A stretch of DNA of 64,000 nt, from assembly GCF_003290185.1 (NCBI RefSeq), contig NZ_QNFY01000005.1, positions 248,001-312,000 of the forward strand, read 5' to 3'. This stretch comes from Chryseobacterium lathyri. GTDB taxonomy: Bacteria; Bacteroidota; Bacteroidia; Flavobacteriales; Weeksellaceae. A model generated the notes under the pieces. It was not told the DNA's origin and did not search any database. It saw only the letters and a program-made list of their open reading frames with translations. Shown here one piece after another: positions 1 to 64,000 of the stretch (the first letter of the stretch is position 1; every line of letters begins with the position of its first letter). The position numbers and the translations under genes were made by a program.

Positions 1-594
1 AAGGAAGATCATCAGATAGCAGACCGCCTCATACAGCTGGGCAGGATGTCTCGGAATGTTATCTATCTGTTTGAATATAAAAGCCCATGGTGCATTGGAA
101 GGCGTGCCTATAATTTCAGAGTTCATCAGATTGCCCAACCGGATAAATGCTCCGGCCAGAGGAGTAGCAATAGCGATTACATCCAGAACAGTCATAAACT
201 TAATGGAAAATTTTCTTGCATAGATGAGAAGCATAATTATAAGTCCAATTCCGCCGCCGTGGCTTGCCAATCCTGCATATCCTGAAAAATGGTAGGCTCC
301 GTCAGCTCCTTTTTGGATCGGCAGGAATATCTCAATAGGATGCTGGGAGTAATAATCAAAATCATAAAACAGACAGTGCCCTAATCTGGCACCTACTAAA
401 ATTCCTATAAATGCATAAGAGAAAAGTGCTTCATGTGCCTGCTGACTTAGATTTTCTTTTTTATAAATGGTTTTTAGGATTGTGTAGCACAGAACAAGTC
501 CAGCCAGAAATAGCACCCCATAATATTTAAGGGGAAATCCGGAAATATTGAAGATTTCAGGACTTACATCCCAGTTAACGTATAGCAAATTCAT
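1..594 (-). CDS. lgt: prolipoprotein diacylglyceryl transferase (partial, C-terminus outside window)
   Basis: Inner-membrane enzyme that transfers diacylglyceryl from phosphatidylglycerol to the lipobox cysteine of prolipoproteins, the first step of lipoprotein maturation. The N-terminal 198 codons are visible from the ATG at 594 (MNLLYVNWD). Family marks include GARLGHCLFYD near residues 68-78, SHGGGIG near 111-117 and the IRLGNLMNSEIIGTP block near 151-165, which contains the essential Arg. Several hydrophobic helices are evident. The frame stays open to base 1, so the gene is cut by the window edge rather than broken. Family assignment is firm. Confidence 0.95.
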   Translation of the reverse strand, partial: MNLLYVNWDVSPEIFNISGFPLKYYGVLFLAGLVLCYTILKTIYKKENLSQQAHEALFSYAFIGILVGARLGHCLFYDFDYYSQHPIEIFLPIQKGADGAYHFSGYAGLASHGGGIGLIIMLLIYARKFSIKFMTVLDVIAIATPLAGAFIRLGNLMNSEIIGTPSNAPWAFIFKQIDNIPRHPAQLYEAVCYLMIFL

Positions 595-713
595 TGATGA
601 TGGTTGTGAAATTATTTTTTAGGGGACAAATATAGCAGGATATAGCCGTTTTTAAGGAACATAAGTGAGACTTTAGGATATTTTGGGGGAATATATCATG
701 TTTTTAAGGATAC

Positions 714-745
714 AAAAAAACCTCTCACATTAAGTAAGAGGTTTT
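714..745 (-). terminator. rho-independent terminator behind the cold-shock gene
   Basis: AAACCTCTCAC pairs with GTAAGAGGTTT around a short loop. Read on the minus strand, the stem is followed by a run of seven T. It lies about 65 bases past the csp stop codon and fits as its terminator. Confidence 0.8.
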
Positions 746-809
746 AACGGACATCAAATAAAAGTATTGCTACTTATCAGTCAATGTTCGTTTAAACGTT
801 ATATTCAAA

Positions 810-1004
810 TTATGCTAACTTTACGTTAACTGCATTTAAACCTTTGTCGCTTTTTTGTACTTCGAAAACTACTTTATCGTTTTCACGGATAGATCTTGAA
901 TCTAAACCTGAAGAGTGTACAAAAATGTCCTTACCTCCATCTGATGGAGAAATAAATCCGAAGCCTTTTGCTTCATTGAAAAATTTTACTGTGCCTTCTT
1001 GCAT
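810..1004 (-). CDS. cold-shock domain protein
   Basis: A 64-residue single-domain CspA-type RNA/ssDNA chaperone. RNP1 appears as KGFGFI (residues 13-18) and RNP2 as DIFVHSS (26-32), the aromatic/basic motifs that stack on nucleic acid. Length and termini match the family, from MQEGTVKFFNEAKG to VNVKLA. It is monocistronic with its own terminator at 714-745. The next gene upstream on the same strand is a DEAD-box helicase, a functional neighbour in RNA unwinding, but a 90-base gap separates them. Which Csp paralogue this is cannot be told from the window. Confidence 0.96.
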   Translation of the reverse strand: MQEGTVKFFNEAKGFGFISPSDGGKDIFVHSSGLDSRSIRENDKVVFEVQKSDKGLNAVNVKLA

Positions 1005-1095
1005 TGTAATGGGTATTAAAAATTGTTGTATTAATTATTTTGAGGATTTTTTTCTTAAATTTCTTAGAGAAACCATCCATCTATTTTATTGTGAT

Positions 1096-2223
1096 TTAAT
1101 GTATATATTGGAATTTTTCAACAGGCATGATAAATCCTATCAGCTTCTGAATATTCGTTAAGTCGGAACGTTGTCCTTCATCACAGAAAGAAACGGCTGT
1201 TCCCTGGGTTCCTGCTCTTCCTGTTTTTCCAATACGGTTAACATAAGTCTCTGGTACATCCGGAAGTTCATAGTTAACTACATAAGGAAGTTCCTCAATG
1301 TCAATTCCTCTGGCGGCAATATCAGTGGCAACCAGAACACGGATCTTACTGTTTCTGAAATCTTCCACGGCCTGTTGTCTTGCCATCTGAGATTTGTTTC
1401 CATGGATCGCTGCTGCAAAAATTCCTGTACGCTCCAATTGTTTCACCAGTCTGTCGGCTCCCTGCTTGGTACGTGTAAAAACCAGTGAACGTAAAATAGA
1501 TACATCCTGCAGTATATTGATAAGCAGATCAGCTTTCTGGGTCTTTTCAACGAAATAAACAGACTGGTTAATGGTATGCATTGATGATGGAACCGGATTT
1601 ACTGTAATTTCTACAGGGTTCTTCAGCATGGCATCTGCAAATTTTTGGACGTCCGGCGGTAAAGTTGCAGAAAAGAACAAGGTCTGTCGTTTTTGTGAAA
1701 CCAGCTTCAGGATTTTTTTTACATCCTCTGCAAATCCCATATCAAGCATTCTGTCAGCTTCATCAAGGACCAGTATTTCAATTTTAGAGAGATCAATATA
1801 TCGTTGGCTTACCAAATCCAGTAGCCTTTCGGGAGTGGCAATAAGAATATCCACTCTTTTTCTGAGAGCAGCAAGCTGGCTTCCGGATAATACACCTCCA
1901 AAAATGGAAAGCTGTGATAATGGTAAATATTTACTGTAGACTTTAAAACTTTCTTCCAGCTGCAGGACTAATTCCCGGGTTGGTGTTAAGATTAAAGTTC
2001 GTATTTCTTTATGATCTGGTGTGTTTCTTTTTAATAACTGGAGAATGGGCATGGCAAATGCCGCCGTTTTTCCAGTGCCGGAATGGGCATAGCCTATAAT
2101 ATCCCTTCCTGCTAAAATATGGGGAACAGCAGTATACTGTATCTCTGTAGGTTTGGAATATCCGGCTTCTGTAACGGCACGGACTATAGGATTTATTAAA
2201 TTTAAATTTTTAAAACTCATCAT
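1096..2223 (-). CDS. DEAD-box ATP-dependent RNA helicase (RhlE-like, short)
   Basis: RNA-dependent ATPase that remodels RNA duplexes. Motifs occur in order: Q motif (GYSKPTEIQ, residues 20-28), I (AHSGTGKT), Ia (PTRELVLQ), Ib (TPERLL), II (DEAD), III (SAT), V (ATDIAARGID) and VI. Motif VI reads NRIGKTGRAG, where the usual form is HRIGRTGRAG, so a His and an Arg are replaced. At 375 residues it is essentially the two RecA domains with no basic C-terminal tail, unlike typical RhlE of about 400-450. Two adjacent ATG codons (2223, 2220) could serve as start. The family is certain; the specific RNA target is unknown. Confidence 0.93.
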   Translation of the reverse strand: MMSFKNLNLINPIVRAVTEAGYSKPTEIQYTAVPHILAGRDIIGYAHSGTGKTAAFAMPILQLLKRNTPDHKEIRTLILTPTRELVLQLEESFKVYSKYLPLSQLSIFGGVLSGSQLAALRKRVDILIATPERLLDLVSQRYIDLSKIEILVLDEADRMLDMGFAEDVKKILKLVSQKRQTLFFSATLPPDVQKFADAMLKNPVEITVNPVPSSMHTINQSVYFVEKTQKADLLINILQDVSILRSLVFTRTKQGADRLVKQLERTGIFAAAIHGNKSQMARQQAVEDFRNSKIRVLVATDIAARGIDIEELPYVVNYELPDVPETYVNRIGKTGRAGTQGTAVSFCDEGQRSDLTNIQKLIGFIMPVEKFQYIH

Positions 2224-2739
2224 ATTCTACCGGAACATCCGGTTCTGAGTGGCCAAATCGGTTAAGATCTGAATTGTTGTCTTGTATCAAAATAATGAAT
2301 ATCAGCTCTGATAAAGCACTATCTTTAATTATTATTTACTTTGCATTAACTTTGACAATAAATTCAGTTGGGAATATATTTGCTGAGCTTTGCAATATCA
2401 TATCGTTCTTATTCTCAGGGGCAGGATTTTAAATCCGTACCGTTCTGAGCTTTATAACTACTTCTAACCTGAAAACCAAGGAAGCAGTATTAAAAATTAT
2501 TTAAAAATAAGTTTTAATTGGGCAGCTGAAAAAGCAAAACTGAAAGAGAAAAATGAAGATTTTAAACTATTACAGAATAGCAAAAGGCAGAGACCTGTTT
2601 TTATAAATACTTTGCAAAGCTACAATAAAGAAATTGAATATTAATTGATTTAAATGATTGATTATCAAAAAATTATTCGTAGCTTTCGCACGTTAACTGA
2701 ATTGTTTGCACCCAAGCGGATGATTTTAAATCCGTACTT
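2224..2739. other. 516-base gap with a 16-bp direct repeat and a possible coding remnant
   Basis: This AT-rich gap lies between the helicase and the glycosyltransferase. A 16-bp sequence, GATTTTAAATCCGTAC, occurs exactly twice, at 2425-2440 and 2722-2737. The second copy ends two bases before the proposed glycosyltransferase start. Between the copies lies an open stretch described separately (2468-2644). No RNA gene or clear promoter is evident. The repeat pair could mark an old duplication or insertion. Confidence 0.5.
2468..2644 (+). pseudogene. possible C-terminal coding remnant, unknown protein
   Basis: A 58-codon open stretch without a start codon near its beginning, preceded directly by a stop. 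It encodes a lysine/glutamate-rich, helix-prone segment (for example NWAAEKAKLKEKNEDF) and ends in a normal stop. Composition resembles real protein more than random AT-rich translation, and it sits inside the 16-bp direct repeat pair, so it may be the tail of a deleted gene. I recognise no family. Chance remains a fair alternative. Confidence 0.25.
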
Positions 2740-3687
2740 ATGCAGACCTCTGTTCCTACAACCAGCCCCCAACCCCAAACTTTACAATCTCACACAGACC
2801 AGCATGTGAGAATTGCATACTTCATTATGCTTCATCATAAGCCGGAAGTATTCAAAGCAATGTTTCAGAAGATCTATACAAGAGATCAATTTTACCTCAT
2901 CCACATAGACCGTAAAGCTAAGGAGGAGTTTACCGATGAGATCCAGATGTATCTCATCAAGTTTCCCAATGTTTATATTCTGGAAAGCATCAATATTGTT
3001 TCCGGAGGCTTCAGTATGATCCAGGCTGAACTTGATGCCATGGAATTTCTGCTTAACGTCAACCAGGAATGGGATTATTTTGTTAATCTGAGCGGTGAAG
3101 ATTACCCTTTGAAATCTCAGAATATCATCAGGAAGTTCCTTACAGCGAATAATGGAAGGAATTATCTTTTCTATTATGATCAGAAGTTTTACCGTCCGGA
3201 TACTCTTAAGAGAATACAGAACCATTTTACGGAGCTTTCTTATAAGATTTCGTCTCTTATGTACAAAAGAGAATTTATGAAAGGAGTTACGCCTTATATA
3301 GGAGGGAAGTGGGTTATTTTTACCAGAGATACCTGTGCTTTTCTTGCCAATAATAAAAGAGTAATGAATTTTGAAGATTATTACCTTCATACATTTCTGC
3401 CCGCAGAATCATTTTTCCAGACTGTTCTTATGAATACTTCTTTTAACGATCTTATTGTAAATGATGATAAAAGAGCCGTCATAGAAAAACCAATATTCGG
3501 TAAAAAACAGACACCAGATGAGCTTATTCTTTTTCTGAAAGCTACGAACCACCTTTTCATCAGGAAAATAAATGAGAAAACAGAAGAAGAAGTTGTGAAA
3601 TATATTGAAGAAAGCTACGATCTTCCTTTACCGAACATAGATGAAGTAGAAAGAGAGCTGAAAATTGATAAAAGACAGGATAATTAA
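2740..3687 (+). CDS. GT14-type beta-1,6-N-acetylglucosaminyltransferase (core-2/I-branching family)
   Basis: Glycosyltransferase that probably adds a sugar to a cell-surface or secreted glycan. The family signatures are an N-terminal IAYFIMLHHKPEVF strand-helix, YLIHIDRKA near residue 51, and the characteristic FVNLSGEDYPLKS block near residues 110-122. The protein is soluble, without a signal peptide or membrane helix. The first 22 residues (Thr/Ser/Gln/Pro-rich) look unlike the family; a GTG at 2806, just before RIAYF, is a plausible alternative start because the ATG at 2740 abuts a repeat copy. Bacterial members often sit in surface polysaccharide regions, but nothing here confirms a substrate. 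Confidence 0.85.
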   Translation: MQTSVPTTSPQPQTLQSHTDQHVRIAYFIMLHHKPEVFKAMFQKIYTRDQFYLIHIDRKAKEEFTDEIQMYLIKFPNVYILESINIVSGGFSMIQAELDAMEFLLNVNQEWDYFVNLSGEDYPLKSQNIIRKFLTANNGRNYLFYYDQKFYRPDTLKRIQNHFTELSYKISSLMYKREFMKGVTPYIGGKWVIFTRDTCAFLANNKRVMNFEDYYLHTFLPAESFFQTVLMNTSFNDLIVNDDKRAVIEKPIFGKKQTPDELILFLKATNHLFIRKINEKTEEEVVKYIEESYDLPLPNIDEVERELKIDKRQDN

Positions 3688-3720
3688 CTTCTGTATTTCC
3701 TCAAAATATTAATAGAGGTC

Positions 3721-3852
3721 TTAGATTTCGCTCATTACATACATATTCTCCATGGTAGGAACTGTACTGCCACCTTGCTTTTCAAGTGTTATAGCGAAGA
3801 CCTGTGCTTTCGGAATATGGGCAAGAGCTGTTTTGCTGTCTTTTTCTTCAAT
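3721..3852 (-). pseudogene. remnant of an anti-sigma factor (RskA-like C-terminus)
   Basis: About 43 codons ending in a stop, encoding AHIPKAQVFAITLEKQGG then STVPTMENMYVMSEI. That is the typical C-terminal end of anti-sigma-K (RskA) proteins, where the AxVFAITLEpxGG...PTxP pattern is conserved. It has no start codon and overlaps the end of the sigma-factor remnant in another frame. The ordinary arrangement is sigma gene then anti-sigma gene; here nearly all of the anti-sigma gene has been deleted, joining its tail to the sigma gene. It cannot make a functional protein. Confidence 0.75.
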
Positions 3853-4213
3853 GCATTCGCATTTTGATTTTCACCGTTCCAAGAGGTATTTTCAGCTTGT
3901 CCGATATTTCGTTCTGCGTATAGCCCTGGTAATATGCTAAGTCGATAAGTTTCTGTTTAGCAATCTCCAGACCTTTCAGTACATTATTAAATCCAATAAA
4001 ATCAGATGAATTATTAGTCGTTGAAAGTTCTGCAGAGCTATATACGAAATCAGGAAGCGGCTGGTTTTTAAGTTCATTCTGAAAACCTTTCGATTTTAAA
4101 TAATCTATAGCCGTGTTTCTTGCAATATTAATCATCCATGTATAAAATCTTCCTTTTGAAGAATCGTACTGATGGACAGCATTCCAGATTTTCACAAAAA
4201 CATCCTGGATGAT
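3848..4213 (-). pseudogene. truncated ECF sigma-70 factor
   Basis: The frame encodes IIQDVFVKIWNAVHQYDSS (sigma region 2, promoter -10 recognition) through FYTWMINIARNTAIDYLKS and then a region 4 helix-turn-helix (GYTQNEISDKLKIPLGTVKIKMR). A stop codon lies directly before IIQDVF, removing region 2.1 and the true start. The C-terminus ends abruptly as MRMH, where ECF factors normally continue with about 10 more residues. The ATG at 4195 would give a 115-residue product lacking the core-binding part of region 2. Both ends are eroded and the partner anti-sigma gene is nearly gone, so I call it a pseudogene. Confidence 0.85.
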
Positions 4214-4341
4214 TTATATTTTTATGTTATTAATTCTTTTTAATTTTTATTCGTTAAAACCCCAATTACATGAAATAAAATTATGTTATATTAAATAAAT
4301 TTTTAATTTTAGTATATCAAAAACACTAAGACCATGAAATC

Positions 4342-4622
4342 ATGGACAATGAAAATTTTAACCCATTTGAGTTGCTCAATGACCAATTTAAGTATCCTTT
4401 TCCAACTTTGAAAGCCCTCATGCCAAACAGCTCCAGGAGATTACCGAAAAAAATGGATAGAGAATATCTATGGCTTTATGAGTAAAACCCCGAACTCCGC
4501 AAAAAGTATAAAAAAACCAAAACAGCACATATTTCTGCTCAATGGTTTCTCGTTACAATGCTATGGAATTTCCGGAAACCAGAGAATTGAAAGAAAAGTT
4601 AAGTCAATACAAATCTTATTAA
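4342..4622 (+). pseudogene. degraded terpene-synthase-like gene (N-terminal part, several frameshifts)
   Basis: An ATG at 4342 starts FNPFELLNDQFKYPFP. After a frameshift the reading continues as SPHAKQLQEITEK, after another as WIENIYGFMSKTP, then as ELRKKYKKTKTAHISAQWF, then as YNAMEFPETRELKEKL to a stop at 4620-4622. The order (K-Y-P-x-P, then W, FMS, R/K-x-K-Y-K-K) parallels the first ~55 residues of the intact terpene synthase that follows (KYPWP, WYDTDFTFMS, REKYKK). At least three frame changes in under 300 bases, and no downstream catalytic part, make this a dead paralogue or duplication relic. Established by hand reading only. Confidence 0.65.
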
Positions 4623-4734
4623 AATACTTGATCTAAAATATTCAAATTTACAGCTAGAATGGAAGTTTGCCGATAGGGGTCTTATGAAATTTCCCTTCTA
4701 TATTCACTTTTTTAACACTACAATTTAAAATACT

Positions 4735-5730
4735 ATGAAAACAATTAATGTTCCAATTCCCAAGTACCCGTGGCCCTATTTAGTAGGCCCCTTTGTAGAG
4801 TCCTTTACACAGGATGAAATTGATTGGTACGACACAGACTTTACATTCATGTCTGAAGCAACAAGAGAGAAATACAAAAAGCATGGTCTAGCACAGGCAA
4901 CATCTTATATGTTTCCCGGTGCAGACACAATAGAAAAGATACGTCCCATATGTCGATTTATGATCTGGCTGACTTTGTATGATGATTATTATGAATTATG
5001 TCCAGTTGATGAACTGGCAGTCATTAGAGATCGCATTATGGAAGTGATGTTGGGAGCTTCGCTCAAGTCCGATGATATAGGATTAATAAGGCAGGTAGCC
5101 TATTGCAGGGATGAATTTCGCCCCTATGCTAATAATGAATGGTTTGATCGTTGGACACAGGCTTTCTACCGCTATACCACATATGGTCTTATGGAAGAAA
5201 CACCATATAAGCTGTCGGGTAAAATGCCTACTCTTAATAATCTTCTGCTTATCCGTGAATACTCCATATCTATGTATACATTTGGTGAACCGGTAGAATT
5301 AACTATTGATTTTATAATGCCAGGATATATTGCAGAGCATCCGGCTATTCAACGTATAAAAATGTTGATGTGCAGGATTATTGCTATTCAAAATGATCTT
5401 GCTTCTTTACAAAAAGAACTTGCAGTAGAAACTGAAATATTAAACATTGTCTTGGTAATACAACATCAGTACAAAATTTCCCTGGAAGAGGCATGTGTAG
5501 AAACAATACGGATACATGATGAATATGTTAAAGAGTTACAGGATATGGAAGCTAATCTCCCAGACTTTGGCATATATCAAAAAGATGTGGAGAAGTATAT
5601 TTATTATATGATTCTAATGATTACAGGGTTAGGTGCATGGTATTATAAAGGAACTTCTTCGCGCTATACAGTGCCTGGAGCATTTCCAAAGCCGGAATAT
5701 GGAATTGCATCTTCCAATGTGCCAGAGTAG
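4735..5730 (+). CDS. class I terpene synthase (bacterial sesquiterpene-cyclase type)
   Basis: Ionises and cyclises a prenyl diphosphate, probably FPP or GPP, to a volatile terpene. The aspartate-rich metal motif is DDYYE (residues 83-87). The NSE/DTE motif is complete: NDLASLQKE (220-228) fits N-D-x-x-S-x-x-K-E. A C-terminal SRY near residues 314-316 supplies the usual Arg-Tyr pair. At 331 residues it has the normal length for a bacterial single-domain enzyme. No prenyltransferase or P450 lies alongside, so the substrate must come from general isoprenoid metabolism. It is flanked by a decayed relative upstream and a coding remnant downstream, suggesting an accessory locus subject to gain and loss. 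The product is not predictable. Confidence 0.9.
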   Translation: MKTINVPIPKYPWPYLVGPFVESFTQDEIDWYDTDFTFMSEATREKYKKHGLAQATSYMFPGADTIEKIRPICRFMIWLTLYDDYYELCPVDELAVIRDRIMEVMLGASLKSDDIGLIRQVAYCRDEFRPYANNEWFDRWTQAFYRYTTYGLMEETPYKLSGKMPTLNNLLLIREYSISMYTFGEPVELTIDFIMPGYIAEHPAIQRIKMLMCRIIAIQNDLASLQKELAVETEILNIVLVIQHQYKISLEEACVETIRIHDEYVKELQDMEANLPDFGIYQKDVEKYIYYMILMITGLGAWYYKGTSSRYTVPGAFPKPEYGIASSNVPE

Positions 5731-5817
5731 AATGAATAGAGTCTGCATATTCATTCTGACCAAAAAAGAGCAAGACTACTGGATGGAGATTTCCAATTCT
5801 TGGGAATATCTTTTTGA

Positions 5818-5952
5818 TCTTCATCCTCTAAAGTGAATCAAGCAGGGTCCAATACCAGTACTGCTTTTGGAGCAGCTTCAGGCTCTGCGGCTTATGATGA
5901 GATTTTAGTAGGAATTGAAGCTCAGGCAATTGGGGGTCTGTTTATTGTCTGA
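5818..5952 (+). pseudogene. orphan coding tail, unknown protein
   Basis: A 44-codon open stretch between two stops, without an ATG, rich in Ser/Ala/Gly: SNTSTAFGAASGSAAYDEIL then VGIEAQAIGGLFIV. Codon choice and composition look protein-coding, and a strong terminator follows at 5979, as expected behind a real gene. It is probably the C-terminus of a gene lost by deletion in this decay zone. I cannot name the family. Confidence 0.35.
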
Positions 5953-5978
5953 GATAATTTTTATTATTTAGGTGTGAG

Positions 5979-6018
5979 TCCTATCCTTAGAAAATTTCTG
6001 AGGATAGGATTTTTTTTA
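5979..6018 (+). terminator. strong rho-independent terminator
   Basis: TCCTATCCT pairs perfectly with AGGATAGGA around a 13-base loop, followed by nine T. It would end transcripts from the terpene synthase and the remnant gene upstream. Confidence 0.85.
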
Positions 6019-6195
6019 ATTATTAATCTTAATTATAGAAAAATATTACCCAAAAGTGTAATTGACCTGCTTTGTTTTTATCACCAGCTTTACTATGAAA
6101 TTAATAGTATAAACAGTATATCAACGGCATTTCTGCCGAAGACTCTACTGTAGAATTTGATTTGTACTCATACTGCTAATAAAAACAAAATTACC

Positions 6196-7452
6196 ATGAA
6201 AACACTACATTTAAAAAGTCTGAAGATTCTCGTGAGCTTTTTCCTGCTCACTCTGTTTACCAGCCTGTATTCACAGCCTCCGGTACCTGTTGGCCGTATT
6301 TATGACCAGGCGCACCAGCAGAGCTTTGTTTTGTATAGTGACGGAATGACGGTGCAAGATGGCAATCCCATGAATAGAGGTATGGCGTATCGTGATCCGT
6401 CCGGAATGATGTATTTAAGGCTGCCGGCTGCCAATCCGTACCAAAAAGCTTTTTTCCTGGATTACAACAGGAATGTTATTGAGATTGATTATATCCAGGG
6501 GGCCAGGATTATTGGTTATTCAGACATTCAGCCACCACCAAATCCGATGATTAATTATGTTCCGCCGGCATACAACCCTAATGTTGGTATTCAGACAGCG
6601 AACGGTTTCCAGCCTTTACCGGAGCAGATTATAGACATCAACAATCCGTATGGTGATCTGATGATCACAAACGAGCAGACTGCTAAAAACTGTTACGACC
6701 GGTCAGTTGGTTTTAATGGTGCTCTGGACCAACAGAAATTTGGCGACTGCATGATTGAAAATATGGCCGGGAAAAAAGAGAATGAAATTTATAACTGTGT
6801 CAAAAATGCTTCAACACCGGAAGAGCAGGCTTTATGTCTTGTTGGCACTATGGGAGGCACAAATGAAAGAAGAATATCTGGATCTCTGCTGAAATGTTAT
6901 AAGCAGTATGGAAACGACTATAGTAAATATCCGTTATGCCTGGCAGGTGAATCCTCGGATCCTGAGCTTCAAAAGCTTCTTTCCTGCGTGCAGCAGCAGG
7001 GCAGTTTTGGACAGGTGAACTTTATGAATACAGCCATGTGTTATGGAGCAAACAGGCTTAATATGAATACAGAATCTCAGATCGTAGTGCAGTGTGCTGT
7101 AACATCAGGCGGGCAGCCTTATGTTTTTGCCGGTTGTGCCGGTGGGCAGCTGATGTCAAGAGAGCTGGATAAATGCCTTACCAATGGAGTAGGCGGAGAT
7201 TCCGGTTGCTTTGGTAAAAATAATGACATTGTAAAAGGTTTGAATAAAATTGGTTTAGAGCTACAGAATCAATTTGGTCCTAATAATGACATCGTGAAAA
7301 CATGGAACAATACTGTCCACGACATTCAGTATGGTCCGGGTAAAAACCATGAAGCGGTAAAGGTCTTTACCAATGTCGGAAACGAGCTGGGAAAAGCAGG
7401 AAATAATATCGCAAAAGAAATAAAAAAAGTACTGCCGAAAATAAAATGGTGA
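6196..7452 (+). CDS. secreted protein of unknown function, cysteine-bearing with C-terminal NDIVK repeats
   Basis: The start at 6196 gives a clear Sec signal peptide (MKTLHLKSLK, then a hydrophobic stretch ending SLYSQ); an in-frame ATG at 6157 only adds polar residues before it. The N-terminal half is Pro/Tyr/Asn-rich. The middle has many cysteines at regular spacing (NCYDRS, GDCMIEN, NCVKNA, LCLVG, KCYKQYG, LCLAGE, SCVQQ), suggesting paired disulfides in an exported domain. The C-terminus contains imperfect repeats of the form N-N-D-I-V-K about 20-30 residues apart, ending in a lysine-rich tail. About 418 residues. Monocistronic, with a terminator behind. I do not recognise the family. Confidence 0.8.
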   Translation: MKTLHLKSLKILVSFFLLTLFTSLYSQPPVPVGRIYDQAHQQSFVLYSDGMTVQDGNPMNRGMAYRDPSGMMYLRLPAANPYQKAFFLDYNRNVIEIDYIQGARIIGYSDIQPPPNPMINYVPPAYNPNVGIQTANGFQPLPEQIIDINNPYGDLMITNEQTAKNCYDRSVGFNGALDQQKFGDCMIENMAGKKENEIYNCVKNASTPEEQALCLVGTMGGTNERRISGSLLKCYKQYGNDYSKYPLCLAGESSDPELQKLLSCVQQQGSFGQVNFMNTAMCYGANRLNMNTESQIVVQCAVTSGGQPYVFAGCAGGQLMSRELDKCLTNGVGGDSGCFGKNNDIVKGLNKIGLELQNQFGPNNDIVKTWNNTVHDIQYGPGKNHEAVKVFTNVGNELGKAGNNIAKEIKKVLPKIKW

Positions 7453-7483
7453 TTGCAGGAAGAGCTAATTTTTTTAATTTAAT

Positions 7484-7521
7484 AAAAAACCTCTGAGAAT
7501 CAAATGATTCCAGAGGTTTTT
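7484..7521. terminator. bidirectional terminator between secreted protein gene and tRNA-Leu
   Basis: AAAAACCTCTG pairs with CAGAGGTTTTT around a loop of about 15 bases, with A/T runs on both sides. It can stop the plus-strand gene ending at 7452 and the minus-strand tRNA transcript. Confidence 0.75.
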
Positions 7522-7523
7522 AG

Positions 7524-7603
7524 TACCCAGGACCGGGATCGAACCGGTACTCCTAAGAACTGGTGTTTGAGACCAGCGCGTCTACCAATTCCGCCACCTG
7601 GGC
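7524..7603 (-). tRNA. tRNA-Leu (anticodon CAA)
   Basis: Read on the minus strand, the acceptor GCCCAGG pairs with CCTGGGT. The D arm GCGG-AATTGGTAGA is leucine-like. The anticodon stem CTGGT/ACCAG encloses loop CTCAAAC with anticodon CAA, which reads UUG. The T arm CCGGTTCGATCCCGG is canonical. CCA is not encoded. The leucine isotype follows from the anticodon. Start inferred from the acceptor pairing. Confidence 0.95.
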
Positions 7604-7621
7604 AAGTGTTAAATTGGTGTG

Positions 7622-7650
7622 CAAATATAGAAACTTTTTTTAATGTTCAA
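7622..7650 (-). promoter_or_regulatory. Bacteroidota-type promoter for tRNA-Leu
   Basis: On the minus strand, TTG (7648-7650) and TATATTTG (7622-7629) are separated by 18 bases, matching the TTG-N19-TAnnTTTG pattern of this phylum. The -7 box lies about 19 bases before the tRNA 5' end. Confidence 0.65.
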
Positions 7651-7671
7651 AAGCTTTTTAAGAGAAAAATT

Positions 7672-8439
7672 TTAAAATTCTATTTCCAAACCATCATAGG
7701 CCAGATGCATTCCCTCCGGAAGATCCTTATCTTCAATATCATGCAGCCCAAGATGATGGCTGATGTGAGTTAAAAATAATTTTTTAGGCTTAAGCTCCTT
7801 AAACAGGGCAATGACGTCAGGAAGGATAAAATGAGCTGGATGCGGATCGAATTTTCTGATGCAGTTTAAAACCAGCACATCCAGATTCTGCAGTTTCTCC
7901 TTTTCTATATCCGAAATAAAATTGGCATCCGTAATGTAGGCAAGGTTTTTAAATTTATATCCGAAGACTGTAATTTCATAATGAATTACTTCAACAGGCG
8001 TGATTTCGGTATCTAAAACGTGGAAAGGTTTATTTTCAATTTCATGGAGATCAAAAGCCGGCGCTCCCGGATATCTTATATCAGCGAAGGCATAAGGAAA
8101 GCGGTTTTTAATCTCATGTCCAACTCTGTGGAAGCAGTAAATAGGCATGTTTTTTCCACTTTTAAAGATCAGCGGACGCATATCATCAAGCCCGATCACA
8201 TGGTCATTATGTTCATGGGTAAGAAGAGCAATATCTACAGTGTTTTCGTGGTTGAGAAGCATCTGTTCCCTGAAATCCGGACCGCAGTCGATGAGTATTT
8301 TTTTACTTTCCTCAGTAGTAATCATTACTGAAGAGCGGAAACGCCTGTCTTTGGGATTTTTGGAAGTACATACCTCGCATGTACAGCCTATAACGGGCAC
8401 ACCCTGGGAAGTACCGGTTCCTAAAAATTTCAACTTCAT
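7672..8439 (-). CDS. MBL-fold metallohydrolase (PhnP/RNase Z-like beta-lactamase fold)
   Basis: Probable phosphodiesterase-type hydrolase. It starts at 8439 with MKLKFLGTGTSQGVPVIGC, the canonical beginning of this subfamily; a longer frame to 8487 is unlikely. The metal motif is LLTHEHNDHVIGLDD (HxHxDH, near residues 75-85), with further ligands at VIHYEI and the late LTHISHHLG. A C-x-C near residue 22 (GCTCEVC) resembles the zinc-finger-like insert of PhnP relatives. About 255 residues, cytoplasmic. The next plus-strand gene starts 55 bases away, so the two are divergent. No phosphonate genes are present, so a PhnP role is not implied. Confidence 0.88.
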   Translation of the reverse strand: MKLKFLGTGTSQGVPVIGCTCEVCTSKNPKDRRFRSSVMITTEESKKILIDCGPDFREQMLLNHENTVDIALLTHEHNDHVIGLDDMRPLIFKSGKNMPIYCFHRVGHEIKNRFPYAFADIRYPGAPAFDLHEIENKPFHVLDTEITPVEVIHYEITVFGYKFKNLAYITDANFISDIEKEKLQNLDVLVLNCIRKFDPHPAHFILPDVIALFKELKPKKLFLTHISHHLGLHDIEDKDLPEGMHLAYDGLEIEF

Positions 8440-8493
8440 TTTCTTTTGAGGTTGGTTTAATTTTGGTAAATTTACGAAAAATTTCACGTCCTA

Positions 8494-9921
8494 ATGTATC
8501 AGAAACTAACTCCTAAACAAAAAGCATTAACAATTAATCTAGATCCTACTATTTATGGTACTTTCGCAGAGATTGGAGCAGGGCAGGAGACTGTTCGTCA
8601 CTTTTTTAGAGCAGGAGGGGCTTCAGGTACAATTGCTAAGGCGATGTCTGCTTATGACAAAGATTTTAGTGATGCCATTTACGGAAAAGAAGCAAAAAAC
8701 AGGTATGTTACTCAGAACAGACTTCGTAAAATGCTCCGTTATGAAGTTGCGTTAATTGAAGAAAGGATTTCAAGGGAAAATAACCCCAACAGAAAATTTT
8801 TCTCTTATGCAAACACGGTAACTACCATTAATTTCGATAAAACACTTAAAGGCCACGGCTGGGTTGGAATCCGATTCCAGACAAAGGAAAACGAAGATTA
8901 TAATGAGATCGTAATCCACGTAAAATTTAAGGAAAATGATGCTACCTTACAGCAGGAAACATTAGGAAATCTGGGAGTAAACCTTATTTTCGGAGCTTTT
9001 CATTACTACGACAATCCAAGAAATTTAATTGAATCTTTATACGATGACATTGCAAAAGACGGTCTTGAAATTGATATGATCGATTTCAGTGGTCCTGCCT
9101 TTGACTATGTTGATAACAGGCTAATGTCGCTGCAGCTTGTGAAGCACGGAATGACAGATGCGGTGATTTTCAATTCCCAGGGGAGCAATATGCTGCCTGC
9201 CGATGTTTTATACAAGAAAAATATATTCGCGGTAAGAGGAAGTTTCAGGCCCGTAACGAAAGTGAATATTGATATGCTTAAAAACGGCCTTGAGATGTTC
9301 CAGAAAGATGCAACCTGTACCCATGAAGAAACAGAAGTCCTTATTGAGATCACCATTTCAAACCTTAGGGCGGATGGAGATATTGACGAGAGAGATTTTA
9401 TGGACAGGGTGGATATTCTTGGTAAACTGGGATATACCGTTATTATTTCCAACTTCTCGGAATACTACAGGCTGATCGATTATTTTGCTTCCTATACGAG
9501 CGGAGATATTGGTGTTGCAATGGGTGTGAATAACCTTCTGATGGTATTTGACGAGAAATATTACAAAGATCTTTCAGGTGGAATTCTTGAAGCATTCGGA
9601 AAATTCTTCAGAAACGGGATGAGGGTGTACCTTTACCCTTACAAAGATCCTGAAACCCATGAATTACTGGATTCTTCAAACCTTAAAGTAGAAGAAAACT
9701 TAAAAGAACTTTACAAATATTTCAAGCACAACAACCGTATTGTAGATATTACCAATCATAATCCGGAGTTCCTGGAGATTTATTCCAGAGAAATATTAAG
9801 AAAAATTGCATGCTGTGTTAAAGGCTGGGAAAACCAGGTTCCTGAAGGTGTGGCAGAAATGATAAAAGAACGTGGAATGTTCGGCTATAAAGAAGAGCTT
9901 TCCTTCAAACAATTCTCCTAA
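8494..9921 (+). CDS. conserved flavobacterial protein of unknown function (often labelled nicotinate-nucleotide adenylyltransferase)
   Basis: A 475-residue cytosolic protein beginning MYQKLTPKQKALTINLDP. I recall close relatives being annotated as nicotinate-nucleotide adenylyltransferase, but I see no (T/H)xGH nucleotidyltransferase motif, so that name looks inherited rather than evidence-based. The sequence is mixed alpha/beta with no signal peptide or membrane helices. It includes the segments FGAFHYYDNPRNLIESLYDD and MTDAVIFNSQGSNMLPAD. The GAF-type methionine sulfoxide reductase gene begins 11 bases downstream on the same strand, so they probably share a transcript. I assign no function. 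Confidence 0.8.
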   Translation: MYQKLTPKQKALTINLDPTIYGTFAEIGAGQETVRHFFRAGGASGTIAKAMSAYDKDFSDAIYGKEAKNRYVTQNRLRKMLRYEVALIEERISRENNPNRKFFSYANTVTTINFDKTLKGHGWVGIRFQTKENEDYNEIVIHVKFKENDATLQQETLGNLGVNLIFGAFHYYDNPRNLIESLYDDIAKDGLEIDMIDFSGPAFDYVDNRLMSLQLVKHGMTDAVIFNSQGSNMLPADVLYKKNIFAVRGSFRPVTKVNIDMLKNGLEMFQKDATCTHEETEVLIEITISNLRADGDIDERDFMDRVDILGKLGYTVIISNFSEYYRLIDYFASYTSGDIGVAMGVNNLLMVFDEKYYKDLSGGILEAFGKFFRNGMRVYLYPYKDPETHELLDSSNLKVEENLKELYKYFKHNNRIVDITNHNPEFLEIYSREILRKIACCVKGWENQVPEGVAEMIKERGMFGYKEELSFKQFS

Positions 9922-9932
9922 AACAAAATAAA

Positions 9933-10382
9933 ATGTCAGAAATAAAGAAAAGACTTTCTTCCATTCTTGAAAGTCCAAAACATAATACAGAAGAAAAGCT
10001 TGAGAAGGTGTGTCACCTGCTGGACCAGGAAATCTCCTACTTCAACTGGACAGGATTCTACTTTAAAAACGGGGATAAAGATGAGCTGAAACTCGGTCCT
10101 TACGTAGGAGCACCTACCGATCATACTATCATTCCTTATGGAAAAGGGATCTGCGGACAGGTTGCTGTTTCCAATGAGACATTCGTAGTTCCGGATGTTC
10201 ATCAGGAAAGCAATTATCTGAGCTGCTCTATTGATACGAAAGCTGAGATTGTGGTACCGATTTTCAAAGATGGTCAGAATGTGGGTCAGATTGATATCGA
10301 TTCCCATACTGTAGACCCATTTACTGCTCAGGACCGTGAACTTTTGGAATGGCTTTGTAATGAGGTGTCAAAGATTTTGTAA
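9933..10382 (+). CDS. GAF-domain free methionine-(R)-sulfoxide reductase-like protein
   Basis: Single GAF domain (149 residues) of the fRMsr type, which reduces free methionine-R-sulfoxide. Marks are IPYGKGICGQVAV (Cys74), FVVPDVHQESNYLSC (Cys98) and EIVVPIFKDGQNVGQIDIDS near residues 104-123. E. coli fRMsr uses three cysteines; the equivalents of its GVCG and IACD cysteines are present here, while the first (in ACIR) is absent. This pattern still allows a resolving disulfide. Co-transcribed with the gene ending 11 bases upstream and closed by a hairpin terminator. Confidence 0.85.
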   Translation: MSEIKKRLSSILESPKHNTEEKLEKVCHLLDQEISYFNWTGFYFKNGDKDELKLGPYVGAPTDHTIIPYGKGICGQVAVSNETFVVPDVHQESNYLSCSIDTKAEIVVPIFKDGQNVGQIDIDSHTVDPFTAQDRELLEWLCNEVSKIL

Positions 10383-10411
10383 TTGAAATTTCAATTCTAC
10401 AGATAAAATAC

Positions 10412-10439
10412 AAGCTCCGATGTAAATTGGGGCTTTTTT
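10412..10439 (+). terminator. rho-independent terminator after the fRMsr gene
   Basis: AAGCTCC pairs with GGGGCTT (one G-T pair) across about 10 bases and is followed by six T; it lies 30 bases past the stop codon. Confidence 0.75.
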
Positions 10440-10530
10440 GTTGCATTTAAATACAATTGGCGGCTGAGGTTCCCGAACCCATCAAATTGATTGGTTCAAG
10501 AGATTGCTGAGAAATATGGATATTCTTTTG

Positions 10531-10720
10531 ACCACCCGTCAAAAATTATTTGAATTTTCGCCACCCCTCCAGAGTAGGGGAATTCTGAACCTTCAGACGA
10601 ATTTTCGCCCCATATGAAAATCAAGATTTTCAGAGAACTTAAGTGCTCTTCTATGCAGCTTTTATTACAACTTATAAAAAACTTAAGTGTTTAAAACTTT
10701 TACCCCTTTTGTGGTTAAAA
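10531..10720 (+). repeat. dispersed ~185-bp repeat, copy A
   Basis: Shares ordered blocks with 28254-28435 and, inverted, with 58211-58390. They are: ACCACCCCGTCAAAAATT, a near-palindrome CAAAAATT-n-GAATTTT, CCACCCCTCCAGAG-GGGAATTCTG, ATGAAAATCAA, AACTTAAGTG, an AAAGTGTT-type block, and TTTTGTGGTTAAAA. It abuts the stop codon of the minus-strand gene at 10721. No coding potential is seen. Confidence 0.8.
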
Positions 10721-11458
10721 TTAACGCTGCATTGCATGGATTTCAGCTAGTAATTCTTTAAAATAATCCCCGCATTTTGCAATATGCGTTCCGTACCATG
10801 AAAATGCCTCTCCATCCACGATCATGATCTTTTTGTCAGGATAAAAAGCCTTCATCTCCTCAATATGTTTTTCTTTGAAAGGGAATGGTTCCGAAGAAAG
10901 CATAATGACTTCCGCTTCAGCAAGATCTTCCATTTGAATCTCGGGATAACGGGTTCTGTTTTTAAAAATATTTTCAAAACCAATCTCTGACAGAATTCTG
11001 TGTATAAAAGTATCCGAACCAATGGTCATATAAGGATTTTTCCAGATAAGATAAGCTGCTTTTATTGCTGAATTAAGTTTTGCTTGTTCCAGGACCTCAT
11101 AAATCTTAAGATTGAACTGTTGTGCCCTTTCTTCTTTATTAAAAAGATTCCCGAGTGTTTTAAGAAGGTAATAATTATCTTCAATGGTTTCCACATTAGT
11201 CACGATGACTTTAAAATCATCCATCAGTGCTTCTACCTGCTCTTTGATATTTTCTTCTTTATTGGCCAGAATGAGATCCGGCTGCAATGCCCTGATCTTA
11301 TCAATATTGATATTTTTTGTTCCGCCAATAACCGGAACATTTTTTACTTTGTTTTCAGGGTGGATACAGAATTTTGTTCTCCCGATCACTTCATTTTCAC
11401 TAAGACCAAGATCAAATAACGCCTCTGTAATAGAGGGAACTAAAGAAACAACTTTCAT
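10721..11458 (-). CDS. helical-backbone metal receptor, cobalamin-binding-like (BtuF fold)
   Basis: A 245-residue substrate-binding fold related to BtuF/FhuD. It begins MKVVSLVPSITEALFDLGL, the classic opening of the periplasmic-binding-protein class III fold, followed by VIGGTKNINIDKIRALQPDLILANKE. There is no signal peptide or lipobox, so it is predicted cytoplasmic, unlike the ABC transporter components it resembles; such solitary versions are common in Bacteroidota. No BtuCD genes are adjacent. The mgtE stop codon lies 23 bases upstream on the same strand, so they may share a transcript. Confidence 0.85.
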   Translation of the reverse strand: MKVVSLVPSITEALFDLGLSENEVIGRTKFCIHPENKVKNVPVIGGTKNINIDKIRALQPDLILANKEENIKEQVEALMDDFKVIVTNVETIEDNYYLLKTLGNLFNKEERAQQFNLKIYEVLEQAKLNSAIKAAYLIWKNPYMTIGSDTFIHRILSEIGFENIFKNRTRYPEIQMEDLAEAEVIMLSSEPFPFKEKHIEEMKAFYPDKKIMIVDGEAFSWYGTHIAKCGDYFKELLAEIHAMQR

Positions 11459-11480
11459 ATTCAGACTTTCTCTGCCTAAA

Positions 11481-12827
11481 TTACAAAAGTTTTCCTGTCA
11501 GGAAAAGCCCGGCTACAGAAAAATAAATAATAAGCCCGGTAACATCTACCAGAGTGGCGACAAATGGAGCGGAAGAAGTAGCGGGGTCTAGGTTGAGCTT
11601 TTTCAGGATAAAAGGAACCATAGATCCTGAGAGTGTTCCCCAAAGAACAATCATCACGAGAGAAACACCAACACTTAAACCTACGTATGGCCAATACATT
11701 CCATAATTGAAGAATCCTGCTTCATGCCACACCATAATCCTTAAAAAGCCGATCACACCAAGAATACCACCCAGAGCGAGCCCGGTAAAGATTTCTTTTT
11801 TCATGACATACCACCAGTCTTTCAGACCAATTTCCTGAAGAGCCATAGCCCGGATAATAAGAGTTGCTGCCTGAGAGCCGGAATTTCCTCCACTGGAAAT
11901 AATTAGCGGAACAAATAAAGCCAATACAACAGCTTTCTGAATTTCATCCTCAAAATAACCCATCGCAGAAGCAGTCAGCATTTCTGAGAAGAAAAGAATG
12001 ATCAGCCACGTTCCTCTTTTTTTGATCATCTCCACCAGAGAAGTTTGCGTATAAGGATCATCCAAAGCTTCAAGACCCCCAAATTTCTGGATATCTTCTG
12101 TATTCTGCTGTTCGATCTGGTCGAGGATATCATCAATCGTTACAATACCTACGAGAACGCCGGCTTCTGTAATGATGGGAAGAGCAGTCCGGTCATATTT
12201 TTCAAAATACGTTACCGCATCTTCTTTCGAAGTAACGGTGGTTATCGCAACGAAATGATTGTCGGTCAAGTCCGAGATCAAAGTATCTTCCTCAGCCAAA
12301 AGAAGGCTTCCTAAAGCAATATCATCAATCAGTCGGTTTCTTTCATCCACTACATACAGATGGTTCATGGTTTCCACTCTTTTACCGACCTTTTTAATCT
12401 GCTGAAGACATCTTTTTACCGTCCATTCTTTACGGATCTGGATGTAATAAGGCGTCATCAGACGGGCAATAGAGTCTGAGTCATAGCCAAGAAGCTTCAG
12501 GGCAATCCTTCTTTCCTGAGGATTAAGGTGATTGATGGAATACTTGATCAGCTCATCCGGAAAGTCCTCAAAAAGAGAGGTTCTGTCATCCGGAGTCATT
12601 CCGTTCAGGATTTCTGAAACTTCTTCGCTTCCGATACTTCTGATCGTTTCTTCCTGGAAATCAGGATCAAGATGGGAAAAAACTTCCGCTTTATATTCTT
12701 TCGGAACTTTTAAAAATGCCAAAAGCCTCTCATCAGCGGGAAGGTTGCTGAGAGTTTCGGCGATATCGGCAGGATTAAAGATAAGTTCGTCTCTGGAATT
12801 CAAAACGTGAATTTTTTGGATATGCAA
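11481..12827 (-). CDS. mgtE: magnesium transporter MgtE
   Basis: Mg2+ channel/transporter of the inner membrane. The layout is canonical: an N-terminal superhelical domain (residues ~10-125, [12 protein letters not shown] ... [18 protein letters not shown]), paired CBS domains (~130-250) that sense cytosolic Mg2+, then five membrane helices from ~275. The pore signature [16 protein letters not shown] is near residue 305. At 448 residues it has normal family length. Membrane-end residues [12 protein letters not shown] match the conserved Mg2+-binding aspartate helix. The cobalamin-binding-like gene follows 22 bases downstream. Confidence 0.96.
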
Positions 12828-12913
12828 AAATAATTCAAAAATTTAAGACTATGAAGGAAAGCGGCAAAATTAAGGATTAATTAAAGCTTAAAATCAATTA
12901 GAACGTTTTTTAG

Positions 12914-12943
12914 AAACAAAAAACACCCGCCGGAGCGGATGTT
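12914..12943 (-). terminator. terminator of the small-peptide gene cluster
   Basis: On the minus strand, AACATCCGC pairs with GCGGGTGTT around TCCG and is followed by a T-rich run. It lies 33 bases past the last of the four peptide genes and points to a shared transcript. Confidence 0.8.
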
Positions 12944-12975
12944 CAAAAATTAAATTTAATTCATAAATACCTATA

Positions 12976-13140
12976 TTATTCAAGAATAGGTCCGCATAAA
13001 GGGTATGGAGAAGGCATACACATGCCTCCGTCACAGCATTCCCCAAATCCACACTGAGTGTGGTCCTGGCATTTTTTGCCCAGTCCGCTGCCGTTGATCG
13101 TCAGCTGTTCTTTTCTGGTGAGCTTTTTTATATTCTTCAT
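12976..13140 (-). CDS. GG-leader six-cysteine small peptide, fourth in cluster (divergent member)
   Basis: 54 codons from ATG 13140. The leader MKNIKKLTRKEQLTING matches its three neighbours but ends GSG rather than GGA, so the double-glycine cleavage site is altered (G-S or S-G). The core has cysteines spaced C-x5-C-x4-CC-x4-C-x7-C, ending in CGPILE. The core is the most diverged of the four. It is last in the tandem series and just before the terminator. Family role (bacteriocin-like or other exported mini-protein) is inferred. Confidence 0.8.
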   Translation of the reverse strand: MKNIKKLTRKEQLTINGSGLGKKCQDHTQCGFGECCDGGMCMPSPYPLCGPILE

Positions 13141-13169
13141 GGATATCTTGTATTAAGTAAAAAACTGAT

Positions 13170-13313
13170 TTATTCTTCAATACAGTCGTATTCCATGCAC
13201 ACTCCCCGGCAGCAGAAACCAATAAAACATGGTCTGGTTGCGCTGCATCTTTCAATAGCTCCTCCGTTGATTTTTCTTTGCTGTTCTCTGTTGAGTTTCT
13301 TTAAATTTTTCAT
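13170..13313 (-). CDS. GG-leader six-cysteine small peptide, third in cluster
   Basis: 47 residues from ATG 13313. The leader MKNLKKLNREQQRKINGG is followed by AIERCSATRPC, then FIGFCCRGVC and MEYDCIEE. The double glycine at 17-18 marks the expected cleavage point. Cysteine spacing is C-x5-C-x4-CC-x3-C-x4-C, an arrangement with the central CC pair typical of inhibitor-cystine-knot mini-proteins. Predicted mature length is about 29 residues. Leader identity with genes one and two is near complete while core side chains vary. Confidence 0.88.
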   Translation of the reverse strand: MKNLKKLNREQQRKINGGAIERCSATRPCFIGFCCRGVCMEYDCIEE

Positions 13314-13349
13314 GATAAATATTTTTTAGTTCAATAAAAGATAAGGCTT

Positions 13350-13493
13350 TTAGAATTCAATACATGCCTGTGGGCTACATACTCCATCACAACACCATCC
13401 AACAGTGCATGGTCTGGTTAAACTGCATCTTGCGATAGTCCCGCCATTGATCTGGCTTTGCTGCTCTCTGTTTAATTTCTTTAGATTTTTCAT
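13350..13493 (-). CDS. GG-leader six-cysteine small peptide, second in cluster
   Basis: 47 residues from ATG 13493. The leader MKNLKKLNREQQSQINGG precedes the core TIARCSLTRPC, TVGWCCDGVC, SPQACIEF. Six cysteines are spaced C-x5-C-x4-CC-x3-C-x4-C, identical to the third gene. The start is fixed by alignment with the neighbours, all of which begin MKN[LI]KKL. No peptidase-containing (C39) ABC exporter lies in this window, so export machinery must be elsewhere if the peptide is processed. Confidence 0.88.
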   Translation of the reverse strand: MKNLKKLNREQQSQINGGTIARCSLTRPCTVGWCCDGVCSPQACIEF

Positions 13494-13531
13494 ACCAATA
13501 GATTTAATCATTAAGATAAAAGATCTAATAC

Positions 13532-13684
13532 TTATAGCTCAGGATCAATACATGCATAAGGTGAGCATACTCCGTTGCAGCACCATCCTATAGAGCAGGG
13601 TCTGTTGGTATTGTTACATCTGTTAATAGCTCCTCCATTAATTTGTTTTTGTTGCTCTCTGTTGAGCTTCTTTAAATTTTTCAT
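13532..13684 (-). CDS. GG-leader six-cysteine small peptide, first in cluster
   Basis: 50 residues from ATG 13684. The leader MKNLKKLNREQQKQINGG is followed by AINRCNNTNRPC, SIGWCCNGVC, SPYACIDPEL. Cysteine spacing is C-x6-C-x4-CC-x3-C-x4-C. I recall similar short Chryseobacterium proteins being labelled bacteriocin-like on the strength of this leader. The RPC and G[WF]CCxGVC motifs are shared with genes two and three. Being first in the series, its upstream AT-rich region (13685-13800) should hold the promoter, but I cannot place one with confidence. Confidence 0.88.
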   Translation of the reverse strand: MKNLKKLNREQQKQINGGAINRCNNTNRPCSIGWCCNGVCSPYACIDPEL

Positions 13685-13951
13685 ATTATATAAGTTTTAA
13701 TTTGTAAAACTAAAATAGTAAAAAATATTTAATTATTCATTTATTGGTGAAAATATTTATCTAGTAATCAGTTTGTTCTGGAAGTTTATCAGTTTTTATT
13801 AAAAAATGTAAATGGAAAAAACGTTGGGGAAGTGAATTGTGAATGGTGAGTTTTGCTACGCAAATGAATCGTTAGTTCTTAAATTAATTATGTGCTAAAA
13901 ATTGATAGCGGAGCAAATTGACCAATGACCATTAAAAATAGTGATTGATTT
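13685..13951. other. upstream region of the peptide cluster; degenerate repeat copy
   Basis: AT-rich leader region, then at about 13830-13950 a degenerate version of the 102-bp repeat that follows (GTGAATTGTGAATGGTGAG, TTTGCTACGCAAATGAATC, ATTGACCAATGACCATT). No gene is seen. Confidence 0.5.
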
Positions 13952-14438
13952 GTGAATAGTGAATTGTCAATGGTGAAATTTAACTGCTTAACACATCAAT
14001 TGACTTGCGCAGCAAAATTCACAATTGACCATTAGAGATATAGTTTGTGAATAGTGAATTGTCAATGGTGAATCTTAACTGCTTAACACATCAATTGACT
14101 ATTGACTTGCGCAGCAAAATTCACAATTGACCATCAGAGATATAATTTGTGAATAGTGAATTGTCAATGGTGAAATTCAACTGCTTAGCTTACCCATTAA
14201 CAATTGACTTGCGCAGCAAAATTCACAATTGACCATTAGAGCTATAGTTTGTGAATAGTGAATCGTCAATGGTGAAATTCAACTGCTTAGCTTATCCATT
14301 AACAATTGACTTGCGCAGCAAAATTCACAATTGACCATTAGAGATATAGTTTGTGAATAGTGAATCGTCAATGGTGAAATTCAACTGCTTAGCTTATCCA
14401 TTAACAATTGACTTGTGAAGCAAAATTCACCATTCACT
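13952..14438. repeat. tandem repeat, five units of ~102 bp
   Basis: Units begin with GTGAATAGTGAATYGTCAATG at 13952, 14047, 14149, 14251 and 14353. Lengths are 95, 102, 102, 102 and a shortened last unit of about 86. Each unit also carries ACTTGCGCAGCAAAATTCAC and ends TTGACCATTAGAG. The start and end words are near reverse complements (GTGAATTGTCAATGGTGAA versus ATTCACAATTGACCATT), so each unit can fold on itself. Units 3-5 are the most alike, indicating recent expansion. The array runs up to the stop codon of the gene at 14439. There is no coding potential and there are no CRISPR-type spacers. Confidence 0.9.
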
Positions 14439-14990
14439 TTAAAGCTCTGCTCCAGCCCCGGATTTAAGTTTTCTGAGTTTTTTCAAAATCCCCTTGATCG
14501 CACCATCAGTTCCTATTTTAATAGAATTTTCTGTGGAACCTAGAAGGCGCATATTTTTCCGGTAAGTGTCATAATCGGTTTCTGTAACCAGATTTCCTCC
14601 TGCATCAAAAAGCTTCATGCTTACTACAACCTGGTTGGAAAACACATATTTACCGATGCCTACTTTGAAATACCTTACTTTAGGAACAATAGCAAAATCA
14701 GCGTCGTTATTGACACAGTAATCGGTGATGGTTTGTTTTTCAACGCTGTCAAAAGGGATCTGCACCTCGGCTCTGAGTACTTTATTCTTTCTCCCGCTGA
14801 AATTATCGGAAACAGCACTGAAGAACGCGAGGTTTGTAGGCTCTTTGATTTCCTCAATATCAGGTTCTACCTCGGGATTGAAGTATAGGATTTTTTTTGT
14901 CTTGTTGTCAGCATTTTTCTGCGCTTTTACCGAAATAACACCGACCAATAAAAAAGTTCCAAGAGCTGTAAAGAATATAAATTTTCTCAT
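14439..14990 (-). CDS. secreted/periplasmic protein of unknown function
   Basis: The start at 14990 gives MRKFIFFTALGTFLLVGVIS then VKAQ, a good Sec signal peptide; the frame extends to 15080 but that prefix is not signal-like. The mature protein is about 160 residues, with a beta-rich segment (FAIVPKVRYFKVGIGKYVFS, VVVSMKLFDAGGNLVTETDYDT) and a basic, Gly/Lys-rich end (ILKKLRKLKSGAGAEL). The alternation and the NNDADFAIVPKV pattern recall periplasmic proteins that assemble with outer-membrane components, but I recognise no family. Its 3' end abuts the 102-bp repeat array. Confidence 0.75.
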   Translation of the reverse strand: MRKFIFFTALGTFLLVGVISVKAQKNADNKTKKILYFNPEVEPDIEEIKEPTNLAFFSAVSDNFSGRKNKVLRAEVQIPFDSVEKQTITDYCVNNDADFAIVPKVRYFKVGIGKYVFSNQVVVSMKLFDAGGNLVTETDYDTYRKNMRLLGSTENSIKIGTDGAIKGILKKLRKLKSGAGAEL

Positions 14991-15099
14991 TGTGTAATTC
15001 GTATGCAAAATTACTGCCTTTTCACCGGATGACATACAATTTATTAAGAAATTTTTAACATTTTTTTCTATCAAATTCAATAAATGAAATCGATAATGT

Positions 15100-15129
15100 T
15101 TGCAGAATCAAAAAATAGTCGTAATTTTG
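15100..15129 (+). promoter_or_regulatory. consensus Bacteroidota promoter of rpsO
   Basis: TTG at 15100-15102, 19 bases, then TAATTTTG at 15122-15129, an exact match to TTG-N19-TAnnTTTG. The rpsO ATG lies 35 bases past the -7 box. Confidence 0.8.
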
Positions 15130-15164
15130 CACCCGTTACATAATAATCATTAAACAATATTGGA

Positions 15165-15434
15165 ATGTACTTAACAACAGAAAAAAAAGCAGAAATTTTC
15201 GCAAAACATGGAAAATCTGCACAGGACACAGGAAGTGCTGAAGGACAAGTAGCTCTTTTCACTTTCAGAATCAACCACTTATCTCAGCACCTAAAAGCTA
15301 ACCGTCACGATTTCAATACAGAGAGATCTCTAGTGAAATTGGTAGGTAAAAGAAAAAGCTTATTGGATTATCTTAAGAAAAAAGATATTACAAGATACAG
15401 AGCTATCATTGCTGAACTAGGTTTAAGAAAATAA
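15165..15434 (+). CDS. rpsO: 30S ribosomal protein S15
   Basis: Primary 16S rRNA-binding protein of the small-subunit central domain. It is 89 residues, the family's normal length. It shows the signature FRINHLSQHLKANRHDFNTERSLVKLVGKRKSLLDYLKK (residues 29-67), in which the H, D and basic residues contact the rRNA three-way junction. It ends RAIIAELGLRK. The gene has its own consensus promoter and terminator. In many bacteria rpsO is followed directly by pnp; here the pnp gene is 2.4 kb away with two opposite-strand genes between. Confidence 0.98.
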   Translation: MYLTTEKKAEIFAKHGKSAQDTGSAEGQVALFTFRINHLSQHLKANRHDFNTERSLVKLVGKRKSLLDYLKKKDITRYRAIIAELGLRK

Positions 15435-15453
15435 TCTACAGAGATTTTCAAAT

Positions 15454-15484
15454 AAAAGCAACTTCGAAAGGAGTTGCTTTTTTT
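15454..15484 (+). terminator. rpsO terminator
   Basis: AAAGCAACT pairs with AGTTGCTTT around TCGAAAGG and is followed by five more T. It lies 20 bases past the rpsO stop. Confidence 0.9.
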
Positions 15485-15490
15485 GTGCTC

Positions 15491-15850
15491 TTATTTTTTG
15501 TCTTTTCCGATTTTTCCCAAATGTGTATTTTGAAAACTGTCAGGATACTTCAGTCCATAGCCTAATATTCTGTCGAAGGCTGAATGCGCAAATAAAATAG
15601 CCCCAATCATCTGTAAATAGGGAAGTGTTAATGCTGTTCCCACAAGGTATACCATAAGAGCAACACCCAAATGATGGAAAAGATTATAGCAAAAAGTGCC
15701 AATTTTATTGTTTACAGTATATCCCAGCATGGAAATGTCCGGAGCCAGGAATAGTCCGGCAAACCACCACCAGGAAAGGCCAGTCTGGCTAAAAGCAAAT
15801 ATTCCCAGTATTAAAAAAGCAAAATATTCCAGCTGTAATTGAATCTTCAT
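15491..15850 (-). CDS. DUF4260-type small membrane protein
   Basis: 119 residues, strongly hydrophobic, with about four membrane segments: residues ~8-24 (YFAFLILGIFAFSQ), a Trp-rich second (LSWWWFAGLFLAPDIS), a third around HHLGVALMVYLVG, and a fourth near MIGAILFAHSAFDRILGYGLKY. The LAPDISMLGY and AHSAFDRxLGYGLKY strings match what I know of DUF4260. The function of the family is unknown. The gene is convergent with rpsO, whose terminator lies six bases before its stop codon. Confidence 0.8.
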   Translation of the reverse strand: MKIQLQLEYFAFLILGIFAFSQTGLSWWWFAGLFLAPDISMLGYTVNNKIGTFCYNLFHHLGVALMVYLVGTALTLPYLQMIGAILFAHSAFDRILGYGLKYPDSFQNTHLGKIGKDKK

Positions 15851-15919
15851 GACAAAAATATTGATTATTTGATAGGTGTCTGATTCAATGTAAAAGTTAC
15901 AGCTTAAATTGTATTTAAA

Positions 15920-15953
15920 AACAAAAGTGAGACGTTTTTAAACATCTCACTTT
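15920..15953 (-). terminator. terminator of the sugar transporter gene
   Basis: AAAGTGAGA pairs with TCTCACTTT across 12 bases. On the minus strand the stem is followed by TTGTTTTTAAAT. It lies about 40 bases past the transporter's stop codon. Confidence 0.75.
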
Positions 15954-15989
15954 CAATTATGAATTAAAATTCTGTACAAAAATAATTCT

Positions 15990-17417
15990 TTAATGTCCCG
16001 ATTTTGCGTCAGTGCTTTCCACATGCCCTAAATATTTGCTGCAATAAGCCCCAAATACAAGAATCACCAGATAACAGAATACCGGAATGATAAATGAATG
16101 CTGCACTCCCAACTGATCGGCAAGGTAGCCCTGGAAAATAGGAACGATAGCACCACCCAATATAGCCATTACCACCAAAGATGATCCCTGACTGGTATAT
16201 TTACCCAAACCTGAAATGGCCAGAGTATAAATATTGGAAAACATAATTGAGTTAAAGATTCCGATTCCCAAAATGCTGTACATTGCCAATTCACCGTGAT
16301 TAACCATTGCTGAGATAAGAAGAATGACATTAATGCCGGCAAAAATAGATAATGTCCTTGCCGGAGCTGCTTTACCAATAAAGAAAGCAATAAAGTTAAG
16401 TACAATAAATACAAGGAAAAAGCTGATTTGTGCAAAGCTTAGGTCCACAATACTGAAAATAACCAGAAAAACAGCAGCAGCTGCACCCAGCATATAGACT
16501 GCTTTTTTCCCCTGGCTTAATGATTGATTTAAAGAAATTGCCCCTAAAAAACGCCCGATCATTGCTCCGCCCCAATAAAGAGAAAGATAATTTTTGCTGA
16601 TGATCTCATTAAAGCCCATGATCTGAGGCTGTTCCAGAAAGCTGATGATAAAGCTTCCCACTGCTACTTCTCCCCCTACATAGCAGAACATGGCAAAAAC
16701 GCCGAATTTCAGATGGCTGAACTGAAGAGCACCCCAGCCTTTTACGATCTCTTCTTCCTGGGTCTGGAAAGAAGGCAGTTTCACTCGGGAAATCAGTAAT
16801 GCGACCAATAACAGGATTCCTGCAAAGATCAGGTAAGGAATTCTTGTTGCCACAGCACTGAACGAGCCGTCCGGAGCCGAGAAAAATTCAAAGATCAGAT
16901 GGCCCCCAAGAACCGGTGCAATCGTGGTTCCGAAAGCATTGAAAGCCTGGGTCATATTCAGTCGGCTGGAAGCAGATTCTTCACTGCCGAGTAATGAAAC
17001 ATAAGCATTAGCCGTGATCTGAAGCACGGTAAAGCCTAGTCCCAGAATAAATAAAGCTCCAAGAAATAAAGGATAATAAGAAAAAGTCGCAGCCGGATAA
17101 AATAAGACACATCCAAAGGCGGCCAGAAAAATACCGAACATGATTCCTTTCTTGTAGCCTGCTTTATTAATAGGGTCTCCCTTTGAAATGGAGATTAGAA
17201 AATAGATCAGAGAACCGATAAAATACGCTCCGAAAAAACAGAACTGTACCAGCATCGATTCGAAAAAGGTGAGCTTGAAAAGCTGTTTCAGATAGGGGAT
17301 CAGGATATCATTCATACAGGTAATGAATCCCCACATAAAAAAGAGCAAAGTAATTGTAATTAAAGGAATGGTGTAATTCTTGCTCTGTGTTTTTACTTCT
17401 TTATTGATCATAAACAT
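15990..17417 (-). CDS. FucP/GluP-type sugar:H+ symporter (MFS)
   Basis: Inner-membrane proton-coupled sugar importer with about 12 helices. It is 475 residues (473 from the second ATG at 17411). Signatures are FFMWGFITCMNDILIPYLK in helix 1, which carries the Asn-Asp pair of the family, FGAYFIGSLIYFLIS in helix 2, and SASSRLNMTQAFNAFGTTIAP in helices 4-5. The second half includes YVGGEVAVGSFIISF, where the Glu is conserved in FucP relatives. The substrate (fucose, glucose, galactose or mannose) cannot be read from the sequence. No sugar-processing genes are adjacent, so it stands alone with its own terminator. Confidence 0.92.
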   Translation of the reverse strand: MFMINKEVKTQSKNYTIPLITITLLFFMWGFITCMNDILIPYLKQLFKLTFFESMLVQFCFFGAYFIGSLIYFLISISKGDPINKAGYKKGIMFGIFLAAFGCVLFYPAATFSYYPLFLGALFILGLGFTVLQITANAYVSLLGSEESASSRLNMTQAFNAFGTTIAPVLGGHLIFEFFSAPDGSFSAVATRIPYLIFAGILLLVALLISRVKLPSFQTQEEEIVKGWGALQFSHLKFGVFAMFCYVGGEVAVGSFIISFLEQPQIMGFNEIISKNYLSLYWGGAMIGRFLGAISLNQSLSQGKKAVYMLGAAAAVFLVIFSIVDLSFAQISFFLVFIVLNFIAFFIGKAAPARTLSIFAGINVILLISAMVNHGELAMYSILGIGIFNSIMFSNIYTLAISGLGKYTSQGSSLVVMAILGGAIVPIFQGYLADQLGVQHSFIIPVFCYLVILVFGAYCSKYLGHVESTDAKSGH

Positions 17418-17857
17418 TTATTTATTTGAAAAGAATGATTAAATTCTCTCAGTTGATTTTCCTCGTACATCTATATTTGAGAAGCAGGACAAATATAAGC
17501 TAGCAAAGTGTTTTTCTGCAACTTTTTCAATATTTTTTATGTAAATAAATCAACTTTTCCGATAGAAAAATATTATTTACACTTTTTGAGACAATAATAC
17601 GAAAACAACAGGATTTAATAATCAATTTTCTTTAAAAAAACATTTTTTATCATTCCGAATCATGAATAGGTTCAAATATACCGTCAGTAATTTTTACATC
17701 TTTGATAAAAAAGGAAGGGAAATCTTACGATTCTGAGTAGTATTTCTGAGACTGAAAATTTAATATCTCATTATTATATGGTATATTTGCACACGAAAAT
17801 TTAGACGAAATATCAATAATTAAAGCACTCAATACGGAGTGCAACACAAAACAATTT
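17418..17857. other. divergent intergenic region, transporter/pnp, with pnp -7 box
   Basis: 440 bases, strongly AT-rich. TATATTTG at 17782-17789 matches the -7 box and lies about 69 bases before the pnp ATG; no good -33 TTG stands 19 bases upstream. The remaining part holds poly-T/A runs and the transporter's leader. No coding frame looks real. Confidence 0.5.
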
Positions 17858-20137
17858 ATGAGTATACCTCAAGCAATTACAGAAACGATTATTCTTGCAG
17901 ACGGCAGAGAAATCACAATTGAAACAGGAAAATTAGCAAAACAGGCTGATGGTTCTGTAGTCGTAAAAATGGGTGGAACAATGCTTTTAGCAACTGTTGT
18001 AGCCAGTAAAGAAGCAAAAGACGGAGTAGATTTTCTACCCTTAACTGTAGATTACAGAGAAAAATTCTACGCAGGAGGAAAAATTCCTGGAAACTTTTTT
18101 AGAAGAGAGGCCAGACCGTCAGATCAGGAGATCTTAACAATGCGTTTGGTAGACAGAGTTCTTAGACCATTATTCCCAGAAGATTTCCATGCTGAAGTTC
18201 AGGTAATGATTTCATTAATTTCTTATGACGGACAGTCGATTCCTGACGATTTAGCAGGTCTTGCAGCATCTGCAGCGATTGCTATTACAGATATCCCTTT
18301 CAACGGGCCAATGTCTGAAGTAAGAGTCGTAAGAATCAACGGTGAGCTTTCTATCAACCCTAAATTTGAAGATCTTAAAATTGCTGACCTTGACATCATG
18401 GTGGGAGCAACTAAAGATTCTATCGTAATGGTAGAAGGGGAAATGAAAGAAATCTCTGAGCAGGAAATGCTTGAAGCTATCCAATTTGCTCACGTAGAAA
18501 TCAAAAAACAAGTTGAAGCTCAGGAAAGATTAGCTGAAAAGGTAGGTAAATCATTCCCAAAAAGAGAATACAGCCACGAAAATCACGATGAAGCTATCCG
18601 TGAGAAAGTGTGGAAAGAAACATATGATAAAGTATACGAGGTAGCGAAAACTCCTTCAGGAAAAGAAGAAAGAGGTGAAAAATTCAAAGCTGTTCTGGAT
18701 GAATTTTTAGCTCAATATGTTGATAATGCTGAAGAATTAGAAAGAGTAACACCTTTCGCTAAAGTATATTACCACGATGTGGAAAAAGAAGCGATGCGTC
18801 AGATGATTTTGAATGATAAAATCCGTCTTGATGGTCGTGATCCTGAAACGATTCGTCCAATCTGGAGCGAAATTGATTATTTACCTGGAGCTCACGGTTC
18901 TGCAATCTTTACAAGAGGTGAAACTCAGTCTTTAACAGCGGTAACGTTAGGTTCAGTGAAAGATGCGAACATGGTAGACAGCGTGATGGTAAACTATGAC
19001 GAAAGATTTTTCTTACATTATAACTTCCCGCCGTTCTCAACGGGTGAAGCAAGACCTTTAAGAGGAACTTCAAGAAGAGAAGTAGGACATGGAAACCTGG
19101 CTCAGAGAGCTTTGGCAAACATGATTCCTGAAGAAAACCCTTACACAATCCGTATCGTTTCTGATATTTTAGAATCAAACGGTTCATCTTCTATGGCAAC
19201 TGTTTGTGCAGGAACTTTAGCATTGATGGATGCTGGTATTCAGATTGCAAAACCTGTTTCCGGGATTGCAATGGGATTGGTAACAGACGTTAAAACCGGA
19301 AAGTTCACTGTTCTTTCTGATATCTTAGGAGATGAAGATCACCTGGGAGATATGGACTTTAAAGTTACAGGTACTGCAGACGGTATCACGGCTTGTCAGA
19401 TGGATATCAAGATCCAGGGGCTTTCTATGGATATCATGGAAAAAGCTCTTCTACAGGCAAGAAACGGAAGACTTCATATCTTAGATAAATTAAATGAAAC
19501 TATTTCTGCTCCAAGAGAAGATGTGAAACCACACGCTCCGAAAATGGTAATGCTTGAGATCTCTAAGGATTTCATTGGTGCTGTGATTGGGCCTGGTGGA
19601 AAAATCATTCAACAACTTCAAAAAGATACAGATACTGTTATTGCTATTGAAGAAGTAGGAGAAATCGGAAGAATTGAGATTTCTGGTGTAAGCAGAGAGA
19701 AAATCAATGCGGCAATCGCAAGAATCAACGAGATTACATTTGTACCTGTAGTAGGTGAAGTGTACCAAGGAAAAGTGGTAAAAGTAATGGATTTCGGAGC
19801 TTTCGTAGCCATTGCAAAAGGAACTGAAGGACTTCTTCATATTTCTGAAATTGAATGGGCTCGTCTGGATAAGGTACCTTATAACGAAGGTGACGAAGTA
19901 GAAGTGAAGTTCATGGGTTACGATGACCGTAAGAAAATGAAACTTTCAAGAAAAGTTCTTTTACCAAGACCTGCAAGACCTGAATCTAAACCAAGACCAG
20001 AAGGACAGGACAGACCACAAGGTGACAGAAGACCGGAAGGACAGGGTAGACCTGACAGACCGGCAAGAAGAGAAGAGAATACAAGACCGGAAGGGGAAAA
20101 ACCTGCCGGAGATCAAAATCCTTCTTCTGAAGCTTAA
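17858..20137 (+). CDS. pnp: polyribonucleotide nucleotidyltransferase (PNPase)
   Basis: 3'-5' phosphorolytic exoribonuclease and degradosome core enzyme. It is 759 residues with the full architecture: RNase PH domain 1 (~10-145, with [14 protein letters not shown]), a helical linker, RNase PH domain 2 (~320-540, with [16 protein letters not shown] and the [16 protein letters not shown] active-site segment), KH ([17 protein letters not shown] near 570) and S1 ([20 protein letters not shown] near 630). The last ~55 residues are low-complexity Arg/Pro/Gly/Glu repeats (RPEGQ, RPARP), probably a disordered RNA- or partner-binding tail. A strong terminator follows. Confidence 0.98.
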
Positions 20138-20160
20138 GACTAAATCTTATATATAATGAA

Positions 20161-20191
20161 TCCCTCAAAAAATTGAGGGATTTTTTTTTTT
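20161..20191 (+). terminator. pnp terminator
   Basis: TCCCTCAA pairs with TTGAGGGA around a short AAAA loop and is followed by 11 T. It lies 24 bases past the pnp stop. Confidence 0.92.
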
Positions 20192-20438
20192 GCATTACAT
20201 GTATATCATTACAACTCATATTCCTACGATTAATTAATGAGGATTTCGCTGGGCGGAGCGGAGCTGAATTGTTCTATTTTTCTTCAGCTGATATTCCCTG
20301 ATTAAAAAAATTTAGGTTGAAGAAACTTGAAGTCATACAGTTTGAATAGTAGAAAAAAGAAATCTCGATCTGCGAAAAAATATTTTAATCTCTCGCAGAT
20401 TAAGCAGATGTTTGTGTAAAGTTTTGTTGGTGAATGAT
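20192..20438. repeat. convergent intergenic region with a dispersed CTGCGAGAGATT-type element
   Basis: At about 20367-20420 the minus strand reads AAACATCTG...AATCTGCGAGAGATT. The same words recur at 33696-33735 on the plus strand. TCTGCGA and TCTCGCAGA within it form a stem. It may help end the minus-strand gene that stops at 20439. No gene is seen. Confidence 0.5.
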
Positions 20439-23400
20439 TTATATGGTTTTAAATAATAGGTCAACCTGCTTTCTTGTGGCTTCATCAGGGCAGACCTTAT
20501 AAAATTCATTGAGTAGATCCAGAGAAGAAGGCTTTTTAGGGTACTGATTGTTCTGTAGAAAATTCTTTAACGCTTTATTTACTTTTTCTTCCCCGATCAA
20601 TTCACTTAATTTTACCATGGCCACAGCCCCTTTTGAATAAGATATATGAGTGGCGTCTCCCGTTACTTTATAAATCGGAATATTTTCAGAAAAACCTTTT
20701 TCACTGTCGTAGATCTGCTGGTGCATTTTTATTCTTTCCAACATTTTTTCTCTGCCGTGCATTTTTTTGTAGAGCATCATTTCGGTGTACATAGCGAGTG
20801 TTTCGGTAAGCATTACTGCGCCTTCCCTGTCATCAGGATCAATCTGGTTATTTCCCCACCACAGATGGGAAAGCTCGTGCCCGGCAAGTTCGTTGATCAC
20901 ATCCTGCTTCTTATCTGCATGAATATTGACATGGAAAATCATATCCTCAGGCATAAAAACAGCAGACGGATAAGCGGTAGCTGCAAATCCTCTGGTAAAA
21001 GATGAAATTTCAGCAAAACTGACTGTTTTGAACGGATATTTTCCAAAGTTCTTTGTACAGTAATCCAATGTAATTTTTGCATTTTCAAGGAGATGATCTG
21101 TATTTTCAAAATGGTTTTTCTGATAAAATATATTCACTGTAATTCCTTTGTATAAAACACTTTTCATGGTATAATCTGCTGAAGAGACGGCAAACCGGAA
21201 CGGAATATTTCCTGCCTTGTACTGAAAATAGCTGCGTCCTGATTTTGCCCATTTTCTAACCAGATCCCCTGTGCCTATTGCGGTCTGGCTTCCTTCTGTA
21301 GAAATGATCATGTTTAAATTAATAAAATCCTTTTTAAAGACTTCAGGGGCTTCTGTTTTTTTCAATGCTTCCAGTTTTCCGAGATGATTTTCTTTTCTTA
21401 GCTTTTCATCCTGAATTTCTTCTGATTTCTGGTATCCGATCATCGGATAGTATCTGCTGATCCTCATAAAAGAACCGTTGCCTATGATTGCATTGAAAGA
21501 CTGATGCCTGTTTACGGCATACCATTTATAAGATAGTTTGAATTCAAGATGAGCGGTTCCGTTGGGTTTCAATGGTTGGTTTAATTCAACTTCCGATATA
21601 TTTTTATTAATTCTCAGAGATTCGGAGCCGGATTGAAAAACAGCGGATTCTAATTTGAGATCAGGATTGAAATGAATGAGAATTTTATTGATCGGCTGAT
21701 CGGTAAAGTTGACCAAAGTATATTTTCCAATGATCTCGTATGCATTTTCTGAAGGATACAACCTGATTTCGGTGATAACATCTGAAATTTCAGGCTGTGG
21801 CAGGTTTTCATATTTCTTAAACGCTTTTTCGTATCGGATAGCTTCTGTTAATGCTTTTTCTTCATTTTCAGGGATATAACCTTTCGTGAAAAATATACCG
21901 GAAAAAATCCCTGACGAGAGCAATAGAATACTGGCAATAAGAACAATAGCGCTGAACTTTTTAGTTCTGAAAATTCTATTGATCATCCAAAGAAATGCAA
22001 TAACTCCGGCACCGAATAAAAGTCTTTCTGCAAAAGCAAGAACGTAAGGTCCATATCCGTTAAAATCACTGTAAGTCCCTTTAAAATCTGAAAATATTCT
22101 GAAAAGAGGATAAGGAAGTATTTTACCGGAAACCGGGCCGGTCAGAAGGAATACTGCTAAAACGGAAACGCCCAAAGCAATAAACTTATTTCTGATACAA
22201 GCATTAACCAAAAGGATCAATCCTGAAAAAAGCATTAACGGAAAAGTATTAAAAAGAAAAACACACAGATAGGCATTCCAATCGATATGAAGATAATGAT
22301 ATGATGCCTGGAATAAGATGCCTTCGGTTATTAAGATTCCGGTAAAGAAAAAAAGAAGAATACTCATGGAAATAAAATGGCCTGTAAGTTTGTTTTCCGA
22401 AAAAAATGTTGTGTTTTCGATGGGTGAAAAACCGGATGAATGACTTCTCCAGTATAAATCATTGATAAAATAAGCTGTAAGGAGAAAGCCGAACAGAGGA
22501 AAATTTTCTGAAATGGTTGTTGCCATAAGACCTGATCCGGTATATTTCTGTGGAAGGCGGATGCCTTTTTCAATCTCAGCATACATTTCCATCCCGATAA
22601 AGAAAAGCAGAAGTATGGAAGCAGAAGGAATGATAATGCCCCTGAAAAGGTAGAGCAGATCAATCTTTGCAAAGGACAGCATCGATCTGAGGGCGTTTTT
22701 CCGACCGAAATCTGTTTGCAATGTCATATAAGAAAATGTTGGCCTGTTTGTGATTTCGGATTCCGGTAATGCTTTTTTTACTTTTTGTTTTGAATGATCT
22801 GAGAAAGAAAATAAACGATAGGTAAGCAAAAGAAATACGGCAGAAATGAGCAGGTAAATTACCCTGTTAAGTAATAAATATCCCGAAAGAGGAACAATTA
22901 ACGTGTTTTTCTGATGAACAGAGAATGTTCCTGCTTCAAAGAAATAAGACGATAATCCGAACGGATCCAAAATGGATGAAAGATGCTGTGTTTCTATTGA
23001 CTGGGGTAGGCTTCCTGCCATAAACGGAGAATTGGAAAAGACCAAAACGACCATATACAGTACATATAAAAGCAGCCCGCCTACAACGACCAGCAGTTTT
23101 TTCTTAGCCGTGAATGAAACAAAAAACAGAAAGCTGCATACAAAAAAACAGTTGATAAACCCGAAAATCAGCATGGGATAAAGATAATATCCTATATTAA
23201 AGTAAGTCTGCATCTCACTTCCGGTCCGCATAACCTGGCCTATGAGAAAGCCTGTCATTAAAAAAGAAAAACTAAGGAAAGTCTGCAGAAAATAGACAAG
23301 GAATTTTCCACTCAGATAAGTCCATCTGGAAAAAGGAAATGAAAATAATACAAGATCAAATTTTGAATCATAATCCTTAAAAAGAAACTGAACAGCATAA

Positions 23401-23606
23401 ATTGCAGCCATAAACAGGATGGACAGGCTCAGCATTCCTGTCATAAAACCGATGGTATAGGGTGAATTCAGATAGATCCCGTCTCCAACGGTAAGGTTGA
23501 ATTTGTTACCGCAGAATATACCTGTACTTACCAGGATCAGGGCTATAAGATAGGCTTGCCAGTGCTTGGAAATGCGTCCGGCTTCGAATAAAAATAAAGC
23601 ATTCAT
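20439..23606 (-). CDS. ABC transporter permease fused to M1-family (gluzincin) aminopeptidase domain
   Basis: 1,055 residues. The first ~590 hold about 12 membrane helices, in two sets resembling ABC-2-type permease modules. After about residue 600 comes an extracytoplasmic beta-rich part, then a gluzincin domain with HELSH at about 910-914 and the downstream Glu in MLTETLAMYTE near 935. HExxH to Glu spacing is about 20 residues, versus 18 in classic M1 enzymes. An upstream FTRGFAATAYPSAVF segment corresponds to the GxMEN exopeptidase loop region but lacks that exact motif. It is co-transcribed with the ATPase gene just upstream (2-base gap), giving a full ABC unit whose permease carries a peptidase. 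Substrate unknown. Confidence 0.88.
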   Translation of the reverse strand: MNALFLFEAGRISKHWQAYLIALILVSTGIFCGNKFNLTVGDGIYLNSPYTIGFMTGMLSLSILFMAAIYAVQFLFKDYDSKFDLVLFSFPFSRWTYLSGKFLVYFLQTFLSFSFLMTGFLIGQVMRTGSEMQTYFNIGYYLYPMLIFGFINCFFVCSFLFFVSFTAKKKLLVVVGGLLLYVLYMVVLVFSNSPFMAGSLPQSIETQHLSSILDPFGLSSYFFEAGTFSVHQKNTLIVPLSGYLLLNRVIYLLISAVFLLLTYRLFSFSDHSKQKVKKALPESEITNRPTFSYMTLQTDFGRKNALRSMLSFAKIDLLYLFRGIIIPSASILLLFFIGMEMYAEIEKGIRLPQKYTGSGLMATTISENFPLFGFLLTAYFINDLYWRSHSSGFSPIENTTFFSENKLTGHFISMSILLFFFTGILITEGILFQASYHYLHIDWNAYLCVFLFNTFPLMLFSGLILLVNACIRNKFIALGVSVLAVFLLTGPVSGKILPYPLFRIFSDFKGTYSDFNGYGPYVLAFAERLLFGAGVIAFLWMINRIFRTKKFSAIVLIASILLLSSGIFSGIFFTKGYIPENEEKALTEAIRYEKAFKKYENLPQPEISDVITEIRLYPSENAYEIIGKYTLVNFTDQPINKILIHFNPDLKLESAVFQSGSESLRINKNISEVELNQPLKPNGTAHLEFKLSYKWYAVNRHQSFNAIIGNGSFMRISRYYPMIGYQKSEEIQDEKLRKENHLGKLEALKKTEAPEVFKKDFINLNMIISTEGSQTAIGTGDLVRKWAKSGRSYFQYKAGNIPFRFAVSSADYTMKSVLYKGITVNIFYQKNHFENTDHLLENAKITLDYCTKNFGKYPFKTVSFAEISSFTRGFAATAYPSAVFMPEDMIFHVNIHADKKQDVINELAGHELSHLWWGNNQIDPDDREGAVMLTETLAMYTEMMLYKKMHGREKMLERIKMHQQIYDSEKGFSENIPIYKVTGDATHISYSKGAVAMVKLSELIGEEKVNKALKNFLQNNQYPKKPSSLDLLNEFYKVCPDEATRKQVDLLFKTI

Positions 23607-23608
23607 AG

Positions 23609-24481
23609 TTAAGGTTTTTGGGTAAGGGTATGGAAGTAAACGTGTTCCAGTAGTGGATTTACGGGATCAAAATCTTCAGGTTTTTCTTCTGAAAATATGG
23701 TGATGTGGAGTTCTCTTTCAATCAGCTGCCTGCTGATGATCTCATGGCTGGAATAGTAACTTTCCAGCTCATCTTTGCTGATCGGTTTCGACCAGATCCT
23801 GTTTTCCAGTTCGGAAATCAATACTGCCGGTTTTCCTTTCCGGAGAATCTGACCTTTGTTCATGACTGCCATCTCCGAGCAGAGGTTTCTGACGTCCTCC
23901 ACCAAATGGGTGGAAAGAATTACAATAACATCCTGGCTGATTTCATTCAGTAGAGCATTGAAACGGTTGCGTTCCTCAGGATCTAGACCGGCGGTAGGTT
24001 CATCCACGATAATAATCTTCGGATTTCCCAATAGAGCCTGGGCCACCCCGAAACGCTGCTTCATGCCTCCGGAAAAAGTATGGACTTCCTTCTTCCTGAA
24101 TTCTGAAAGGTTAACTTTTTCAAGCAGGCTCAGGATCTGTTTTTTACGTTCCGCACTGTTCGTGATTCCCTTTAATATGGCAATATGTTCCAGGAGATCA
24201 TAAGCTGACACTTTTGGATAAACCCCAAAATCCTGTGGAAGGAAACCCAGATTTCGCTTAATATGATCAGGATCTTTTAAAACATCCGTCCCATTAAAAA
24301 TAATATTTCCGGAAGTAGGTTTTTGCAATCCTACAATAGCTTTCATCAAAGATGATTTTCCGGCGCCATTGGGTCCAAGCAGACCGAACATTCCGTTTGA
24401 TATTTCAAGCGATAGGTCTTTAACTGCCTGATATCCATTTTTGTAGATAAGGCTGAGATTGTTGATTGTTAAGGTATTCAT
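23609..24481 (-). CDS. ABC transporter ATP-binding protein
   Basis: 290-residue nucleotide-binding subunit. Walker A GPNGAGKSS (near 37-45), Q-loop LPQDFGVYPK, signature FSGGMKQR (near 135), Walker B IIIVDEPTAGLDPEER, switch His in STHLVED. It has the C-terminal extension seen in ABC-2 exporters. The stop lies two bases before the permease/peptidase start, so they form an operon and presumably a complex. The ATPase has no periplasmic binding protein partner, consistent with export or with energising the membrane peptidase rather than import. Confidence 0.95.
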   Translation of the reverse strand: MNTLTINNLSLIYKNGYQAVKDLSLEISNGMFGLLGPNGAGKSSLMKAIVGLQKPTSGNIIFNGTDVLKDPDHIKRNLGFLPQDFGVYPKVSAYDLLEHIAILKGITNSAERKKQILSLLEKVNLSEFRKKEVHTFSGGMKQRFGVAQALLGNPKIIIVDEPTAGLDPEERNRFNALLNEISQDVIVILSTHLVEDVRNLCSEMAVMNKGQILRKGKPAVLISELENRIWSKPISKDELESYYSSHEIISRQLIERELHITIFSEEKPEDFDPVNPLLEHVYFHTLTQKP

Positions 24482-24686
24482 AGGTTAAGGTTTGGATAAT
24501 AGAAGGGTAGAGCAGACCTGTACGGTTGCTTAAAAAGATGAAAAAGGAAGATGGGGGGGGACGTTATCGAGAGAGTCAAGAATCAAGAGTCAAGAGTCAA
24601 GAATCAAGAGCCAAGAATCAAGATTTTTGTTTAAGATTAAGAGATTATTTAAGACTTTTTTACTCTCAAACCTCGCAACTCGAACC
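24482..24686. repeat. intergenic low-complexity AGTCAAGAATCAAG word repeat
   Basis: At 24572-24622 short words GAGTCAA, GAATCAA and GAGCCAA repeat about seven times, followed by CTCTCAAACCTCGCAACTCG. The open frame across it on the plus strand is a product of the repeat. It sits between two minus-strand genes. Confidence 0.6.
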
Positions 24687-24890
24687 CTATTCCCGGTACT
24701 CAAGAATATCGCCGGGTTGGCATTCCAGAATTTTGCAGATGGCCTCCAGGGTATCAAAACGGACCCCTTTTGCCTTGCCGGTTTTAAGAATGGAAAGATT
24801 AACGGGGGTGATTCCCAGTTTTTCTGCCAATTCCTTACTCTGCATTTTTCGTTTGGCCAGCATGACATCTAAGTTGACTATAATTGGCAT
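24687..24890 (-). CDS. small XRE-family helix-turn-helix regulator
   Basis: 67 residues from the ATG at 24890, beginning MPIIVNLDVMLAKRKMQSKE. It is a single HTH of the Cro/C1 type that fills the whole protein: the segment SKELAEKLGITPVNLSILKTG is helices 2-3, followed by FDTLEAICKILECQPGDILEY, the classic end of YozG-like regulators. The longer frame to 25022 overlaps the upstream gene and is not needed. The start lies two bases after the DUF2975 stop, so the two are co-transcribed. Such pairs are common and the regulator probably controls its own membrane partner. Confidence 0.9.
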   Translation of the reverse strand: MPIIVNLDVMLAKRKMQSKELAEKLGITPVNLSILKTGKAKGVRFDTLEAICKILECQPGDILEYRE

Positions 24891-24891
24891 T

Positions 24892-25407
24892 TTATATAAA
24901 TAGATCTTGTTCGTTTTGCAAATGTAGTCCTTGCTTAAAGATATTTGCAAGAAACAGACAGAAAATTCCCAACATGAAATGGATAAAAACCAATCCCCAG
25001 ACAATACTTTCGACCTCCACAAAAAAGCTTGCCGTAATGACCACAGGCAGTGGAATAAAAATATTATACATGTAAAATCTCTTAAGGTGAAGTATATTTT
25101 CCTTTGTAAACAGTTTTGACTGAAAAAATACTCTGAAAACTAAAGCTGAAAGCCAGAAAAAAATTCCGTAAGAAACTAAAACCAACAAAAAAGAGAAAAT
25201 GATATACGAATTATTATTTTCAATATTCATAAACGGATTTTCTGTAAAAGGATAATTGATATGAAGGTATTGATCATTCTTGTAAGGTGTAACAGAAAAA
25301 CCTGTAGTCAGGCAAAAAACCGAGTAGGCTAAAGTGATCAGATACCCTGCAGACAATAGGATGCAGATATAGTAAAGTACCTTCGAAATAATTTTGGTCT
25401 GGTTCAT
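24892..25407 (-). CDS. DUF2975-type membrane protein
   Basis: 171 residues with four hydrophobic segments: residues ~8-28 (VLYYICILLSAGYLITLAYS), ~68-92 (YIIFSFLLVLVSYGIFFWLS), ~110-130 (FYMYNIFIPLPVVITASFF) and ~134-155 (SIVWGLVFIHFMLGIFCLFL). The topology and the companion YozG-like HTH gene directly downstream match DUF2975 loci. Function of the family is unknown; a sensory or envelope-stress role has only been guessed from such pairing. Confidence 0.82.
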   Translation of the reverse strand: MNQTKIISKVLYYICILLSAGYLITLAYSVFCLTTGFSVTPYKNDQYLHINYPFTENPFMNIENNNSYIIFSFLLVLVSYGIFFWLSALVFRVFFQSKLFTKENILHLKRFYMYNIFIPLPVVITASFFVEVESIVWGLVFIHFMLGIFCLFLANIFKQGLHLQNEQDLFI

Positions 25408-25568
25408 ATCAATAATTATTTAACTATTGCAAATGTATAATTAATTATCGTAAAACAATAATTATTTTAAATAAAATTTTATTTATATAGATCTGATTAA
25501 GTTTATTAACAATGAAAATAAGCCTTCTTAAGGCGTTTTTTGCTAAATTTAATTCTAAAAATTATTTT

Positions 25569-25913
25569 ATGGCTTACAGTACAGATCTTGCGGACAGAAT
25601 CCGGGAAAGGCTTTCTGAAGTGGCCGGAATTGAGGTCAGTGAAAAGAAAATGTTCAGCGGATTATCATTTTTGGTGAATGGTAAAATGTGTATTAATGTA
25701 AGCCATGATAATCTGATGTGCCGTTATGATCCTGATCTGGAAGAAGAAGTTTCGGAGAAAAACGGTTTTCTTCCGATGATGATGAAAGGAAAGCAGCTTA
25801 AAGGATATTGTTACGTGGAACCTGCAGGTTTTCAAAAACCTGATGATTTTGAATACTGGATTAAAATATGCCTGGAGTATAATTCGATAGCCAAAGCTTC
25901 AAAGAAAAAATAA
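25569..25913 (+). CDS. TfoX N-terminal domain protein
   Basis: 114 residues from ATG 25569 (MAYSTDLADRIRERLSEV); the frame opens earlier at 25512 but the prefix is not family-like. The TfoX-N fold is recognised by KKMFSGLSFLVNGKMCINVS (near 26-45), LMCRYDPDLEEEV, and the ending KGYCYVEPAGFQKPDDFEYWI. In Proteobacteria full-length TfoX/Sxy regulates competence; stand-alone N-domains like this one have no known role. Monocistronic between two minus-strand genes. Confidence 0.88.
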   Translation: MAYSTDLADRIRERLSEVAGIEVSEKKMFSGLSFLVNGKMCINVSHDNLMCRYDPDLEEEVSEKNGFLPMMMKGKQLKGYCYVEPAGFQKPDDFEYWIKICLEYNSIAKASKKK

Positions 25914-25981
25914 CCTTAATATTCCTGACATTTTAAAATTTAACCATTAAGGTAAAGTTTAGTTGTTAAGAATATTAAGAT

Positions 25982-27040
25982 TTAAACGTATAAGTTTTCG
26001 CGTATTTCTATTAAGATTTTCTCCGTCTTTTTTACATCCGGATAATCGGGAAGGGTAGAAGCTGCATACTCATGTTCTATAGACTTTATCAGATCTTCTG
26101 CTTTTTGCATAACTGCTTCATAGGACCAGTTTCCGGCTTTGATATCAAGTAATTCCTCTCTGTTGTCTACACGGATATTTAACGAATTTGTTTTGAATAT
26201 ATGCTCGCAGGACTGTAATAAACGGATGGTGTGCATCATATTCTTACTGTCATAATTCTGGCCGTGTTCCTGATTAACGTTATAACGGTCTTCATTGCGT
26301 TCGGAAACCCATTTCCAGTATTCCTTATAATCTTTGCAGTAAGTGGAGTAGGCATCCAGATTGCAAAATAAATAGGCAACAGACTGTTCTCCTTTCGGGA
26401 TTGAAGATACGGATACCTGATTGGCTTCTTCATTCTGAATAATTCCTCTGTAACCTGAACTTCCCGATTCATCATAAAACAGGGTAAACATACCTTTTGT
26501 ATGATCAATGCTTACCAATCCACATTTTTCCTGAATTTTTCCGTTATCTGAAAGCCATTTTTTCAATGGAACAGAAGTATCGTTCTGAAGGATATAGCAG
26601 AAATCAAGAATAGACTTTCTTTCCTTTTCTACAGGATTGAGGATTTTTTTATTCAGTCCCTTTGCTTTTTTAATCTGAGAAACGGCATAACCGGCAAAAG
26701 TATCCTTACACAATTTGGAAAGAAAATCTTCCGGACGGAGAAGACCCATCAGCGGATGTTTTTGCAGAATACAGTCTTCCGGGCTTGCCAAAACTTCCAG
26801 AATATTGGGATTATTCTTTTGAAGAAGCTCTACAAATCTCCCGATCTCATAATAGGTAACATCATTGGTTTCATTGGAGATCTGCGGGATATAATTCAGA
26901 CCGAAGAAGTCTTCTTTTGGTAGATAATATATCCCACGGATATCTGTGTCAGAGTTTTCAGTGGCCAACCCGAAAGAGCGGCTTCCGGAGATGGCTTCGA
27001 GGAGGATGAAGTTATTAGTTTTTAGAAATTCAATAGTCAT
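25982..27040 (-). CDS. RlaP-type nucleotidyltransferase (pol-beta superfamily, YcgL-like), larger paralogue
   Basis: 352 residues from the ATG at 27040 (MTIEFLKTNNFILLEAISGS). The nucleotidyltransferase core is GSRSFGLATENSDTDIRGIY (near residues 18-37): a GS helix turn followed by two carboxylates (D-x-D) that bind metal. This PF10127-type family was named RlaP, RNA-ligase-associated polymerase beta, because of its recurrent linkage to RtcB. A large helical C-terminal part follows. A second copy lies directly upstream on the same strand and rtcB is 3 kb away, supporting a role in RNA end repair. Base added and substrate are unknown. Confidence 0.85.
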   Translation of the reverse strand: MTIEFLKTNNFILLEAISGSRSFGLATENSDTDIRGIYYLPKEDFFGLNYIPQISNETNDVTYYEIGRFVELLQKNNPNILEVLASPEDCILQKHPLMGLLRPEDFLSKLCKDTFAGYAVSQIKKAKGLNKKILNPVEKERKSILDFCYILQNDTSVPLKKWLSDNGKIQEKCGLVSIDHTKGMFTLFYDESGSSGYRGIIQNEEANQVSVSSIPKGEQSVAYLFCNLDAYSTYCKDYKEYWKWVSERNEDRYNVNQEHGQNYDSKNMMHTIRLLQSCEHIFKTNSLNIRVDNREELLDIKAGNWSYEAVMQKAEDLIKSIEHEYAASTLPDYPDVKKTEKILIEIRENLYV

Positions 27041-27108
27041 AATTTGTTTTTTTTCTTTGGATACATGAGTTTCTTCCCTTTCTTTAAAGTTAAACATTGT
27101 AGTAGTTT

Positions 27109-27987
<879 letters not shown>

Positions 27988-28019
27988 TCAATAAAATTAA
28001 ATTCTAACTACTTCTACGT

Positions 28020-28157
28020 TTAAGCAGTAATCTGCTTAGGTCCTTTTCCTTTATCTTCTTCTTTTTTATCTAATTTCTCAGATATTTTTTTTACGATATA
28101 CTCTATCGCAATAGGTGCTATAATGGCAATCAATGCTTTAAATATTCTTGATTTCAT
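28020..28157 (-). CDS. 45-residue amphipathic/membrane small protein
   Basis: A short frame from ATG 28157 encodes MKSRIFKALIAIIAPIAIEY followed by a highly charged tail (KKISEKLDKKEEDKGKGPKQ) and ends ITA. The N-terminal 20 residues form one hydrophobic segment, so the peptide could sit in the membrane with a basic cytosolic tail. Clean start and stop, and the hydrophobic-then-charged design, suggest a real gene. An inverted repeat (GAGACTGT...ACAGTCTC at 27957-27985) lies behind it like a terminator. I know no family. Its place between the RlaP genes and the WYL regulator is notable. Confidence 0.6.
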   Translation of the reverse strand: MKSRIFKALIAIIAPIAIEYIVKKISEKLDKKEEDKGKGPKQITA

Positions 28158-28253
28158 AGTAAGATTTTTTAATGTGTAAATTAATACAATTTCTGAGCCA
28201 TTTTAAAAATGTCGGGATTGATCAATATTGTAGAGGGTATGGAGTGATTATTT

Positions 28254-28435
28254 ACCACCCCGTCAAAAATTCTATGAATTTTCGCCACCCCTCCAGAGGG
28301 GGGAATTCTGATCCGACGAATTTAATCATCATGAAAATCAAAGAGTTTCACAAAACTTAAGTGATCTTTTTTTCAACATTATTAAGCTTAAAAATAACTA
28401 AAGTGTTCAAAAAATTTTGCAGCTTTTATGGTTGA
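28254..28435 (+). repeat. dispersed ~185-bp repeat, copy B
   Basis: Same block order as copy A at 10531 and inverted copy C at 58211: ACCACCCCGTCAAAAATTC, CGCCACCCCTCCAGAGG, GGGAATTCTGATC, ATGAAAATCAAAGA, AAACTTAAGTGATC, AACTAAAGTGTT and CTTTTATGGTT. It ends seven bases before the stop codon of the WYL regulator gene, so it lies in that gene's 3' flank, as copies A and C do for theirs. Confidence 0.8.
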
Positions 28436-28441
28436 AAAAGA

Positions 28442-29461
28442 TCAGTTTTCATCCGGAATTATTAAATCTTCATAGTTTTTTAATCCTGCTTTAAATTTAT
28501 CTTGCAGCTTCAGTCTCAGTTTTTTAGGTTGATGGACCACCAGACATTCTCCAAAACCCAACAGAAGCCTTTCAAGTTCAAAATTAATTTGTACACAGAT
28601 CTTAAATAATGTGCCATCCTCCGTTTCGCTTATAATTTCCTGACTTCTATGAAGCGGTTTTGTTTTTACATAAGGCGCATTGGAAGAATCTACAAAGAAA
28701 ACAACATTTCTGGGAGCCATCGTATCGGAAACTGTAACCCCTACAATATCTTTAAAATATTCATCGCCGTCCAGATCTTTGTCGATATACTGTATGCCTT
28801 CCTCCACATCAATCTTTTCCATTCTATCCAGGGCTAAATTGTACATTTTACCTTTATATTGACAGATCAGGAACCACCTGTTATTAAACTCCTTCAGAAG
28901 TTGCGGATGAACCACATAATTGCTGGATTCCCTGGCTGTAAAGCTGCGGTACAGAATATTCAGTACCTTTTTGTTGGATATGCTTTCATAAAGGACATCA
29001 ATATATTCTAGCCCTTTCAGCTGTTCATTTTTATCCAGATGAATGATGGATTTTTGTCCGGTAGAATGGATGGAATCCTCCAGCTTCTGAATGACTCCGT
29101 TCATCTCTTTGAACATAGAAAAATCCTTAAACTGTTTCAGGATCTGAACCGCATTATTCATCGCTTTCAGGTCGCTTTCATTCACAGAAATATTATGGAT
29201 GCTGTACTCAGGATCGCTGTAGCGGTAGTATTTTCTATCGTATACTTCAATAGGTGCTTCATACCCGAATTTTTCACTTCGCATATTCTGCAGATCCAGC
29301 TGGACGGTACGTCTGCTTACATAAGATTCCTTTCCTTCAAACTCGAACAGGGCATCAGAGCAGGCATCGATAAGGTCTTCAAGTGTATATTTCCGGTATT
29401 TGTTCTTAAGACATTTGTCTAATGTTTTGTAGCGGATCAGGGCATTTTTATTGGATGACAT
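28442..29461 (-). CDS. WYL-domain transcriptional regulator
   Basis: 339 residues from ATG 29461 (MSSNKNALIRYKTLDKCLKN). The N-terminal segment with YTLEDLIDACSDALFEFEG and VSRRTVQLDLQNMRSEKFGY is a winged helix; the WYL domain follows from ~160 (ISNKKVLNILYRSFTARESSNYVVHPQLLKEFNNRWFLICQ), where the RWFL segment replaces the W-Y-L tripeptide. WYL domains bind nucleic-acid-derived ligands and control several defence and RNA-repair loci. Given its position between RlaP genes and rtcB, it is the best candidate regulator of the island, analogous in place, not sequence, to proteobacterial RtcR. Confidence 0.9.
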   Translation of the reverse strand: MSSNKNALIRYKTLDKCLKNKYRKYTLEDLIDACSDALFEFEGKESYVSRRTVQLDLQNMRSEKFGYEAPIEVYDRKYYRYSDPEYSIHNISVNESDLKAMNNAVQILKQFKDFSMFKEMNGVIQKLEDSIHSTGQKSIIHLDKNEQLKGLEYIDVLYESISNKKVLNILYRSFTARESSNYVVHPQLLKEFNNRWFLICQYKGKMYNLALDRMEKIDVEEGIQYIDKDLDGDEYFKDIVGVTVSDTMAPRNVVFFVDSSNAPYVKTKPLHRSQEIISETEDGTLFKICVQINFELERLLLGFGECLVVHQPKKLRLKLQDKFKAGLKNYEDLIIPDEN

Positions 29462-29475
29462 TTTTTGTGATTTTT

Positions 29476-29646
29476 TATAGAGAGAGTGAAAAGGTGAATG
29501 GTGAAAGGTCAATTTTTGCTTCGCAATTCAATTTTTAATGTGTCAATTCTTTTTTTCAAACTAATCATTCACTTGCAAGGTAAAATTGACCATTGACTTA
29601 TAAAATGATTCACTTGCGAAGCAAAATTCACAATTGACCCGTATAA
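29476..29646. repeat. long inverted repeat of the GTGAAT/TTGCTTCGCAA word family
   Basis: The arm around 29490-29527 (AAAGGTCAATT then TTTGCTTCGCAA) is answered at 29610-29640 by TTGCGAAGCAAA then ATTCACAATTGACC. The words are the same as those of the 102-bp repeat at 13952-14438. It lies between the WYL gene and the HopJ gene, both on the minus strand. Non-coding. Confidence 0.7.
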
Positions 29647-29979
29647 TTACTTCTGTTTCAACGCTTCCCCTTCAAAGGAAATCCCTTCCCATCCGTATTT
29701 CATAAAGTTTCTGATGTTCTGGTGATCTGTTCCTTCCGGGTTTTTTAATACATCTTCCCTGTAAAATTCTCCAAAAAGAGGAAGTGTCTGCTCCTTTGAC
29801 AATCCCTGAAGTTTTGCAAAACTGAAAACTTTGCACGAACCATTATTCTGACCAGCTTCATTGACGGTATTGCCGTTTTTAAAAGAAGTAGGTATAAAAT
29901 CGTGATGCTCATCAATATAAGCAATAACTTCTTTGAACTGAATGGTTTCAGGATTGTTTTTTAATTGTTCTAATAACAT
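29647..29979 (-). CDS. HopJ-family protein
   Basis: 110 residues matching the HopJ type III effector family of PF08888 type, named after Pseudomonas but found widely as a housekeeping-like protein in bacteria without type III secretion. Signatures are FKEVIAYIDEHHDFIPTSFKNG (near 15-36), NEAGQNNGSCKVFSFAKLQGLS (near 40-61) and a C-terminal FGEFYREDV...NIRNFMKYGW. No secretion genes are present, so an effector role is not implied. It sits divergently from rtcB (start-to-start about 120 bases), so the two could share a control region. Confidence 0.88.
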   Translation of the reverse strand: MLLEQLKNNPETIQFKEVIAYIDEHHDFIPTSFKNGNTVNEAGQNNGSCKVFSFAKLQGLSKEQTLPLFGEFYREDVLKNPEGTDHQNIRNFMKYGWEGISFEGEALKQK

Positions 29980-30007
29980 ATTCTAAATTTTAATCAAATG
30001 AAAATAA

Positions 30008-31495
<1,488 letters not shown>

Positions 31496-31512
31496 TTATT
31501 AATATAATATTC

Positions 31513-31545
31513 AAACCTTATAGGTTTTCAAAACCTATAAGGTTT
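31513..31545. repeat. perfect palindromic hairpin of the AAACCTTATAGG family
   Basis: AAACCTTATAGGTTTT, then one C, then AAAACCTATAAGGTTT, a perfect 16-bp stem. It lies 17 bases past the rtcB stop and could act as a terminator or processing stem. Related hairpins lie at 31562, 33757 and 50887. Confidence 0.75.
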
Positions 31546-31561
31546 ATAAGAACTAATAACC

Positions 31562-31592
31562 AAACCTTGCGGGTATAAAAGCCTGTAAGGTT
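31562..31592. repeat. second hairpin of the AAACCTT...AAGGTT family
   Basis: AAACCTTGCGGGTATAAAAGCCTGTAAGGTT: arms AACCTT and AAGGTT with further partial pairing (GCGGGT/GCCTGT). It lies directly behind the first hairpin and 25 bases before the tRNA-like RNA. Confidence 0.6.
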
Positions 31593-31616
31593 AATGAAAA
31601 CTTTTTTCATAAGGCA

Positions 31617-31728
31617 GGGGCAGTAGCTCAGATGGTAGAGCAACAAAAATTACTTTTCGCTGCAGGCACATAAAGTTCCTATAAATCACCAGGTTTGTGG
31701 GTCACAGGTTCGAGTCCTGTCTGCTCCT
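31617..31728 (+). ncRNA. tRNA-like RNA with a 46-nt anticodon loop, next to rtcB
   Basis: The cloverleaf is complete: acceptor GGGGCAG (31617-31623) pairs with CTGCTCC (31721-31727), including a G3-U70 pair. D arm is GCTC-AGATGGTA-GAGC (31626-31641). Anticodon stem ACAAA (31643-31647) pairs with TTTGT (31694-31698). Variable loop is GGGTC. T arm is ACAGG-TTCGAGT-CCTGT (31704-31720). Between the anticodon-stem strands lie 46 bases (31648-31693) instead of 7, containing an inner stem ACTTT/AAAGT and the words AATTACTT and AGTTCCTATA, which recur downstream. Position 73 is T; CCA is not encoded. No normal anticodon can be assigned. I interpret it as a functional tRNA mimic, comparable in idea to Y-RNA tRNA-like modules near rtcB in enterobacteria; a disrupted tRNA gene is the alternative. 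Confidence 0.8.
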
Positions 31729-31747
31729 CAAAATAAAAAATAAGGCA

Positions 31748-31873
31748 AAGAAAGTTCCTATAAGTTAGAATTACTTTCCGCCTTTTTACAAATTATAAGG
31801 CAAAGGGAGTTCCTATATTTTCGGTAAATTACTTCCCGCTTTTTATAAACTATAGGTAAAAGGAGTTCCTATA
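31748..31873 (+). repeat. repeat array sharing sequence with the tRNA-like loop
   Basis: The core AGTTCCTATA occurs at 31674-31683 (inside the tRNA-like loop), 31753-31762, 31808-31817 and 31864-31873. AATTACTTYYCGC occurs at 31648 (loop), 31769 and 31827. Units are about 55-58 bases. GAAAGT (31750) pairs with ACTTTC (31772), while in the next unit GGGAGT (31805) faces ACTTCCC (31831), so changes on one arm are matched on the other, as expected for conserved RNA stems. The array fills the space between the tRNA-like RNA and the TerD-like gene. Confidence 0.75.
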
Positions 31874-31924
31874 CACTTCACTTTTAATGAACCTACTCCT
31901 CACTTATTTTTAAAATTAAAAACA

Positions 31925-33679
31925 ATGAAAACACTAAAATTATTCAATGCAGTATTAGCTAAGGAATCGAATGCAGAGCCATTTGTTTCTAATGACGGTT
32001 TTATCATTGAACCTGATGCTTTATGGGCAAAAAATGAGATCATCTCTTATTATGCAAAGGAAAAATTAAATGGAAATGATTTGAATAAAACCTTTCATAA
32101 ATCCTGGGAGAAAATAAAAAATACCTCCAGAATTGATTTGTTTTTTGAACAGATTCAACATTATATTTCAACATATGGAAGCGATTTCCAGAATGAAATC
32201 TATATTCCTGCTGAAATACTGAATGTTCCGGATATGAAGCTGGTTTTTAAAGTAATCAAAGCCTATACTGCAGAAGAGATGCAGGAAAAGTGCCTTTCTC
32301 TTTTGAGATCAGGGATTGCTTTAAAAGAAGAAACTATTGATGAATTGCTTTATATTTTACATACAGAGCTGGAATATGATTTTACGGGAAAAGAAAACAT
32401 CAGAAATAAGGAAGCTGTTATAAAAATAGCTGATCTGTACGATATCTATCCTGAAAATCCTGTTGAGTTTTTCCGTTATGTTATTTATAAAACGACCAAT
32501 ACTACGCTTTTAATTAAAAGTGATGATCTGATTGATTCAATCAAGCAAAGTAAGTTTAACCCAACCTATTTGTTTGAAAGCTTCGGGCTGGAAAAACTGG
32601 CGGAAATTTTTAACAGGTTCAAGCCGTTATTTCTTGCCTATAAAAACAGAGCTCCGAAAGCCATCAATAAAATTTCGAAGCTGTCTAAAGTACATCATAA
32701 ACCATTGATTTCAAATCCTTTGAATGATGCTACGAATACATTGCTCGAAAACAGTGATTGGCACTGGCTGGAAAATGCAACACCGTTTGCACTATTCAAA
32801 GCATTGTCAGCATGCTATTCTAGAATGTATGGCCAGGATACTTTTGTGTACAGAGTCCGAAACGGAAAATCCTGGGTGAAAAAAGGTAAGGAAACTTATG
32901 TGAATCAATTCAACTATGATTTTATTCTGGATTATCTGAAACTGAAATATGATAACTTATCCGGAAAGAAATTCTATTTCCCGGAGAATGTAGAATTTGC
33001 ATTACCCACTTCTGAAAAAATGTTTGTTGGAAATATTCCTACCGGAACCCGTTTTTATGGCGACAGACTGGCTGTAGGTATTTATTGGGAAGATCGATGG
33101 GGTGCCCGTGACCTTGATCTTTCAGGATTAAATATCTCCGGAAAAATAGGTTGGAATGCCGCTTATAATCATGGTGACGGACAATTGATGTATTCAGGAG
33201 ATATGACTTCAGCTCCTAACGGTGCCGTTGAATATCTTTATGCCAATAAAGGACTGTGTACTCCAACACTTGTTATGAATAATGTTTTCAGCGGAAATGC
33301 AGATTGCGGATATAAAATCGTTATCGGAAAAGGAGATAACATTTCCTACGATTATATGATGAATCCTAACAATCTCTTTGCTGAAGCCAGATGTAACTCT
33401 GTTCAGAAGCAAATGATTCTGGGAATGCTGGTGGCAAAAAACGAAAAGCAATGTTTCGTACTGTTGAATTTCGGAGCCGGACATTCTCATGTTTCAGGAA
33501 ATAATCAGGTTTCCATGATGGCAACAACTGCATTGTATCAGCAATGGTACGAAGCCATGTCTTTCAATGAGCTTGTAAAAGAGCTTGGAGCAGAGATTAC
33601 AACAGAAAAAGCGGAAGCCGACTTCGATTTCTCACTGGAAACGCTTGAAAAAGACAGCTTCATAAAGATTTTTAAGTAG
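31925..33679 (+). CDS. large protein with helical N-terminus and C-terminal TerD-like segment (MXAN_6230/SCO0854-like)
   Basis: 584 residues, soluble, no signal peptide. The N-terminal ~270 residues are helical and repeat-like (for example NPVEFFRYVIYKTTNTTLLI at 179-198, LAEIFNRFKPLFLAYKNR near 225-242). The C-terminal part from ~380 resembles TerD-type domains: AVGIYWEDRWGARDLDLSGL (383-402) then YSGDMTSAPNGAVEYLY (423-439), the pattern I associate with MXAN_6230/SCO0854-family proteins. TerD domains bind calcium and occur in stress and conflict systems. The gene lies behind rtcB, the tRNA-like RNA and its repeats, so an RNA-linked role is plausible. I see no vWA MIDAS that would make it Ro60. 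Domain assignment is from memory of motifs. Confidence 0.7.
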   Translation: MKTLKLFNAVLAKESNAEPFVSNDGFIIEPDALWAKNEIISYYAKEKLNGNDLNKTFHKSWEKIKNTSRIDLFFEQIQHYISTYGSDFQNEIYIPAEILNVPDMKLVFKVIKAYTAEEMQEKCLSLLRSGIALKEETIDELLYILHTELEYDFTGKENIRNKEAVIKIADLYDIYPENPVEFFRYVIYKTTNTTLLIKSDDLIDSIKQSKFNPTYLFESFGLEKLAEIFNRFKPLFLAYKNRAPKAINKISKLSKVHHKPLISNPLNDATNTLLENSDWHWLENATPFALFKALSACYSRMYGQDTFVYRVRNGKSWVKKGKETYVNQFNYDFILDYLKLKYDNLSGKKFYFPENVEFALPTSEKMFVGNIPTGTRFYGDRLAVGIYWEDRWGARDLDLSGLNISGKIGWNAAYNHGDGQLMYSGDMTSAPNGAVEYLYANKGLCTPTLVMNNVFSGNADCGYKIVIGKGDNISYDYMMNPNNLFAEARCNSVQKQMILGMLVAKNEKQCFVLLNFGAGHSHVSGNNQVSMMATTALYQQWYEAMSFNELVKELGAEITTEKAEADFDFSLETLEKDSFIKIFK

Positions 33680-33695
33680 ATATAAAATAAAGCGT

Positions 33696-33854
33696 AAACA
33701 TCTGTGGCATCTGCAAAATCTGCGAGAGATTTTAAATGAGATAAACAATAAAAACATTTCGATGTTCAAATTTTACAGACATAAAAACCTGTAAAATTTA
33801 ATTAACTGCCATTTTGATTAATACAATCAGGGTGGCCGTTTTATTTAGATTCAA
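33696..33854. repeat. intergenic region with two dispersed repeat elements
   Basis: 33696-33735 holds AAACATCTGTGGCATCTGC and AATCTGCGAGAGATT, matching (inverted) 20367-20420. 33757-33797 holds AAATTTTACAG paired with CTGTAAAATTT, a member of the AAACCTT-type hairpin family. Both lie at the convergent junction of the TerD-like and DUF1501 genes. Confidence 0.6.
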
Positions 33855-35039
33855 TTATATAAAATCATACACACCATTTTTCCAGCCCAATACTTTGGAA
33901 GAATCTGCTTTAAGCCAGTTTTTGAGGATTGTAGCATAAACTTTTCTGAAATCTTCCGTATAGATCAGATCCCCTTCATTCAGTTTTTGCAGGTTGGGAA
34001 GCGCATTCAGAAGTCCTTTCTTTTTAAGACCTCCGCTTATAAAAAACATTTGGTTGGCTGTTCCGTGATCGGTTCCATTGCTTGCATTCTGAGCCACACG
34101 GCGTCCGAATTCTGAAAAAGTCATTAACAGCACATTTTCAAAAATTCCATTGCTTTTCAGGTCGGTTACAAAAGATTTTACTGCTTCATTAATGTCGCTG
34201 AAGAGCTTTTTCTGCCTGTCATTCTGATTGACGTGCGTATCAAAGCTTCCTACCGAAAGATAATAAACCTGAGTATTGATATCAGATTTAATCAAGGAGG
34301 CGACGGTTTTAAAATCCTTTCCCAGCTGGGAGTTTGGATAAGTCTGCTCTGTTTTTTTAGACTTACTTTTTTCAAAAATATAATCAGCATTATTAATGGT
34401 AGAACCCAAAGTCTGATATAAATAAGAAACTGTTTCATCTTCATGATGATGATCGTAGAGAGATTTAAAATACTTCTCCTGGCTTGTTTGGTAAAGTCTT
34501 TTCGGGTCTTTGAAAGCAAATGCTTTATTGTCTTCCCCTTTCAATGCAAGACTCAGCATATCATCAACTTCAAGAGCTTGTGTGGGATGTTCGCAGCGGT
34601 AGCATTCTTCATCCAGAAAACGACCCAGCCAGCCTGTTTCCAGGAATTCGTCGCTGCGGCTGGCAGAGTGCCAGATATCCATACTTCTGAAATGCGATTT
34701 GTCAGGGTCCGGGTATCCTACATTATTCATCACCGACAGCTCACCGTTATCGAAAAGTTCTTTAAAAAAGGACAGTGCCGGATTGATTCCCGTTTCATCA
34801 TTAAGCGGTAAAGAATCTTTGATGGCAATACTGCTTCTTTCTTTAAAATAAACATCGTTTTTTGTAGGAATGATTGTATTCAGTCCATCATTTCCGCCCG
34901 TAAACTGCAGCACGACAAGAATCTTCTGATTAGACACTAAGGCTTCATCCAACGCCATTGCTTTCAGAAAATTGGGCATCATGAACGATGCGGTAGCTAA
35001 TGAACTTATTTTGAGGAATTCTCTTCTCTTGATTAACAT
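33855..35039 (-). CDS. DUF1501 family protein, Tat-exported
   Basis: 394 residues. The N-terminus MLIKRREFLKISSLATASFM has the twin-arginine motif (K-R-R-E-F-L-K) followed by a hydrophobic stretch, predicting Tat export. The domain shows LVVLQFTGGNDGLNTIIPTKND near 43-65, SDINTQVYYLSVGSFDTHVNQ near 255-275, and GTDHGTANQMFFISGGLKKKG near 340-360, marking it as DUF1501, distantly related to alkaline-phosphatase/sulfatase folds. It pairs with the DUF1800 gene upstream on the same strand, a linkage seen throughout Bacteroidota and Planctomycetes. Function is unknown. Confidence 0.93.
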   Translation of the reverse strand: MLIKRREFLKISSLATASFMMPNFLKAMALDEALVSNQKILVVLQFTGGNDGLNTIIPTKNDVYFKERSSIAIKDSLPLNDETGINPALSFFKELFDNGELSVMNNVGYPDPDKSHFRSMDIWHSASRSDEFLETGWLGRFLDEECYRCEHPTQALEVDDMLSLALKGEDNKAFAFKDPKRLYQTSQEKYFKSLYDHHHEDETVSYLYQTLGSTINNADYIFEKSKSKKTEQTYPNSQLGKDFKTVASLIKSDINTQVYYLSVGSFDTHVNQNDRQKKLFSDINEAVKSFVTDLKSNGIFENVLLMTFSEFGRRVAQNASNGTDHGTANQMFFISGGLKKKGLLNALPNLQKLNEGDLIYTEDFRKVYATILKNWLKADSSKVLGWKNGVYDFI

Positions 35040-35224
35040 AATTTTGCTTTTTTAGGTAAAAGGTAGCAGATAATAGATGACGGGTAGCAGGACTGAATCT
35101 TGATTTTACTAATATTGGAAGCTTTTATTAATATTTTAAAGTGACAAATAATAAATCAAAGGCTGCAGAGCCAAACGGCGGTTACTATTACTGCAACCTT
35201 TTATCTGCAACCTACTATCTACAC
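35040..35224. repeat. inverted word repeat between DUF1800 and DUF1501 genes
   Basis: AGGTAGCAGATAATAGATGACGGGTAGCAGG-type words at 35055-35090 are answered by their inverse (GCAACCTTTTATCTGCAACC) at 35192-35215. No gene is present in the 185 bases. Confidence 0.6.
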
Positions 35225-36604
35225 TTAACATAATTGGTATTCCGGGGTAGACATCAGATTGATGATATTCATTTTTATACTTTTATCAGAAAAGTTTTTC
35301 ACAGAATCCATATCCAGTGTTTGGGCATTCTGAATCAGATAATCTTCACATTTTTTATCAGCAAATACTTTTTCCAGCCTGTTCCAGTCTATCGTGATGT
35401 TGGGATTCTTAAATGATTTGTTCAAAGCGGTTTCACGGGATTTCATGCCCATGTCAATATCGTCATCCTGTCGGGGGCTGTATTCTAAAGGGCGTAATCC
35501 GGACCATATCTGTGGAATCTGCAATCTCAGCATCAGGGTAGAGCTGTCTATCCATGACCTTCCGTTGGGCCATCCGGCTACGTTGGGAGGGTAGAGTAGC
35601 ATTTGTCCCAGAAGCTTCTGATAAACGATGAGATTTTCCGGATTCTGAATGTTCATGGGAAGCATCCGCATCATGCCGGCCATCAGTTCTACAGGAGATT
35701 TTATTCTGTTTCCGATATTCTTTTGCGTGTAGAACCATGAACTTGAGAAAATTTCAGTCATAAGCTTTTTGATATCATATCCGGAATTGTAAAAGTCTGC
35801 ACTTAACTGATCCACAATAGGACTGTCTACATTTTCATTAACGAAGAACTTATATATTTTTGTGGTAATAAACCTGGCTGTGGCTTTCTGTTCAAGGATA
35901 ATATTTAAAATGTCAGTTCCGGTAAAATTTCCGGTTTTCCCTAAAAATATTTTAGAACCTTCATCATGCAGGTTTTTTCTTTCTTTAAAATAGCCTTCTT
36001 TGTCATAACCCCATCCTGTAAATGCTCTTGCGCCTTCCCTGATATCTTTTTCAGTGTAATTTCCCCTTCCCATGGTAAATAATTCCATCACTTCGCGGGC
36101 AAAGTTTTCATTTGGGTGGCCTTTCTTGTTTTGCTGGTTGTTGAGGAAATTCAGCATTGCCGGCGACTGGCTTACTTCAAAGAGAAGATCTTTAAAATTG
36201 CCCAACGCATTCTTCCTGATCGTATTAAGGAGCTGTTTATTGAATTTTGAATTATTGATTCTTGTTGCAAAATGTCCATGCCAGAAAAATGACATTTTTT
36301 CTCTCATCTGCTCCTTGCTGTTCACCATTCTGTCCAGAAAATTAAGGTTCAGTTCATTATTTTGCTGCCTGCTGATGCGCTGCATTTCTTTTCTTTGTTC
36401 TGCAGGGGTTTTACCGACCATCATATCCTCTTGAATAAAAGTGTCGGGAGTATTATAATTAACTTCTGTAAAGTTTTCTTCTTTAAATAAATCATCAGTC
36501 AGCACCTTTATACTCTTGTTTTTAAGATCACCGATCTGGTTGATTCCGACTCCGAAACCGGCACGCCAGAGAAGATGTTTATTATGTAATAATGAATCAG
36601 GCAT
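35225..36604 (-). CDS. DUF1800 family protein
   Basis: 459 residues. Diagnostic blocks are LLWRAGFGVGINQIGDL near 11-27, MREKMSFFWHGHFATR near 95-110, NFAREVMELFTMGRGNYTEKDIREGARAFTGWGY near 163-196, and LLYPPNVAGWPNGRSWIDSST near 332-352, all typical of DUF1800. No signal peptide is evident at this start, although the DUF1501 partner is Tat-exported. The two genes are in the same orientation 185 bases apart with an inverted repeat between, so they may be one transcription unit. Function of the family is not known. Confidence 0.93.
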   Translation of the reverse strand: MPDSLLHNKHLLWRAGFGVGINQIGDLKNKSIKVLTDDLFKEENFTEVNYNTPDTFIQEDMMVGKTPAEQRKEMQRISRQQNNELNLNFLDRMVNSKEQMREKMSFFWHGHFATRINNSKFNKQLLNTIRKNALGNFKDLLFEVSQSPAMLNFLNNQQNKKGHPNENFAREVMELFTMGRGNYTEKDIREGARAFTGWGYDKEGYFKERKNLHDEGSKIFLGKTGNFTGTDILNIILEQKATARFITTKIYKFFVNENVDSPIVDQLSADFYNSGYDIKKLMTEIFSSSWFYTQKNIGNRIKSPVELMAGMMRMLPMNIQNPENLIVYQKLLGQMLLYPPNVAGWPNGRSWIDSSTLMLRLQIPQIWSGLRPLEYSPRQDDDIDMGMKSRETALNKSFKNPNITIDWNRLEKVFADKKCEDYLIQNAQTLDMDSVKNFSDKSIKMNIINLMSTPEYQLC

Positions 36605-36840
36605 GGTGGAGATTTAATTTTTTGATTAAATAGAACGGAAAAGGTTAAAATAATAACGGTTAAGATTTCTTAATATTATCTTTTTTTAAGATTTAATTTA
36701 AACAATCATTTGAATTTATTATAAATTAACATATTGATAATCATTATATTGTAATGCAATTGAATGTTAAAGTCGAAAAAAAGGCCTCCCTTGGCATGAT
36801 TTTTACAGCTTATTGGAATAGTAAAATTAAAATTAGAGTT

Positions 36841-37404
36841 ATGAAAATGTTAAAACAAGCAATAGTACTGGCTGCAATCTTGACAGCAGGTATCGCAAGC
36901 CCACAGAACTCAAAGATGAATAATATGATCAAAGTAGGTGCGAATGTTGGTTTAGCAGTGCCTGCGGATAATCTTTCTGCAGCAGCAGGTGTAGATGTAT
37001 CTTACCAGAATTTGATCACTCCAGGATTTGGATTAGGTATTGCAACAGGGTATACTCACTATTTCGGAAAAAGCAACAACGGTTATGATAACAACGATGT
37101 AGGAGTAATTCCTGTAGGAGCTTTAATAAGAATTTATCCTAAACAGACTGGTTTCTATTTTGGAACAGACTTAGGATATGGTTTTCTTGTAGGAGATGAT
37201 AAAGTAGCTTCCAACAGTTCTGCTGACAGACCGGACGGAGGTTTTTACATCAAGCCGGAGATCGGATACCACAACAGAGACTGGAATTTCTTCGTACAGT
37301 ATCAGAAGGTTTTTGTAGGAGATAAAGGAGATATTGCAGGACAGGATTATAATGTGGGGAATATCGGAGTAGGATTCGGATACAATATTCCATTAGGAAA
37401 GTAG
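36841..37404 (+). CDS. outer-membrane beta-barrel-like protein
   Basis: 187 residues from ATG 36841. MKMLKQAIVLAAILTAGIAS gives a Sec signal with cleavage near ASPQ; the earlier in-frame ATG at 36754 is not signal-like. The mature chain alternates Gly and aromatic residues (GFGLGIATGYTHYFG, GFYFGTDLGYGFLVGDDK, NIGVGFGYNIPLGK), and ends in a hydrophobic strand, as in small OmpX/OmpA-like porin folds of about 8 strands. The last residues are PLGK, not the aromatic usual for BAM substrates. Function unknown. It is divergent from the DUF1800 gene. Confidence 0.8.
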   Translation: MKMLKQAIVLAAILTAGIASPQNSKMNNMIKVGANVGLAVPADNLSAAAGVDVSYQNLITPGFGLGIATGYTHYFGKSNNGYDNNDVGVIPVGALIRIYPKQTGFYFGTDLGYGFLVGDDKVASNSSADRPDGGFYIKPEIGYHNRDWNFFVQYQKVFVGDKGDIAGQDYNVGNIGVGFGYNIPLGK

Positions 37405-37519
37405 TTAGATTTTTATATAAACAATTATTAGCCAAAACCTTTTTATGAAAATGAAAAGGTTTTTTGCTTCCCTGCAAGATTTACGAAAACTATTATTATA
37501 TTTGATAAAATTTGAGGTT

Positions 37520-38569
37520 ATGATTTTGAATCCAAAATTTCCGCTTTATTTACCAGGAGTAGAGAACAGTAATAATGATAATGTCACTATCATTGGAGCA
37601 AGTCTCCGTGAAGATATAACAATCTTAGGCTATTTTGTTTCCAGTAACGGAGGCCTTGAGATTAAAATTCAGAATGAGTATAACACTAAAGATTACACTT
37701 CATTTTCTGACATACTAAGAAAATTCATACAAGATAACCAACTGGACAATGTGAAGCGTCTGGCAGTGGCTGTACCGGGACCTGTAATTAATGGCAAAAG
37801 TAGCCCTGCACGATTGGGCTGGGACCTGGATATTGAAGAATATACCAGAGACTTCGGATTCGAGAAAGGGGATATGCTGAATGACCTTGAAGCGTCAGCC
37901 TATGGAATGGGACTTCTTGAGGACAGCGATCTGGATCCTATTTATACCGGCGGACATCTTGAAAAAGGAAATGTAGCGATCCTTGCTCCCGGAAACGGAC
38001 TGGGTGAAGCCGGATATTTCTTTGACGGAAAAAACCTGAGACCTTTTGCAACAGAAGGAGGACACTCAGAATTCTCACCAAGAACAAATGTTGAGGTAGA
38101 ATTTTATCAGTTCTTAAATAATATCTATGGTATTGTAAGCTGGGAGAATGTACTCTCTAAAACCGGTCTTTTCAATATCTACAGATTCTTGAGAGACGTA
38201 AAAAGGCATCCCGAACCGGAATGGCTTGCAGAACGTCTTAACGGAGGAAACTTTGTAGAGGAAATTTACAAAGCTGCGGTGGAAGATGATGTGCTGATTT
38301 GTAAAATTGCCTTAGACACCTTCGTGGAATTCCTTGCAAGAGAAGCCAATAACCTTGTACTGAAACTTAAGGCTACCGGAGGACTTCTGATCGCAGGAGA
38401 TATCCCGCAGGTGATCAGAGAATATATCGACAAAGGTAAATTCTATGATAAGTTCAAGATCAGCGATAAGATGGAAGCATTACTGAAAAGCACACCCATT
38501 TATCTGATTAAACAGAATCATACGGCATTAAAAGGAGCCGCTCTGTACACTGCCTACTATCAAAATTAA
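37520..38569 (+). CDS. glk: glucokinase (ROK-independent, PF02685 type)
   Basis: Phosphorylates glucose with ATP at the head of glycolysis. 349 residues from ATG 37520 (MILNPKFPLYLPGVENSNND); the frame opens at 37445 but the additional 25 residues overlap the promoter region. Signature elements: LAVAVPGPVINGK near 85-97, WDLDIEEY near 105, MLNDLEASAYGMGLLE near 120-135, GNVAILAPGNGLGEAGYFFDG near 150-170, and EGGHSEFSPR near 180-189 with sugar-binding residues. The ending ALKGAALYTAY is typical. A strong terminator follows. Confidence 0.9.
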   Translation: MILNPKFPLYLPGVENSNNDNVTIIGASLREDITILGYFVSSNGGLEIKIQNEYNTKDYTSFSDILRKFIQDNQLDNVKRLAVAVPGPVINGKSSPARLGWDLDIEEYTRDFGFEKGDMLNDLEASAYGMGLLEDSDLDPIYTGGHLEKGNVAILAPGNGLGEAGYFFDGKNLRPFATEGGHSEFSPRTNVEVEFYQFLNNIYGIVSWENVLSKTGLFNIYRFLRDVKRHPEPEWLAERLNGGNFVEEIYKAAVEDDVLICKIALDTFVEFLAREANNLVLKLKATGGLLIAGDIPQVIREYIDKGKFYDKFKISDKMEALLKSTPIYLIKQNHTALKGAALYTAYYQN

Positions 38570-38574
38570 CATAC

Positions 38575-38603
38575 AAAACTCCGAAACTTTCGGAGTTTTT
38601 TTA
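38575..38603 (+). terminator. glucokinase gene terminator
   Basis: AAAACTCCGAAA pairs with TTTCGGAGTTTT with almost no loop beyond CT and continues in T. It starts six bases past the stop codon. Confidence 0.88.
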
Positions 38604-38675
38604 TGGACTGATATTATTCATAAAAATAATTGATTTTATTGATATACATCAATGAAATCTATCAGATAAGTTGGC

Positions 38676-38683
38676 TACATTTG
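38676..38683 (+). promoter_or_regulatory. -7 box before the first YceI gene
   Basis: TACATTTG matches TAnnTTTG and is followed by CACC, as at several promoters here; it lies 31 bases before the ATG. A good -33 TTG at the proper spacing is not visible. Confidence 0.5.
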
Positions 38684-38714
38684 CACCATTAAACAAGTAA
38701 ATAACTTATTCAAA

Positions 38715-39281
38715 ATGAAAAAAATATTCTTATTAGCGGTTTTAGCTGGTGGCCTTGCATTCGGACAGTCAAAAAAAGTAGTGGCATCTGATGTTCACTG
38801 GTGGGGATACAAAGTAGCAAAATCTGAGGCAAGTTCTCATGACGGTACAGTGAAAGTAAAATCCGGAGACATGATCATGAAGGGGAATAACCTTGTAGGA
38901 GGAAGCTTTGTACTGGATATGACTTCCATCAACTCAACCGACCTTACCGGAGAATACCAGCAGAAATTAAACGGACATCTTAAGAACGGTGACTTTTTTG
39001 AGGTTGAAAAATTTCCAACTGCTTCTTTCAAAATCACTTCTGTAAAGAAAAACAGCGATAAAATCTATAATTCTTTAGTAACTGGAAACCTTACCGTTAA
39101 AGGAAAGACAAATCCTATTACTTTCCCTGCAAAAATTGCTTATAGCAAAGGAGTGGTAAGTCTGGTTTCTGAAAAATTCTCTTTCGACAGACAGAAATTT
39201 GATGTGGCTTACAAATCTACAATGCAGGATGTTTTTGTGAAAGATGACATCGAAATGCTTGTAAAGGTAACTGCTAAATAA
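38715..39281 (+). CDS. YceI-family protein, exported
   Basis: 188 residues; MKKIFLLAVLAGGLAFGQ is a Sec signal peptide. The mature part is a YceI lipocalin-like barrel: WWGYKVAKSEASSHDGTVKV (near 30-49), GSFVLDMTSINSTDL, FEVEKFPTASFKITSVKK near 95-112, and DRQKFDVAYKS. In other bacteria YceI binds isoprenoid quinones or amphiphiles in the periplasm. It is followed by its own terminator and then a paralogue, so the two arose by duplication. Substrate unknown. Confidence 0.9.
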   Translation: MKKIFLLAVLAGGLAFGQSKKVVASDVHWWGYKVAKSEASSHDGTVKVKSGDMIMKGNNLVGGSFVLDMTSINSTDLTGEYQQKLNGHLKNGDFFEVEKFPTASFKITSVKKNSDKIYNSLVTGNLTVKGKTNPITFPAKIAYSKGVVSLVSEKFSFDRQKFDVAYKSTMQDVFVKDDIEMLVKVTAK

Positions 39282-39301
39282 TTTAATCAAAAAAAGATTA
39301 T

Positions 39302-39330
39302 TAAAAGTGTAGAAGTTCTACACTTTTTTT
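39302..39330 (+). terminator. terminator between the two YceI genes
   Basis: AAAGTGTAGAA pairs with TTCTACACTTT and is followed by six more T. It separates the paralogues into two transcription units. Confidence 0.88.
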
Positions 39331-39359
39331 TATTTTTGTTGAATTGTAAATAAAAAAGA

Positions 39360-39989
39360 ATGAAAAGATTACTATTGTTTGCTATGATGTGTGTGAGCAT
39401 ATCATTTGTTTCTGCACAGAAGAAATTTGATAAGGTTTCAAAAGTGACTTCATCAGAGATCAGGTGGTGGGGATATAAAGTTGTAAAAACTGAAGCTTCT
39501 TCGCATTCAGGGACGGTAAAGCTGAAAAGCGGGAAATTCAATTTTGATAAAACAGTCCTTGTAGATGGAGAGTTCATTATAGATATGAGAAGCATAATGG
39601 CGGGAGATGTTTCCGATGAAGATCAGATTAAGCTTACCAATGATCTGAAAAGCACCAATTTCTTTGAAGTTAAAAAATTCCCGATCGCAAAGTTTCACTT
39701 GACTAAAATCATTCCTTTAGCAAACAGTGAGTACAATTCAACGGTGTATGGTGATGTTACCATCAAAGGAGTAAGAAAAACAATTACTTTTCCTGCCAAT
39801 GTATATGTAACCCAGTTTACAGTAGTGGTAGAGTCTGCCAAGTTCTCTCTGAACAGAAGAGATTTTAAAGTATTCTACCAGTCTTCATTGAAAGATTACT
39901 TCATCAAGAACGAAATGGATATCCAGTTCAGGGTTTCTACAGAAAAGCTTGATAACGAAAACAGGGTTCCTGTAAAGAAAAAGAAATAA
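39360..39989 (+). CDS. YceI-family protein, second paralogue
   Basis: 209 residues; signal MKRLLLFAMMCVSISFVSAQ. It aligns over its full length with its neighbour: RWWGYKVVKTEASSHSGTVKL, GEFIIDMRSIMAGDVSDE, FEVKKFPIAKFHLTKI, LNRRDFKVFYQSSLKDYFIKNE. It carries an additional basic C-terminal tail (NENRVPVKKKK). Ligand-side differences between the copies suggest different substrates or expression. Terminator follows at 40011. Confidence 0.9.
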   Translation: MKRLLLFAMMCVSISFVSAQKKFDKVSKVTSSEIRWWGYKVVKTEASSHSGTVKLKSGKFNFDKTVLVDGEFIIDMRSIMAGDVSDEDQIKLTNDLKSTNFFEVKKFPIAKFHLTKIIPLANSEYNSTVYGDVTIKGVRKTITFPANVYVTQFTVVVESAKFSLNRRDFKVFYQSSLKDYFIKNEMDIQFRVSTEKLDNENRVPVKKKK

Positions 39990-40010
39990 GTACAATATAC
40001 TTCAAATATT

Positions 40011-40044
40011 AAAAAGGGCGGTTTTTATAAACTGCCCTTTTTTG
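40011..40044 (+). terminator. terminator behind second YceI gene
   Basis: AAAAAGGGCGGTTT pairs with AAACTGCCCTTTTTT (one mismatch) across TTTATA. It lies 22 bases past the stop. Confidence 0.85.
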
Positions 40045-40290
40045 GTGGTATAAACAGGGTGTCGAGATTAATTATTCTTTAATTCGGTTTGCAATTCGAC
40101 CGTTTATTCAGTGGCGTAGGCACGATCCTTTGCCTCTCTTAAATAAAAGGATGAATAAAGGCTTCACGTTAAAAACTTCGTATGTACCAAATCTAACATT
40201 CTAAAAACCTTCAATAAGCTTAATGGTTCCAATAATGCACAACCAAAATTTAATCACTGTCTTTTCCTCCATTTTTCATAAATTAGTACT
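40045..40290. other. intergenic region, nothing recognised
   Basis: About 245 bases with a TTTATTCAG...GATGAATAAA inverted motif around 40105-40160 and otherwise no coding frame, promoter box or RNA gene that I can support. Confidence 0.4.
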
Positions 40291-40932
40291 ATGAAAATTT
40301 ATGTAGTAAGCGGTCTCGGGGCCGATTTTAAAGTATTGGAAAGACTGGAATTTCCCGAGAACTGTGAATTAATTTTTATAGACTGGCTCATTCCCGAAAA
40401 AAACGAGCCTTTTCATTCCTATGTCCAAAGAATGGCAGAAAAAGTAGATGATTCTGAGCCGTTCTGCCTGCTTGGATATTCTTTTGGCGGCATTATGGTG
40501 CAGGAGATCAATAAGCTGAAGCCTGCACAAAAAGTAGTCATCATGGGAAGCATTAAATCAGATAAAGAAAAATCTAAATTTATCAGGACCGGTGAGATTA
40601 CAAAGATTCCAAGAATACTTCCTGTCGGGATGTTTAATGACAAAGCTGCCAATGTGTATTCTGTAGTCAGAAAACTTTTTGACCCTAAAAATCCTAAAAT
40701 CCTTGAATATTTCAGAGTCAGAGATCCCTATTACCTCAAATGGTCTGTAGAAAAAGTTTCGGAATGGAAATTTGAAGAAACTCCGGAAGTTATTCAGATA
40801 TTGGGAGATAAAGACATTGTTTTTCCTATTAAATATTCAAAACCGGATTATGTGATTAAAGGAGGAACCCATCTTTTTCCTGCTACAAAACACAAAGAAG
40901 TATCTAAAATATTAAAGGAGGTTTTTATTTAA
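40291..40932 (+). CDS. alpha/beta-hydrolase fold protein
   Basis: 213 residues with a serine-hydrolase core. The nucleophile elbow is LLGYSFGGIMVQEI (G-x-S-x-G, Ser near 66). A late acid lies in ILGDKDIVFPIKYS near 172-185 and the His in KGGTHLFPATKH near 194-205. It begins MKIYVVSGLGADFKVLERLE, where V-S-G-L-G-A-D replaces the usual HG oxyanion loop. Compact size lacks a big lid, so small-ester or thioester substrates are possible but not shown. Cytosolic. The ammonium transporter follows 106 bases downstream on the same strand. Confidence 0.82.
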   Translation: MKIYVVSGLGADFKVLERLEFPENCELIFIDWLIPEKNEPFHSYVQRMAEKVDDSEPFCLLGYSFGGIMVQEINKLKPAQKVVIMGSIKSDKEKSKFIRTGEITKIPRILPVGMFNDKAANVYSVVRKLFDPKNPKILEYFRVRDPYYLKWSVEKVSEWKFEETPEVIQILGDKDIVFPIKYSKPDYVIKGGTHLFPATKHKEVSKILKEVFI

Positions 40933-41038
40933 AACTGCTTGCATTTTAATTTAGGTGTAATATTTAAGGGTTATTTGATTAAAATATATGTTTTTATAAA
41001 ATTTATATTTAATTTTGATGGGGTAAAATGTAAATTGT

Positions 41039-42382
41039 ATGAAAATTGGTTTAAAGTGGATCGTATCATTCTCAGTCATTACCCTGGTGGCATTCGGAGG
41101 ATTATTTTGGAGTCCGGTTGTTGATCTTCCCAATACCGGAGAATTTCTCAGTGAAGATAAAATCGTAGGGGCAGATGTAGCATGGATTCTTGCAGCAGCA
41201 GGGCTTGTACTTTTGATGACACCCGGACTGTCGTTCTTTTATGGAGGCATGGTAGGAAAGAAAAATGTGATCTCCACTATGCTGCAAAGCTTTATTGCGC
41301 TCGGGGTTATTTCTATTTTATGGGTCGTTGTAGGATTTTCCTTATCGTTTGGGGATTCATTAGGTTTTGAGATCAATGGTATACATTACGGAATCATTGG
41401 AAATCCCTTAAGTTATCCATTCTTCAGCCATGTAGGAGTGTTACCTCACAAAATGATGGCTTCCACCATTCCTTTCGTCCTTTTTGCCCTTTTTCAGATG
41501 AAATTTGCCGTTATTACTCCCGCACTGATCACAGGTTCTTTCGCTGAGCGGGTGCGTTTTATCTCTTATTTGTTGTTCATGGTGCTTTTCAGCATTTTTA
41601 TCTATACACCGCTTTGCCATATGGTATGGCATCCGGACGGGCTTCTGAATAAATTTTTTGGAGTAAAAGATTTTGCCGGTGGAACCGTAGTCCATATGAG
41701 TGCCGGTTTTGCAGCTTTAGCCGGAGCTATGGTCCTGGGAAACAGGAAAAATCCACACCATGAGCCTTCCAATATTCCTTACGTACTTCTTGGAACAGGA
41801 ATGCTGTGGTTCGGGTGGTTTGGGTTTAATGCCGGTTCCGCTCTGAGCGCAAATGCATCTGCTGCAATGGCTTTCGGGACAACGACCATTGCTTCTGCTT
41901 CTGCTATGATGACCTGGATATTCTTTGACAGGATCAATGGAAGGAGCGTTTCTGCATTGGGAGCCTGTATCGGGGCTGTAGTGGGGCTGGTAGCCATTAC
42001 CCCCGGCTGTGGTTTTGTCAGCATTCCGGAAAGCCTTTTTATAGGATTTGCAGCTGCTATTGTTTCCAATCTTATGGTAAACTCGAAAGCGTTGAAAAAA
42101 ATAGATGATACCCTGGATGTCTTTGCCTGTCATGGAGTAGGGGGAATTATGGGAATGATCCTGACCGCTGTTTTTGCCCATGGTGAAAATGCCAGCCTTC
42201 TTCATGGAGGTATTGAAGTTTTTGCACATCATATGGCTGCTCTGGTGCTTGTTTCAGCTTTTACATTCTTTGGCTCGCTGCTATTGTATAAAATTACAGA
42301 TTCCATAATTACCCTTAGAGTTTCCGAAGAAGCAGAATCTATTGGGCTGGATCTTTCCCAGCATGAAGAAAGTTTCAAGTGA
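41039..42382 (+). CDS. amt: ammonium transporter (Amt family)
   Basis: 447 residues, 11 membrane helices after an N-terminal hydrophobic segment. Family landmarks: ADVAWILAAAGLVLLMTPGLSFFYGGMVGKKN (48-79), QMKFAVITPALITGSFAERVRF near 153-174, the D-FAGG-TVVHMSAG stretch near 212-225 holding the first pore His, and DVFACHGVGGIMG near 360-372 holding the second. The C-terminus ends after ESIGLDLSQHEESF, the conserved cytosolic tail. No glnK (PII) gene follows, although amt-glnK pairing is common elsewhere. Some related Amt genes lie near serine/glutamate metabolism; here an azoreductase and Crp-type regulator are convergent. Confidence 0.96.
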   Translation: MKIGLKWIVSFSVITLVAFGGLFWSPVVDLPNTGEFLSEDKIVGADVAWILAAAGLVLLMTPGLSFFYGGMVGKKNVISTMLQSFIALGVISILWVVVGFSLSFGDSLGFEINGIHYGIIGNPLSYPFFSHVGVLPHKMMASTIPFVLFALFQMKFAVITPALITGSFAERVRFISYLLFMVLFSIFIYTPLCHMVWHPDGLLNKFFGVKDFAGGTVVHMSAGFAALAGAMVLGNRKNPHHEPSNIPYVLLGTGMLWFGWFGFNAGSALSANASAAMAFGTTTIASASAMMTWIFFDRINGRSVSALGACIGAVVGLVAITPGCGFVSIPESLFIGFAAAIVSNLMVNSKALKKIDDTLDVFACHGVGGIMGMILTAVFAHGENASLLHGGIEVFAHHMAALVLVSAFTFFGSLLLYKITDSIITLRVSEEAESIGLDLSQHEESFK

Positions 42383-42398
42383 TGATTACTAAAAAAAA

Positions 42399-42429
42399 CA
42401 GGGCATAGGCAGTAAAGTTGAATGCCCTG
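42399..42429 (-). terminator. terminator of the azoreductase gene
   Basis: CAGGGCAT pairs with ATGCCCTG; on the minus strand the stem is followed by eight T. It lies 31 bases past the azoreductase stop and converges on amt. Confidence 0.85.
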
Positions 42430-42459
42430 ATAAATACTCAAAAGGGATTTTTCCCGAGC

Positions 42460-43083
42460 TTATTCAATGGATTGGATGGCGCTGAAAATTTTGTTTTTTG
42501 ATTTTTCAAATACTTCGCCCCCAAACTCTTCATTATCTAACGAAAAAATGGTAATATCTTTGACTCCCATGATTCCGAAAATGTGTTTTAGGTAGGCTGT
42601 TTGAAAATTGATATGTCCGTTTTTTTCATTTTCTCCGTATCCTGTATCGCCCCGGGCAGATAATATAAATACTTTTTTGTTTTCAAGCAAACCTACGTAG
42701 TCGCCATCGGGAGCCCCTGATCTGAATTTCCAGGTTTCATTGATGCGCATTACCTGATCTATATAAGCTTTTAACCCACTTGGAACAGCCCAGTTATACA
42801 TTGGAGTTCCAATGACATACATATCGTGTTCTTTAAGCTCTTGTACCAGCTCATTGCTTAGCCGTAATGCCTTTTGGTTTTCTTCTGTCCTCTCTGAAGG
42901 CTTTTTAAAGGCTCCTGCAATCCAGGATTCGTCAATATTGGGAATACTGTCAATACCTGTTTCTCTGTACGTAAATATATCTGAGGGATATTTGGCTTTC
43001 CAGTTTTCAATAAAAAGCTGGGTTAATTTTCGGCTGTAAGACCTCTCATTTCTTACACTGGCGTTAATAATCAATACTTTCAT
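42460..43083 (-). CDS. FMN-dependent NADH-azoreductase / NAD(P)H oxidoreductase (flavodoxin fold)
   Basis: 207 residues. The flavodoxin-like fold is shown by MKVLIINASVRNERSYSRKL at the N-terminus (FMN phosphate loop), IGTPMYNWAVPSGLKAYIDQVMRI near 92-115 (flavin ring-binding loop, P-M-Y-N) and SARGDTGYGENEKNG near 140-154. These match AzoR/AcpD-type quinone and azo reductases. The Crp/Fnr-type gene lies 60 bases upstream on the same strand, so the enzyme could be induced by that regulator or co-transcribed with it. Confidence 0.88.
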   Translation of the reverse strand: MKVLIINASVRNERSYSRKLTQLFIENWKAKYPSDIFTYRETGIDSIPNIDESWIAGAFKKPSERTEENQKALRLSNELVQELKEHDMYVIGTPMYNWAVPSGLKAYIDQVMRINETWKFRSGAPDGDYVGLLENKKVFILSARGDTGYGENEKNGHINFQTAYLKHIFGIMGVKDITIFSLDNEEFGGEVFEKSKNKIFSAIQSIE

Positions 43084-43143
43084 TATGATGAATTTTATAA
43101 TAACAAAATTCCTGATTATTCATTTCTGAAAAATTGATCTAGT

Positions 43144-43722
43144 TCAAGAGGATTTATTTTTTTTCCGGATTCGGCTTATAAATTCGGCTGACACGCCTAA
43201 ATAGGATGCAATTAAATATTGAGGAACTCTGGAGGCAATATCAGGATAAGTATCTAGAAAATCATAATATTTCTGTTCAGCTTTGTACATGTTATTAAAT
43301 ACAATTCTTTTCTCAAGAGTTCCCAGGTAGCCTTCTAAAATAATCCTGAAGTATCTTTCCAGGGAAGGAATTTCCTGCAGCATTTTTTGAAAAGACTGAT
43401 GACTGATCTGTAAAAGATTTGTTTTTTCTACGGCCTGTATATTGTAAATGGAAGCCTTTTGTTTAGAAAAGCTGGAGATATCGGTTGCCCACCAATGGTC
43501 AATAGCTAAAAAAAGAATCTCCTCATTTCCGTTTTCTGAATTGATGCAAAACGCTTTTAAAACACCCGAAACAATATAGCTGTCATAGCGGCAGGTTTCT
43601 CCGTTTCTTAAAAGAAATTCACCTTTTTCCAATGTTTTTTCTGTCCAGAAGCTTTTGAAAACAGCTTCTTCTTCGGGACTTAACCTGACATGCTGTGCAA
43701 TATTCTTAATTAATGTTTCCAT
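43144..43722 (-). CDS. Crp/Fnr-family transcriptional regulator
   Basis: 192 residues. N-terminal cyclic-nucleotide-binding fold (residues ~10-125, KGEFLLRNGETCRYDSYIVSGVLKAF with no cAMP-specific arginine motif), followed by a C-terminal region with PQYLIASYLGVSAEFISRIRKK near 165-187, the helix-turn-helix. It lacks the Fnr cysteine cluster, so it is unlikely to sense oxygen through iron-sulfur. This short type is frequent in Bacteroidota, often beside small oxidoreductases; here the azoreductase gene follows directly. Confidence 0.9.
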   Translation of the reverse strand: METLIKNIAQHVRLSPEEEAVFKSFWTEKTLEKGEFLLRNGETCRYDSYIVSGVLKAFCINSENGNEEILFLAIDHWWATDISSFSKQKASIYNIQAVEKTNLLQISHQSFQKMLQEIPSLERYFRIILEGYLGTLEKRIVFNNMYKAEQKYYDFLDTYPDIASRVPQYLIASYLGVSAEFISRIRKKNKSS

Positions 43723-43912
43723 TTGAAGTGATTAAAAGGAGAGAAACCTATATAAATGGATTGAGGTGACCACTATAACTGCTAATTTACAAAAATACCT
43801 ATTATAAAGGCATTCCATGATTTATGAACTGTTATTAATTCTGAGATCCGGGAACACTTTTATTGGGATTTATCGCGTATCTTTGTTTTAAGAGGAAAAT
43901 GAAGAATTATCT

Positions 43913-45331
43913 ATGGAATCAATATCGGTTTTTGAGATTATTAAAGTAGGAATAGGGCCATCCAGTTCGCATACGATGGGCCCATGGAATGCAGCTTCTG
44001 CATTTATTAGAATTATAAAAAGGGAAAGATCAATCGCAGAGGTGAAAGAAGTTTTCCTTGAATTTTTTGGCTCTTTAGCTAAAACCGGAATCGGACATGG
44101 GACGGATATTGCCGGAATGCTTGGACTGAATGGAGAAGATTTCAAAACAATAGACACAACAAAGATCGATGAGAAAGTCGATAAGATAAAAAATACCCAG
44201 ATCCTGAATCTGGGTGGCGAAAAAGAAATTCCTTTTGTGTACGGACATCACCTGATCCTGAATATGGAAAAATCACTTGATTTTCACCCAAACGGAATGA
44301 TCTTTAAAGCTGTTTTTGAAGACGGCACCGAGCTTGTTCAGGATTTTTATTCTGTAGGAGGCGGTTTTATTGCCAGCCAGGAAAAAAATTCCATAGAAAA
44401 GCACTGCGTCCGAACATTATATCCTTGCCATCACGGTTCGGATATTGTGAAATACTGTGAAAAATTAGGATTTAAAAGATTTTCAGATCTGATCCTGATT
44501 AATGAAGAAAGCTGGAGATCCCAGGAAGAAACCAGGCAGGAAGCACTGAATATCTGGAAGAATATTAAAGAATGTATCTACAAAGGCGTCAATAAAGAAG
44601 GCATTCTTCCAGGTGGTTTAAATGTGACCAGAAGAGCTGCAGGCATCAACAGAAAGCTTTTAGGAGACAAGATCTATAGAAATATCGATGAATGGTTTAA
44701 ATTGGTGGTCGATGCAGAAGAGAATTTCACCAATATCAATAAATGGATTGCTTGTTTTGCTTTGGCAGTGAATGAAGAAAATGCGAGCTTCGGAAGAATC
44801 ATTACAGCACCTACCAATGGAGCCAGCGGTGTTATTCCGGCAGTTTTAATGTATTCGCAGGCATTTACAGAATGTATCAGCGAAGATGATATCGTAAGGT
44901 TTTTACTGGTTGCCGGAGAAATTGGAACTTTATTCAAGAAAAATGCAACCATTTCTGCTGCAATGGGTGGATGCCAGGCTGAAATCGGAGTTTCATCAGC
45001 GATGGCAGCAGCCGGACTTACAGAGATTTTAGGCGGAAGTATCGGCCAGGTATTGATGGCGGCTGAAATAGCTATGGAACATCACCTTGGACTTACCTGC
45101 GACCCGATCAAAGGATTGGTGCAGATTCCCTGCATTGAAAGAAACACAATGGGGGCCATGAAAGCGATCACAGCAGCTAATATTGCCCTTGAAAGTGATC
45201 CTGCTAAAGCAAAAGTAACACTGGATGAAGTAATTCAGACCATGTGGGAAACAGCTTTATCAATGAGTGACCGTTTTAAGGAAACTTCAGAAGGTGGACT
45301 TGCCATTGCGGTCAATGTTCCTGAATGTTAA
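43913..45331 (+). CDS. sdaA: L-serine ammonia-lyase, iron-sulfur type, single chain
   Basis: Deaminates L-serine to pyruvate and ammonia. 472 residues, fused beta plus alpha domains. The substrate loop VGIGPSSSHTMGP lies near 11-23. The alpha domain holds GGLNVTRRAAG, ITAPTNGASGVIPAV near 297-311, GGCQAEIGVSSAMAAAGLTE near 345-364, and LTCDPIKGLVQIPCIERN near 388-405. The three cysteines of GGC, LTC and IPC are the [4Fe-4S] ligands, so the enzyme should be oxygen-sensitive. Length and cysteines are complete. Confidence 0.96.
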   Translation: MESISVFEIIKVGIGPSSSHTMGPWNAASAFIRIIKRERSIAEVKEVFLEFFGSLAKTGIGHGTDIAGMLGLNGEDFKTIDTTKIDEKVDKIKNTQILNLGGEKEIPFVYGHHLILNMEKSLDFHPNGMIFKAVFEDGTELVQDFYSVGGGFIASQEKNSIEKHCVRTLYPCHHGSDIVKYCEKLGFKRFSDLILINEESWRSQEETRQEALNIWKNIKECIYKGVNKEGILPGGLNVTRRAAGINRKLLGDKIYRNIDEWFKLVVDAEENFTNINKWIACFALAVNEENASFGRIITAPTNGASGVIPAVLMYSQAFTECISEDDIVRFLLVAGEIGTLFKKNATISAAMGGCQAEIGVSSAMAAAGLTEILGGSIGQVLMAAEIAMEHHLGLTCDPIKGLVQIPCIERNTMGAMKAITAANIALESDPAKAKVTLDEVIQTMWETALSMSDRFKETSEGGLAIAVNVPEC

Positions 45332-45357
45332 GAAGAAAATGATACTGTTTTATATAT

Positions 45358-45390
45358 AAAATCCTTAGAAATCAATCTAAGGATTTTTTA
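45358..45390 (+). terminator. sdaA terminator
   Basis: AAATCCTTAGA pairs with TCTAAGGATTT around AATCAA and is followed by T. It lies 27 bases past the stop. Confidence 0.85.
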
Positions 45391-45503
45391 TGATGTATTT
45401 AAAGCTTAATAATTTTAAACCATTAAGAGCTATGAAACGATTAAGGAAATTAAGACAAAATCAATTGCTTGTTAAGGACAAGTCAAGCTCAGCTTAGTAC
45501 TTT

Positions 45504-46346
45504 TTATCTTAAAATACCTCTGATCCTGTTGGCATTGCTGATCAGTTCTTCAAGGTATTCATAATTTTCTTTTTCTAATGCGGCTTTGAATTTTCGGAGC
45601 TGTGTGATATGCTCATTCAGAACATCCAGAACATTCTCCTTGTTTTGCTTAAAGATAGGCACCCACATTTCAGGATGAGATTTTGCAAGACGTACTGTAC
45701 TGGAGAAACCGGAACTGGCAAGCTGAAAAATGGTCTCTTCTTCCCGTTCCTTTTCCAAAACAGTATTGGCCAGAGCATATGATGTAATGTGTGAAATATG
45801 TGAAATATAAGCCGTATGAATATCATGAGCTTCCGCATTCATATAGATCAGGTGCATATCCAGGTTTTCTGCCACTTTTTCAACCAGTTGAAGCGCATCA
45901 GGGGCAGATTCCTCTTTATTGCAGATCACTCCGGCTTTTCCAGAAAAACTGTCAGAAACAGCAGATCCTGGACCACTGTTTTCTGTACCCCACATTGGGT
46001 GAAATGCTACAAACCTGGAACGTTTCGGATGGTCTTTGACAGCATTTACAATTCCGGCTTTGGTTGATCCCGCATCCATAACGGTCTGTTGGTCTGATAT
46101 AAGATCCAGAACCTCCGGAAGCAGTTTTCTGGCCGCATCTACAGGAACGGCAATGATGATGAAGTCTGCATTTTTAACTCCATATTCTAGATCCGTGCCG
46201 GCATCGATAATATGACGATTCAATGCTTCCGTAATATGCTGCTGATTATTGTCGATTCCGTAGATAAAATCTGCAATGCCTTTTTCCTTTAATTTTAAAG
46301 CCATTGAGCCTCCGATTAACCCTGTACCAATAATACTTATTTTCAT
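45504..46346 (-). CDS. tyrA: prephenate dehydrogenase
   Basis: NAD(P)-dependent step of tyrosine synthesis, prephenate to 4-hydroxyphenylpyruvate. 280 residues. N-terminal Rossmann motif IGTGLIGGSMALKLKEKG (near 5-22) with GxGxxG. The catalytic His region reads FVAFHPMWGTENSGPGSA near 113-130 (family HPMxGxExxG). AYISHISHITSYALANTV near 182-199 holds conserved helical contacts. The enzyme is monofunctional without a chorismate mutase domain. Other aromatic-pathway genes are not adjacent in this window. Confidence 0.94.
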   Translation of the reverse strand: MKISIIGTGLIGGSMALKLKEKGIADFIYGIDNNQQHITEALNRHIIDAGTDLEYGVKNADFIIIAVPVDAARKLLPEVLDLISDQQTVMDAGSTKAGIVNAVKDHPKRSRFVAFHPMWGTENSGPGSAVSDSFSGKAGVICNKEESAPDALQLVEKVAENLDMHLIYMNAEAHDIHTAYISHISHITSYALANTVLEKEREEETIFQLASSGFSSTVRLAKSHPEMWVPIFKQNKENVLDVLNEHITQLRKFKAALEKENYEYLEELISNANRIRGILR

Positions 46347-46367
46347 CTTTTAAAATTTTTTAAAATA

Positions 46368-46396
46368 AAAAACCCCGTCAAGGACGAGGTTTTTAA
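46368..46396 (-). terminator. hairpin in front of tyrA (terminator-like, upstream side)
   Basis: AAAAACCCCGTC...GACGAGGTTTTT forms a stem with T/A runs on both flanks. It lies 20 bases upstream of the tyrA ATG, so it may end a transcript coming from above or act in the tyrA leader rather than terminate tyrA itself. Confidence 0.6.
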
Positions 46397-46703
46397 GTTA
46401 TGTTCATAAGAATCCTAGCCCAGTTTTGAGTTAAAAATTCTATAATAATATGTTCCGTTATTGAAATTCACAGAGCGAAGGTATAAAATATTTTTTAAAC
46501 TCAGGATATTTTTGACTTAATTATTATGGTGCTTCTTTGCCGGCTTAACCTTCAAACTGAAACTCAATATCTGTTTTTCTCTAGAGAACCTTATACCTGA
46601 TGGATACTAGGCCGCCTTTTTGTACTTTTGTATAACGAGGCCTTTTTGTGAAAAAAAATGATTTCACTGAATCGTATCCATTTTATCATTAAAATCTAAT
46701 AAT
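46397..46703. other. intergenic region with a -7 box for the next gene
   Basis: Includes TACTTTTG at 46623-46630, a TAnnTTTG match 73 bases before the ATG at 46704, without a clear -33 partner. The rest is AT-rich leader sequence; no gene is seen. Confidence 0.45.
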
Positions 46704-47441
46704 ATGAATTATCTGAAAAAAATATCATTCATGATATGCTTTGCTGCAGGCATCTGCCAAGCTCAGCAAAAGAATACTGATGCGGATTATAGTTTTAGCG
46801 GTCTTATTGACCAAAAAATTCCTGTTGAACTAAATGTCAGCGTTTCAAAGAATGTCGTTTTAGGGAACATCAGATATGTAAAAACTAAAGAAAAGAAACC
46901 CATTAAAATAATAGGAACACTGAATTCTGGAAATCATTATCATCTGGAGGAATTTGAAAACGATGGGAATATCAGCGGAATTATTGATGGGGTCTTAAAA
47001 AATGGAAAATTAGAGGGAGACTGGTCTTCCACAAAGTCTGACGCCGTTTATCCCATGACACTTGATGTTCAAACTAACGTAAATCCGAAGCCGGAAATAT
47101 TTTCACCTGTTCCGTCTGATCATTTTGAAGGAACGTATACCTATCAATATGGAGAAAATGGGTATCAGGGAAGTATTACTATTAAAAAGATAAAAGGTCA
47201 GATGTATTCCTATGATATTGGCTCTGTGACCAGGGCTCCGGGCAGAAATATTGCAGATGCGTCGGGGGAGGTGATGATTAAAAATAATCAGTTTACTATT
47301 GAAATCAATAAATCATGTTCATTCCTCGCTACATTTTATAATGGATTTATATCAATTACATCAGTCCCATCTGAGCAGTCGCGTGATTGTGAGTTTGGAC
47401 TGAATGCAACGTTAGAAGGAACTTTTCTTAAAGTGAAATAG
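46704..47441 (+). CDS. exported protein of unknown function
   Basis: 245 residues. MNYLKKISFMICFAAGICQA is a Sec signal peptide, with cleavage near CQAQQ. The mature chain is beta-rich with internal similarity: the first half (FSGLIDQKIPVELNVSVSKN ... GTLNSGNHYHLEEFEND) is echoed in the second (FEGTYTYQYGENGYQGSITI ... GEVMIKNNQFTIEI). Two cysteines near the end (SCSFLA, RDCEFG) could form a disulfide. It may be a periplasmic or lipid-facing beta-sandwich. No family recognised. Terminator follows. Confidence 0.8.
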   Translation: MNYLKKISFMICFAAGICQAQQKNTDADYSFSGLIDQKIPVELNVSVSKNVVLGNIRYVKTKEKKPIKIIGTLNSGNHYHLEEFENDGNISGIIDGVLKNGKLEGDWSSTKSDAVYPMTLDVQTNVNPKPEIFSPVPSDHFEGTYTYQYGENGYQGSITIKKIKGQMYSYDIGSVTRAPGRNIADASGEVMIKNNQFTIEINKSCSFLATFYNGFISITSVPSEQSRDCEFGLNATLEGTFLKVK

Positions 47442-47490
47442 ATTCGTGAATTAACACAAAATAAACTTATTGAATCACTCCCGGAAAAAT

Positions 47491-47519
47491 AAAAACCAAC
47501 TTTTAAAAGTTGGTTTTTA
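47491..47519 (+). terminator. terminator of the exported-protein gene
   Basis: AAAAACCAACTTTT pairs with AAAAGTTGGTTTTT with no extra loop bases, followed by A/T. It lies about 50 bases past the stop. Confidence 0.85.
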
Positions 47520-47618
47520 TTATAGAATGCACCAATGAGCCACCCTACATAGTTGCATTATCATGAAGATTAACTAGCTTTGTTACAGAGCAGTAAATCA
47601 ATATCACGGCAAAATACA

Positions 47619-48290
47619 ATGATCATGAAGAATTGTTTTTATACTTTACTGGTAGTAATTGCTGCCATACATTGGAGTAATGCGGAAACTTTCACACCCG
47701 AAATTGGAAAGCATCAGCTTCCTGCTTCTTTACAGGTCATATCATCTGATACGGTAAAGATCAAAGAATCTTTCAGAGAAAATGATATTGCCGTCAACGA
47801 ATATTTAACAGACAGGCTGAAACCGATCCGAGCCAATTTTAAAAGAATCAATTCCATTACTCAATGGAGTTCCATCAAAAAGAAAGACATAGAAGGGGAA
47901 TCCGCAGAAGGCGGGGAAGCTGTATTTTATGAACAGAAAGGGCGCTTAGAAAAAATAACGGCAAGACTTTACGGAGAAATGGGGCAGGTACTTACCGAAT
48001 ATTATCTGCTTAACGGACATTTGTCTTTTGTTTTTGAGAAGATATATACCTACAACCGTCCGATGTTTTATGATGTCAAAGTCATGAAAGAAAATCATGA
48101 TACGGAAGCTTTTGACTTTAAAAAATCAGAGGTTGAAGAAAACCGGAATTATTTTGAAAAAGGAAAATTGGTTCATGTAACCAATAGTCTGGATTGTGGT
48201 GCACCTTTCAGCAGTGATTATATTGAAGGAGAGCAGAAAAGAATTTTTGAGGCATTTCAAAAACTTCTAAAACTCAGGAAGGAAAAATAA
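47619..48290 (+). CDS. exported protein of unknown function
   Basis: 223 residues from ATG 47619 (or ATG 47625), MIMKNCFYTLLVVIAAIHWS with signal cleavage near NAETF. The mature protein is polar with a beta-rich middle (EAVFYEQKGRLEKITARLYGEMGQVLTEYYLLNGHLSFVFEKIYTY in successive strands), reminiscent of small Bacteroidota periplasmic proteins with repeated charged strands, but no family is recognised. It converges on the antiporter gene across an inverted repeat. Confidence 0.75.
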   Translation: MIMKNCFYTLLVVIAAIHWSNAETFTPEIGKHQLPASLQVISSDTVKIKESFRENDIAVNEYLTDRLKPIRANFKRINSITQWSSIKKKDIEGESAEGGEAVFYEQKGRLEKITARLYGEMGQVLTEYYLLNGHLSFVFEKIYTYNRPMFYDVKVMKENHDTEAFDFKKSEVEENRNYFEKGKLVHVTNSLDCGAPFSSDYIEGEQKRIFEAFQKLLKLRKEK

Positions 48291-48417
48291 TGTAACAATA
48301 TAACAATGTACCAGTTTATCAATCATTTAATCAGGCCGGATACTACAAATATCTATTATAATACCCTGGGATTATTCTATTGTTACATTGTTATACTGCT
48401 ACATTGTTATATTAATT
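48291..48417. repeat. inverted word repeat TAACAATATAACAATG at convergent gene ends
   Basis: ATGTAACAATATAACAATGTA (48290-48310 region) is answered by TACATTGTTATA and TACATTGTTATATT at 48383-48413. Together they can form a long imperfect stem that could stop transcription from both sides. Confidence 0.75.
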
Positions 48418-50700
48418 CTATGGGTTCGAGATAATCAGTGTCGAAGGAATATCAGACAGCCAAAGGCTCTTAGTATCGATCAGGTTTTTCCAGCTTTTGC
48501 TGCTCACCAGCATCAGATCCTGCGAGTTCAGGAATTCTTTCTCGATCTTTTTCTCGTTATATAAAGTGATATGATTCGGGGCTACCTGTTCAATGCTTCT
48601 GATCAGTTCTTTCACCTCGATATTATTGCGGATCTGTCCGGCCGCATCCAGAATGATGATCTGGGAATTGTTATTGTTGATCAGTCTTTTAGCATATTCC
48701 AACAGATAAAAATCGCTGAGGTTGAACATAGGGATAAATACTTTATCTGCAGATTTGAAATCTTTTTCTACCAGAATTCCTACCGGAATATGGGTCTTAT
48801 CAAGGATCTGGAGGGTAAAATCGTCAAAAGGAGAATTGTTGAAAATATTTCCTTTACCTTTTACCGTGTTCAGAAGTTTTTCCGGGTTAATGATCTTTGT
48901 CGTAAATCCTAGCAGCCTTCCCAGTAAACTTCCTTCATACATAGATTTGCCGAGCATAATCAGAAGAAGGTCGTAATTTCCTTTATTTGAAATGCCTGCA
49001 AGGTCACTTTCAATATCCGTGGAAGCTTTGAAAAGAGTAGTGACTTCAAGTTTTAGGTCGTGAGAAGTTTCAATAACGTTTTTAAACTGTGCATCTTCAT
49101 ATTCATTGATATCATAAGCGTGCATTTCATCTACCGGAGCAATATTCATGGCTGTGATACTTTTGTTGCCGTTCATTTTGTTGGTGAAATCATGGGCTAG
49201 CTTCAGCAGTGTGCTTCCGGATTCAGGCTTATCAAAAGACAGCAGTACACGGTATTTTGAATCGTTATTGCCGGGACTATCTTCATCTGAGCTTTTTTTA
49301 GATTTAAAAATAAAATTAATAAAGTCTAAAGCCGGTCCTGTCATAAAAGTGGTAAACAAAGCCATGATCACCAGCATAGCAAAGATCTCTGGACTTAATA
49401 CTCCAAGATCATACCCGATGTTCAGGACAATAAGCTCCATTAATCCTCGGGTATTCATCAGGGCACCAATCGTTAAACTTTCCTTCCAGTTGATTCCGAC
49501 GAACCGTGCGGTAAGTGCGCTTCCTATAAATTTACCGGTAACAGCTGTTAAAATGATAAACCCTGCCGTCATCCACAAATGACTGTCATTTAATAGCCCG
49601 ATTTGTGTACGGAGACCTGTAAATACAAAGAACAATGGAAGAAGAAGCACTAAAGCCACATCTTCAACCTTATCGATGAAAAGGGTACGGAATTTTGCAT
49701 TTTCCGGCATAATAGCTCCTGCCATAAATGCCCCGAATAATGCATGGATACCAATAACTTCAGTAGCATATGCAGAAAGAATAAGTGTCAGGAAGAAAAT
49801 AGCGACCATTGGCTTGCTGATGGTGTTTTTACCCGCCTGAAGATCTCCGATCCTTTTCAGGAACGGTCTTACAATTTTAATCATTAAAAAGACATAAGCG
49901 ACAGCCATAATGATCACATAGATGGAACTGGCAAAAGAGCCTGCTTTTACAATGGCAATAACAGCTGCAAGAATACACCATGCTGTAATATCATCTGCTG
50001 CAGCACAGGTAATAACGATTGTTCCCAGTTTGGTTTTCTGAAGATTTCTCTCCTGAACAATTCTGGCGAGTACCGGAAATGCGGTAATACTCATTGAAAT
50101 TGCTATGAACAGGGCAAATGAGGTAAACTGAATACCTTCCGGTGCAAATTCCTGATATACAAAATAAGAAAGCCCGATACCCAGTGCAAAAGGAATAATG
50201 ATACTTGCATGGCTGATTACCACTGCATCATGTGCTTTTTTTCTCAACACACTAAGATCAAGCTCCATCCCTACGATATACATAAACAGGATAAGGCCTA
50301 TCTGACTTAAAAACTGTAGGTTACCTAAAGATTCTTTCGGGAAAAGAAAAGCTGAGAACTCAGGGAAGTACATACCCAGCAATGAAGGGCCTAGAACAAT
50401 CCCCGCGATCATTTCACCAATTACCGTAGGCTGCTTGATTTTCATACAGATCCACCCGAAAAGCCTGGCGACAAGGATAATGGTGACGATCTGTGCCAGA
50501 AGAAGTGCGAGCGGATGATGAAGATTTGCTTTAAAAGATTCCTGGAAATTTTCCCAGGTAGAGCCCGTGTTGGTTTTTGTTACTATATTTTCCTTGATCT
50601 CCAGCGTCTGTCCCTCTATGATGAAGAAGTACATCAGACAGGAAAAAAAGGCGATGGTGGCTATGTAAAAAATTAAATTTCTGTATTTTCCCCAGTTCAT
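48418..50700 (-). CDS. CPA2-family cation:proton antiporter (KefB/Na+-H+ exchanger type)
   Basis: 760 residues. One N-terminal helix, a short periplasmic loop, then a ~380-residue exchanger domain with about 12 more helices. Landmarks: [23 protein letters not shown] near 88-110, [20 protein letters not shown] near 138-157, [15 protein letters not shown] near 233-247 (transport Asp pair), and [13 protein letters not shown] near 322. The last ~260 residues are cytosolic with two Rossmann-like halves resembling universal-stress-protein folds ([20 protein letters not shown] and [20 protein letters not shown]), a regulatory tail. Which ions are exchanged is not predictable. Monocistronic. Confidence 0.9.
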
Positions 50701-51025
50701 GATTCCTAATATTTTAATGCAAAGTTGATAAGAATATATTGATGTTAAATACTATTCTTTTTAAAATGTAATAAATGTTCTAAAAAATGTAATAAAAACC
50801 GGAAGAGGTTGGGAAGCTGGAAAAGGGAGGTCGGACGTTATTGTTGAGAACTTATTTTAATATCTATTTTAAAATTTGATTTCCTACCCTTGTCAAGGTT
50901 CAAAACCTTGACAAGGGTAGCTAGTATAAAGCAGCTCTGGAAATTAATAAAACTGTATTTCAGTTATGTTTCAGACCTCAATAACTTCACTCTCCGGGCC
51001 TCCATCTTCTTTACTTCAAAAAAGT
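50701..51025. other. intergenic region with GGAAG-word tract and a CCTTGTCAAGG hairpin
   Basis: GGAAGAGGTTGGGAAGCTGGAAAAGGG-type words lie at 50801-50830. ACCCTTGTCAAGGTT pairs with AACCTTGACAAGGGT at 50887-50921 around TCAAA, a member of the AAACCTT-type hairpin family. No gene seen. Confidence 0.6.
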
Positions 51026-51415
51026 CTATCTGAACGAATACCCCAATCCGATTCCAACTTTCCAGGTTCCGCTTTCTGCGGCTGTTTTTGTATTATAATA
51101 GACGGGTATCTGAAGAGCAATTTTTTTATAAACTACCGTAAGACCAGCTCCCAGATTAGGCGTAACCGGGCTGTTTTTGGTTCCGGGAGAATGGTCCTCT
51201 TTGATCCGGAGTGAAGGAAGCATTCCGGCAATAAGTTTAAGGCCTTTATGGGTAAAGCTCATATTAGGGCCTGTAAAGTTGATAAAAGCTCCATGATCTA
51301 CATATCCGGCCACTACAATTCCATCAAAAAAGGAGGCCTTGACCTTTGGACCAGATTCCTGGGAAAAGCAAAGTCCGGATATGAGAATTCCTACTGCATA
51401 CATAATGTTTTTCAT
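51026..51415 (-). CDS. exported small beta-rich protein of unknown function
   Basis: 129 residues; signal MKNIMYAVGILISGLCFSQE. The mature chain alternates hydrophobic and polar residues and ends in an amphipathic strand with a terminal Phe-Arg (VGIGLGYSFR), compatible with a small outer-membrane or periplasmic beta fold. Segments NLGAGLTVVYKKIALQIPVYY and GTWKVGIGLGYSFR are typical of barrels. It is likely a fragment-sized member of an outer-membrane family, or a complete small protein; no family recognised. It lies upstream of nothing obvious on its strand. Confidence 0.7.
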   Translation of the reverse strand: MKNIMYAVGILISGLCFSQESGPKVKASFFDGIVVAGYVDHGAFINFTGPNMSFTHKGLKLIAGMLPSLRIKEDHSPGTKNSPVTPNLGAGLTVVYKKIALQIPVYYNTKTAAESGTWKVGIGLGYSFR

Positions 51416-51524
51416 TATAAAATCATTTAATCTGCAACAAAAATACGCTGTACAGCTAATGTAAAGTGGGAGGGTGTAATGAAACCACCAGATTCTGCAA
51501 TGAAACCTTAAATGTCTGAAAGAT

Positions 51525-52235
51525 CTACTTTCCGAACAATTCCATTAATGAATGTTTATAAGCTTCTCCGATCTGGAGCTTAAGAAAATTATCGCCATCC
51601 GATTGAATTGTAGTAATAATTTCGTTGGTAGAAAACACTTTGATGGAAGACAGGGCAATAATCTCTTTTTTATTCACCTGTGCGAAATCCTTTGGAGGAA
51701 GCATTTCAAGGAGGTTTTTAAAGCTGAGGTTTTTTAAGACGATCGTGGTTCCGTCATTCAGAATAATATCTTTGTCGCGGCTATCGATTTCTGAGGTTTT
51801 AATATAAGCGATCTGTTCAGTAAAAATCACAGTTCTGCCGATATTGGTGTTCCATTCAATCAAATCCTTTTTATGAGGAATGTCTACCAGTTCTTTTGCT
51901 TTTTCAAAGGCCTGAATCAGTCTTTCTTTTTTGATGGGTTTTCTGACATAATCGACTACATTGAGGTCGAAAGCTTCTGCTGCATATTCTTTGTAAGCGG
52001 TCGTGAAAATGATTTTTTTGGAACCGGAAATGAGCTCTGCCACTTGGAGTCCTGTCATACCCGGCATTTCAATGTCCAGGATGCAGAGGTTACAGTCGAT
52101 ATTGTCTATTTCGCTCAGGAAAATTTTAGGATCATTGAATGCTTTTACGACTTCTACATTTTCGATCTGTTCGCATAGAAGTTTTAAATAGCTGATTGCC
52201 AGCAGTTCATCATCGAGAATAACGCATTTTATCAT
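51525..52235 (-). CDS. LytTR-family response regulator
   Basis: 236 residues. Receiver domain at residues 1-115 with phosphoacceptor Asp in CILDIEMPGMTG and KEYAAEAFDLNVVDYVRKPIKKERL marking the T/S-K switch residues. LytTR DNA-binding domain from ~140 (AYIKTSEIDSRDKDIILNDG, LLEMLPPKDFAQVNKKEIIAL). The start overlaps the upstream histidine-kinase gene by 26 bases, so they are translationally coupled. Target genes are probably elsewhere; no LytTR direct repeat is clear nearby. Confidence 0.94.
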   Translation of the reverse strand: MIKCVILDDELLAISYLKLLCEQIENVEVVKAFNDPKIFLSEIDNIDCNLCILDIEMPGMTGLQVAELISGSKKIIFTTAYKEYAAEAFDLNVVDYVRKPIKKERLIQAFEKAKELVDIPHKKDLIEWNTNIGRTVIFTEQIAYIKTSEIDSRDKDIILNDGTTIVLKNLSFKNLLEMLPPKDFAQVNKKEIIALSSIKVFSTNEIITTIQSDGDNFLKLQIGEAYKHSLMELFGK

Positions 52236-52983
52236 AGAACTCTCCTAAATTGATTTGTAATTCTGCCGTGAAGATACCGTTTTTCGAACTTTTTTCCAGC
52301 TGGTAATGATTGCTGTAAATCATTTTAAGCCTTTGATCCAGTGACTGGCTTCCGAAACCGCTGTTTTCCTTTTCAAGAATATTTTTCAATGAAGCTTTGT
52401 TGCTTACTTTCATGGTGAAAATGCTGTTTTCAAGCTCCAGATAGATTGAAATAAAAGAATCCTGGGCCAGAAAATCAGTATGTTTAAAGGCGTTTTCAAT
52501 AAGATCAACGGAGATCAGCGGGGCAAAGACTTTTTCTTCATATACCACATCAGACTTATTGATCTTTGATTTGATCCTGAAATCAAAAAGAGGATTGATC
52601 TTTATTTTATTGATTTCGATGAGGCTTAGGGCGAAGTTTAGTTCTTCTTTGGGGCTGACAAATTTATTGTTGCTTTCATACAGGATATAATCCAGAACAT
52701 TCGCAAGTTTATCAAGAGACATATAGGTTTGATAAGCATGCGACTGCACAGAATTAAGAATATTTTTAAACAGATGGGGGTTCAGTTTCGTACCGATATG
52801 TTCCAGCTGAACCTCATTCAGTTTCTGTTCGATAATCCTGTTGGTTTCGGAAAGGCGGATATTTTTCTTCTTAATCCTGCTGTTTTGGCTGAAAAGGTAA
52901 ATACTGACCGTAAGCAGGAAGAAAATAGCAAAAACTCCAATGAATATCAGATAATCGTGGATCATGTAGTAATTGCCTTCCAT
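52210..52983 (-). CDS. LytS-type sensor histidine kinase
   Basis: 257 residues. One N-terminal membrane helix (HDYLIFIGVFAIFFLLTVSIYLFS in two short stretches), then a coiled segment, then the His_kinase motif LNPHLFKNILNSVQSH near 67-82 with the phosphorylated His, and an ATPase half with LIENAFKHTDF near 160 and GFGSQSLDQRLKMIY near 213. It has no external sensing domain, so it may sense membrane state. The downstream response regulator overlaps its end. Confidence 0.93.
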   Translation of the reverse strand: MEGNYYMIHDYLIFIGVFAIFFLLTVSIYLFSQNSRIKKKNIRLSETNRIIEQKLNEVQLEHIGTKLNPHLFKNILNSVQSHAYQTYMSLDKLANVLDYILYESNNKFVSPKEELNFALSLIEINKIKINPLFDFRIKSKINKSDVVYEEKVFAPLISVDLIENAFKHTDFLAQDSFISIYLELENSIFTMKVSNKASLKNILEKENSGFGSQSLDQRLKMIYSNHYQLEKSSKNGIFTAELQINLGEFYDKMRYSR

Positions 52984-53032
52984 AAAAATAGCTTTAATGA
53001 TCTTCTACAAATTTAGTAAAAGATCTTTAGGA

Positions 53033-53404
53033 TTATTTCAGTTTTTTCAGACTGTTTACATTAACCGTTTCCTCACACTTTTCAAAGGTGATCTCATAAG
53101 AAGGATTTTTCTCAGGATAGGTCAGAACATAGTCAGGACAAGGCTTCTTCTGTGCGTGACTTCTGTCGAAATCTATTTTTCCTTTGGTAATGATACTGTC
53201 TTTTATAAATTTTTCATCAATTTTATACGTACTCATCCCGTTTTTAACGTCTTCAGAATACTTGAATTCTTTGGACAGGGTTTCTGCAATCACACGGCTG
53301 TTGGGAAGATATCCGCTGCAGCTCGCCCCTTTTTTGTTTAGAATAAAAAATACAAGAATCAGACCCGGAATAAGGCCTATTAAAAAGAATTTAACTTTTT
53401 TCAT
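53033..53404 (-). CDS. single-pass membrane protein, DUF4258-like
   Basis: 123 residues. Helix MKKVKFFLIGLIPGLILVFF near 4-22, then a soluble part with SCSGYLPNSRVIAETLSKEF near 28-46 and a C-terminal YVLTYPEKNPSYEITFEKCEE. The layout (a cysteine-flanked YLPNxRV motif after one helix) and its linkage to alanine dehydrogenase recall DUF4258 proteins of flavobacteria; assignment from memory. Its start codon overlaps the ald stop by one base (TAATG), so the genes are coupled. Confidence 0.75.
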   Translation of the reverse strand: MKKVKFFLIGLIPGLILVFFILNKKGASCSGYLPNSRVIAETLSKEFKYSEDVKNGMSTYKIDEKFIKDSIITKGKIDFDRSHAQKKPCPDYVLTYPEKNPSYEITFEKCEETVNVNSLKKLK

Positions 53405-54597
53405 TAGAAAATTAAAAGATTGATATCATGGTAAGTAAGTCCGAAACGGTCGCAGATCACTTTTTTGGTGTGTCTTCCTTTGTACATATACAGGCTCTGC
53501 TTCATTTCGTTTTTGCGGATCAGCATATTTTCGAAACCTCCTTCTTCATCGTAATTCAGGATATAGGAAAGGAAGAAATTGGAAATCGCTTTTGTAGTCG
53601 TTCTTGGCATTCTGGACGTAAGATTCGGAAGTCCGCAGTGGATTACACCGTGTTTGATAATATAAGGATTATCCATGGTCGTAAGCTCAGAGGTTTCGAT
53701 TACCTTGCCGTTGTCGATCGTAATATCAATAATTACACTTCCTTTTTTCATTTTTGCGACCATTTCTTCAGTAACGATCGGGGTCATATTCAATCTTGGA
53801 AGGGCACCGATAACAACATCTGCACGTCTTAAAGCTTTGCTCAATTCTTTCGGATCAATAATGGAAGTCGGAACACGGCTGTCTACTAAGGTATGAAGCC
53901 TTCTCAACTTTGAAAGTGAATTATCAAAAACCCTTACACTGGCTCCAAGTCCGATGGCAGCTTTCGTGGCAAATTCGCCTACGATACCGGCTCCTAAAAT
54001 AACAACTTCTGCCGGTCTTACTCCTGTAATGCCACCCAGCATTAAGCCGTTTGACAGAGCAAGAAGTTCTGACGCATATAAAATAGAAACTGTCCCTGCA
54101 ATTTCACCGATCAGTCTTACTAAGGCAAGCTGCTTATACTCATCTACGATAAATTCAAAAGCAATGGCATTGATCTTTCTCTCTGCAAGTTTTAAGAAAT
54201 AATCTTTGTCCCTCAAGTTGATCTGAAGAGCTGAAACCAAATACGTATTGGGTTTCATATAGTCTATTTCTTCTTCTGTAGGAGGGTTGACCTTTAGGAT
54301 AAGATCCTGTCCGAAAGCCTCTTTGGGATCATTGGTGATCTTCGCCCCGGATTCAGAATACTGAAGATCTGTAAAAAAAGAACCTTCTCCGGCACCTGCT
54401 TCTATAATAAGCTCGTGACCGTGTTCTACCAATACCTGTACTGCATCCGGAGTAATGCATGTTCTCCTTTCGTTAAGACAGGTCTCCTTAGGAATTCCAA
54501 TGCTGAACTGTTTTCCTTTCTTTATAACCTCCAACTTTTCTTCCTTCGGCATCAATTCTTCTTCAGTGAAAGGAGTAAAAATATTTGTAGTACTCAT
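53404..54597 (-). CDS. ald: alanine dehydrogenase
   Basis: NAD-dependent conversion of L-alanine to pyruvate and ammonia. 397 residues. The N-terminal domain has FSIGIPKETCLNERRTCITPDAVQ near 32-55, with the substrate Arg/Lys. The Rossmann motif is VVILGAGIVGEFATKAAIGLGA near 198-219. GALPRLNMTPIVTEEMVAKMK near 265 and KHGVIHCGLPNLTSRMPRTTT near 315-335 are typical of the AlaDH/PNT family. The C-terminus is slightly longer than in AlaDH of Bacillus but normal for Bacteroidota. Coupled to the downstream membrane protein gene. Confidence 0.93.
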   Translation of the reverse strand: MSTTNIFTPFTEEELMPKEEKLEVIKKGKQFSIGIPKETCLNERRTCITPDAVQVLVEHGHELIIEAGAGEGSFFTDLQYSESGAKITNDPKEAFGQDLILKVNPPTEEEIDYMKPNTYLVSALQINLRDKDYFLKLAERKINAIAFEFIVDEYKQLALVRLIGEIAGTVSILYASELLALSNGLMLGGITGVRPAEVVILGAGIVGEFATKAAIGLGASVRVFDNSLSKLRRLHTLVDSRVPTSIIDPKELSKALRRADVVIGALPRLNMTPIVTEEMVAKMKKGSVIIDITIDNGKVIETSELTTMDNPYIIKHGVIHCGLPNLTSRMPRTTTKAISNFFLSYILNYDEEGGFENMLIRKNEMKQSLYMYKGRHTKKVICDRFGLTYHDINLLIF

Positions 54598-54665
54598 TCT
54601 TTAATTAAATTAGGTCTTACAGGTTGTTATTTTACAATGAATTAATAAGCAAAGATACATAATAT

Positions 54666-55073
54666 TTACTCGAATGAAACTTCTCTTTCGTCCCCTGTAT
54701 TCACGATGCTCATTGTGTGGTAGTTAAGCCCGTGGAGCTCTTCTTCATACACTTCCGGCCATTCTATGATGCATAAAAAAGCATTATCCAGGTATTCTTC
54801 GATGCCAATGTCGTACGCCTCTTCAATGTTTTTTAAACGGTAAAGGTCAAAATGATAAATTTTTCCTTCCGGTGTGCTGTACTCGTTGACAATAGAGTAG
54901 GTAGGAGAATTGACTTCATCATTACTTCCCATATTTTTAAGAAGAAACTGAGTAAATGTTGTTTTTCCTGCACCCAGGTTTCCCTTTAAAAGAAGAATGT
55001 TATGCTTTAAGTCAGGAATAATCTTATCGACAACTTCCTGCCAGTCTTTGATCTCTTGTATAGTGAACTGCAT
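54666..55073 (-). CDS. tsaE: tRNA threonylcarbamoyladenosine synthesis ATPase TsaE
   Basis: 135 residues from ATG 55073 (MQFTIQEIKDWQEVVDKII); a further nine residues to 55100 are not family-like. Walker A LKGNLGAGKTTFTQFLLK near 29-46; EVNSPTYSIVNEYS near 56-69; FHFDLYRL-like YHFDLYRLKNIEEA near 75-88 with conserved Tyr; CIIEWPEVYEE near 102-112. TsaE powers t6A37 synthesis with TsaB and TsaD. A single-copy housekeeping gene, divergent from dnaG with an AT-rich word-repeat region between. Confidence 0.93.
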   Translation of the reverse strand: MQFTIQEIKDWQEVVDKIIPDLKHNILLLKGNLGAGKTTFTQFLLKNMGSNDEVNSPTYSIVNEYSTPEGKIYHFDLYRLKNIEEAYDIGIEEYLDNAFLCIIEWPEVYEEELHGLNYHTMSIVNTGDEREVSFE

Positions 55074-55363
55074 AAAAGTAATTTGTGCAAAAATAAGCAA
55101 TTTAGTTGGAGACTGGGAAGGTTTGAGAGTTGGAGAGTTTTAGGGGGGAGTGTGGAAATGTGATAGAGTGGCGGGTTGTTGTGGGAAATATGGTTTTTTG
55201 TTTGTTAATTGTAGAAATATTTGTTTTTCATATTTAATATAGTCATTGTTAAACTCTGAAAAACTCTCAAACCCTAAAACTCTCCTACACTCCAACTCTA
55301 AAACACTCCGACTCGAATGCAAAACACTTTCTCCATCTCTATAAATTTACTTATTTTTACACT
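55074..55363. repeat. inverted word repeat between tsaE and dnaG
   Basis: GGTTTGAGAGTTGGAGAGTTTTAGGG-type words at 55119-55147 are answered by AACTCTGAAAAACTCTCAAACC, CTAAAACTCTCC and CTCCAACTCTAAAACACTCC at 55248-55300. It can form a long imperfect stem. No gene seen. Confidence 0.65.
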
Positions 55364-57346
55364 ATGATTTCCAAACAGACCATAGATAAAATTTTCTCAA
55401 CGATACGGGTAGAAGAAATAGTGGGAGAGTACGTTCAGCTGAAAAGAGCAGGGTCTAATTTTAAAGGACTCAGTCCTTTTCATGAGGAAAAATCTCCGAG
55501 TTTTGTCGTTTCGCCCAGTAAGCAGATCTGGAAAGATTTCTCAACAGGAAAAGGGGGAACGGCCATTTCTTTCCTTATGGAAATCGAGAATTTCACCTAT
55601 CCTGAAGCCCTTCGTCACGCCGCTAAAAAGTATGGAATTGAAATTGAAGAAGATCAGCGGGAATTTTCTGAAGAGGCAAAACATGCACAGACGGAAAAAG
55701 ATCAGCTGTATAAGATTCATGAGGTTGCCAACTCCTATTATCAGGATATTCTTTGGGATTCGGAAGAAGGAAAAAGTATTGGTCTGGCTTACTTCAGAGA
55801 ACGTGAGCTTAAGGATGATATCATAAAGAAATTCCAGCTCGGATATTCACCGGAAAAGAAAAATGCCTTTACAGTGTATGCTGAAGAAAAAGGGTATTCG
55901 AAGGAAATCCTTGAGAAATCAGGACTTTCCATATTTCCTGAGAATACACCTTCCGGGATCGACCGTTTCCGGGAAAGGGTTATTTTCCCGATTCACAGTT
56001 TTTCGGGAAGGGTTTTAGGGTTCGGAGCCAGAATTCTTAAAAATAACGTCAAAACGGCCAAGTATCTGAATTCTCCGGAAACGGAAATTTACCATAAGTC
56101 TAATGTACTTTATGGCTTAAATCAGAGTAAACAGGCTATTTCACGAAAAAATATCTGCCTTCTTGTAGAAGGTTATATGGACGTGATTGCCCTTCATATG
56201 GCAGGGATTGAGAATGTAGTGGCGAGCTCCGGAACGTCTCTGACAACAGAGCAGATCAAACTCATCAAAAGACTTACTGAGAATGTAACGATTCTTTTTG
56301 ACGGCGACAATGCGGGGATCAAAGCCAGTTTCAGAAGTATCGACATGCTTCTGACCGAAGGTATGAATATCCGTGTCCTGCTGTTTCCGGATGGTGATGA
56401 CCCGGATTCTTTTTCCAGAAAACATCCGCAGGAATATGTTGAGAAATTCATTGAAAATGAAGCGAAGGATTTTATTGATTTTAAAGCTGAAATTCTTTTA
56501 AGGGAAGTCGGAAATGATCCGATTAAAAAAGCTGAAGCGATCAGAGATATTGTAAAATCCGTAGGTTTTGTGCAGAATGCTTTAAAAAGAGAAGTTTATC
56601 TGAAGGAGGTTTCCAATAAATTCGGACTTTCGGAGCAGAGTCTTTTCAATGAGCTGGATGTTCAGAAACAGATCACACAGAACCAGCATCAGCATGTTCA
56701 GCAACAGAAAGAAAAGGTTCAGCCAAAACTGGAGATTGTACCTTTGAATGAGGAAAAGGAAGATCCTTATCTGTACGATGTTCTGTTTATGGAAAGCAAA
56801 CTTGTAGACCATATGCTGATGTTCGGAGATATCGTTCTGAAAAGAACCAATGAAAAAAATGAGGAATACCAGATCACGGTTATTGAAGAAATCCTGATGC
56901 ATTTTGAAGAAGAGCAGTACAGTTTTTTAGTAAAAGGCAATGAAATTATCATTGATCAGGTAAAGGAAGGTATTCAGAAAGACGAGCTGAGAAGCGGGAA
57001 CTTTTTTGTGACATTCATGGATGAAGAGATCACCACTAAAGTAGTGGATGCTCTGATGCCTCCTGATGAATTGGAGAACTGGGGTTCCAGAAACATTTAT
57101 CCTCCCAATTACGGCGACAAAATAGCAGAACAGGTGCAAGGTGATGTTCTGTTGCACAAATACAGGTATATAGATTATCTGATTAAAGAAACAGCGCGAC
57201 AGTTGGATGAATACAGAGGCTCTGATGAGACAAAGTATTATGAACTGATTAAAAAGATCACCCTGTTGAAACAAGCATCTATCAGATTGAGCAATATTAT
57301 TGAATATTCACCGATCAAAGGAATCTACATTGATAGGAAACGATAA
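55364..57346 (+). CDS. dnaG: DNA primase, without zinc-finger cysteines
   Basis: Makes RNA primers for replication. 660 residues. The N-terminal zinc-binding domain keeps the fold motif FHEEKSPSFVVSPSKQIWKDFSTGKGGTAISFL in pieces, but the Cys/His ligands are gone: the position of CPFH reads SPFH and C-F-x-C reads D-F-S-T. The TOPRIM region has LLVEGYMDVIAL near 260 and FDGDNAGIKASFRSID near 308, with the Glu/Asp metal residues. A Gln/His-rich linker (QITQNQHQHVQQQ) leads to a C-terminal helicase-binding part. Loss of the cysteines appears to be the norm in related flavobacterial DnaG. Confidence 0.95.
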   Translation: MISKQTIDKIFSTIRVEEIVGEYVQLKRAGSNFKGLSPFHEEKSPSFVVSPSKQIWKDFSTGKGGTAISFLMEIENFTYPEALRHAAKKYGIEIEEDQREFSEEAKHAQTEKDQLYKIHEVANSYYQDILWDSEEGKSIGLAYFRERELKDDIIKKFQLGYSPEKKNAFTVYAEEKGYSKEILEKSGLSIFPENTPSGIDRFRERVIFPIHSFSGRVLGFGARILKNNVKTAKYLNSPETEIYHKSNVLYGLNQSKQAISRKNICLLVEGYMDVIALHMAGIENVVASSGTSLTTEQIKLIKRLTENVTILFDGDNAGIKASFRSIDMLLTEGMNIRVLLFPDGDDPDSFSRKHPQEYVEKFIENEAKDFIDFKAEILLREVGNDPIKKAEAIRDIVKSVGFVQNALKREVYLKEVSNKFGLSEQSLFNELDVQKQITQNQHQHVQQQKEKVQPKLEIVPLNEEKEDPYLYDVLFMESKLVDHMLMFGDIVLKRTNEKNEEYQITVIEEILMHFEEEQYSFLVKGNEIIIDQVKEGIQKDELRSGNFFVTFMDEEITTKVVDALMPPDELENWGSRNIYPPNYGDKIAEQVQGDVLLHKYRYIDYLIKETARQLDEYRGSDETKYYELIKKITLLKQASIRLSNIIEYSPIKGIYIDRKR

Positions 57347-57468
57347 ATTTACAGACATAATACTGATGATCAGACGGCTATTCTGTGACAAAAAGTCCTA
57401 TAAAATTTTAGGAATAAAAGTTGTAATTTAAACTTCGAAAAAAATATTTAATAATACATAATAGAAAT

Positions 57469-58155
57469 ATGGACATTAAAAAAGACTTCAGAGATTTCTC
57501 TGTAAAACATTTAGGAAACAGCGGTCTGGTTACCGATCAGTATATGGGAATGTATGGTCCAACGAATCTTACGCCATATATCATGGAAGAAAGAAGATTA
57601 AACGTTGCCCAGATGGACGTATTTTCGCGTCTGATGATGGACAGAATTATCTTCTTAGGAACCGGAATTGACGATCAGGTTGCGAACATCGTAACCGCAC
57701 AGCTTTTATTCTTAGAAAGTGCAGATCCATCGAAAGATATCCAGATCTACATTAACTCTCCGGGCGGAAGCGTTTATGCAGGTTTAGGAATCTATGACAC
57801 GATGCAGATCATTAAGCCAGATGTGGCTACAATCTGTACAGGAATGGCAGCTTCAATGGGAGCGGTTTTACTTGTAGCAGGAGAAAAGGGAAAACGTTCT
57901 GCGCTTAAGCATTCAAGAGTAATGATTCACCAGCCTTCAGGAGGTGCTCAGGGAGTAGCTTCAGATATGGAGATCAACTTAAGAGAAATGTTGAAATTGA
58001 AGCAGGAACTTTACGAAATCATTGGTCACCACTCAGGGCAGACTTACGAATGGGTAGAGAAGTCTTCTGACAGAGATTACTGGATGACTTCTGAAGAAGC
58101 AAAAGGCTACGGAATGGTAGACGAAGTTTTACAGAGATCTACAGAGAAAAAATAA
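57469..58155 (+). CDS. clpP: ATP-dependent Clp protease proteolytic subunit
   Basis: 228 residues. The catalytic triad is visible: Ser in CTGMAASMGAVLLVAG near 124-139, His in MIHQPSGG near 151-158, and the Asp in the following SSDRDYWM near 205. INSPGGSVYAGLGIYDTMQ is the family strand. It carries an additional N-terminal segment of about 35 residues (MDIKKDFRDFSVKHLGNSGL), a propeptide-like extension common in Bacteroidota. No clpX is adjacent. Downstream lies a hairpin terminator and repeat copy C. Confidence 0.96.
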   Translation: MDIKKDFRDFSVKHLGNSGLVTDQYMGMYGPTNLTPYIMEERRLNVAQMDVFSRLMMDRIIFLGTGIDDQVANIVTAQLLFLESADPSKDIQIYINSPGGSVYAGLGIYDTMQIIKPDVATICTGMAASMGAVLLVAGEKGKRSALKHSRVMIHQPSGGAQGVASDMEINLREMLKLKQELYEIIGHHSGQTYEWVEKSSDRDYWMTSEEAKGYGMVDEVLQRSTEKK

Positions 58156-58177
58156 TTTCCTTTTTAGGAATAATTGA

Positions 58178-58207
58178 AAAACGCACTGATTCGGTGCGTT
58201 TTTTTGT
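58178..58207 (+). terminator. clpP terminator
   Basis: AAAACGCACTGA pairs with TCGGTGCGTTTT (one G-T) and continues in T. It lies 22 bases past the clpP stop and just before repeat copy C. Confidence 0.9.
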
Positions 58208-58210
58208 TTT

Positions 58211-58390
58211 ACCACAAAAGAGACAAAAGTTTTTAAACACTTTAGTTGTTTTGAGTTTAAAAGCTTTGAAGAAAAAGATCACTTAAGTCTTATGAAAATC
58301 AAAGATTTTGATATTGACGAAAACTTCGTCGGTTCATATTCCCCTCTAGTGGGGGGTGGCAAAAATTCAGAGAATTTTTGACGGGGTGGT
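58211..58390 (-). repeat. dispersed ~185-bp repeat, copy C
   Basis: Inverted relative to copies A and B. Shared blocks on the minus strand: ACCACCCCGTCAAAAATTC, GAATTTTTGCCACCCC, GGGGAATATGAACC, ATGAAAATC (inverse here), CACTTAAG, AACTAAAGTG and TTTTGTGGTAAAAC. CAAAAATTCAGAGAATTTTTG is a perfect inner hairpin, and CCCCTCTAGTGGGG a second. Starts three bases past the clpP terminator. Confidence 0.82.
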
Positions 58391-58501
58391 TAAAAACGAT
58401 TAACAATGAATACTCTTTAGAATGTATTGTTAAAATACAATTATTATTAAATTCAAGATCAGTTTACAATCAATGTATATTTTCGCGGCATAAAAGTAAT
58501 T

Positions 58502-59767
58502 ATGAAAAAACTGCTGTTATCGGCGATCGTATTCACAGCGCTTGCATCATGTAAAGATGATGACAACCATATGAATAACCAGGATATCAATTATGCTAAA
58601 CTTCCCCAGGAATTTCCCTTCTCCAAATTAGTAACGGTCAATGGTGTAGATGTAATTAACGGCGGCTTTGGTTCAGGTGCAGCGGCACATCCGACCAGAA
58701 AAGGAGAGTTTTATGTGATCACCGATCGTGGCCCGAATACAGACTACCTGAATGGGAAGAAATTTTCGGCCCCGAATTTTACGCCTACCATCATGCATTT
58801 TAAGATCAATGCAGAAGGAAATATCGAGGTCATTAAATATATTAAACTTAAGAATCCTTCCGGCCAACCGATTACAGGCTTACCCAATCCTGCAGGAATG
58901 GGAAGTACTGGTGAAACGGCCTATGATTCATCAGGAAATGTTTTAGGAACAGATAATTACGGACTGGACAGCGAAAGTATTGTGGCAGCAGCAGACGGAA
59001 CGTTCTGGGTTTCGGATGAATATGGACCACATATTGTTCACTACAATGCAGATGGGGTAGAACTGGAAAGAATAAGTCCGATAGGTGTTAATACAGGACC
59101 ACGTAAACTTCCTGCCGTTTTAGCCAAAAGAAGAGCTAACAGAGGAATGGAAGGCTTGTGCATCACTCCGGACGGCAAAACACTGGTAGGAACGATACAG
59201 TCTACCATGTATGTTCCAACAAAGGCTCTGGCAACCAATACAACTTTAACAAGAATTGTAACCTTCGATATTGCAACGGGACAAACGAAACAGTATCTGT
59301 ATAAACAAAATGGCGGTGGTTCAGACTCGGTTTGTGATATTACAGCCATCAGCAGTACAGAATTCCTCGTGATCGAAAGAGACGGGAATTACGGTTCGCA
59401 GGGTGGCACTAAAAAAGTATACAGGATTAATATAACCGGCGCTTCAGATGTAAACGGAACCGATATTACAGCCGTTGACGGAATGAAGATTAACAATAAA
59501 ACTTTAGAACAGTCTACCTGGGATGAAATTACAAATGCTGGAATCAAGCCGGTGTCCAAAATTTTAGCCGTGGATTTGGTGGCAAAATTAGGATATGAGC
59601 ATGATAAATTTGAAGGAATCGTTTATTTGGGAAATAATAAACTGGCCGTCTTCAATGATGATGATTTTGGAATCTTAGATGACGGAAACGGAAATCCAAA
59701 AGCCAAGATTCTTCCTAAAACCGGAAAAGTAGACAAAGGAACAATGTATGTAGTCGATATTCAATAA
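58502..59767 (+). CDS. esterase-like phytase-family lipoprotein
   Basis: 421 residues. MKKLLLSAIVFTALASCKDD is a lipoprotein signal with lipobox L-A-S-C (Cys17). The mature part is a beta-propeller-like protein matching the phytase/esterase-like PF13449 type: GEFYVITDRGPNTDY near 71-85, GTFWVSDEYGPHIVHYNADG near 164-183, ANRGMEGLCITPDGKTLVG near 210-228, and LAVFNDDDFG near 388-397. The acidic clusters can bind Ca2+. Substrate may be phytate or another phosphate ester, or none known. Surface or periplasmic. Ends with a strong terminator. Confidence 0.85.
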   Translation: MKKLLLSAIVFTALASCKDDDNHMNNQDINYAKLPQEFPFSKLVTVNGVDVINGGFGSGAAAHPTRKGEFYVITDRGPNTDYLNGKKFSAPNFTPTIMHFKINAEGNIEVIKYIKLKNPSGQPITGLPNPAGMGSTGETAYDSSGNVLGTDNYGLDSESIVAAADGTFWVSDEYGPHIVHYNADGVELERISPIGVNTGPRKLPAVLAKRRANRGMEGLCITPDGKTLVGTIQSTMYVPTKALATNTTLTRIVTFDIATGQTKQYLYKQNGGGSDSVCDITAISSTEFLVIERDGNYGSQGGTKKVYRINITGASDVNGTDITAVDGMKINNKTLEQSTWDEITNAGIKPVSKILAVDLVAKLGYEHDKFEGIVYLGNNKLAVFNDDDFGILDDGNGNPKAKILPKTGKVDKGTMYVVDIQ

Positions 59768-59783
59768 TTAGATTTTTTTAAGA

Positions 59784-59814
59784 AAGCGGCGGCATCGAAG
59801 ATGCCGCCGCTTTT
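59784..59814 (+). terminator. terminator of the phytase-like gene
   Basis: AAGCGGCGGCATC pairs with GATGCCGCCGCTT around GAA and is followed by TT. GC-rich stem, 17 bases past the stop. Confidence 0.88.
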
Positions 59815-59859
59815 GATTGTATATTTTTAAATTAAATAGGAATGGATTTTAGCCAAAAC

Positions 59860-60621
59860 CTATGAGTTGAATCCCTCAATAATCTTAGAAAAGTCCTCCA
59901 GTTTTAAAGCCGCACCTCCGATTAATCCACCATCAATATCCGGTTGAGAGAAAATCTCCTTAGCATTGTCAGGCTTCACAGAACCTCCGTAAAGAATAGA
60001 AACCTCGTCAGCAACTTCCTGTCCGTATTTTGCAGCGATGATACTCCTGATATGTGCGTGGATTTCCTGAGCCTGCTCCGGAGAAGCTGTTTCCCCTGTT
60101 CCGATCGCCCAAACCGGTTCGTAAGCGATCACCACTTTTTTGATCTCTTCCGCAGAAAGCGTGAAAAGAGCAACTTCAGTCTGGTTTTTCACCACCTCGA
60201 AATGCTGTCCCGCTTTTCTCTGTTCAAGCGTTTCACCATTACAGTATACAGGAATCAGGCCTTTGTCAAGTGCTAATTTTATCTTTCTGTTGCAGTGAGA
60301 ATCTGTTTCACCGTGGTACTGTCTTCTTTCAGAGTGCCCGATCAATGAACCTGTTACATCAATAGATTCCAGCATATCTGCAGAAAGTTCACCGGTATAA
60401 GCACCGCTTTCATGCTCGCTCATATCCTGAGAAAATACACCGATCTCATCCTTTTCGAAGATATCTTTAGCCATCATCAGATATAAGGAAGGCGGCGCAA
60501 TCCATACTTCGCAGTTGGTGGTGTTATTGTTTTTATAGCTCAGTAATTGAATCATCAACTGTTGTGCGTCAATGACATTTTTATTCATTTTCCAGTTTCC
60601 TGCAACTATTTTTCTTCTCAT
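59860..60621 (-). CDS. tpiA: triosephosphate isomerase
   Basis: Interconverts DHAP and glyceraldehyde-3-phosphate. 253 residues. N-terminus MRRKIVAGNWKMNKN with the active-site Asn-x-Lys (N9, K11). The electrophile His in SLIGHSERR near 91-99, the catalytic Glu in VIAYEPVWAIGTGETAS near 164-180 with loop 6, and the phosphate-binding ILYGGSVKPDNAKEI near 206-220 are all intact. Full length and complete motifs. Confidence 0.98.
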   Translation of the reverse strand: MRRKIVAGNWKMNKNVIDAQQLMIQLLSYKNNNTTNCEVWIAPPSLYLMMAKDIFEKDEIGVFSQDMSEHESGAYTGELSADMLESIDVTGSLIGHSERRQYHGETDSHCNRKIKLALDKGLIPVYCNGETLEQRKAGQHFEVVKNQTEVALFTLSAEEIKKVVIAYEPVWAIGTGETASPEQAQEIHAHIRSIIAAKYGQEVADEVSILYGGSVKPDNAKEIFSQPDIDGGLIGGAALKLEDFSKIIEGFNS

Positions 60622-60687
60622 AGTCTTATTAAAATGTTATTTGTTGATATTATATTGCAAATTTATTAAGTAATAATCTGCACGATA

Positions 60688-62814
60688 TTATTTAGTAATT
60701 CCCTCTAGTTTAAACATGAAAGCATACACCAGAGAAATATCCTTCAGATAATCAAATCTTCCCGATGCACCACCATGGCCGTAATCCATATCAGTTTTTA
60801 ATAATAATACGTTTTTGTCAGTTTTCATATCCCTAAGCTTGGATACCCATTTTGCAGGCTCAAAATACTGTACCTGAGAATCATGCAGCCCTGTAGTTAC
60901 CAAAATGTTAGGATAGTTTTTCTTTTCAATATTTTCATAGGGGGAATATGATTTCATGTAGAAATATGCCTCTTTATTATTCGGATTTCCCCATTCATCA
61001 TATTCATTGGTAGTCAGCGGAATACTTTCATCAAGCATGGTATTGACAACATCAACGAATGGAACCTGCGAAATAACGCCATTCCATAAATTCGGGCTCA
61101 TATTCACTACAGCACCCATCAAAAGGCCTCCGGCGCTTCCGCCCTGTGCATAAAGATGTTTTGGTGAGGTATATTTTTCCTTAACAAGATATTCTCCGGC
61201 ATCGATGAAATCGGTAAAAGTATTCTTCTTTTTCATCATTTTTCCGTCCTCATACCATTGTCTTCCCATTTCCTGTCCGCCACGGATGTGAGCGATGGCA
61301 AAAGTAAAACCTCTGTTCAGAAGGCTCAGTCTAGTACTGCTGAAAGAAGCATCCATCGAGCTTCCGTAAGATCCATATGCATAAAGAAGCAACGGACTCT
61401 TTCCATCCTTCTTGAATCCCTTTTTATAAACAATGGAGATTGGGATTTTCGTACCGTCTTTTGCCGTTGCAAAAAGTCTTTCAGTAGTATAATCATCTTT
61501 AGCATAACCACCAAGAACTTCCTGCTGTTTCAGTAGTATTCTTTTACCAGTCTTTAAATCCTGCTCAAACTGAGAAACAGGCGTAATCATTGAAGTATAC
61601 CCGAAACGGAAATTGTCTGTATCATATTCAGGATTTTCCAGTGAAGAAATGGTGTAAGCCGGCTCCTCAAATGTCAGTGCTTCCTTTTTACCGGTCTTTC
61701 TGTCATAAATAACCAATTGGGTAAGCCCGTTCTGTCTTTCACTGAAAACCAGATAATTTTTAAAGGCACTTACAGATTGCATTAAAACATCGCTTCTGTG
61801 CGGAATGAAATCTTTCCAGTTCTCTACACCTGTCTTATCCAAAGGAGTTTCTGCTATTTTAAAATTAAGCGCATCCTTATTCGTTCTGATCAGGAATTTG
61901 TCTTCCAAAGGTGTGATCGTATACAATACATTCTTCATTCTCGGCTGAAAAACCTTGAATGTTCCGTTGGGTTGGTCAGCATCAAGATATCTCGTTTCAG
62001 AAGAAGTGGTAGCACCGGAATAGATCAGAAGGTATTTGTGATTTTTGGATTTATATACTGAAATATAATTGGTCTTATCTTTTTCTTCGTAAACTGTCAC
62101 ATCTTTGCCTGGATCGGTTCCCAGCGTATGTTTCTTGATTTTCTCAGACAAAAGGGTTACCGGATTATTCTCTGTGTAAAAAATGGTTTTATTATCATTG
62201 GCCCATTCTGCGGAACCTTCTGTATTTTTAATGCCAAGATCGGTCGTTTTCCCGGTCTTTAAATCCTTTAAGAATAAAGTATACTGCCTTCTGGAAACAT
62301 CATCAACTCCATATACCAGTTTACTGTTGTCAGGGCTGATGCTGAAGCCTGTTGCAGAATAATAAGCATGTCCTTCCGCAAGCTTATCCACATCCAGAAG
62401 GATCTCTTCAGGAGCGGTAAGGCTTCCCTTTTTTCTGCAGTATTTAAAATATTGTTTTCCGGCTTCTGTACGGGTATAATAATAGTATCCGTTTTCAAAA
62501 ACAGGTACAGATTCATCTTTTTCCTTGATGCGGGCTTTCATTTCCTGGAAAAGCTTTTCCCTGAAAGGTTCCGTGTCTTTCATCATGCCTTCCCAGTAAT
62601 TGTTTTCGGCTTTCAGGTAATCAACGACTTTCGTGGAATCTTTTCCCTTTTTAAAATAATCGATCATCCAGTAATAGGGATCGTTTACTTTATCACCATG
62701 AATTTCCCGGATATGTTCCTGCTTTTCAGCGATCGGAGCTTTAAGGGCAGGAAATTTTTGAGATTGTATCGTAGATGCGCTCATAATTAATATTCCCAGA
62801 TAAAATTTTTTCAT
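60688..62814 (-). CDS. S9-family prolyl oligopeptidase (oligopeptidase B-like), exported
   Basis: 708 residues. MKKFYLGILIMSASTIQSQ is a Sec signal peptide, so this copy is periplasmic, unlike cytosolic enterobacterial PtrB. After DPYYWMIDYF near 43-52 comes a seven-bladed propeller (to ~440). The peptidase domain has YGSYGSSMDASF near 477-488, AIAHIRGGQEMGRQWYEDGK near 507-526, catalytic Ser in YAQGGSAGGLLMGAVVN near 553-569, and the His in YGHGGASGRFDYLKD near 683-697. It should cut peptides after basic or prolyl residues. Followed upstream by a TerB-like gene on the same strand. Confidence 0.94.
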   Translation of the reverse strand: MKKFYLGILIMSASTIQSQKFPALKAPIAEKQEHIREIHGDKVNDPYYWMIDYFKKGKDSTKVVDYLKAENNYWEGMMKDTEPFREKLFQEMKARIKEKDESVPVFENGYYYYTRTEAGKQYFKYCRKKGSLTAPEEILLDVDKLAEGHAYYSATGFSISPDNSKLVYGVDDVSRRQYTLFLKDLKTGKTTDLGIKNTEGSAEWANDNKTIFYTENNPVTLLSEKIKKHTLGTDPGKDVTVYEEKDKTNYISVYKSKNHKYLLIYSGATTSSETRYLDADQPNGTFKVFQPRMKNVLYTITPLEDKFLIRTNKDALNFKIAETPLDKTGVENWKDFIPHRSDVLMQSVSAFKNYLVFSERQNGLTQLVIYDRKTGKKEALTFEEPAYTISSLENPEYDTDNFRFGYTSMITPVSQFEQDLKTGKRILLKQQEVLGGYAKDDYTTERLFATAKDGTKIPISIVYKKGFKKDGKSPLLLYAYGSYGSSMDASFSSTRLSLLNRGFTFAIAHIRGGQEMGRQWYEDGKMMKKKNTFTDFIDAGEYLVKEKYTSPKHLYAQGGSAGGLLMGAVVNMSPNLWNGVISQVPFVDVVNTMLDESIPLTTNEYDEWGNPNNKEAYFYMKSYSPYENIEKKNYPNILVTTGLHDSQVQYFEPAKWVSKLRDMKTDKNVLLLKTDMDYGHGGASGRFDYLKDISLVYAFMFKLEGITK

Positions 62815-62842
62815 AGTATATTTTGCTTTTTGGGTATGGGCT

Positions 62843-63193
62843 TTATGCCAAATTCCACAGATTTTTCAGAAGCTTGTAGAAAGTATGCTCTTCATCTGTG
62901 ACTTTATTGTCGGCTTTGATCAGTGTTTTAGCAAATTCTGCGAATTTTACGCGTTCCTCGGCTTTAGAATCATCAAAGAAACATCTTGCGTGGAATTCAA
63001 AATGGTCTTTCCATTCTTCAGGTTGTAAAAGAGCCAGGGTTTCCAGTTCATTGTCAAGATTCATTCTGAAAGGAAATTCGTCCGCCATATACTGTTGAAT
63101 CAGCATCCCTTCTTCAGGAGCAAATTCTCCGTCTACAGAAGAAAGAATCATTAAAAGATGATAGCCGGCGATTGATTTATTTGATTTTTGCAT
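62843..63193 (-). CDS. TerB-like protein
   Basis: 116 residues, all-helical. The segment MILSSVDGEFAPEEGMLIQQYM (near 15-36) and, later, TLIKADNKVTDEEHTFYKLL (near 89-108) repeat the D-G-x-(F/V)-x-x-x-E pattern of TerB domains, where acidic residues may bind metal. Found in tellurite-resistance and stress systems, also as a stand-alone protein like this. Together with the upstream DUF6058-like gene (1-base gap) it forms a small operon. Function unknown. Confidence 0.75.
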   Translation of the reverse strand: MQKSNKSIAGYHLLMILSSVDGEFAPEEGMLIQQYMADEFPFRMNLDNELETLALLQPEEWKDHFEFHARCFFDDSKAEERVKFAEFAKTLIKADNKVTDEEHTFYKLLKNLWNLA

Positions 63194-63194
63194 A

Positions 63195-63875
63195 TTAGTA
63201 ATTCTTTATTAAATGATCTAAATTATTTTGTTCTAAAATTTTATCGAGATATTTTCCTCTGCTGCTGGCTTCCCTTTGATAAGGTGCAAATTTTGAAGCT
63301 ACTTCGTTAAACTCTTCATTTAATTTCATTAGCTCCTCTTTTTCATCATTGCTAAGTGTCTTTTGAGAAAACAGGGAGTTGAATTGGATGAGTTTCTTTA
63401 CAATAATTTCCTTTCTTACGATTTCTTCTTCAGTTGAATGGAGAGTACAGATTCCATAAATACCTTTACAATAAGCATCCCATTCATCCTCAAAAATTTC
63501 ATTTATCTTTTGTTGATCTTCAAGATCATTTTCCGAAATATGATGGTAAGCAAAATTCTTATCGGGATGCTTCATTAAGTCACGAATGAATTTCTCTTTA
63601 AATTCAGCTTTATATTGTAGAGAGTTCTCCAGGTTTTTATGCTCCTGAATCAGTTGAATACAATTTTTACTGAAATATTTTTCAGTGATTTCGCTTTGGA
63701 ATTCATCATTCAGAGATGAAGTGATTTTTATATTTTGAGAAATCACATAAGAGGCATCCGGAACTAAATGGTTTTGAATAAGTATATTAAGTTCATCTTT
63801 GGTAATACCTGTTACAGTACAGACCTTATCTTCAGTAATGTAATTTTCGTTAATATATCTCAAATTCTTTTCCAT
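63195..63875 (-). CDS. DUF6058-like protein of unknown function
   Basis: 226 residues. It begins MEKNLRYINENYITEDKVCT then VTGITKDELNILIQNHLVPDASYVIS, a helical segment that resembles an HTH and recalls DUF6058 proteins, also called natural-product-biosynthesis-associated, from memory. Further on DEWDAYCKGIYGICTLHSTEEEIVRKE near 128-154 is a typical conserved block of that family. No signal peptide. It overlaps nothing but is immediately upstream of the TerB-like gene. No natural-product cluster is seen nearby, so the name should not be read as a function. Confidence 0.6.
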   Translation of the reverse strand: MEKNLRYINENYITEDKVCTVTGITKDELNILIQNHLVPDASYVISQNIKITSSLNDEFQSEITEKYFSKNCIQLIQEHKNLENSLQYKAEFKEKFIRDLMKHPDKNFAYHHISENDLEDQQKINEIFEDEWDAYCKGIYGICTLHSTEEEIVRKEIIVKKLIQFNSLFSQKTLSNDEKEELMKLNEEFNEVASKFAPYQREASSRGKYLDKILEQNNLDHLIKNY

Positions 63876-63879
63876 GGCC

Positions 63880-64000
63880 TTATTTTATATAATCTTTTGC
63901 AGGTTGCTTGTCCACAATTTTCCCTTTCTCCAATATCAGTATAAACGGATTGCTTCTCGCGATTGTTTTGATGGCTGTTGCGTCCATCATAGCATTTTTA
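63880..64000 (-). CDS. C-terminal end of a DoxX/BT_3928-like protein (partial)
   Basis: The visible frame ends with KNAMMDATAIKTIARSNPFI, LILEKGKIVDKQPAKDYIK and a stop at 63880. The A-I-K-T-I-x-R-S-N-P pattern followed by a thioredoxin-like strand and a short basic end is what I recall from Bacteroidota proteins that fuse a DoxX-like membrane part with a thioredoxin-like tail. The rest of the gene lies beyond the window edge. The DUF6058-like gene starts five bases downstream on the same strand. Confidence 0.55.
   Translation of the reverse strand, partial: KNAMMDATAIKTIARSNPFILILEKGKIVDKQPAKDYIK

Follow-up and report, generated by a model that had tools for sequence, protein, structure and literature searches.

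In the sections of the literature cited here, bacterial Y RNAs consist of a protein-binding stem and a module with the D, T and acceptor arms of a tRNA, and some of them are encoded beside RNA-repair genes (PMC8394870, PMC7790460). For YrlA the same sources describe a stem that holds Rsr and a tRNA-like domain that serves as the effector module (PMC8394870, PMC7790460). The Rfam alignment of YrlA (RF02553) places the T arm before the D arm, and YrlA can be read as a tRNA that has been opened at its anticodon end.

Here we analysed a 64,000-nucleotide stretch of DNA (the window) from a 4.86-Mb genome whose closest relatives are Chryseobacterium, in which a tRNA-like RNA lies between rtcB and the gene for a 584-residue protein (p584). 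Like YrlA, this window RNA combines a two-helix stem with a module carrying D, T and acceptor arms, supporting the comparison with Y RNAs made in the original prediction. However, the predicted ends of the window RNA lie at its acceptor stem and its putative protein stem is closed within the anticodon loop, whereas YrlA ends in its protein-binding stem; by its predicted ends, the window RNA does not terminate in such a stem. Because YrlA has its T arm ahead of its D arm, YrlA and the window RNA resemble circular permutations of a single plan. By analogy, the window RNA likely works like a Y RNA, and we do not claim that it is one. The Rfam YrlA model found no match in the window and, against its curated score of 69 bits, gave sub-threshold matches only, namely 28.4 bits across two tRNA-likes in Tenacibaculum and 17.6 bits in a control of tandem ordinary tRNAs. 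A second likeness is to tmRNA, which also has a tRNA acceptor and T arm and no usable anticodon loop, but the Rfam tmRNA model has no match in the window. Among the literature matches listed there was no such RNA with a TerD-type protein; an earlier account may exist, particularly for the Ro60-linked tRNA-like presented below.

A cloverleaf with an enlarged anticodon loop

The Rfam tRNA model detects the 112-nt element on the forward strand at 50.4 bits (gathering score 29; E 7.8e-08 over the whole window), with a 46-nt insert where the anticodon loop is expected (Table 1). ARAGORN makes no tRNA call at these positions. The acceptor stem (GGGGCAG/CUGCUCC), anticodon stem (ACAAA/UUUGU), D and T arms, G3-U70 pair, U at position 73 and an inner stem of the loop (ACUUU/AAAGU) were all found as originally predicted, confirming a complete cloverleaf with a large, internally paired anticodon loop. 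Folded alone, the RNA has a minimum-energy structure of -34.9 kcal/mol (z -2.67) that contains the acceptor, D, T and insert stems and swaps the anticodon stem for another hairpin. Among 55 relatives this alternative hairpin is paired in 364 of 478 cells, compared with 94.1% for the anticodon stem of the cloverleaf, which is therefore the better supported of the two. Elsewhere in the window, Rfam reports an ordinary S15-Flavobacteria ribosomal protein leader (15122-15167, 50.9 bits).

Table 1. Features of the rtcB-p584 region, in window coordinates.
Feature	Position	Strand	Description
RlaP, RNA-repair polymerase-beta-family protein	27109..27859	-	Pfam RlaP 7.8e-68; start taken as the ATG at 27859
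Second exact operator-like copy	27893..27911	+	Upstream of RlaP
WYL/WCX regulator	28442..29512	-	Between the two operator sites; Pfam WYL 2.6e-10, WCX 3.7e-09
Operator-like site TGCGCA-N7-TGCGCA	30055..30073	+	Upstream of rtcB; 46 nt from site start to rtcB ATG
rtcB, RNA ligase	30101..31495	+	464 aa from ATG; Pfam RtcB 6.2e-35
tRNA-like RNA	31617..31728	+	Rfam tRNA 50.4 bits; covariation in 55 relatives
Acceptor stem	31617-31623/31721-31727		Part of tRNA-like RNA
D arm	31626-31642		Part of tRNA-like RNA
Anticodon stem	31643-31647/31694-31698		Part of tRNA-like RNA
T arm	31704-31720		Part of tRNA-like RNA
U73	31728		Part of tRNA-like RNA
Permuted two-helix insert	31652..31682	+	Inside the 46-nt anticodon loop (31648-31693)
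Insert pairs	31652-31656/31672-31676; 31659-31660/31666-31667		ACUUU with AAAGU; GC with GC
Conserved UCCUAU	31677-31682	+	In the insert
Hairpin 1	31742..31784	+	AAGGC-AAA-GAAAGU-UCCUAUA ... ACUUUC-C-GCCUU; direct repeat families D1, D2, D5, D6; strands pair across relatives
Hairpin 2	31797..31842	+	Hairpin 1 motif with GGGAGU inner stem; repeats and pairing in relatives
Hairpin 3	31852..31907	+	Hairpin 1 motif with AGGAGU/ACUCCU inner stem
p584, likely protein partner	31925..33679	+	584 aa; N-terminal part helical; C-terminal domain (residues 378-532) with predicted TerD fold

To follow the fold across relatives, 80 distinct tRNA-like sequences were taken from the fetched loci, 78 of the p584 type and two from upstream of Ro60. 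The alignment holds 55 of the 78 p584-type sequences; an RNA whose T arm is interrupted (L072) and a degenerate one (L078) were left out. Within this alignment 98.8% of 1484 cells are paired, and compensatory (two-sided) changes occur in 12 of the 27 pairs, affecting the acceptor stem (6/7), the anticodon stem (4/4), the insert stem (1/5) and the T stem (1/5). None of 500 shuffles reached any of the five measures, and pairing fell to 33-49% when the partner strand was slid along. As judged from these substitutions the cloverleaf is under compensatory selection, in agreement with the selection for tRNA shape that had been proposed. A decaying tRNA pseudogene with an acquired repeat might account for the interrupted and degenerate loci, but it is contradicted by the pairing counts, by the compensatory changes in the acceptor and anticodon stems and by the retention of the RNA in 79 of 94 p584 genomes, and we rate it as very improbable.

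A decoding tRNA was also considered and is not supported: across the 55 relatives the whole anticodon loop spans 34-56 nt, and in none of them was a 7-nt loop with a conserved anticodon found. Recognition by AlaRS through G3-U70, an element of the original prediction, did not withstand comparison, as the pair is GU in only 32 of the 55 relatives; position 73 is U in 40, A in 13 and G in two.

In other domains of life RtcB ligates the exons of tRNAs, and with rtcB adjoining, the RNA could be a tRNA with an intron, its loop being cut out and the ends sealed by RtcB, as had been suggested. Beyond the 4-bp anticodon stem, however, the insert is flanked by 2-11 nt on one side and 7-20 nt on the other, leaving neither a constant exon junction nor, given the range of loop lengths, a fixed boundary that would restore a 7-nt loop. 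Position 73 varies, the same insert is found on at least three different scaffolds, and the presence of the RNA follows p584 and not rtcB (see below), all of which make excision and resealing very improbable.

The loop insert and the leader hairpins

Three hairpins separate the RNA from p584, the last of them stopping 17 nt short of the p584 start codon. Their common motif is an outer helix, an internal loop AAA(R)/(Y)C, an inner helix ending GU/AC, and then UCCUAUA. The tRNA loop contains the hairpin strands in the opposite order (ACUUU-UC-GC-loop-GC-ACAU-AAAGU-UCCUAU), with 19 of 21 positions of the 5' strand and 12 of 15 positions of the 3' strand identical to hairpin 1; both strand matches were reached by none of 20000 dinucleotide shuffles of the loop. 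On the strength of these matches, the anticodon-loop insert is a copy, in circularly permuted form, of the hairpins that lie ahead of p584. The original prediction was right about the inner ACUUU/AAAGU stem, but had missed its relationship to the leader hairpins. Within its own genome, exact matches to the hairpin signature GGYAAARRRAGTTCCTATA are confined to the three hairpins; the tRNA insert departs from it at two positions, a level equalled at five places elsewhere, which is no more than with a reversed control pattern.

p584 is preceded by two or three hairpins. From 261 candidate free hairpins, eight without the 3' motif were dropped to leave 253, the 3' motif having been chosen regardless of pairing. 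Among the 46 distinct stems, 37 are fully paired at three variable inner positions and nine are not, compared with a mean of 27.9 and a maximum of 33 in 1000 shuffles. The two helices of the insert are paired in 99.6% and 99.1% of cells in the 55 relatives. In architecture, the insert and the free hairpins fit the two-helix, internal-loop plan of the protein-binding stem of Y RNAs, with protein binding putative.

The location of the hairpins between the tRNA-like RNA and the start of p584, their retention at loci that lack the tRNA-like RNA, and the restriction of their exact signature to these three genomic sites would all suit cis-regulation, in which the tRNA-like RNA and hairpins are leader elements bound by p584, or by a tRNA-binding enzyme, to control p584 expression. 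Yet complete acceptor, T and D arms with compensatory changes in the acceptor stem are more than a binding site requires, and at Ro60 loci the tRNA-like RNA comes first, right behind the operator, as expected of a released RNA. We consider regulation in cis a rather unlikely explanation of the whole element.

As predicted, the RNA resembles a tRNA mimic in an RNA-repair neighbourhood, with genes for RtcB and RlaP nearby. Encoded with these enzymes, it might act as bait, its large loop being cut by anticodon nucleases instead of real tRNAs, or its cleavage might signal damage; a competitive-inhibitor role has been proposed for the tRNA-like domain of YrlA in the text cited (PMC7790460). Against this, no anticodon-like 7-nt loop is conserved, the conserved part of the loop is a stem shared with hairpins that lack a tRNA body, and the nuclease examined in the work cited left YrlA uncut (PMC7790460). 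A role as decoy is improbable on this evidence.

The RNA accompanies p584

p584 belongs to no Pfam or NCBIfam family above threshold, and no clear fold match was found for its helical part. In contrast to the Ro60/Rsr partner of YrlA, it does not match TROVE: no such domain was found by sequence, and the hhalign profile probability was 0.1. The window RNA begins 121 nt after the rtcB stop codon and lies 196 nt ahead of p584.

A p584 match was found in 94 of 148 genomes of the genus (partial and broken copies included) and rtcB in 145 of 148. Defined as a copy of 97-114 nt scoring at least 73.8 bits with a covariance model of the RNA, the full-length RNA is present in 79 of the 94 p584-bearing genomes and in none of the remaining 54 (Fisher p 6e-27, ignoring the relatedness of the genomes). 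The next class among the hits listed, at about 64-75 bits, proved where inspected to be ordinary tRNA-Lys or tRNA-likes of the Ro60 and p746 classes described below. The covariance-model search envisaged in the original prediction did recover the RNA from 79 of 148 genus genomes, but the proposed partnership with rtcB was not borne out: the RNA tracks p584, not rtcB.

No TROVE match is detectable in 10 of the 79 RNA-bearing genomes, the source genome included, and the partner of the RNA there is therefore not a recognisable Ro60. Fifteen of the 94 p584 genomes lack the RNA, some of them keeping the hairpins (L010, L014, L071, L080 and L089), so either the RNA can be dispensed with or the hairpins are enough by themselves. 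The interrupted and degenerate RNAs of L072 and L078 both lie beside intact hairpins, an indication that the RNA can be lost. Within the genus, rtcB is found 100-800 nt upstream of p584 in 89 of 90 loci analysed; at the remaining one (L051, genome G096) it is 380 nt upstream by coordinates.

Outside the genus p584 is rare: two of the 395 other genomes of the order have it, and so do five of the 378 in the Tenacibaculum family. Tenacibaculum (L161, L159) has a pair of tRNA-likes, built on different scaffolds, upstream of p584, and three further genera of that family have one each (L232, L233, L234); Kordia (L141) has hairpins only. The rtcB gene is downstream of p584 in L141, L233 and L234, was not found in the flank examined at L159, L161 and L232, and at L133 is represented only by a distant homolog, 31% identical, 3.3 kb upstream. 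Because other genera keep the RNA before p584 while rtcB moves, a partnership with rtcB itself is unsupported. The Rfam tRNA model, applied at its gathering score, accepts the L232 and L234 RNAs as well as one of the two in L159, and misses that of L233. At all six p584 loci analysed outside Chryseobacterium (L161, L159, L141, L232, L233 and L234), a T-arm-shaped apical loop (GGTTCGANTCC) sits on a free hairpin without the rest of a tRNA.

Related RNAs upstream of Ro60 and p746

A Ro60 protein of 458 aa (TROVE 2.4e-11, VWA weak) is encoded in 13 of 148 genus genomes. Twelve of these loci were fetched and 11 analysed, one with a stop in the gene (L203) being left out. All 11 have a tRNA-like RNA and a free hairpin directly upstream of the Ro60 gene. 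These RNAs are 127-133 nt long (11312-11443 in L126 and 12274-12405 in L142, with the class also in L192-L202), and each has 7/7 acceptor and 5/5 T-stem pairs; the Rfam tRNA model scored three of six at E <= 0.1. They carry a large anticodon-loop insert, about 69 nt in L126, within which the strands of the Ro60 hairpin recur, by eye, in swapped order. These loci resemble the window locus in the series of operator, tRNA-like RNA with a strand-swapped insert, free hairpin and protein gene, but differ in the sequence of the insert and in the protein (TROVE plus weak VWA). No tRNA-like RNA was found at 30 loci of a second, commoner Ro60 type of about 505 aa, using a strict pattern and 1.5-kb flanks.

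The third protein, p746, has a zinc-finger-like start and, by eye, a TerD-like end; it matches Prok-RING_4 at 3e-4, under the curated cut-off. It follows rtcB in one of 148 genus genomes and was found in four of 295 genomes of the class. Upstream of p746 there are tRNA-likes in L214 (2503-2610), L221 (two), L222 and L223, and hairpins only in L224; some hairpins at these five loci have T-arm-shaped loops. The RNAs of L222 and L223 and one of L221 were scored by the Rfam tRNA model, while that of L214 and the other of L221 gave sub-threshold tmRNA scores of 30.3 and 28.7 against 47 bits.

Taken together, the three classes raise the possibility that a tRNA is a general mounting frame for RNA-repair ribonucleoproteins. 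At least three families (Ro60, TerD-type p584 and RING/TerD-like p746) would each have a two-helix stem of their own, both free and strand-swapped inside a tRNA anticodon loop, with the Ro60-Y RNA as one branch of a broader class that can also have partners other than Ro60. We advance this generalization tentatively, at slightly less than even odds.

A proposed Y-RNA-like scaffold for p584

Our preferred reading, drawn by analogy and given a probability of about 0.5, is that the window RNA is a Y-RNA-like scaffold, with p584 holding its stem and the tRNA body docking tRNA-handling enzymes. The RNA would be transcribed with rtcB, from the rtcB promoter, and released by tRNA end-processing. p584 would bind the two-helix motif, which has an AAAR/YC internal loop and an inner helix ending GU/AC followed by UCCUAU, the tRNA body may dock RtcB, RlaP or an exonuclease, and the resulting particle could route broken tRNAs into repair or decay. 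Through the linked hairpins of its leader, p584 might in addition regulate itself. Set against the scaffold are the leader position of the hairpins, which fits regulation in cis equally well, the single two-sided pair of the insert stem, the nine of 46 free-hairpin stems that do not pair fully, the 15 p584 genomes without the RNA, the lack of a TROVE match or a clear fold match for p584 and of a YrlA match for the RNA, and the failure of the Rfam tRNA model to detect some relatives that read as cloverleaves.

The accounts cited above present bacterial Y RNAs as Ro60/Rsr partners; if the scaffold reading is true, the Y RNA design would extend to a protein family not recognisable as Ro60. If p584 and p746 are both ribonucleoprotein components with tRNA-mounted RNAs of their own, then the common element is the tRNA body and not Ro60, and comparing what docks on that body across the three protein families would reveal its purpose. 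The permuted stem predicts that p584 binds hairpin and insert alike.

An operator-like site shared by RNA-repair genes

Two RlaP-family genes and a WYL regulator lie upstream of the rtcB region. The pattern TRCGCA-N7-TGCGYA has only two exact matches in the 4.86-Mb genome, one upstream of rtcB and the other upstream of RlaP. With up to one mismatch allowed the window again contains two sites, a number reached in none of 100 shuffles. In 34 of the 49 named p584 loci that include an rtcB start, the operator begins 43-46 nt upstream; Kordia has it at 126 nt, 12 have a site with one mismatch and two have none.

At Ro60 loci the operator precedes the tRNA-like RNA itself, beginning 49-53 nt before it in 11 of 11 cases. 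It is also upstream of the tRNA-likes in L159, L161, L214, L221, L222, L223, L232 and L234, and was not found before the tRNA-like RNA in L233 or at the hairpin-only p746 locus L224. From this distribution of sites, the operator appears to mark an RNA-repair regulon common to rtcB, RlaP and a class of Ro60 loci, for which the WYL protein is a candidate regulator. With only two operator sites in the genome, the regulon and its inducer can be identified readily.

Behind rtcB there is in addition a perfect 16-bp palindrome (window 31513-31545), a candidate terminator or REP-like element, and similar palindromes follow rtcB in several relatives.
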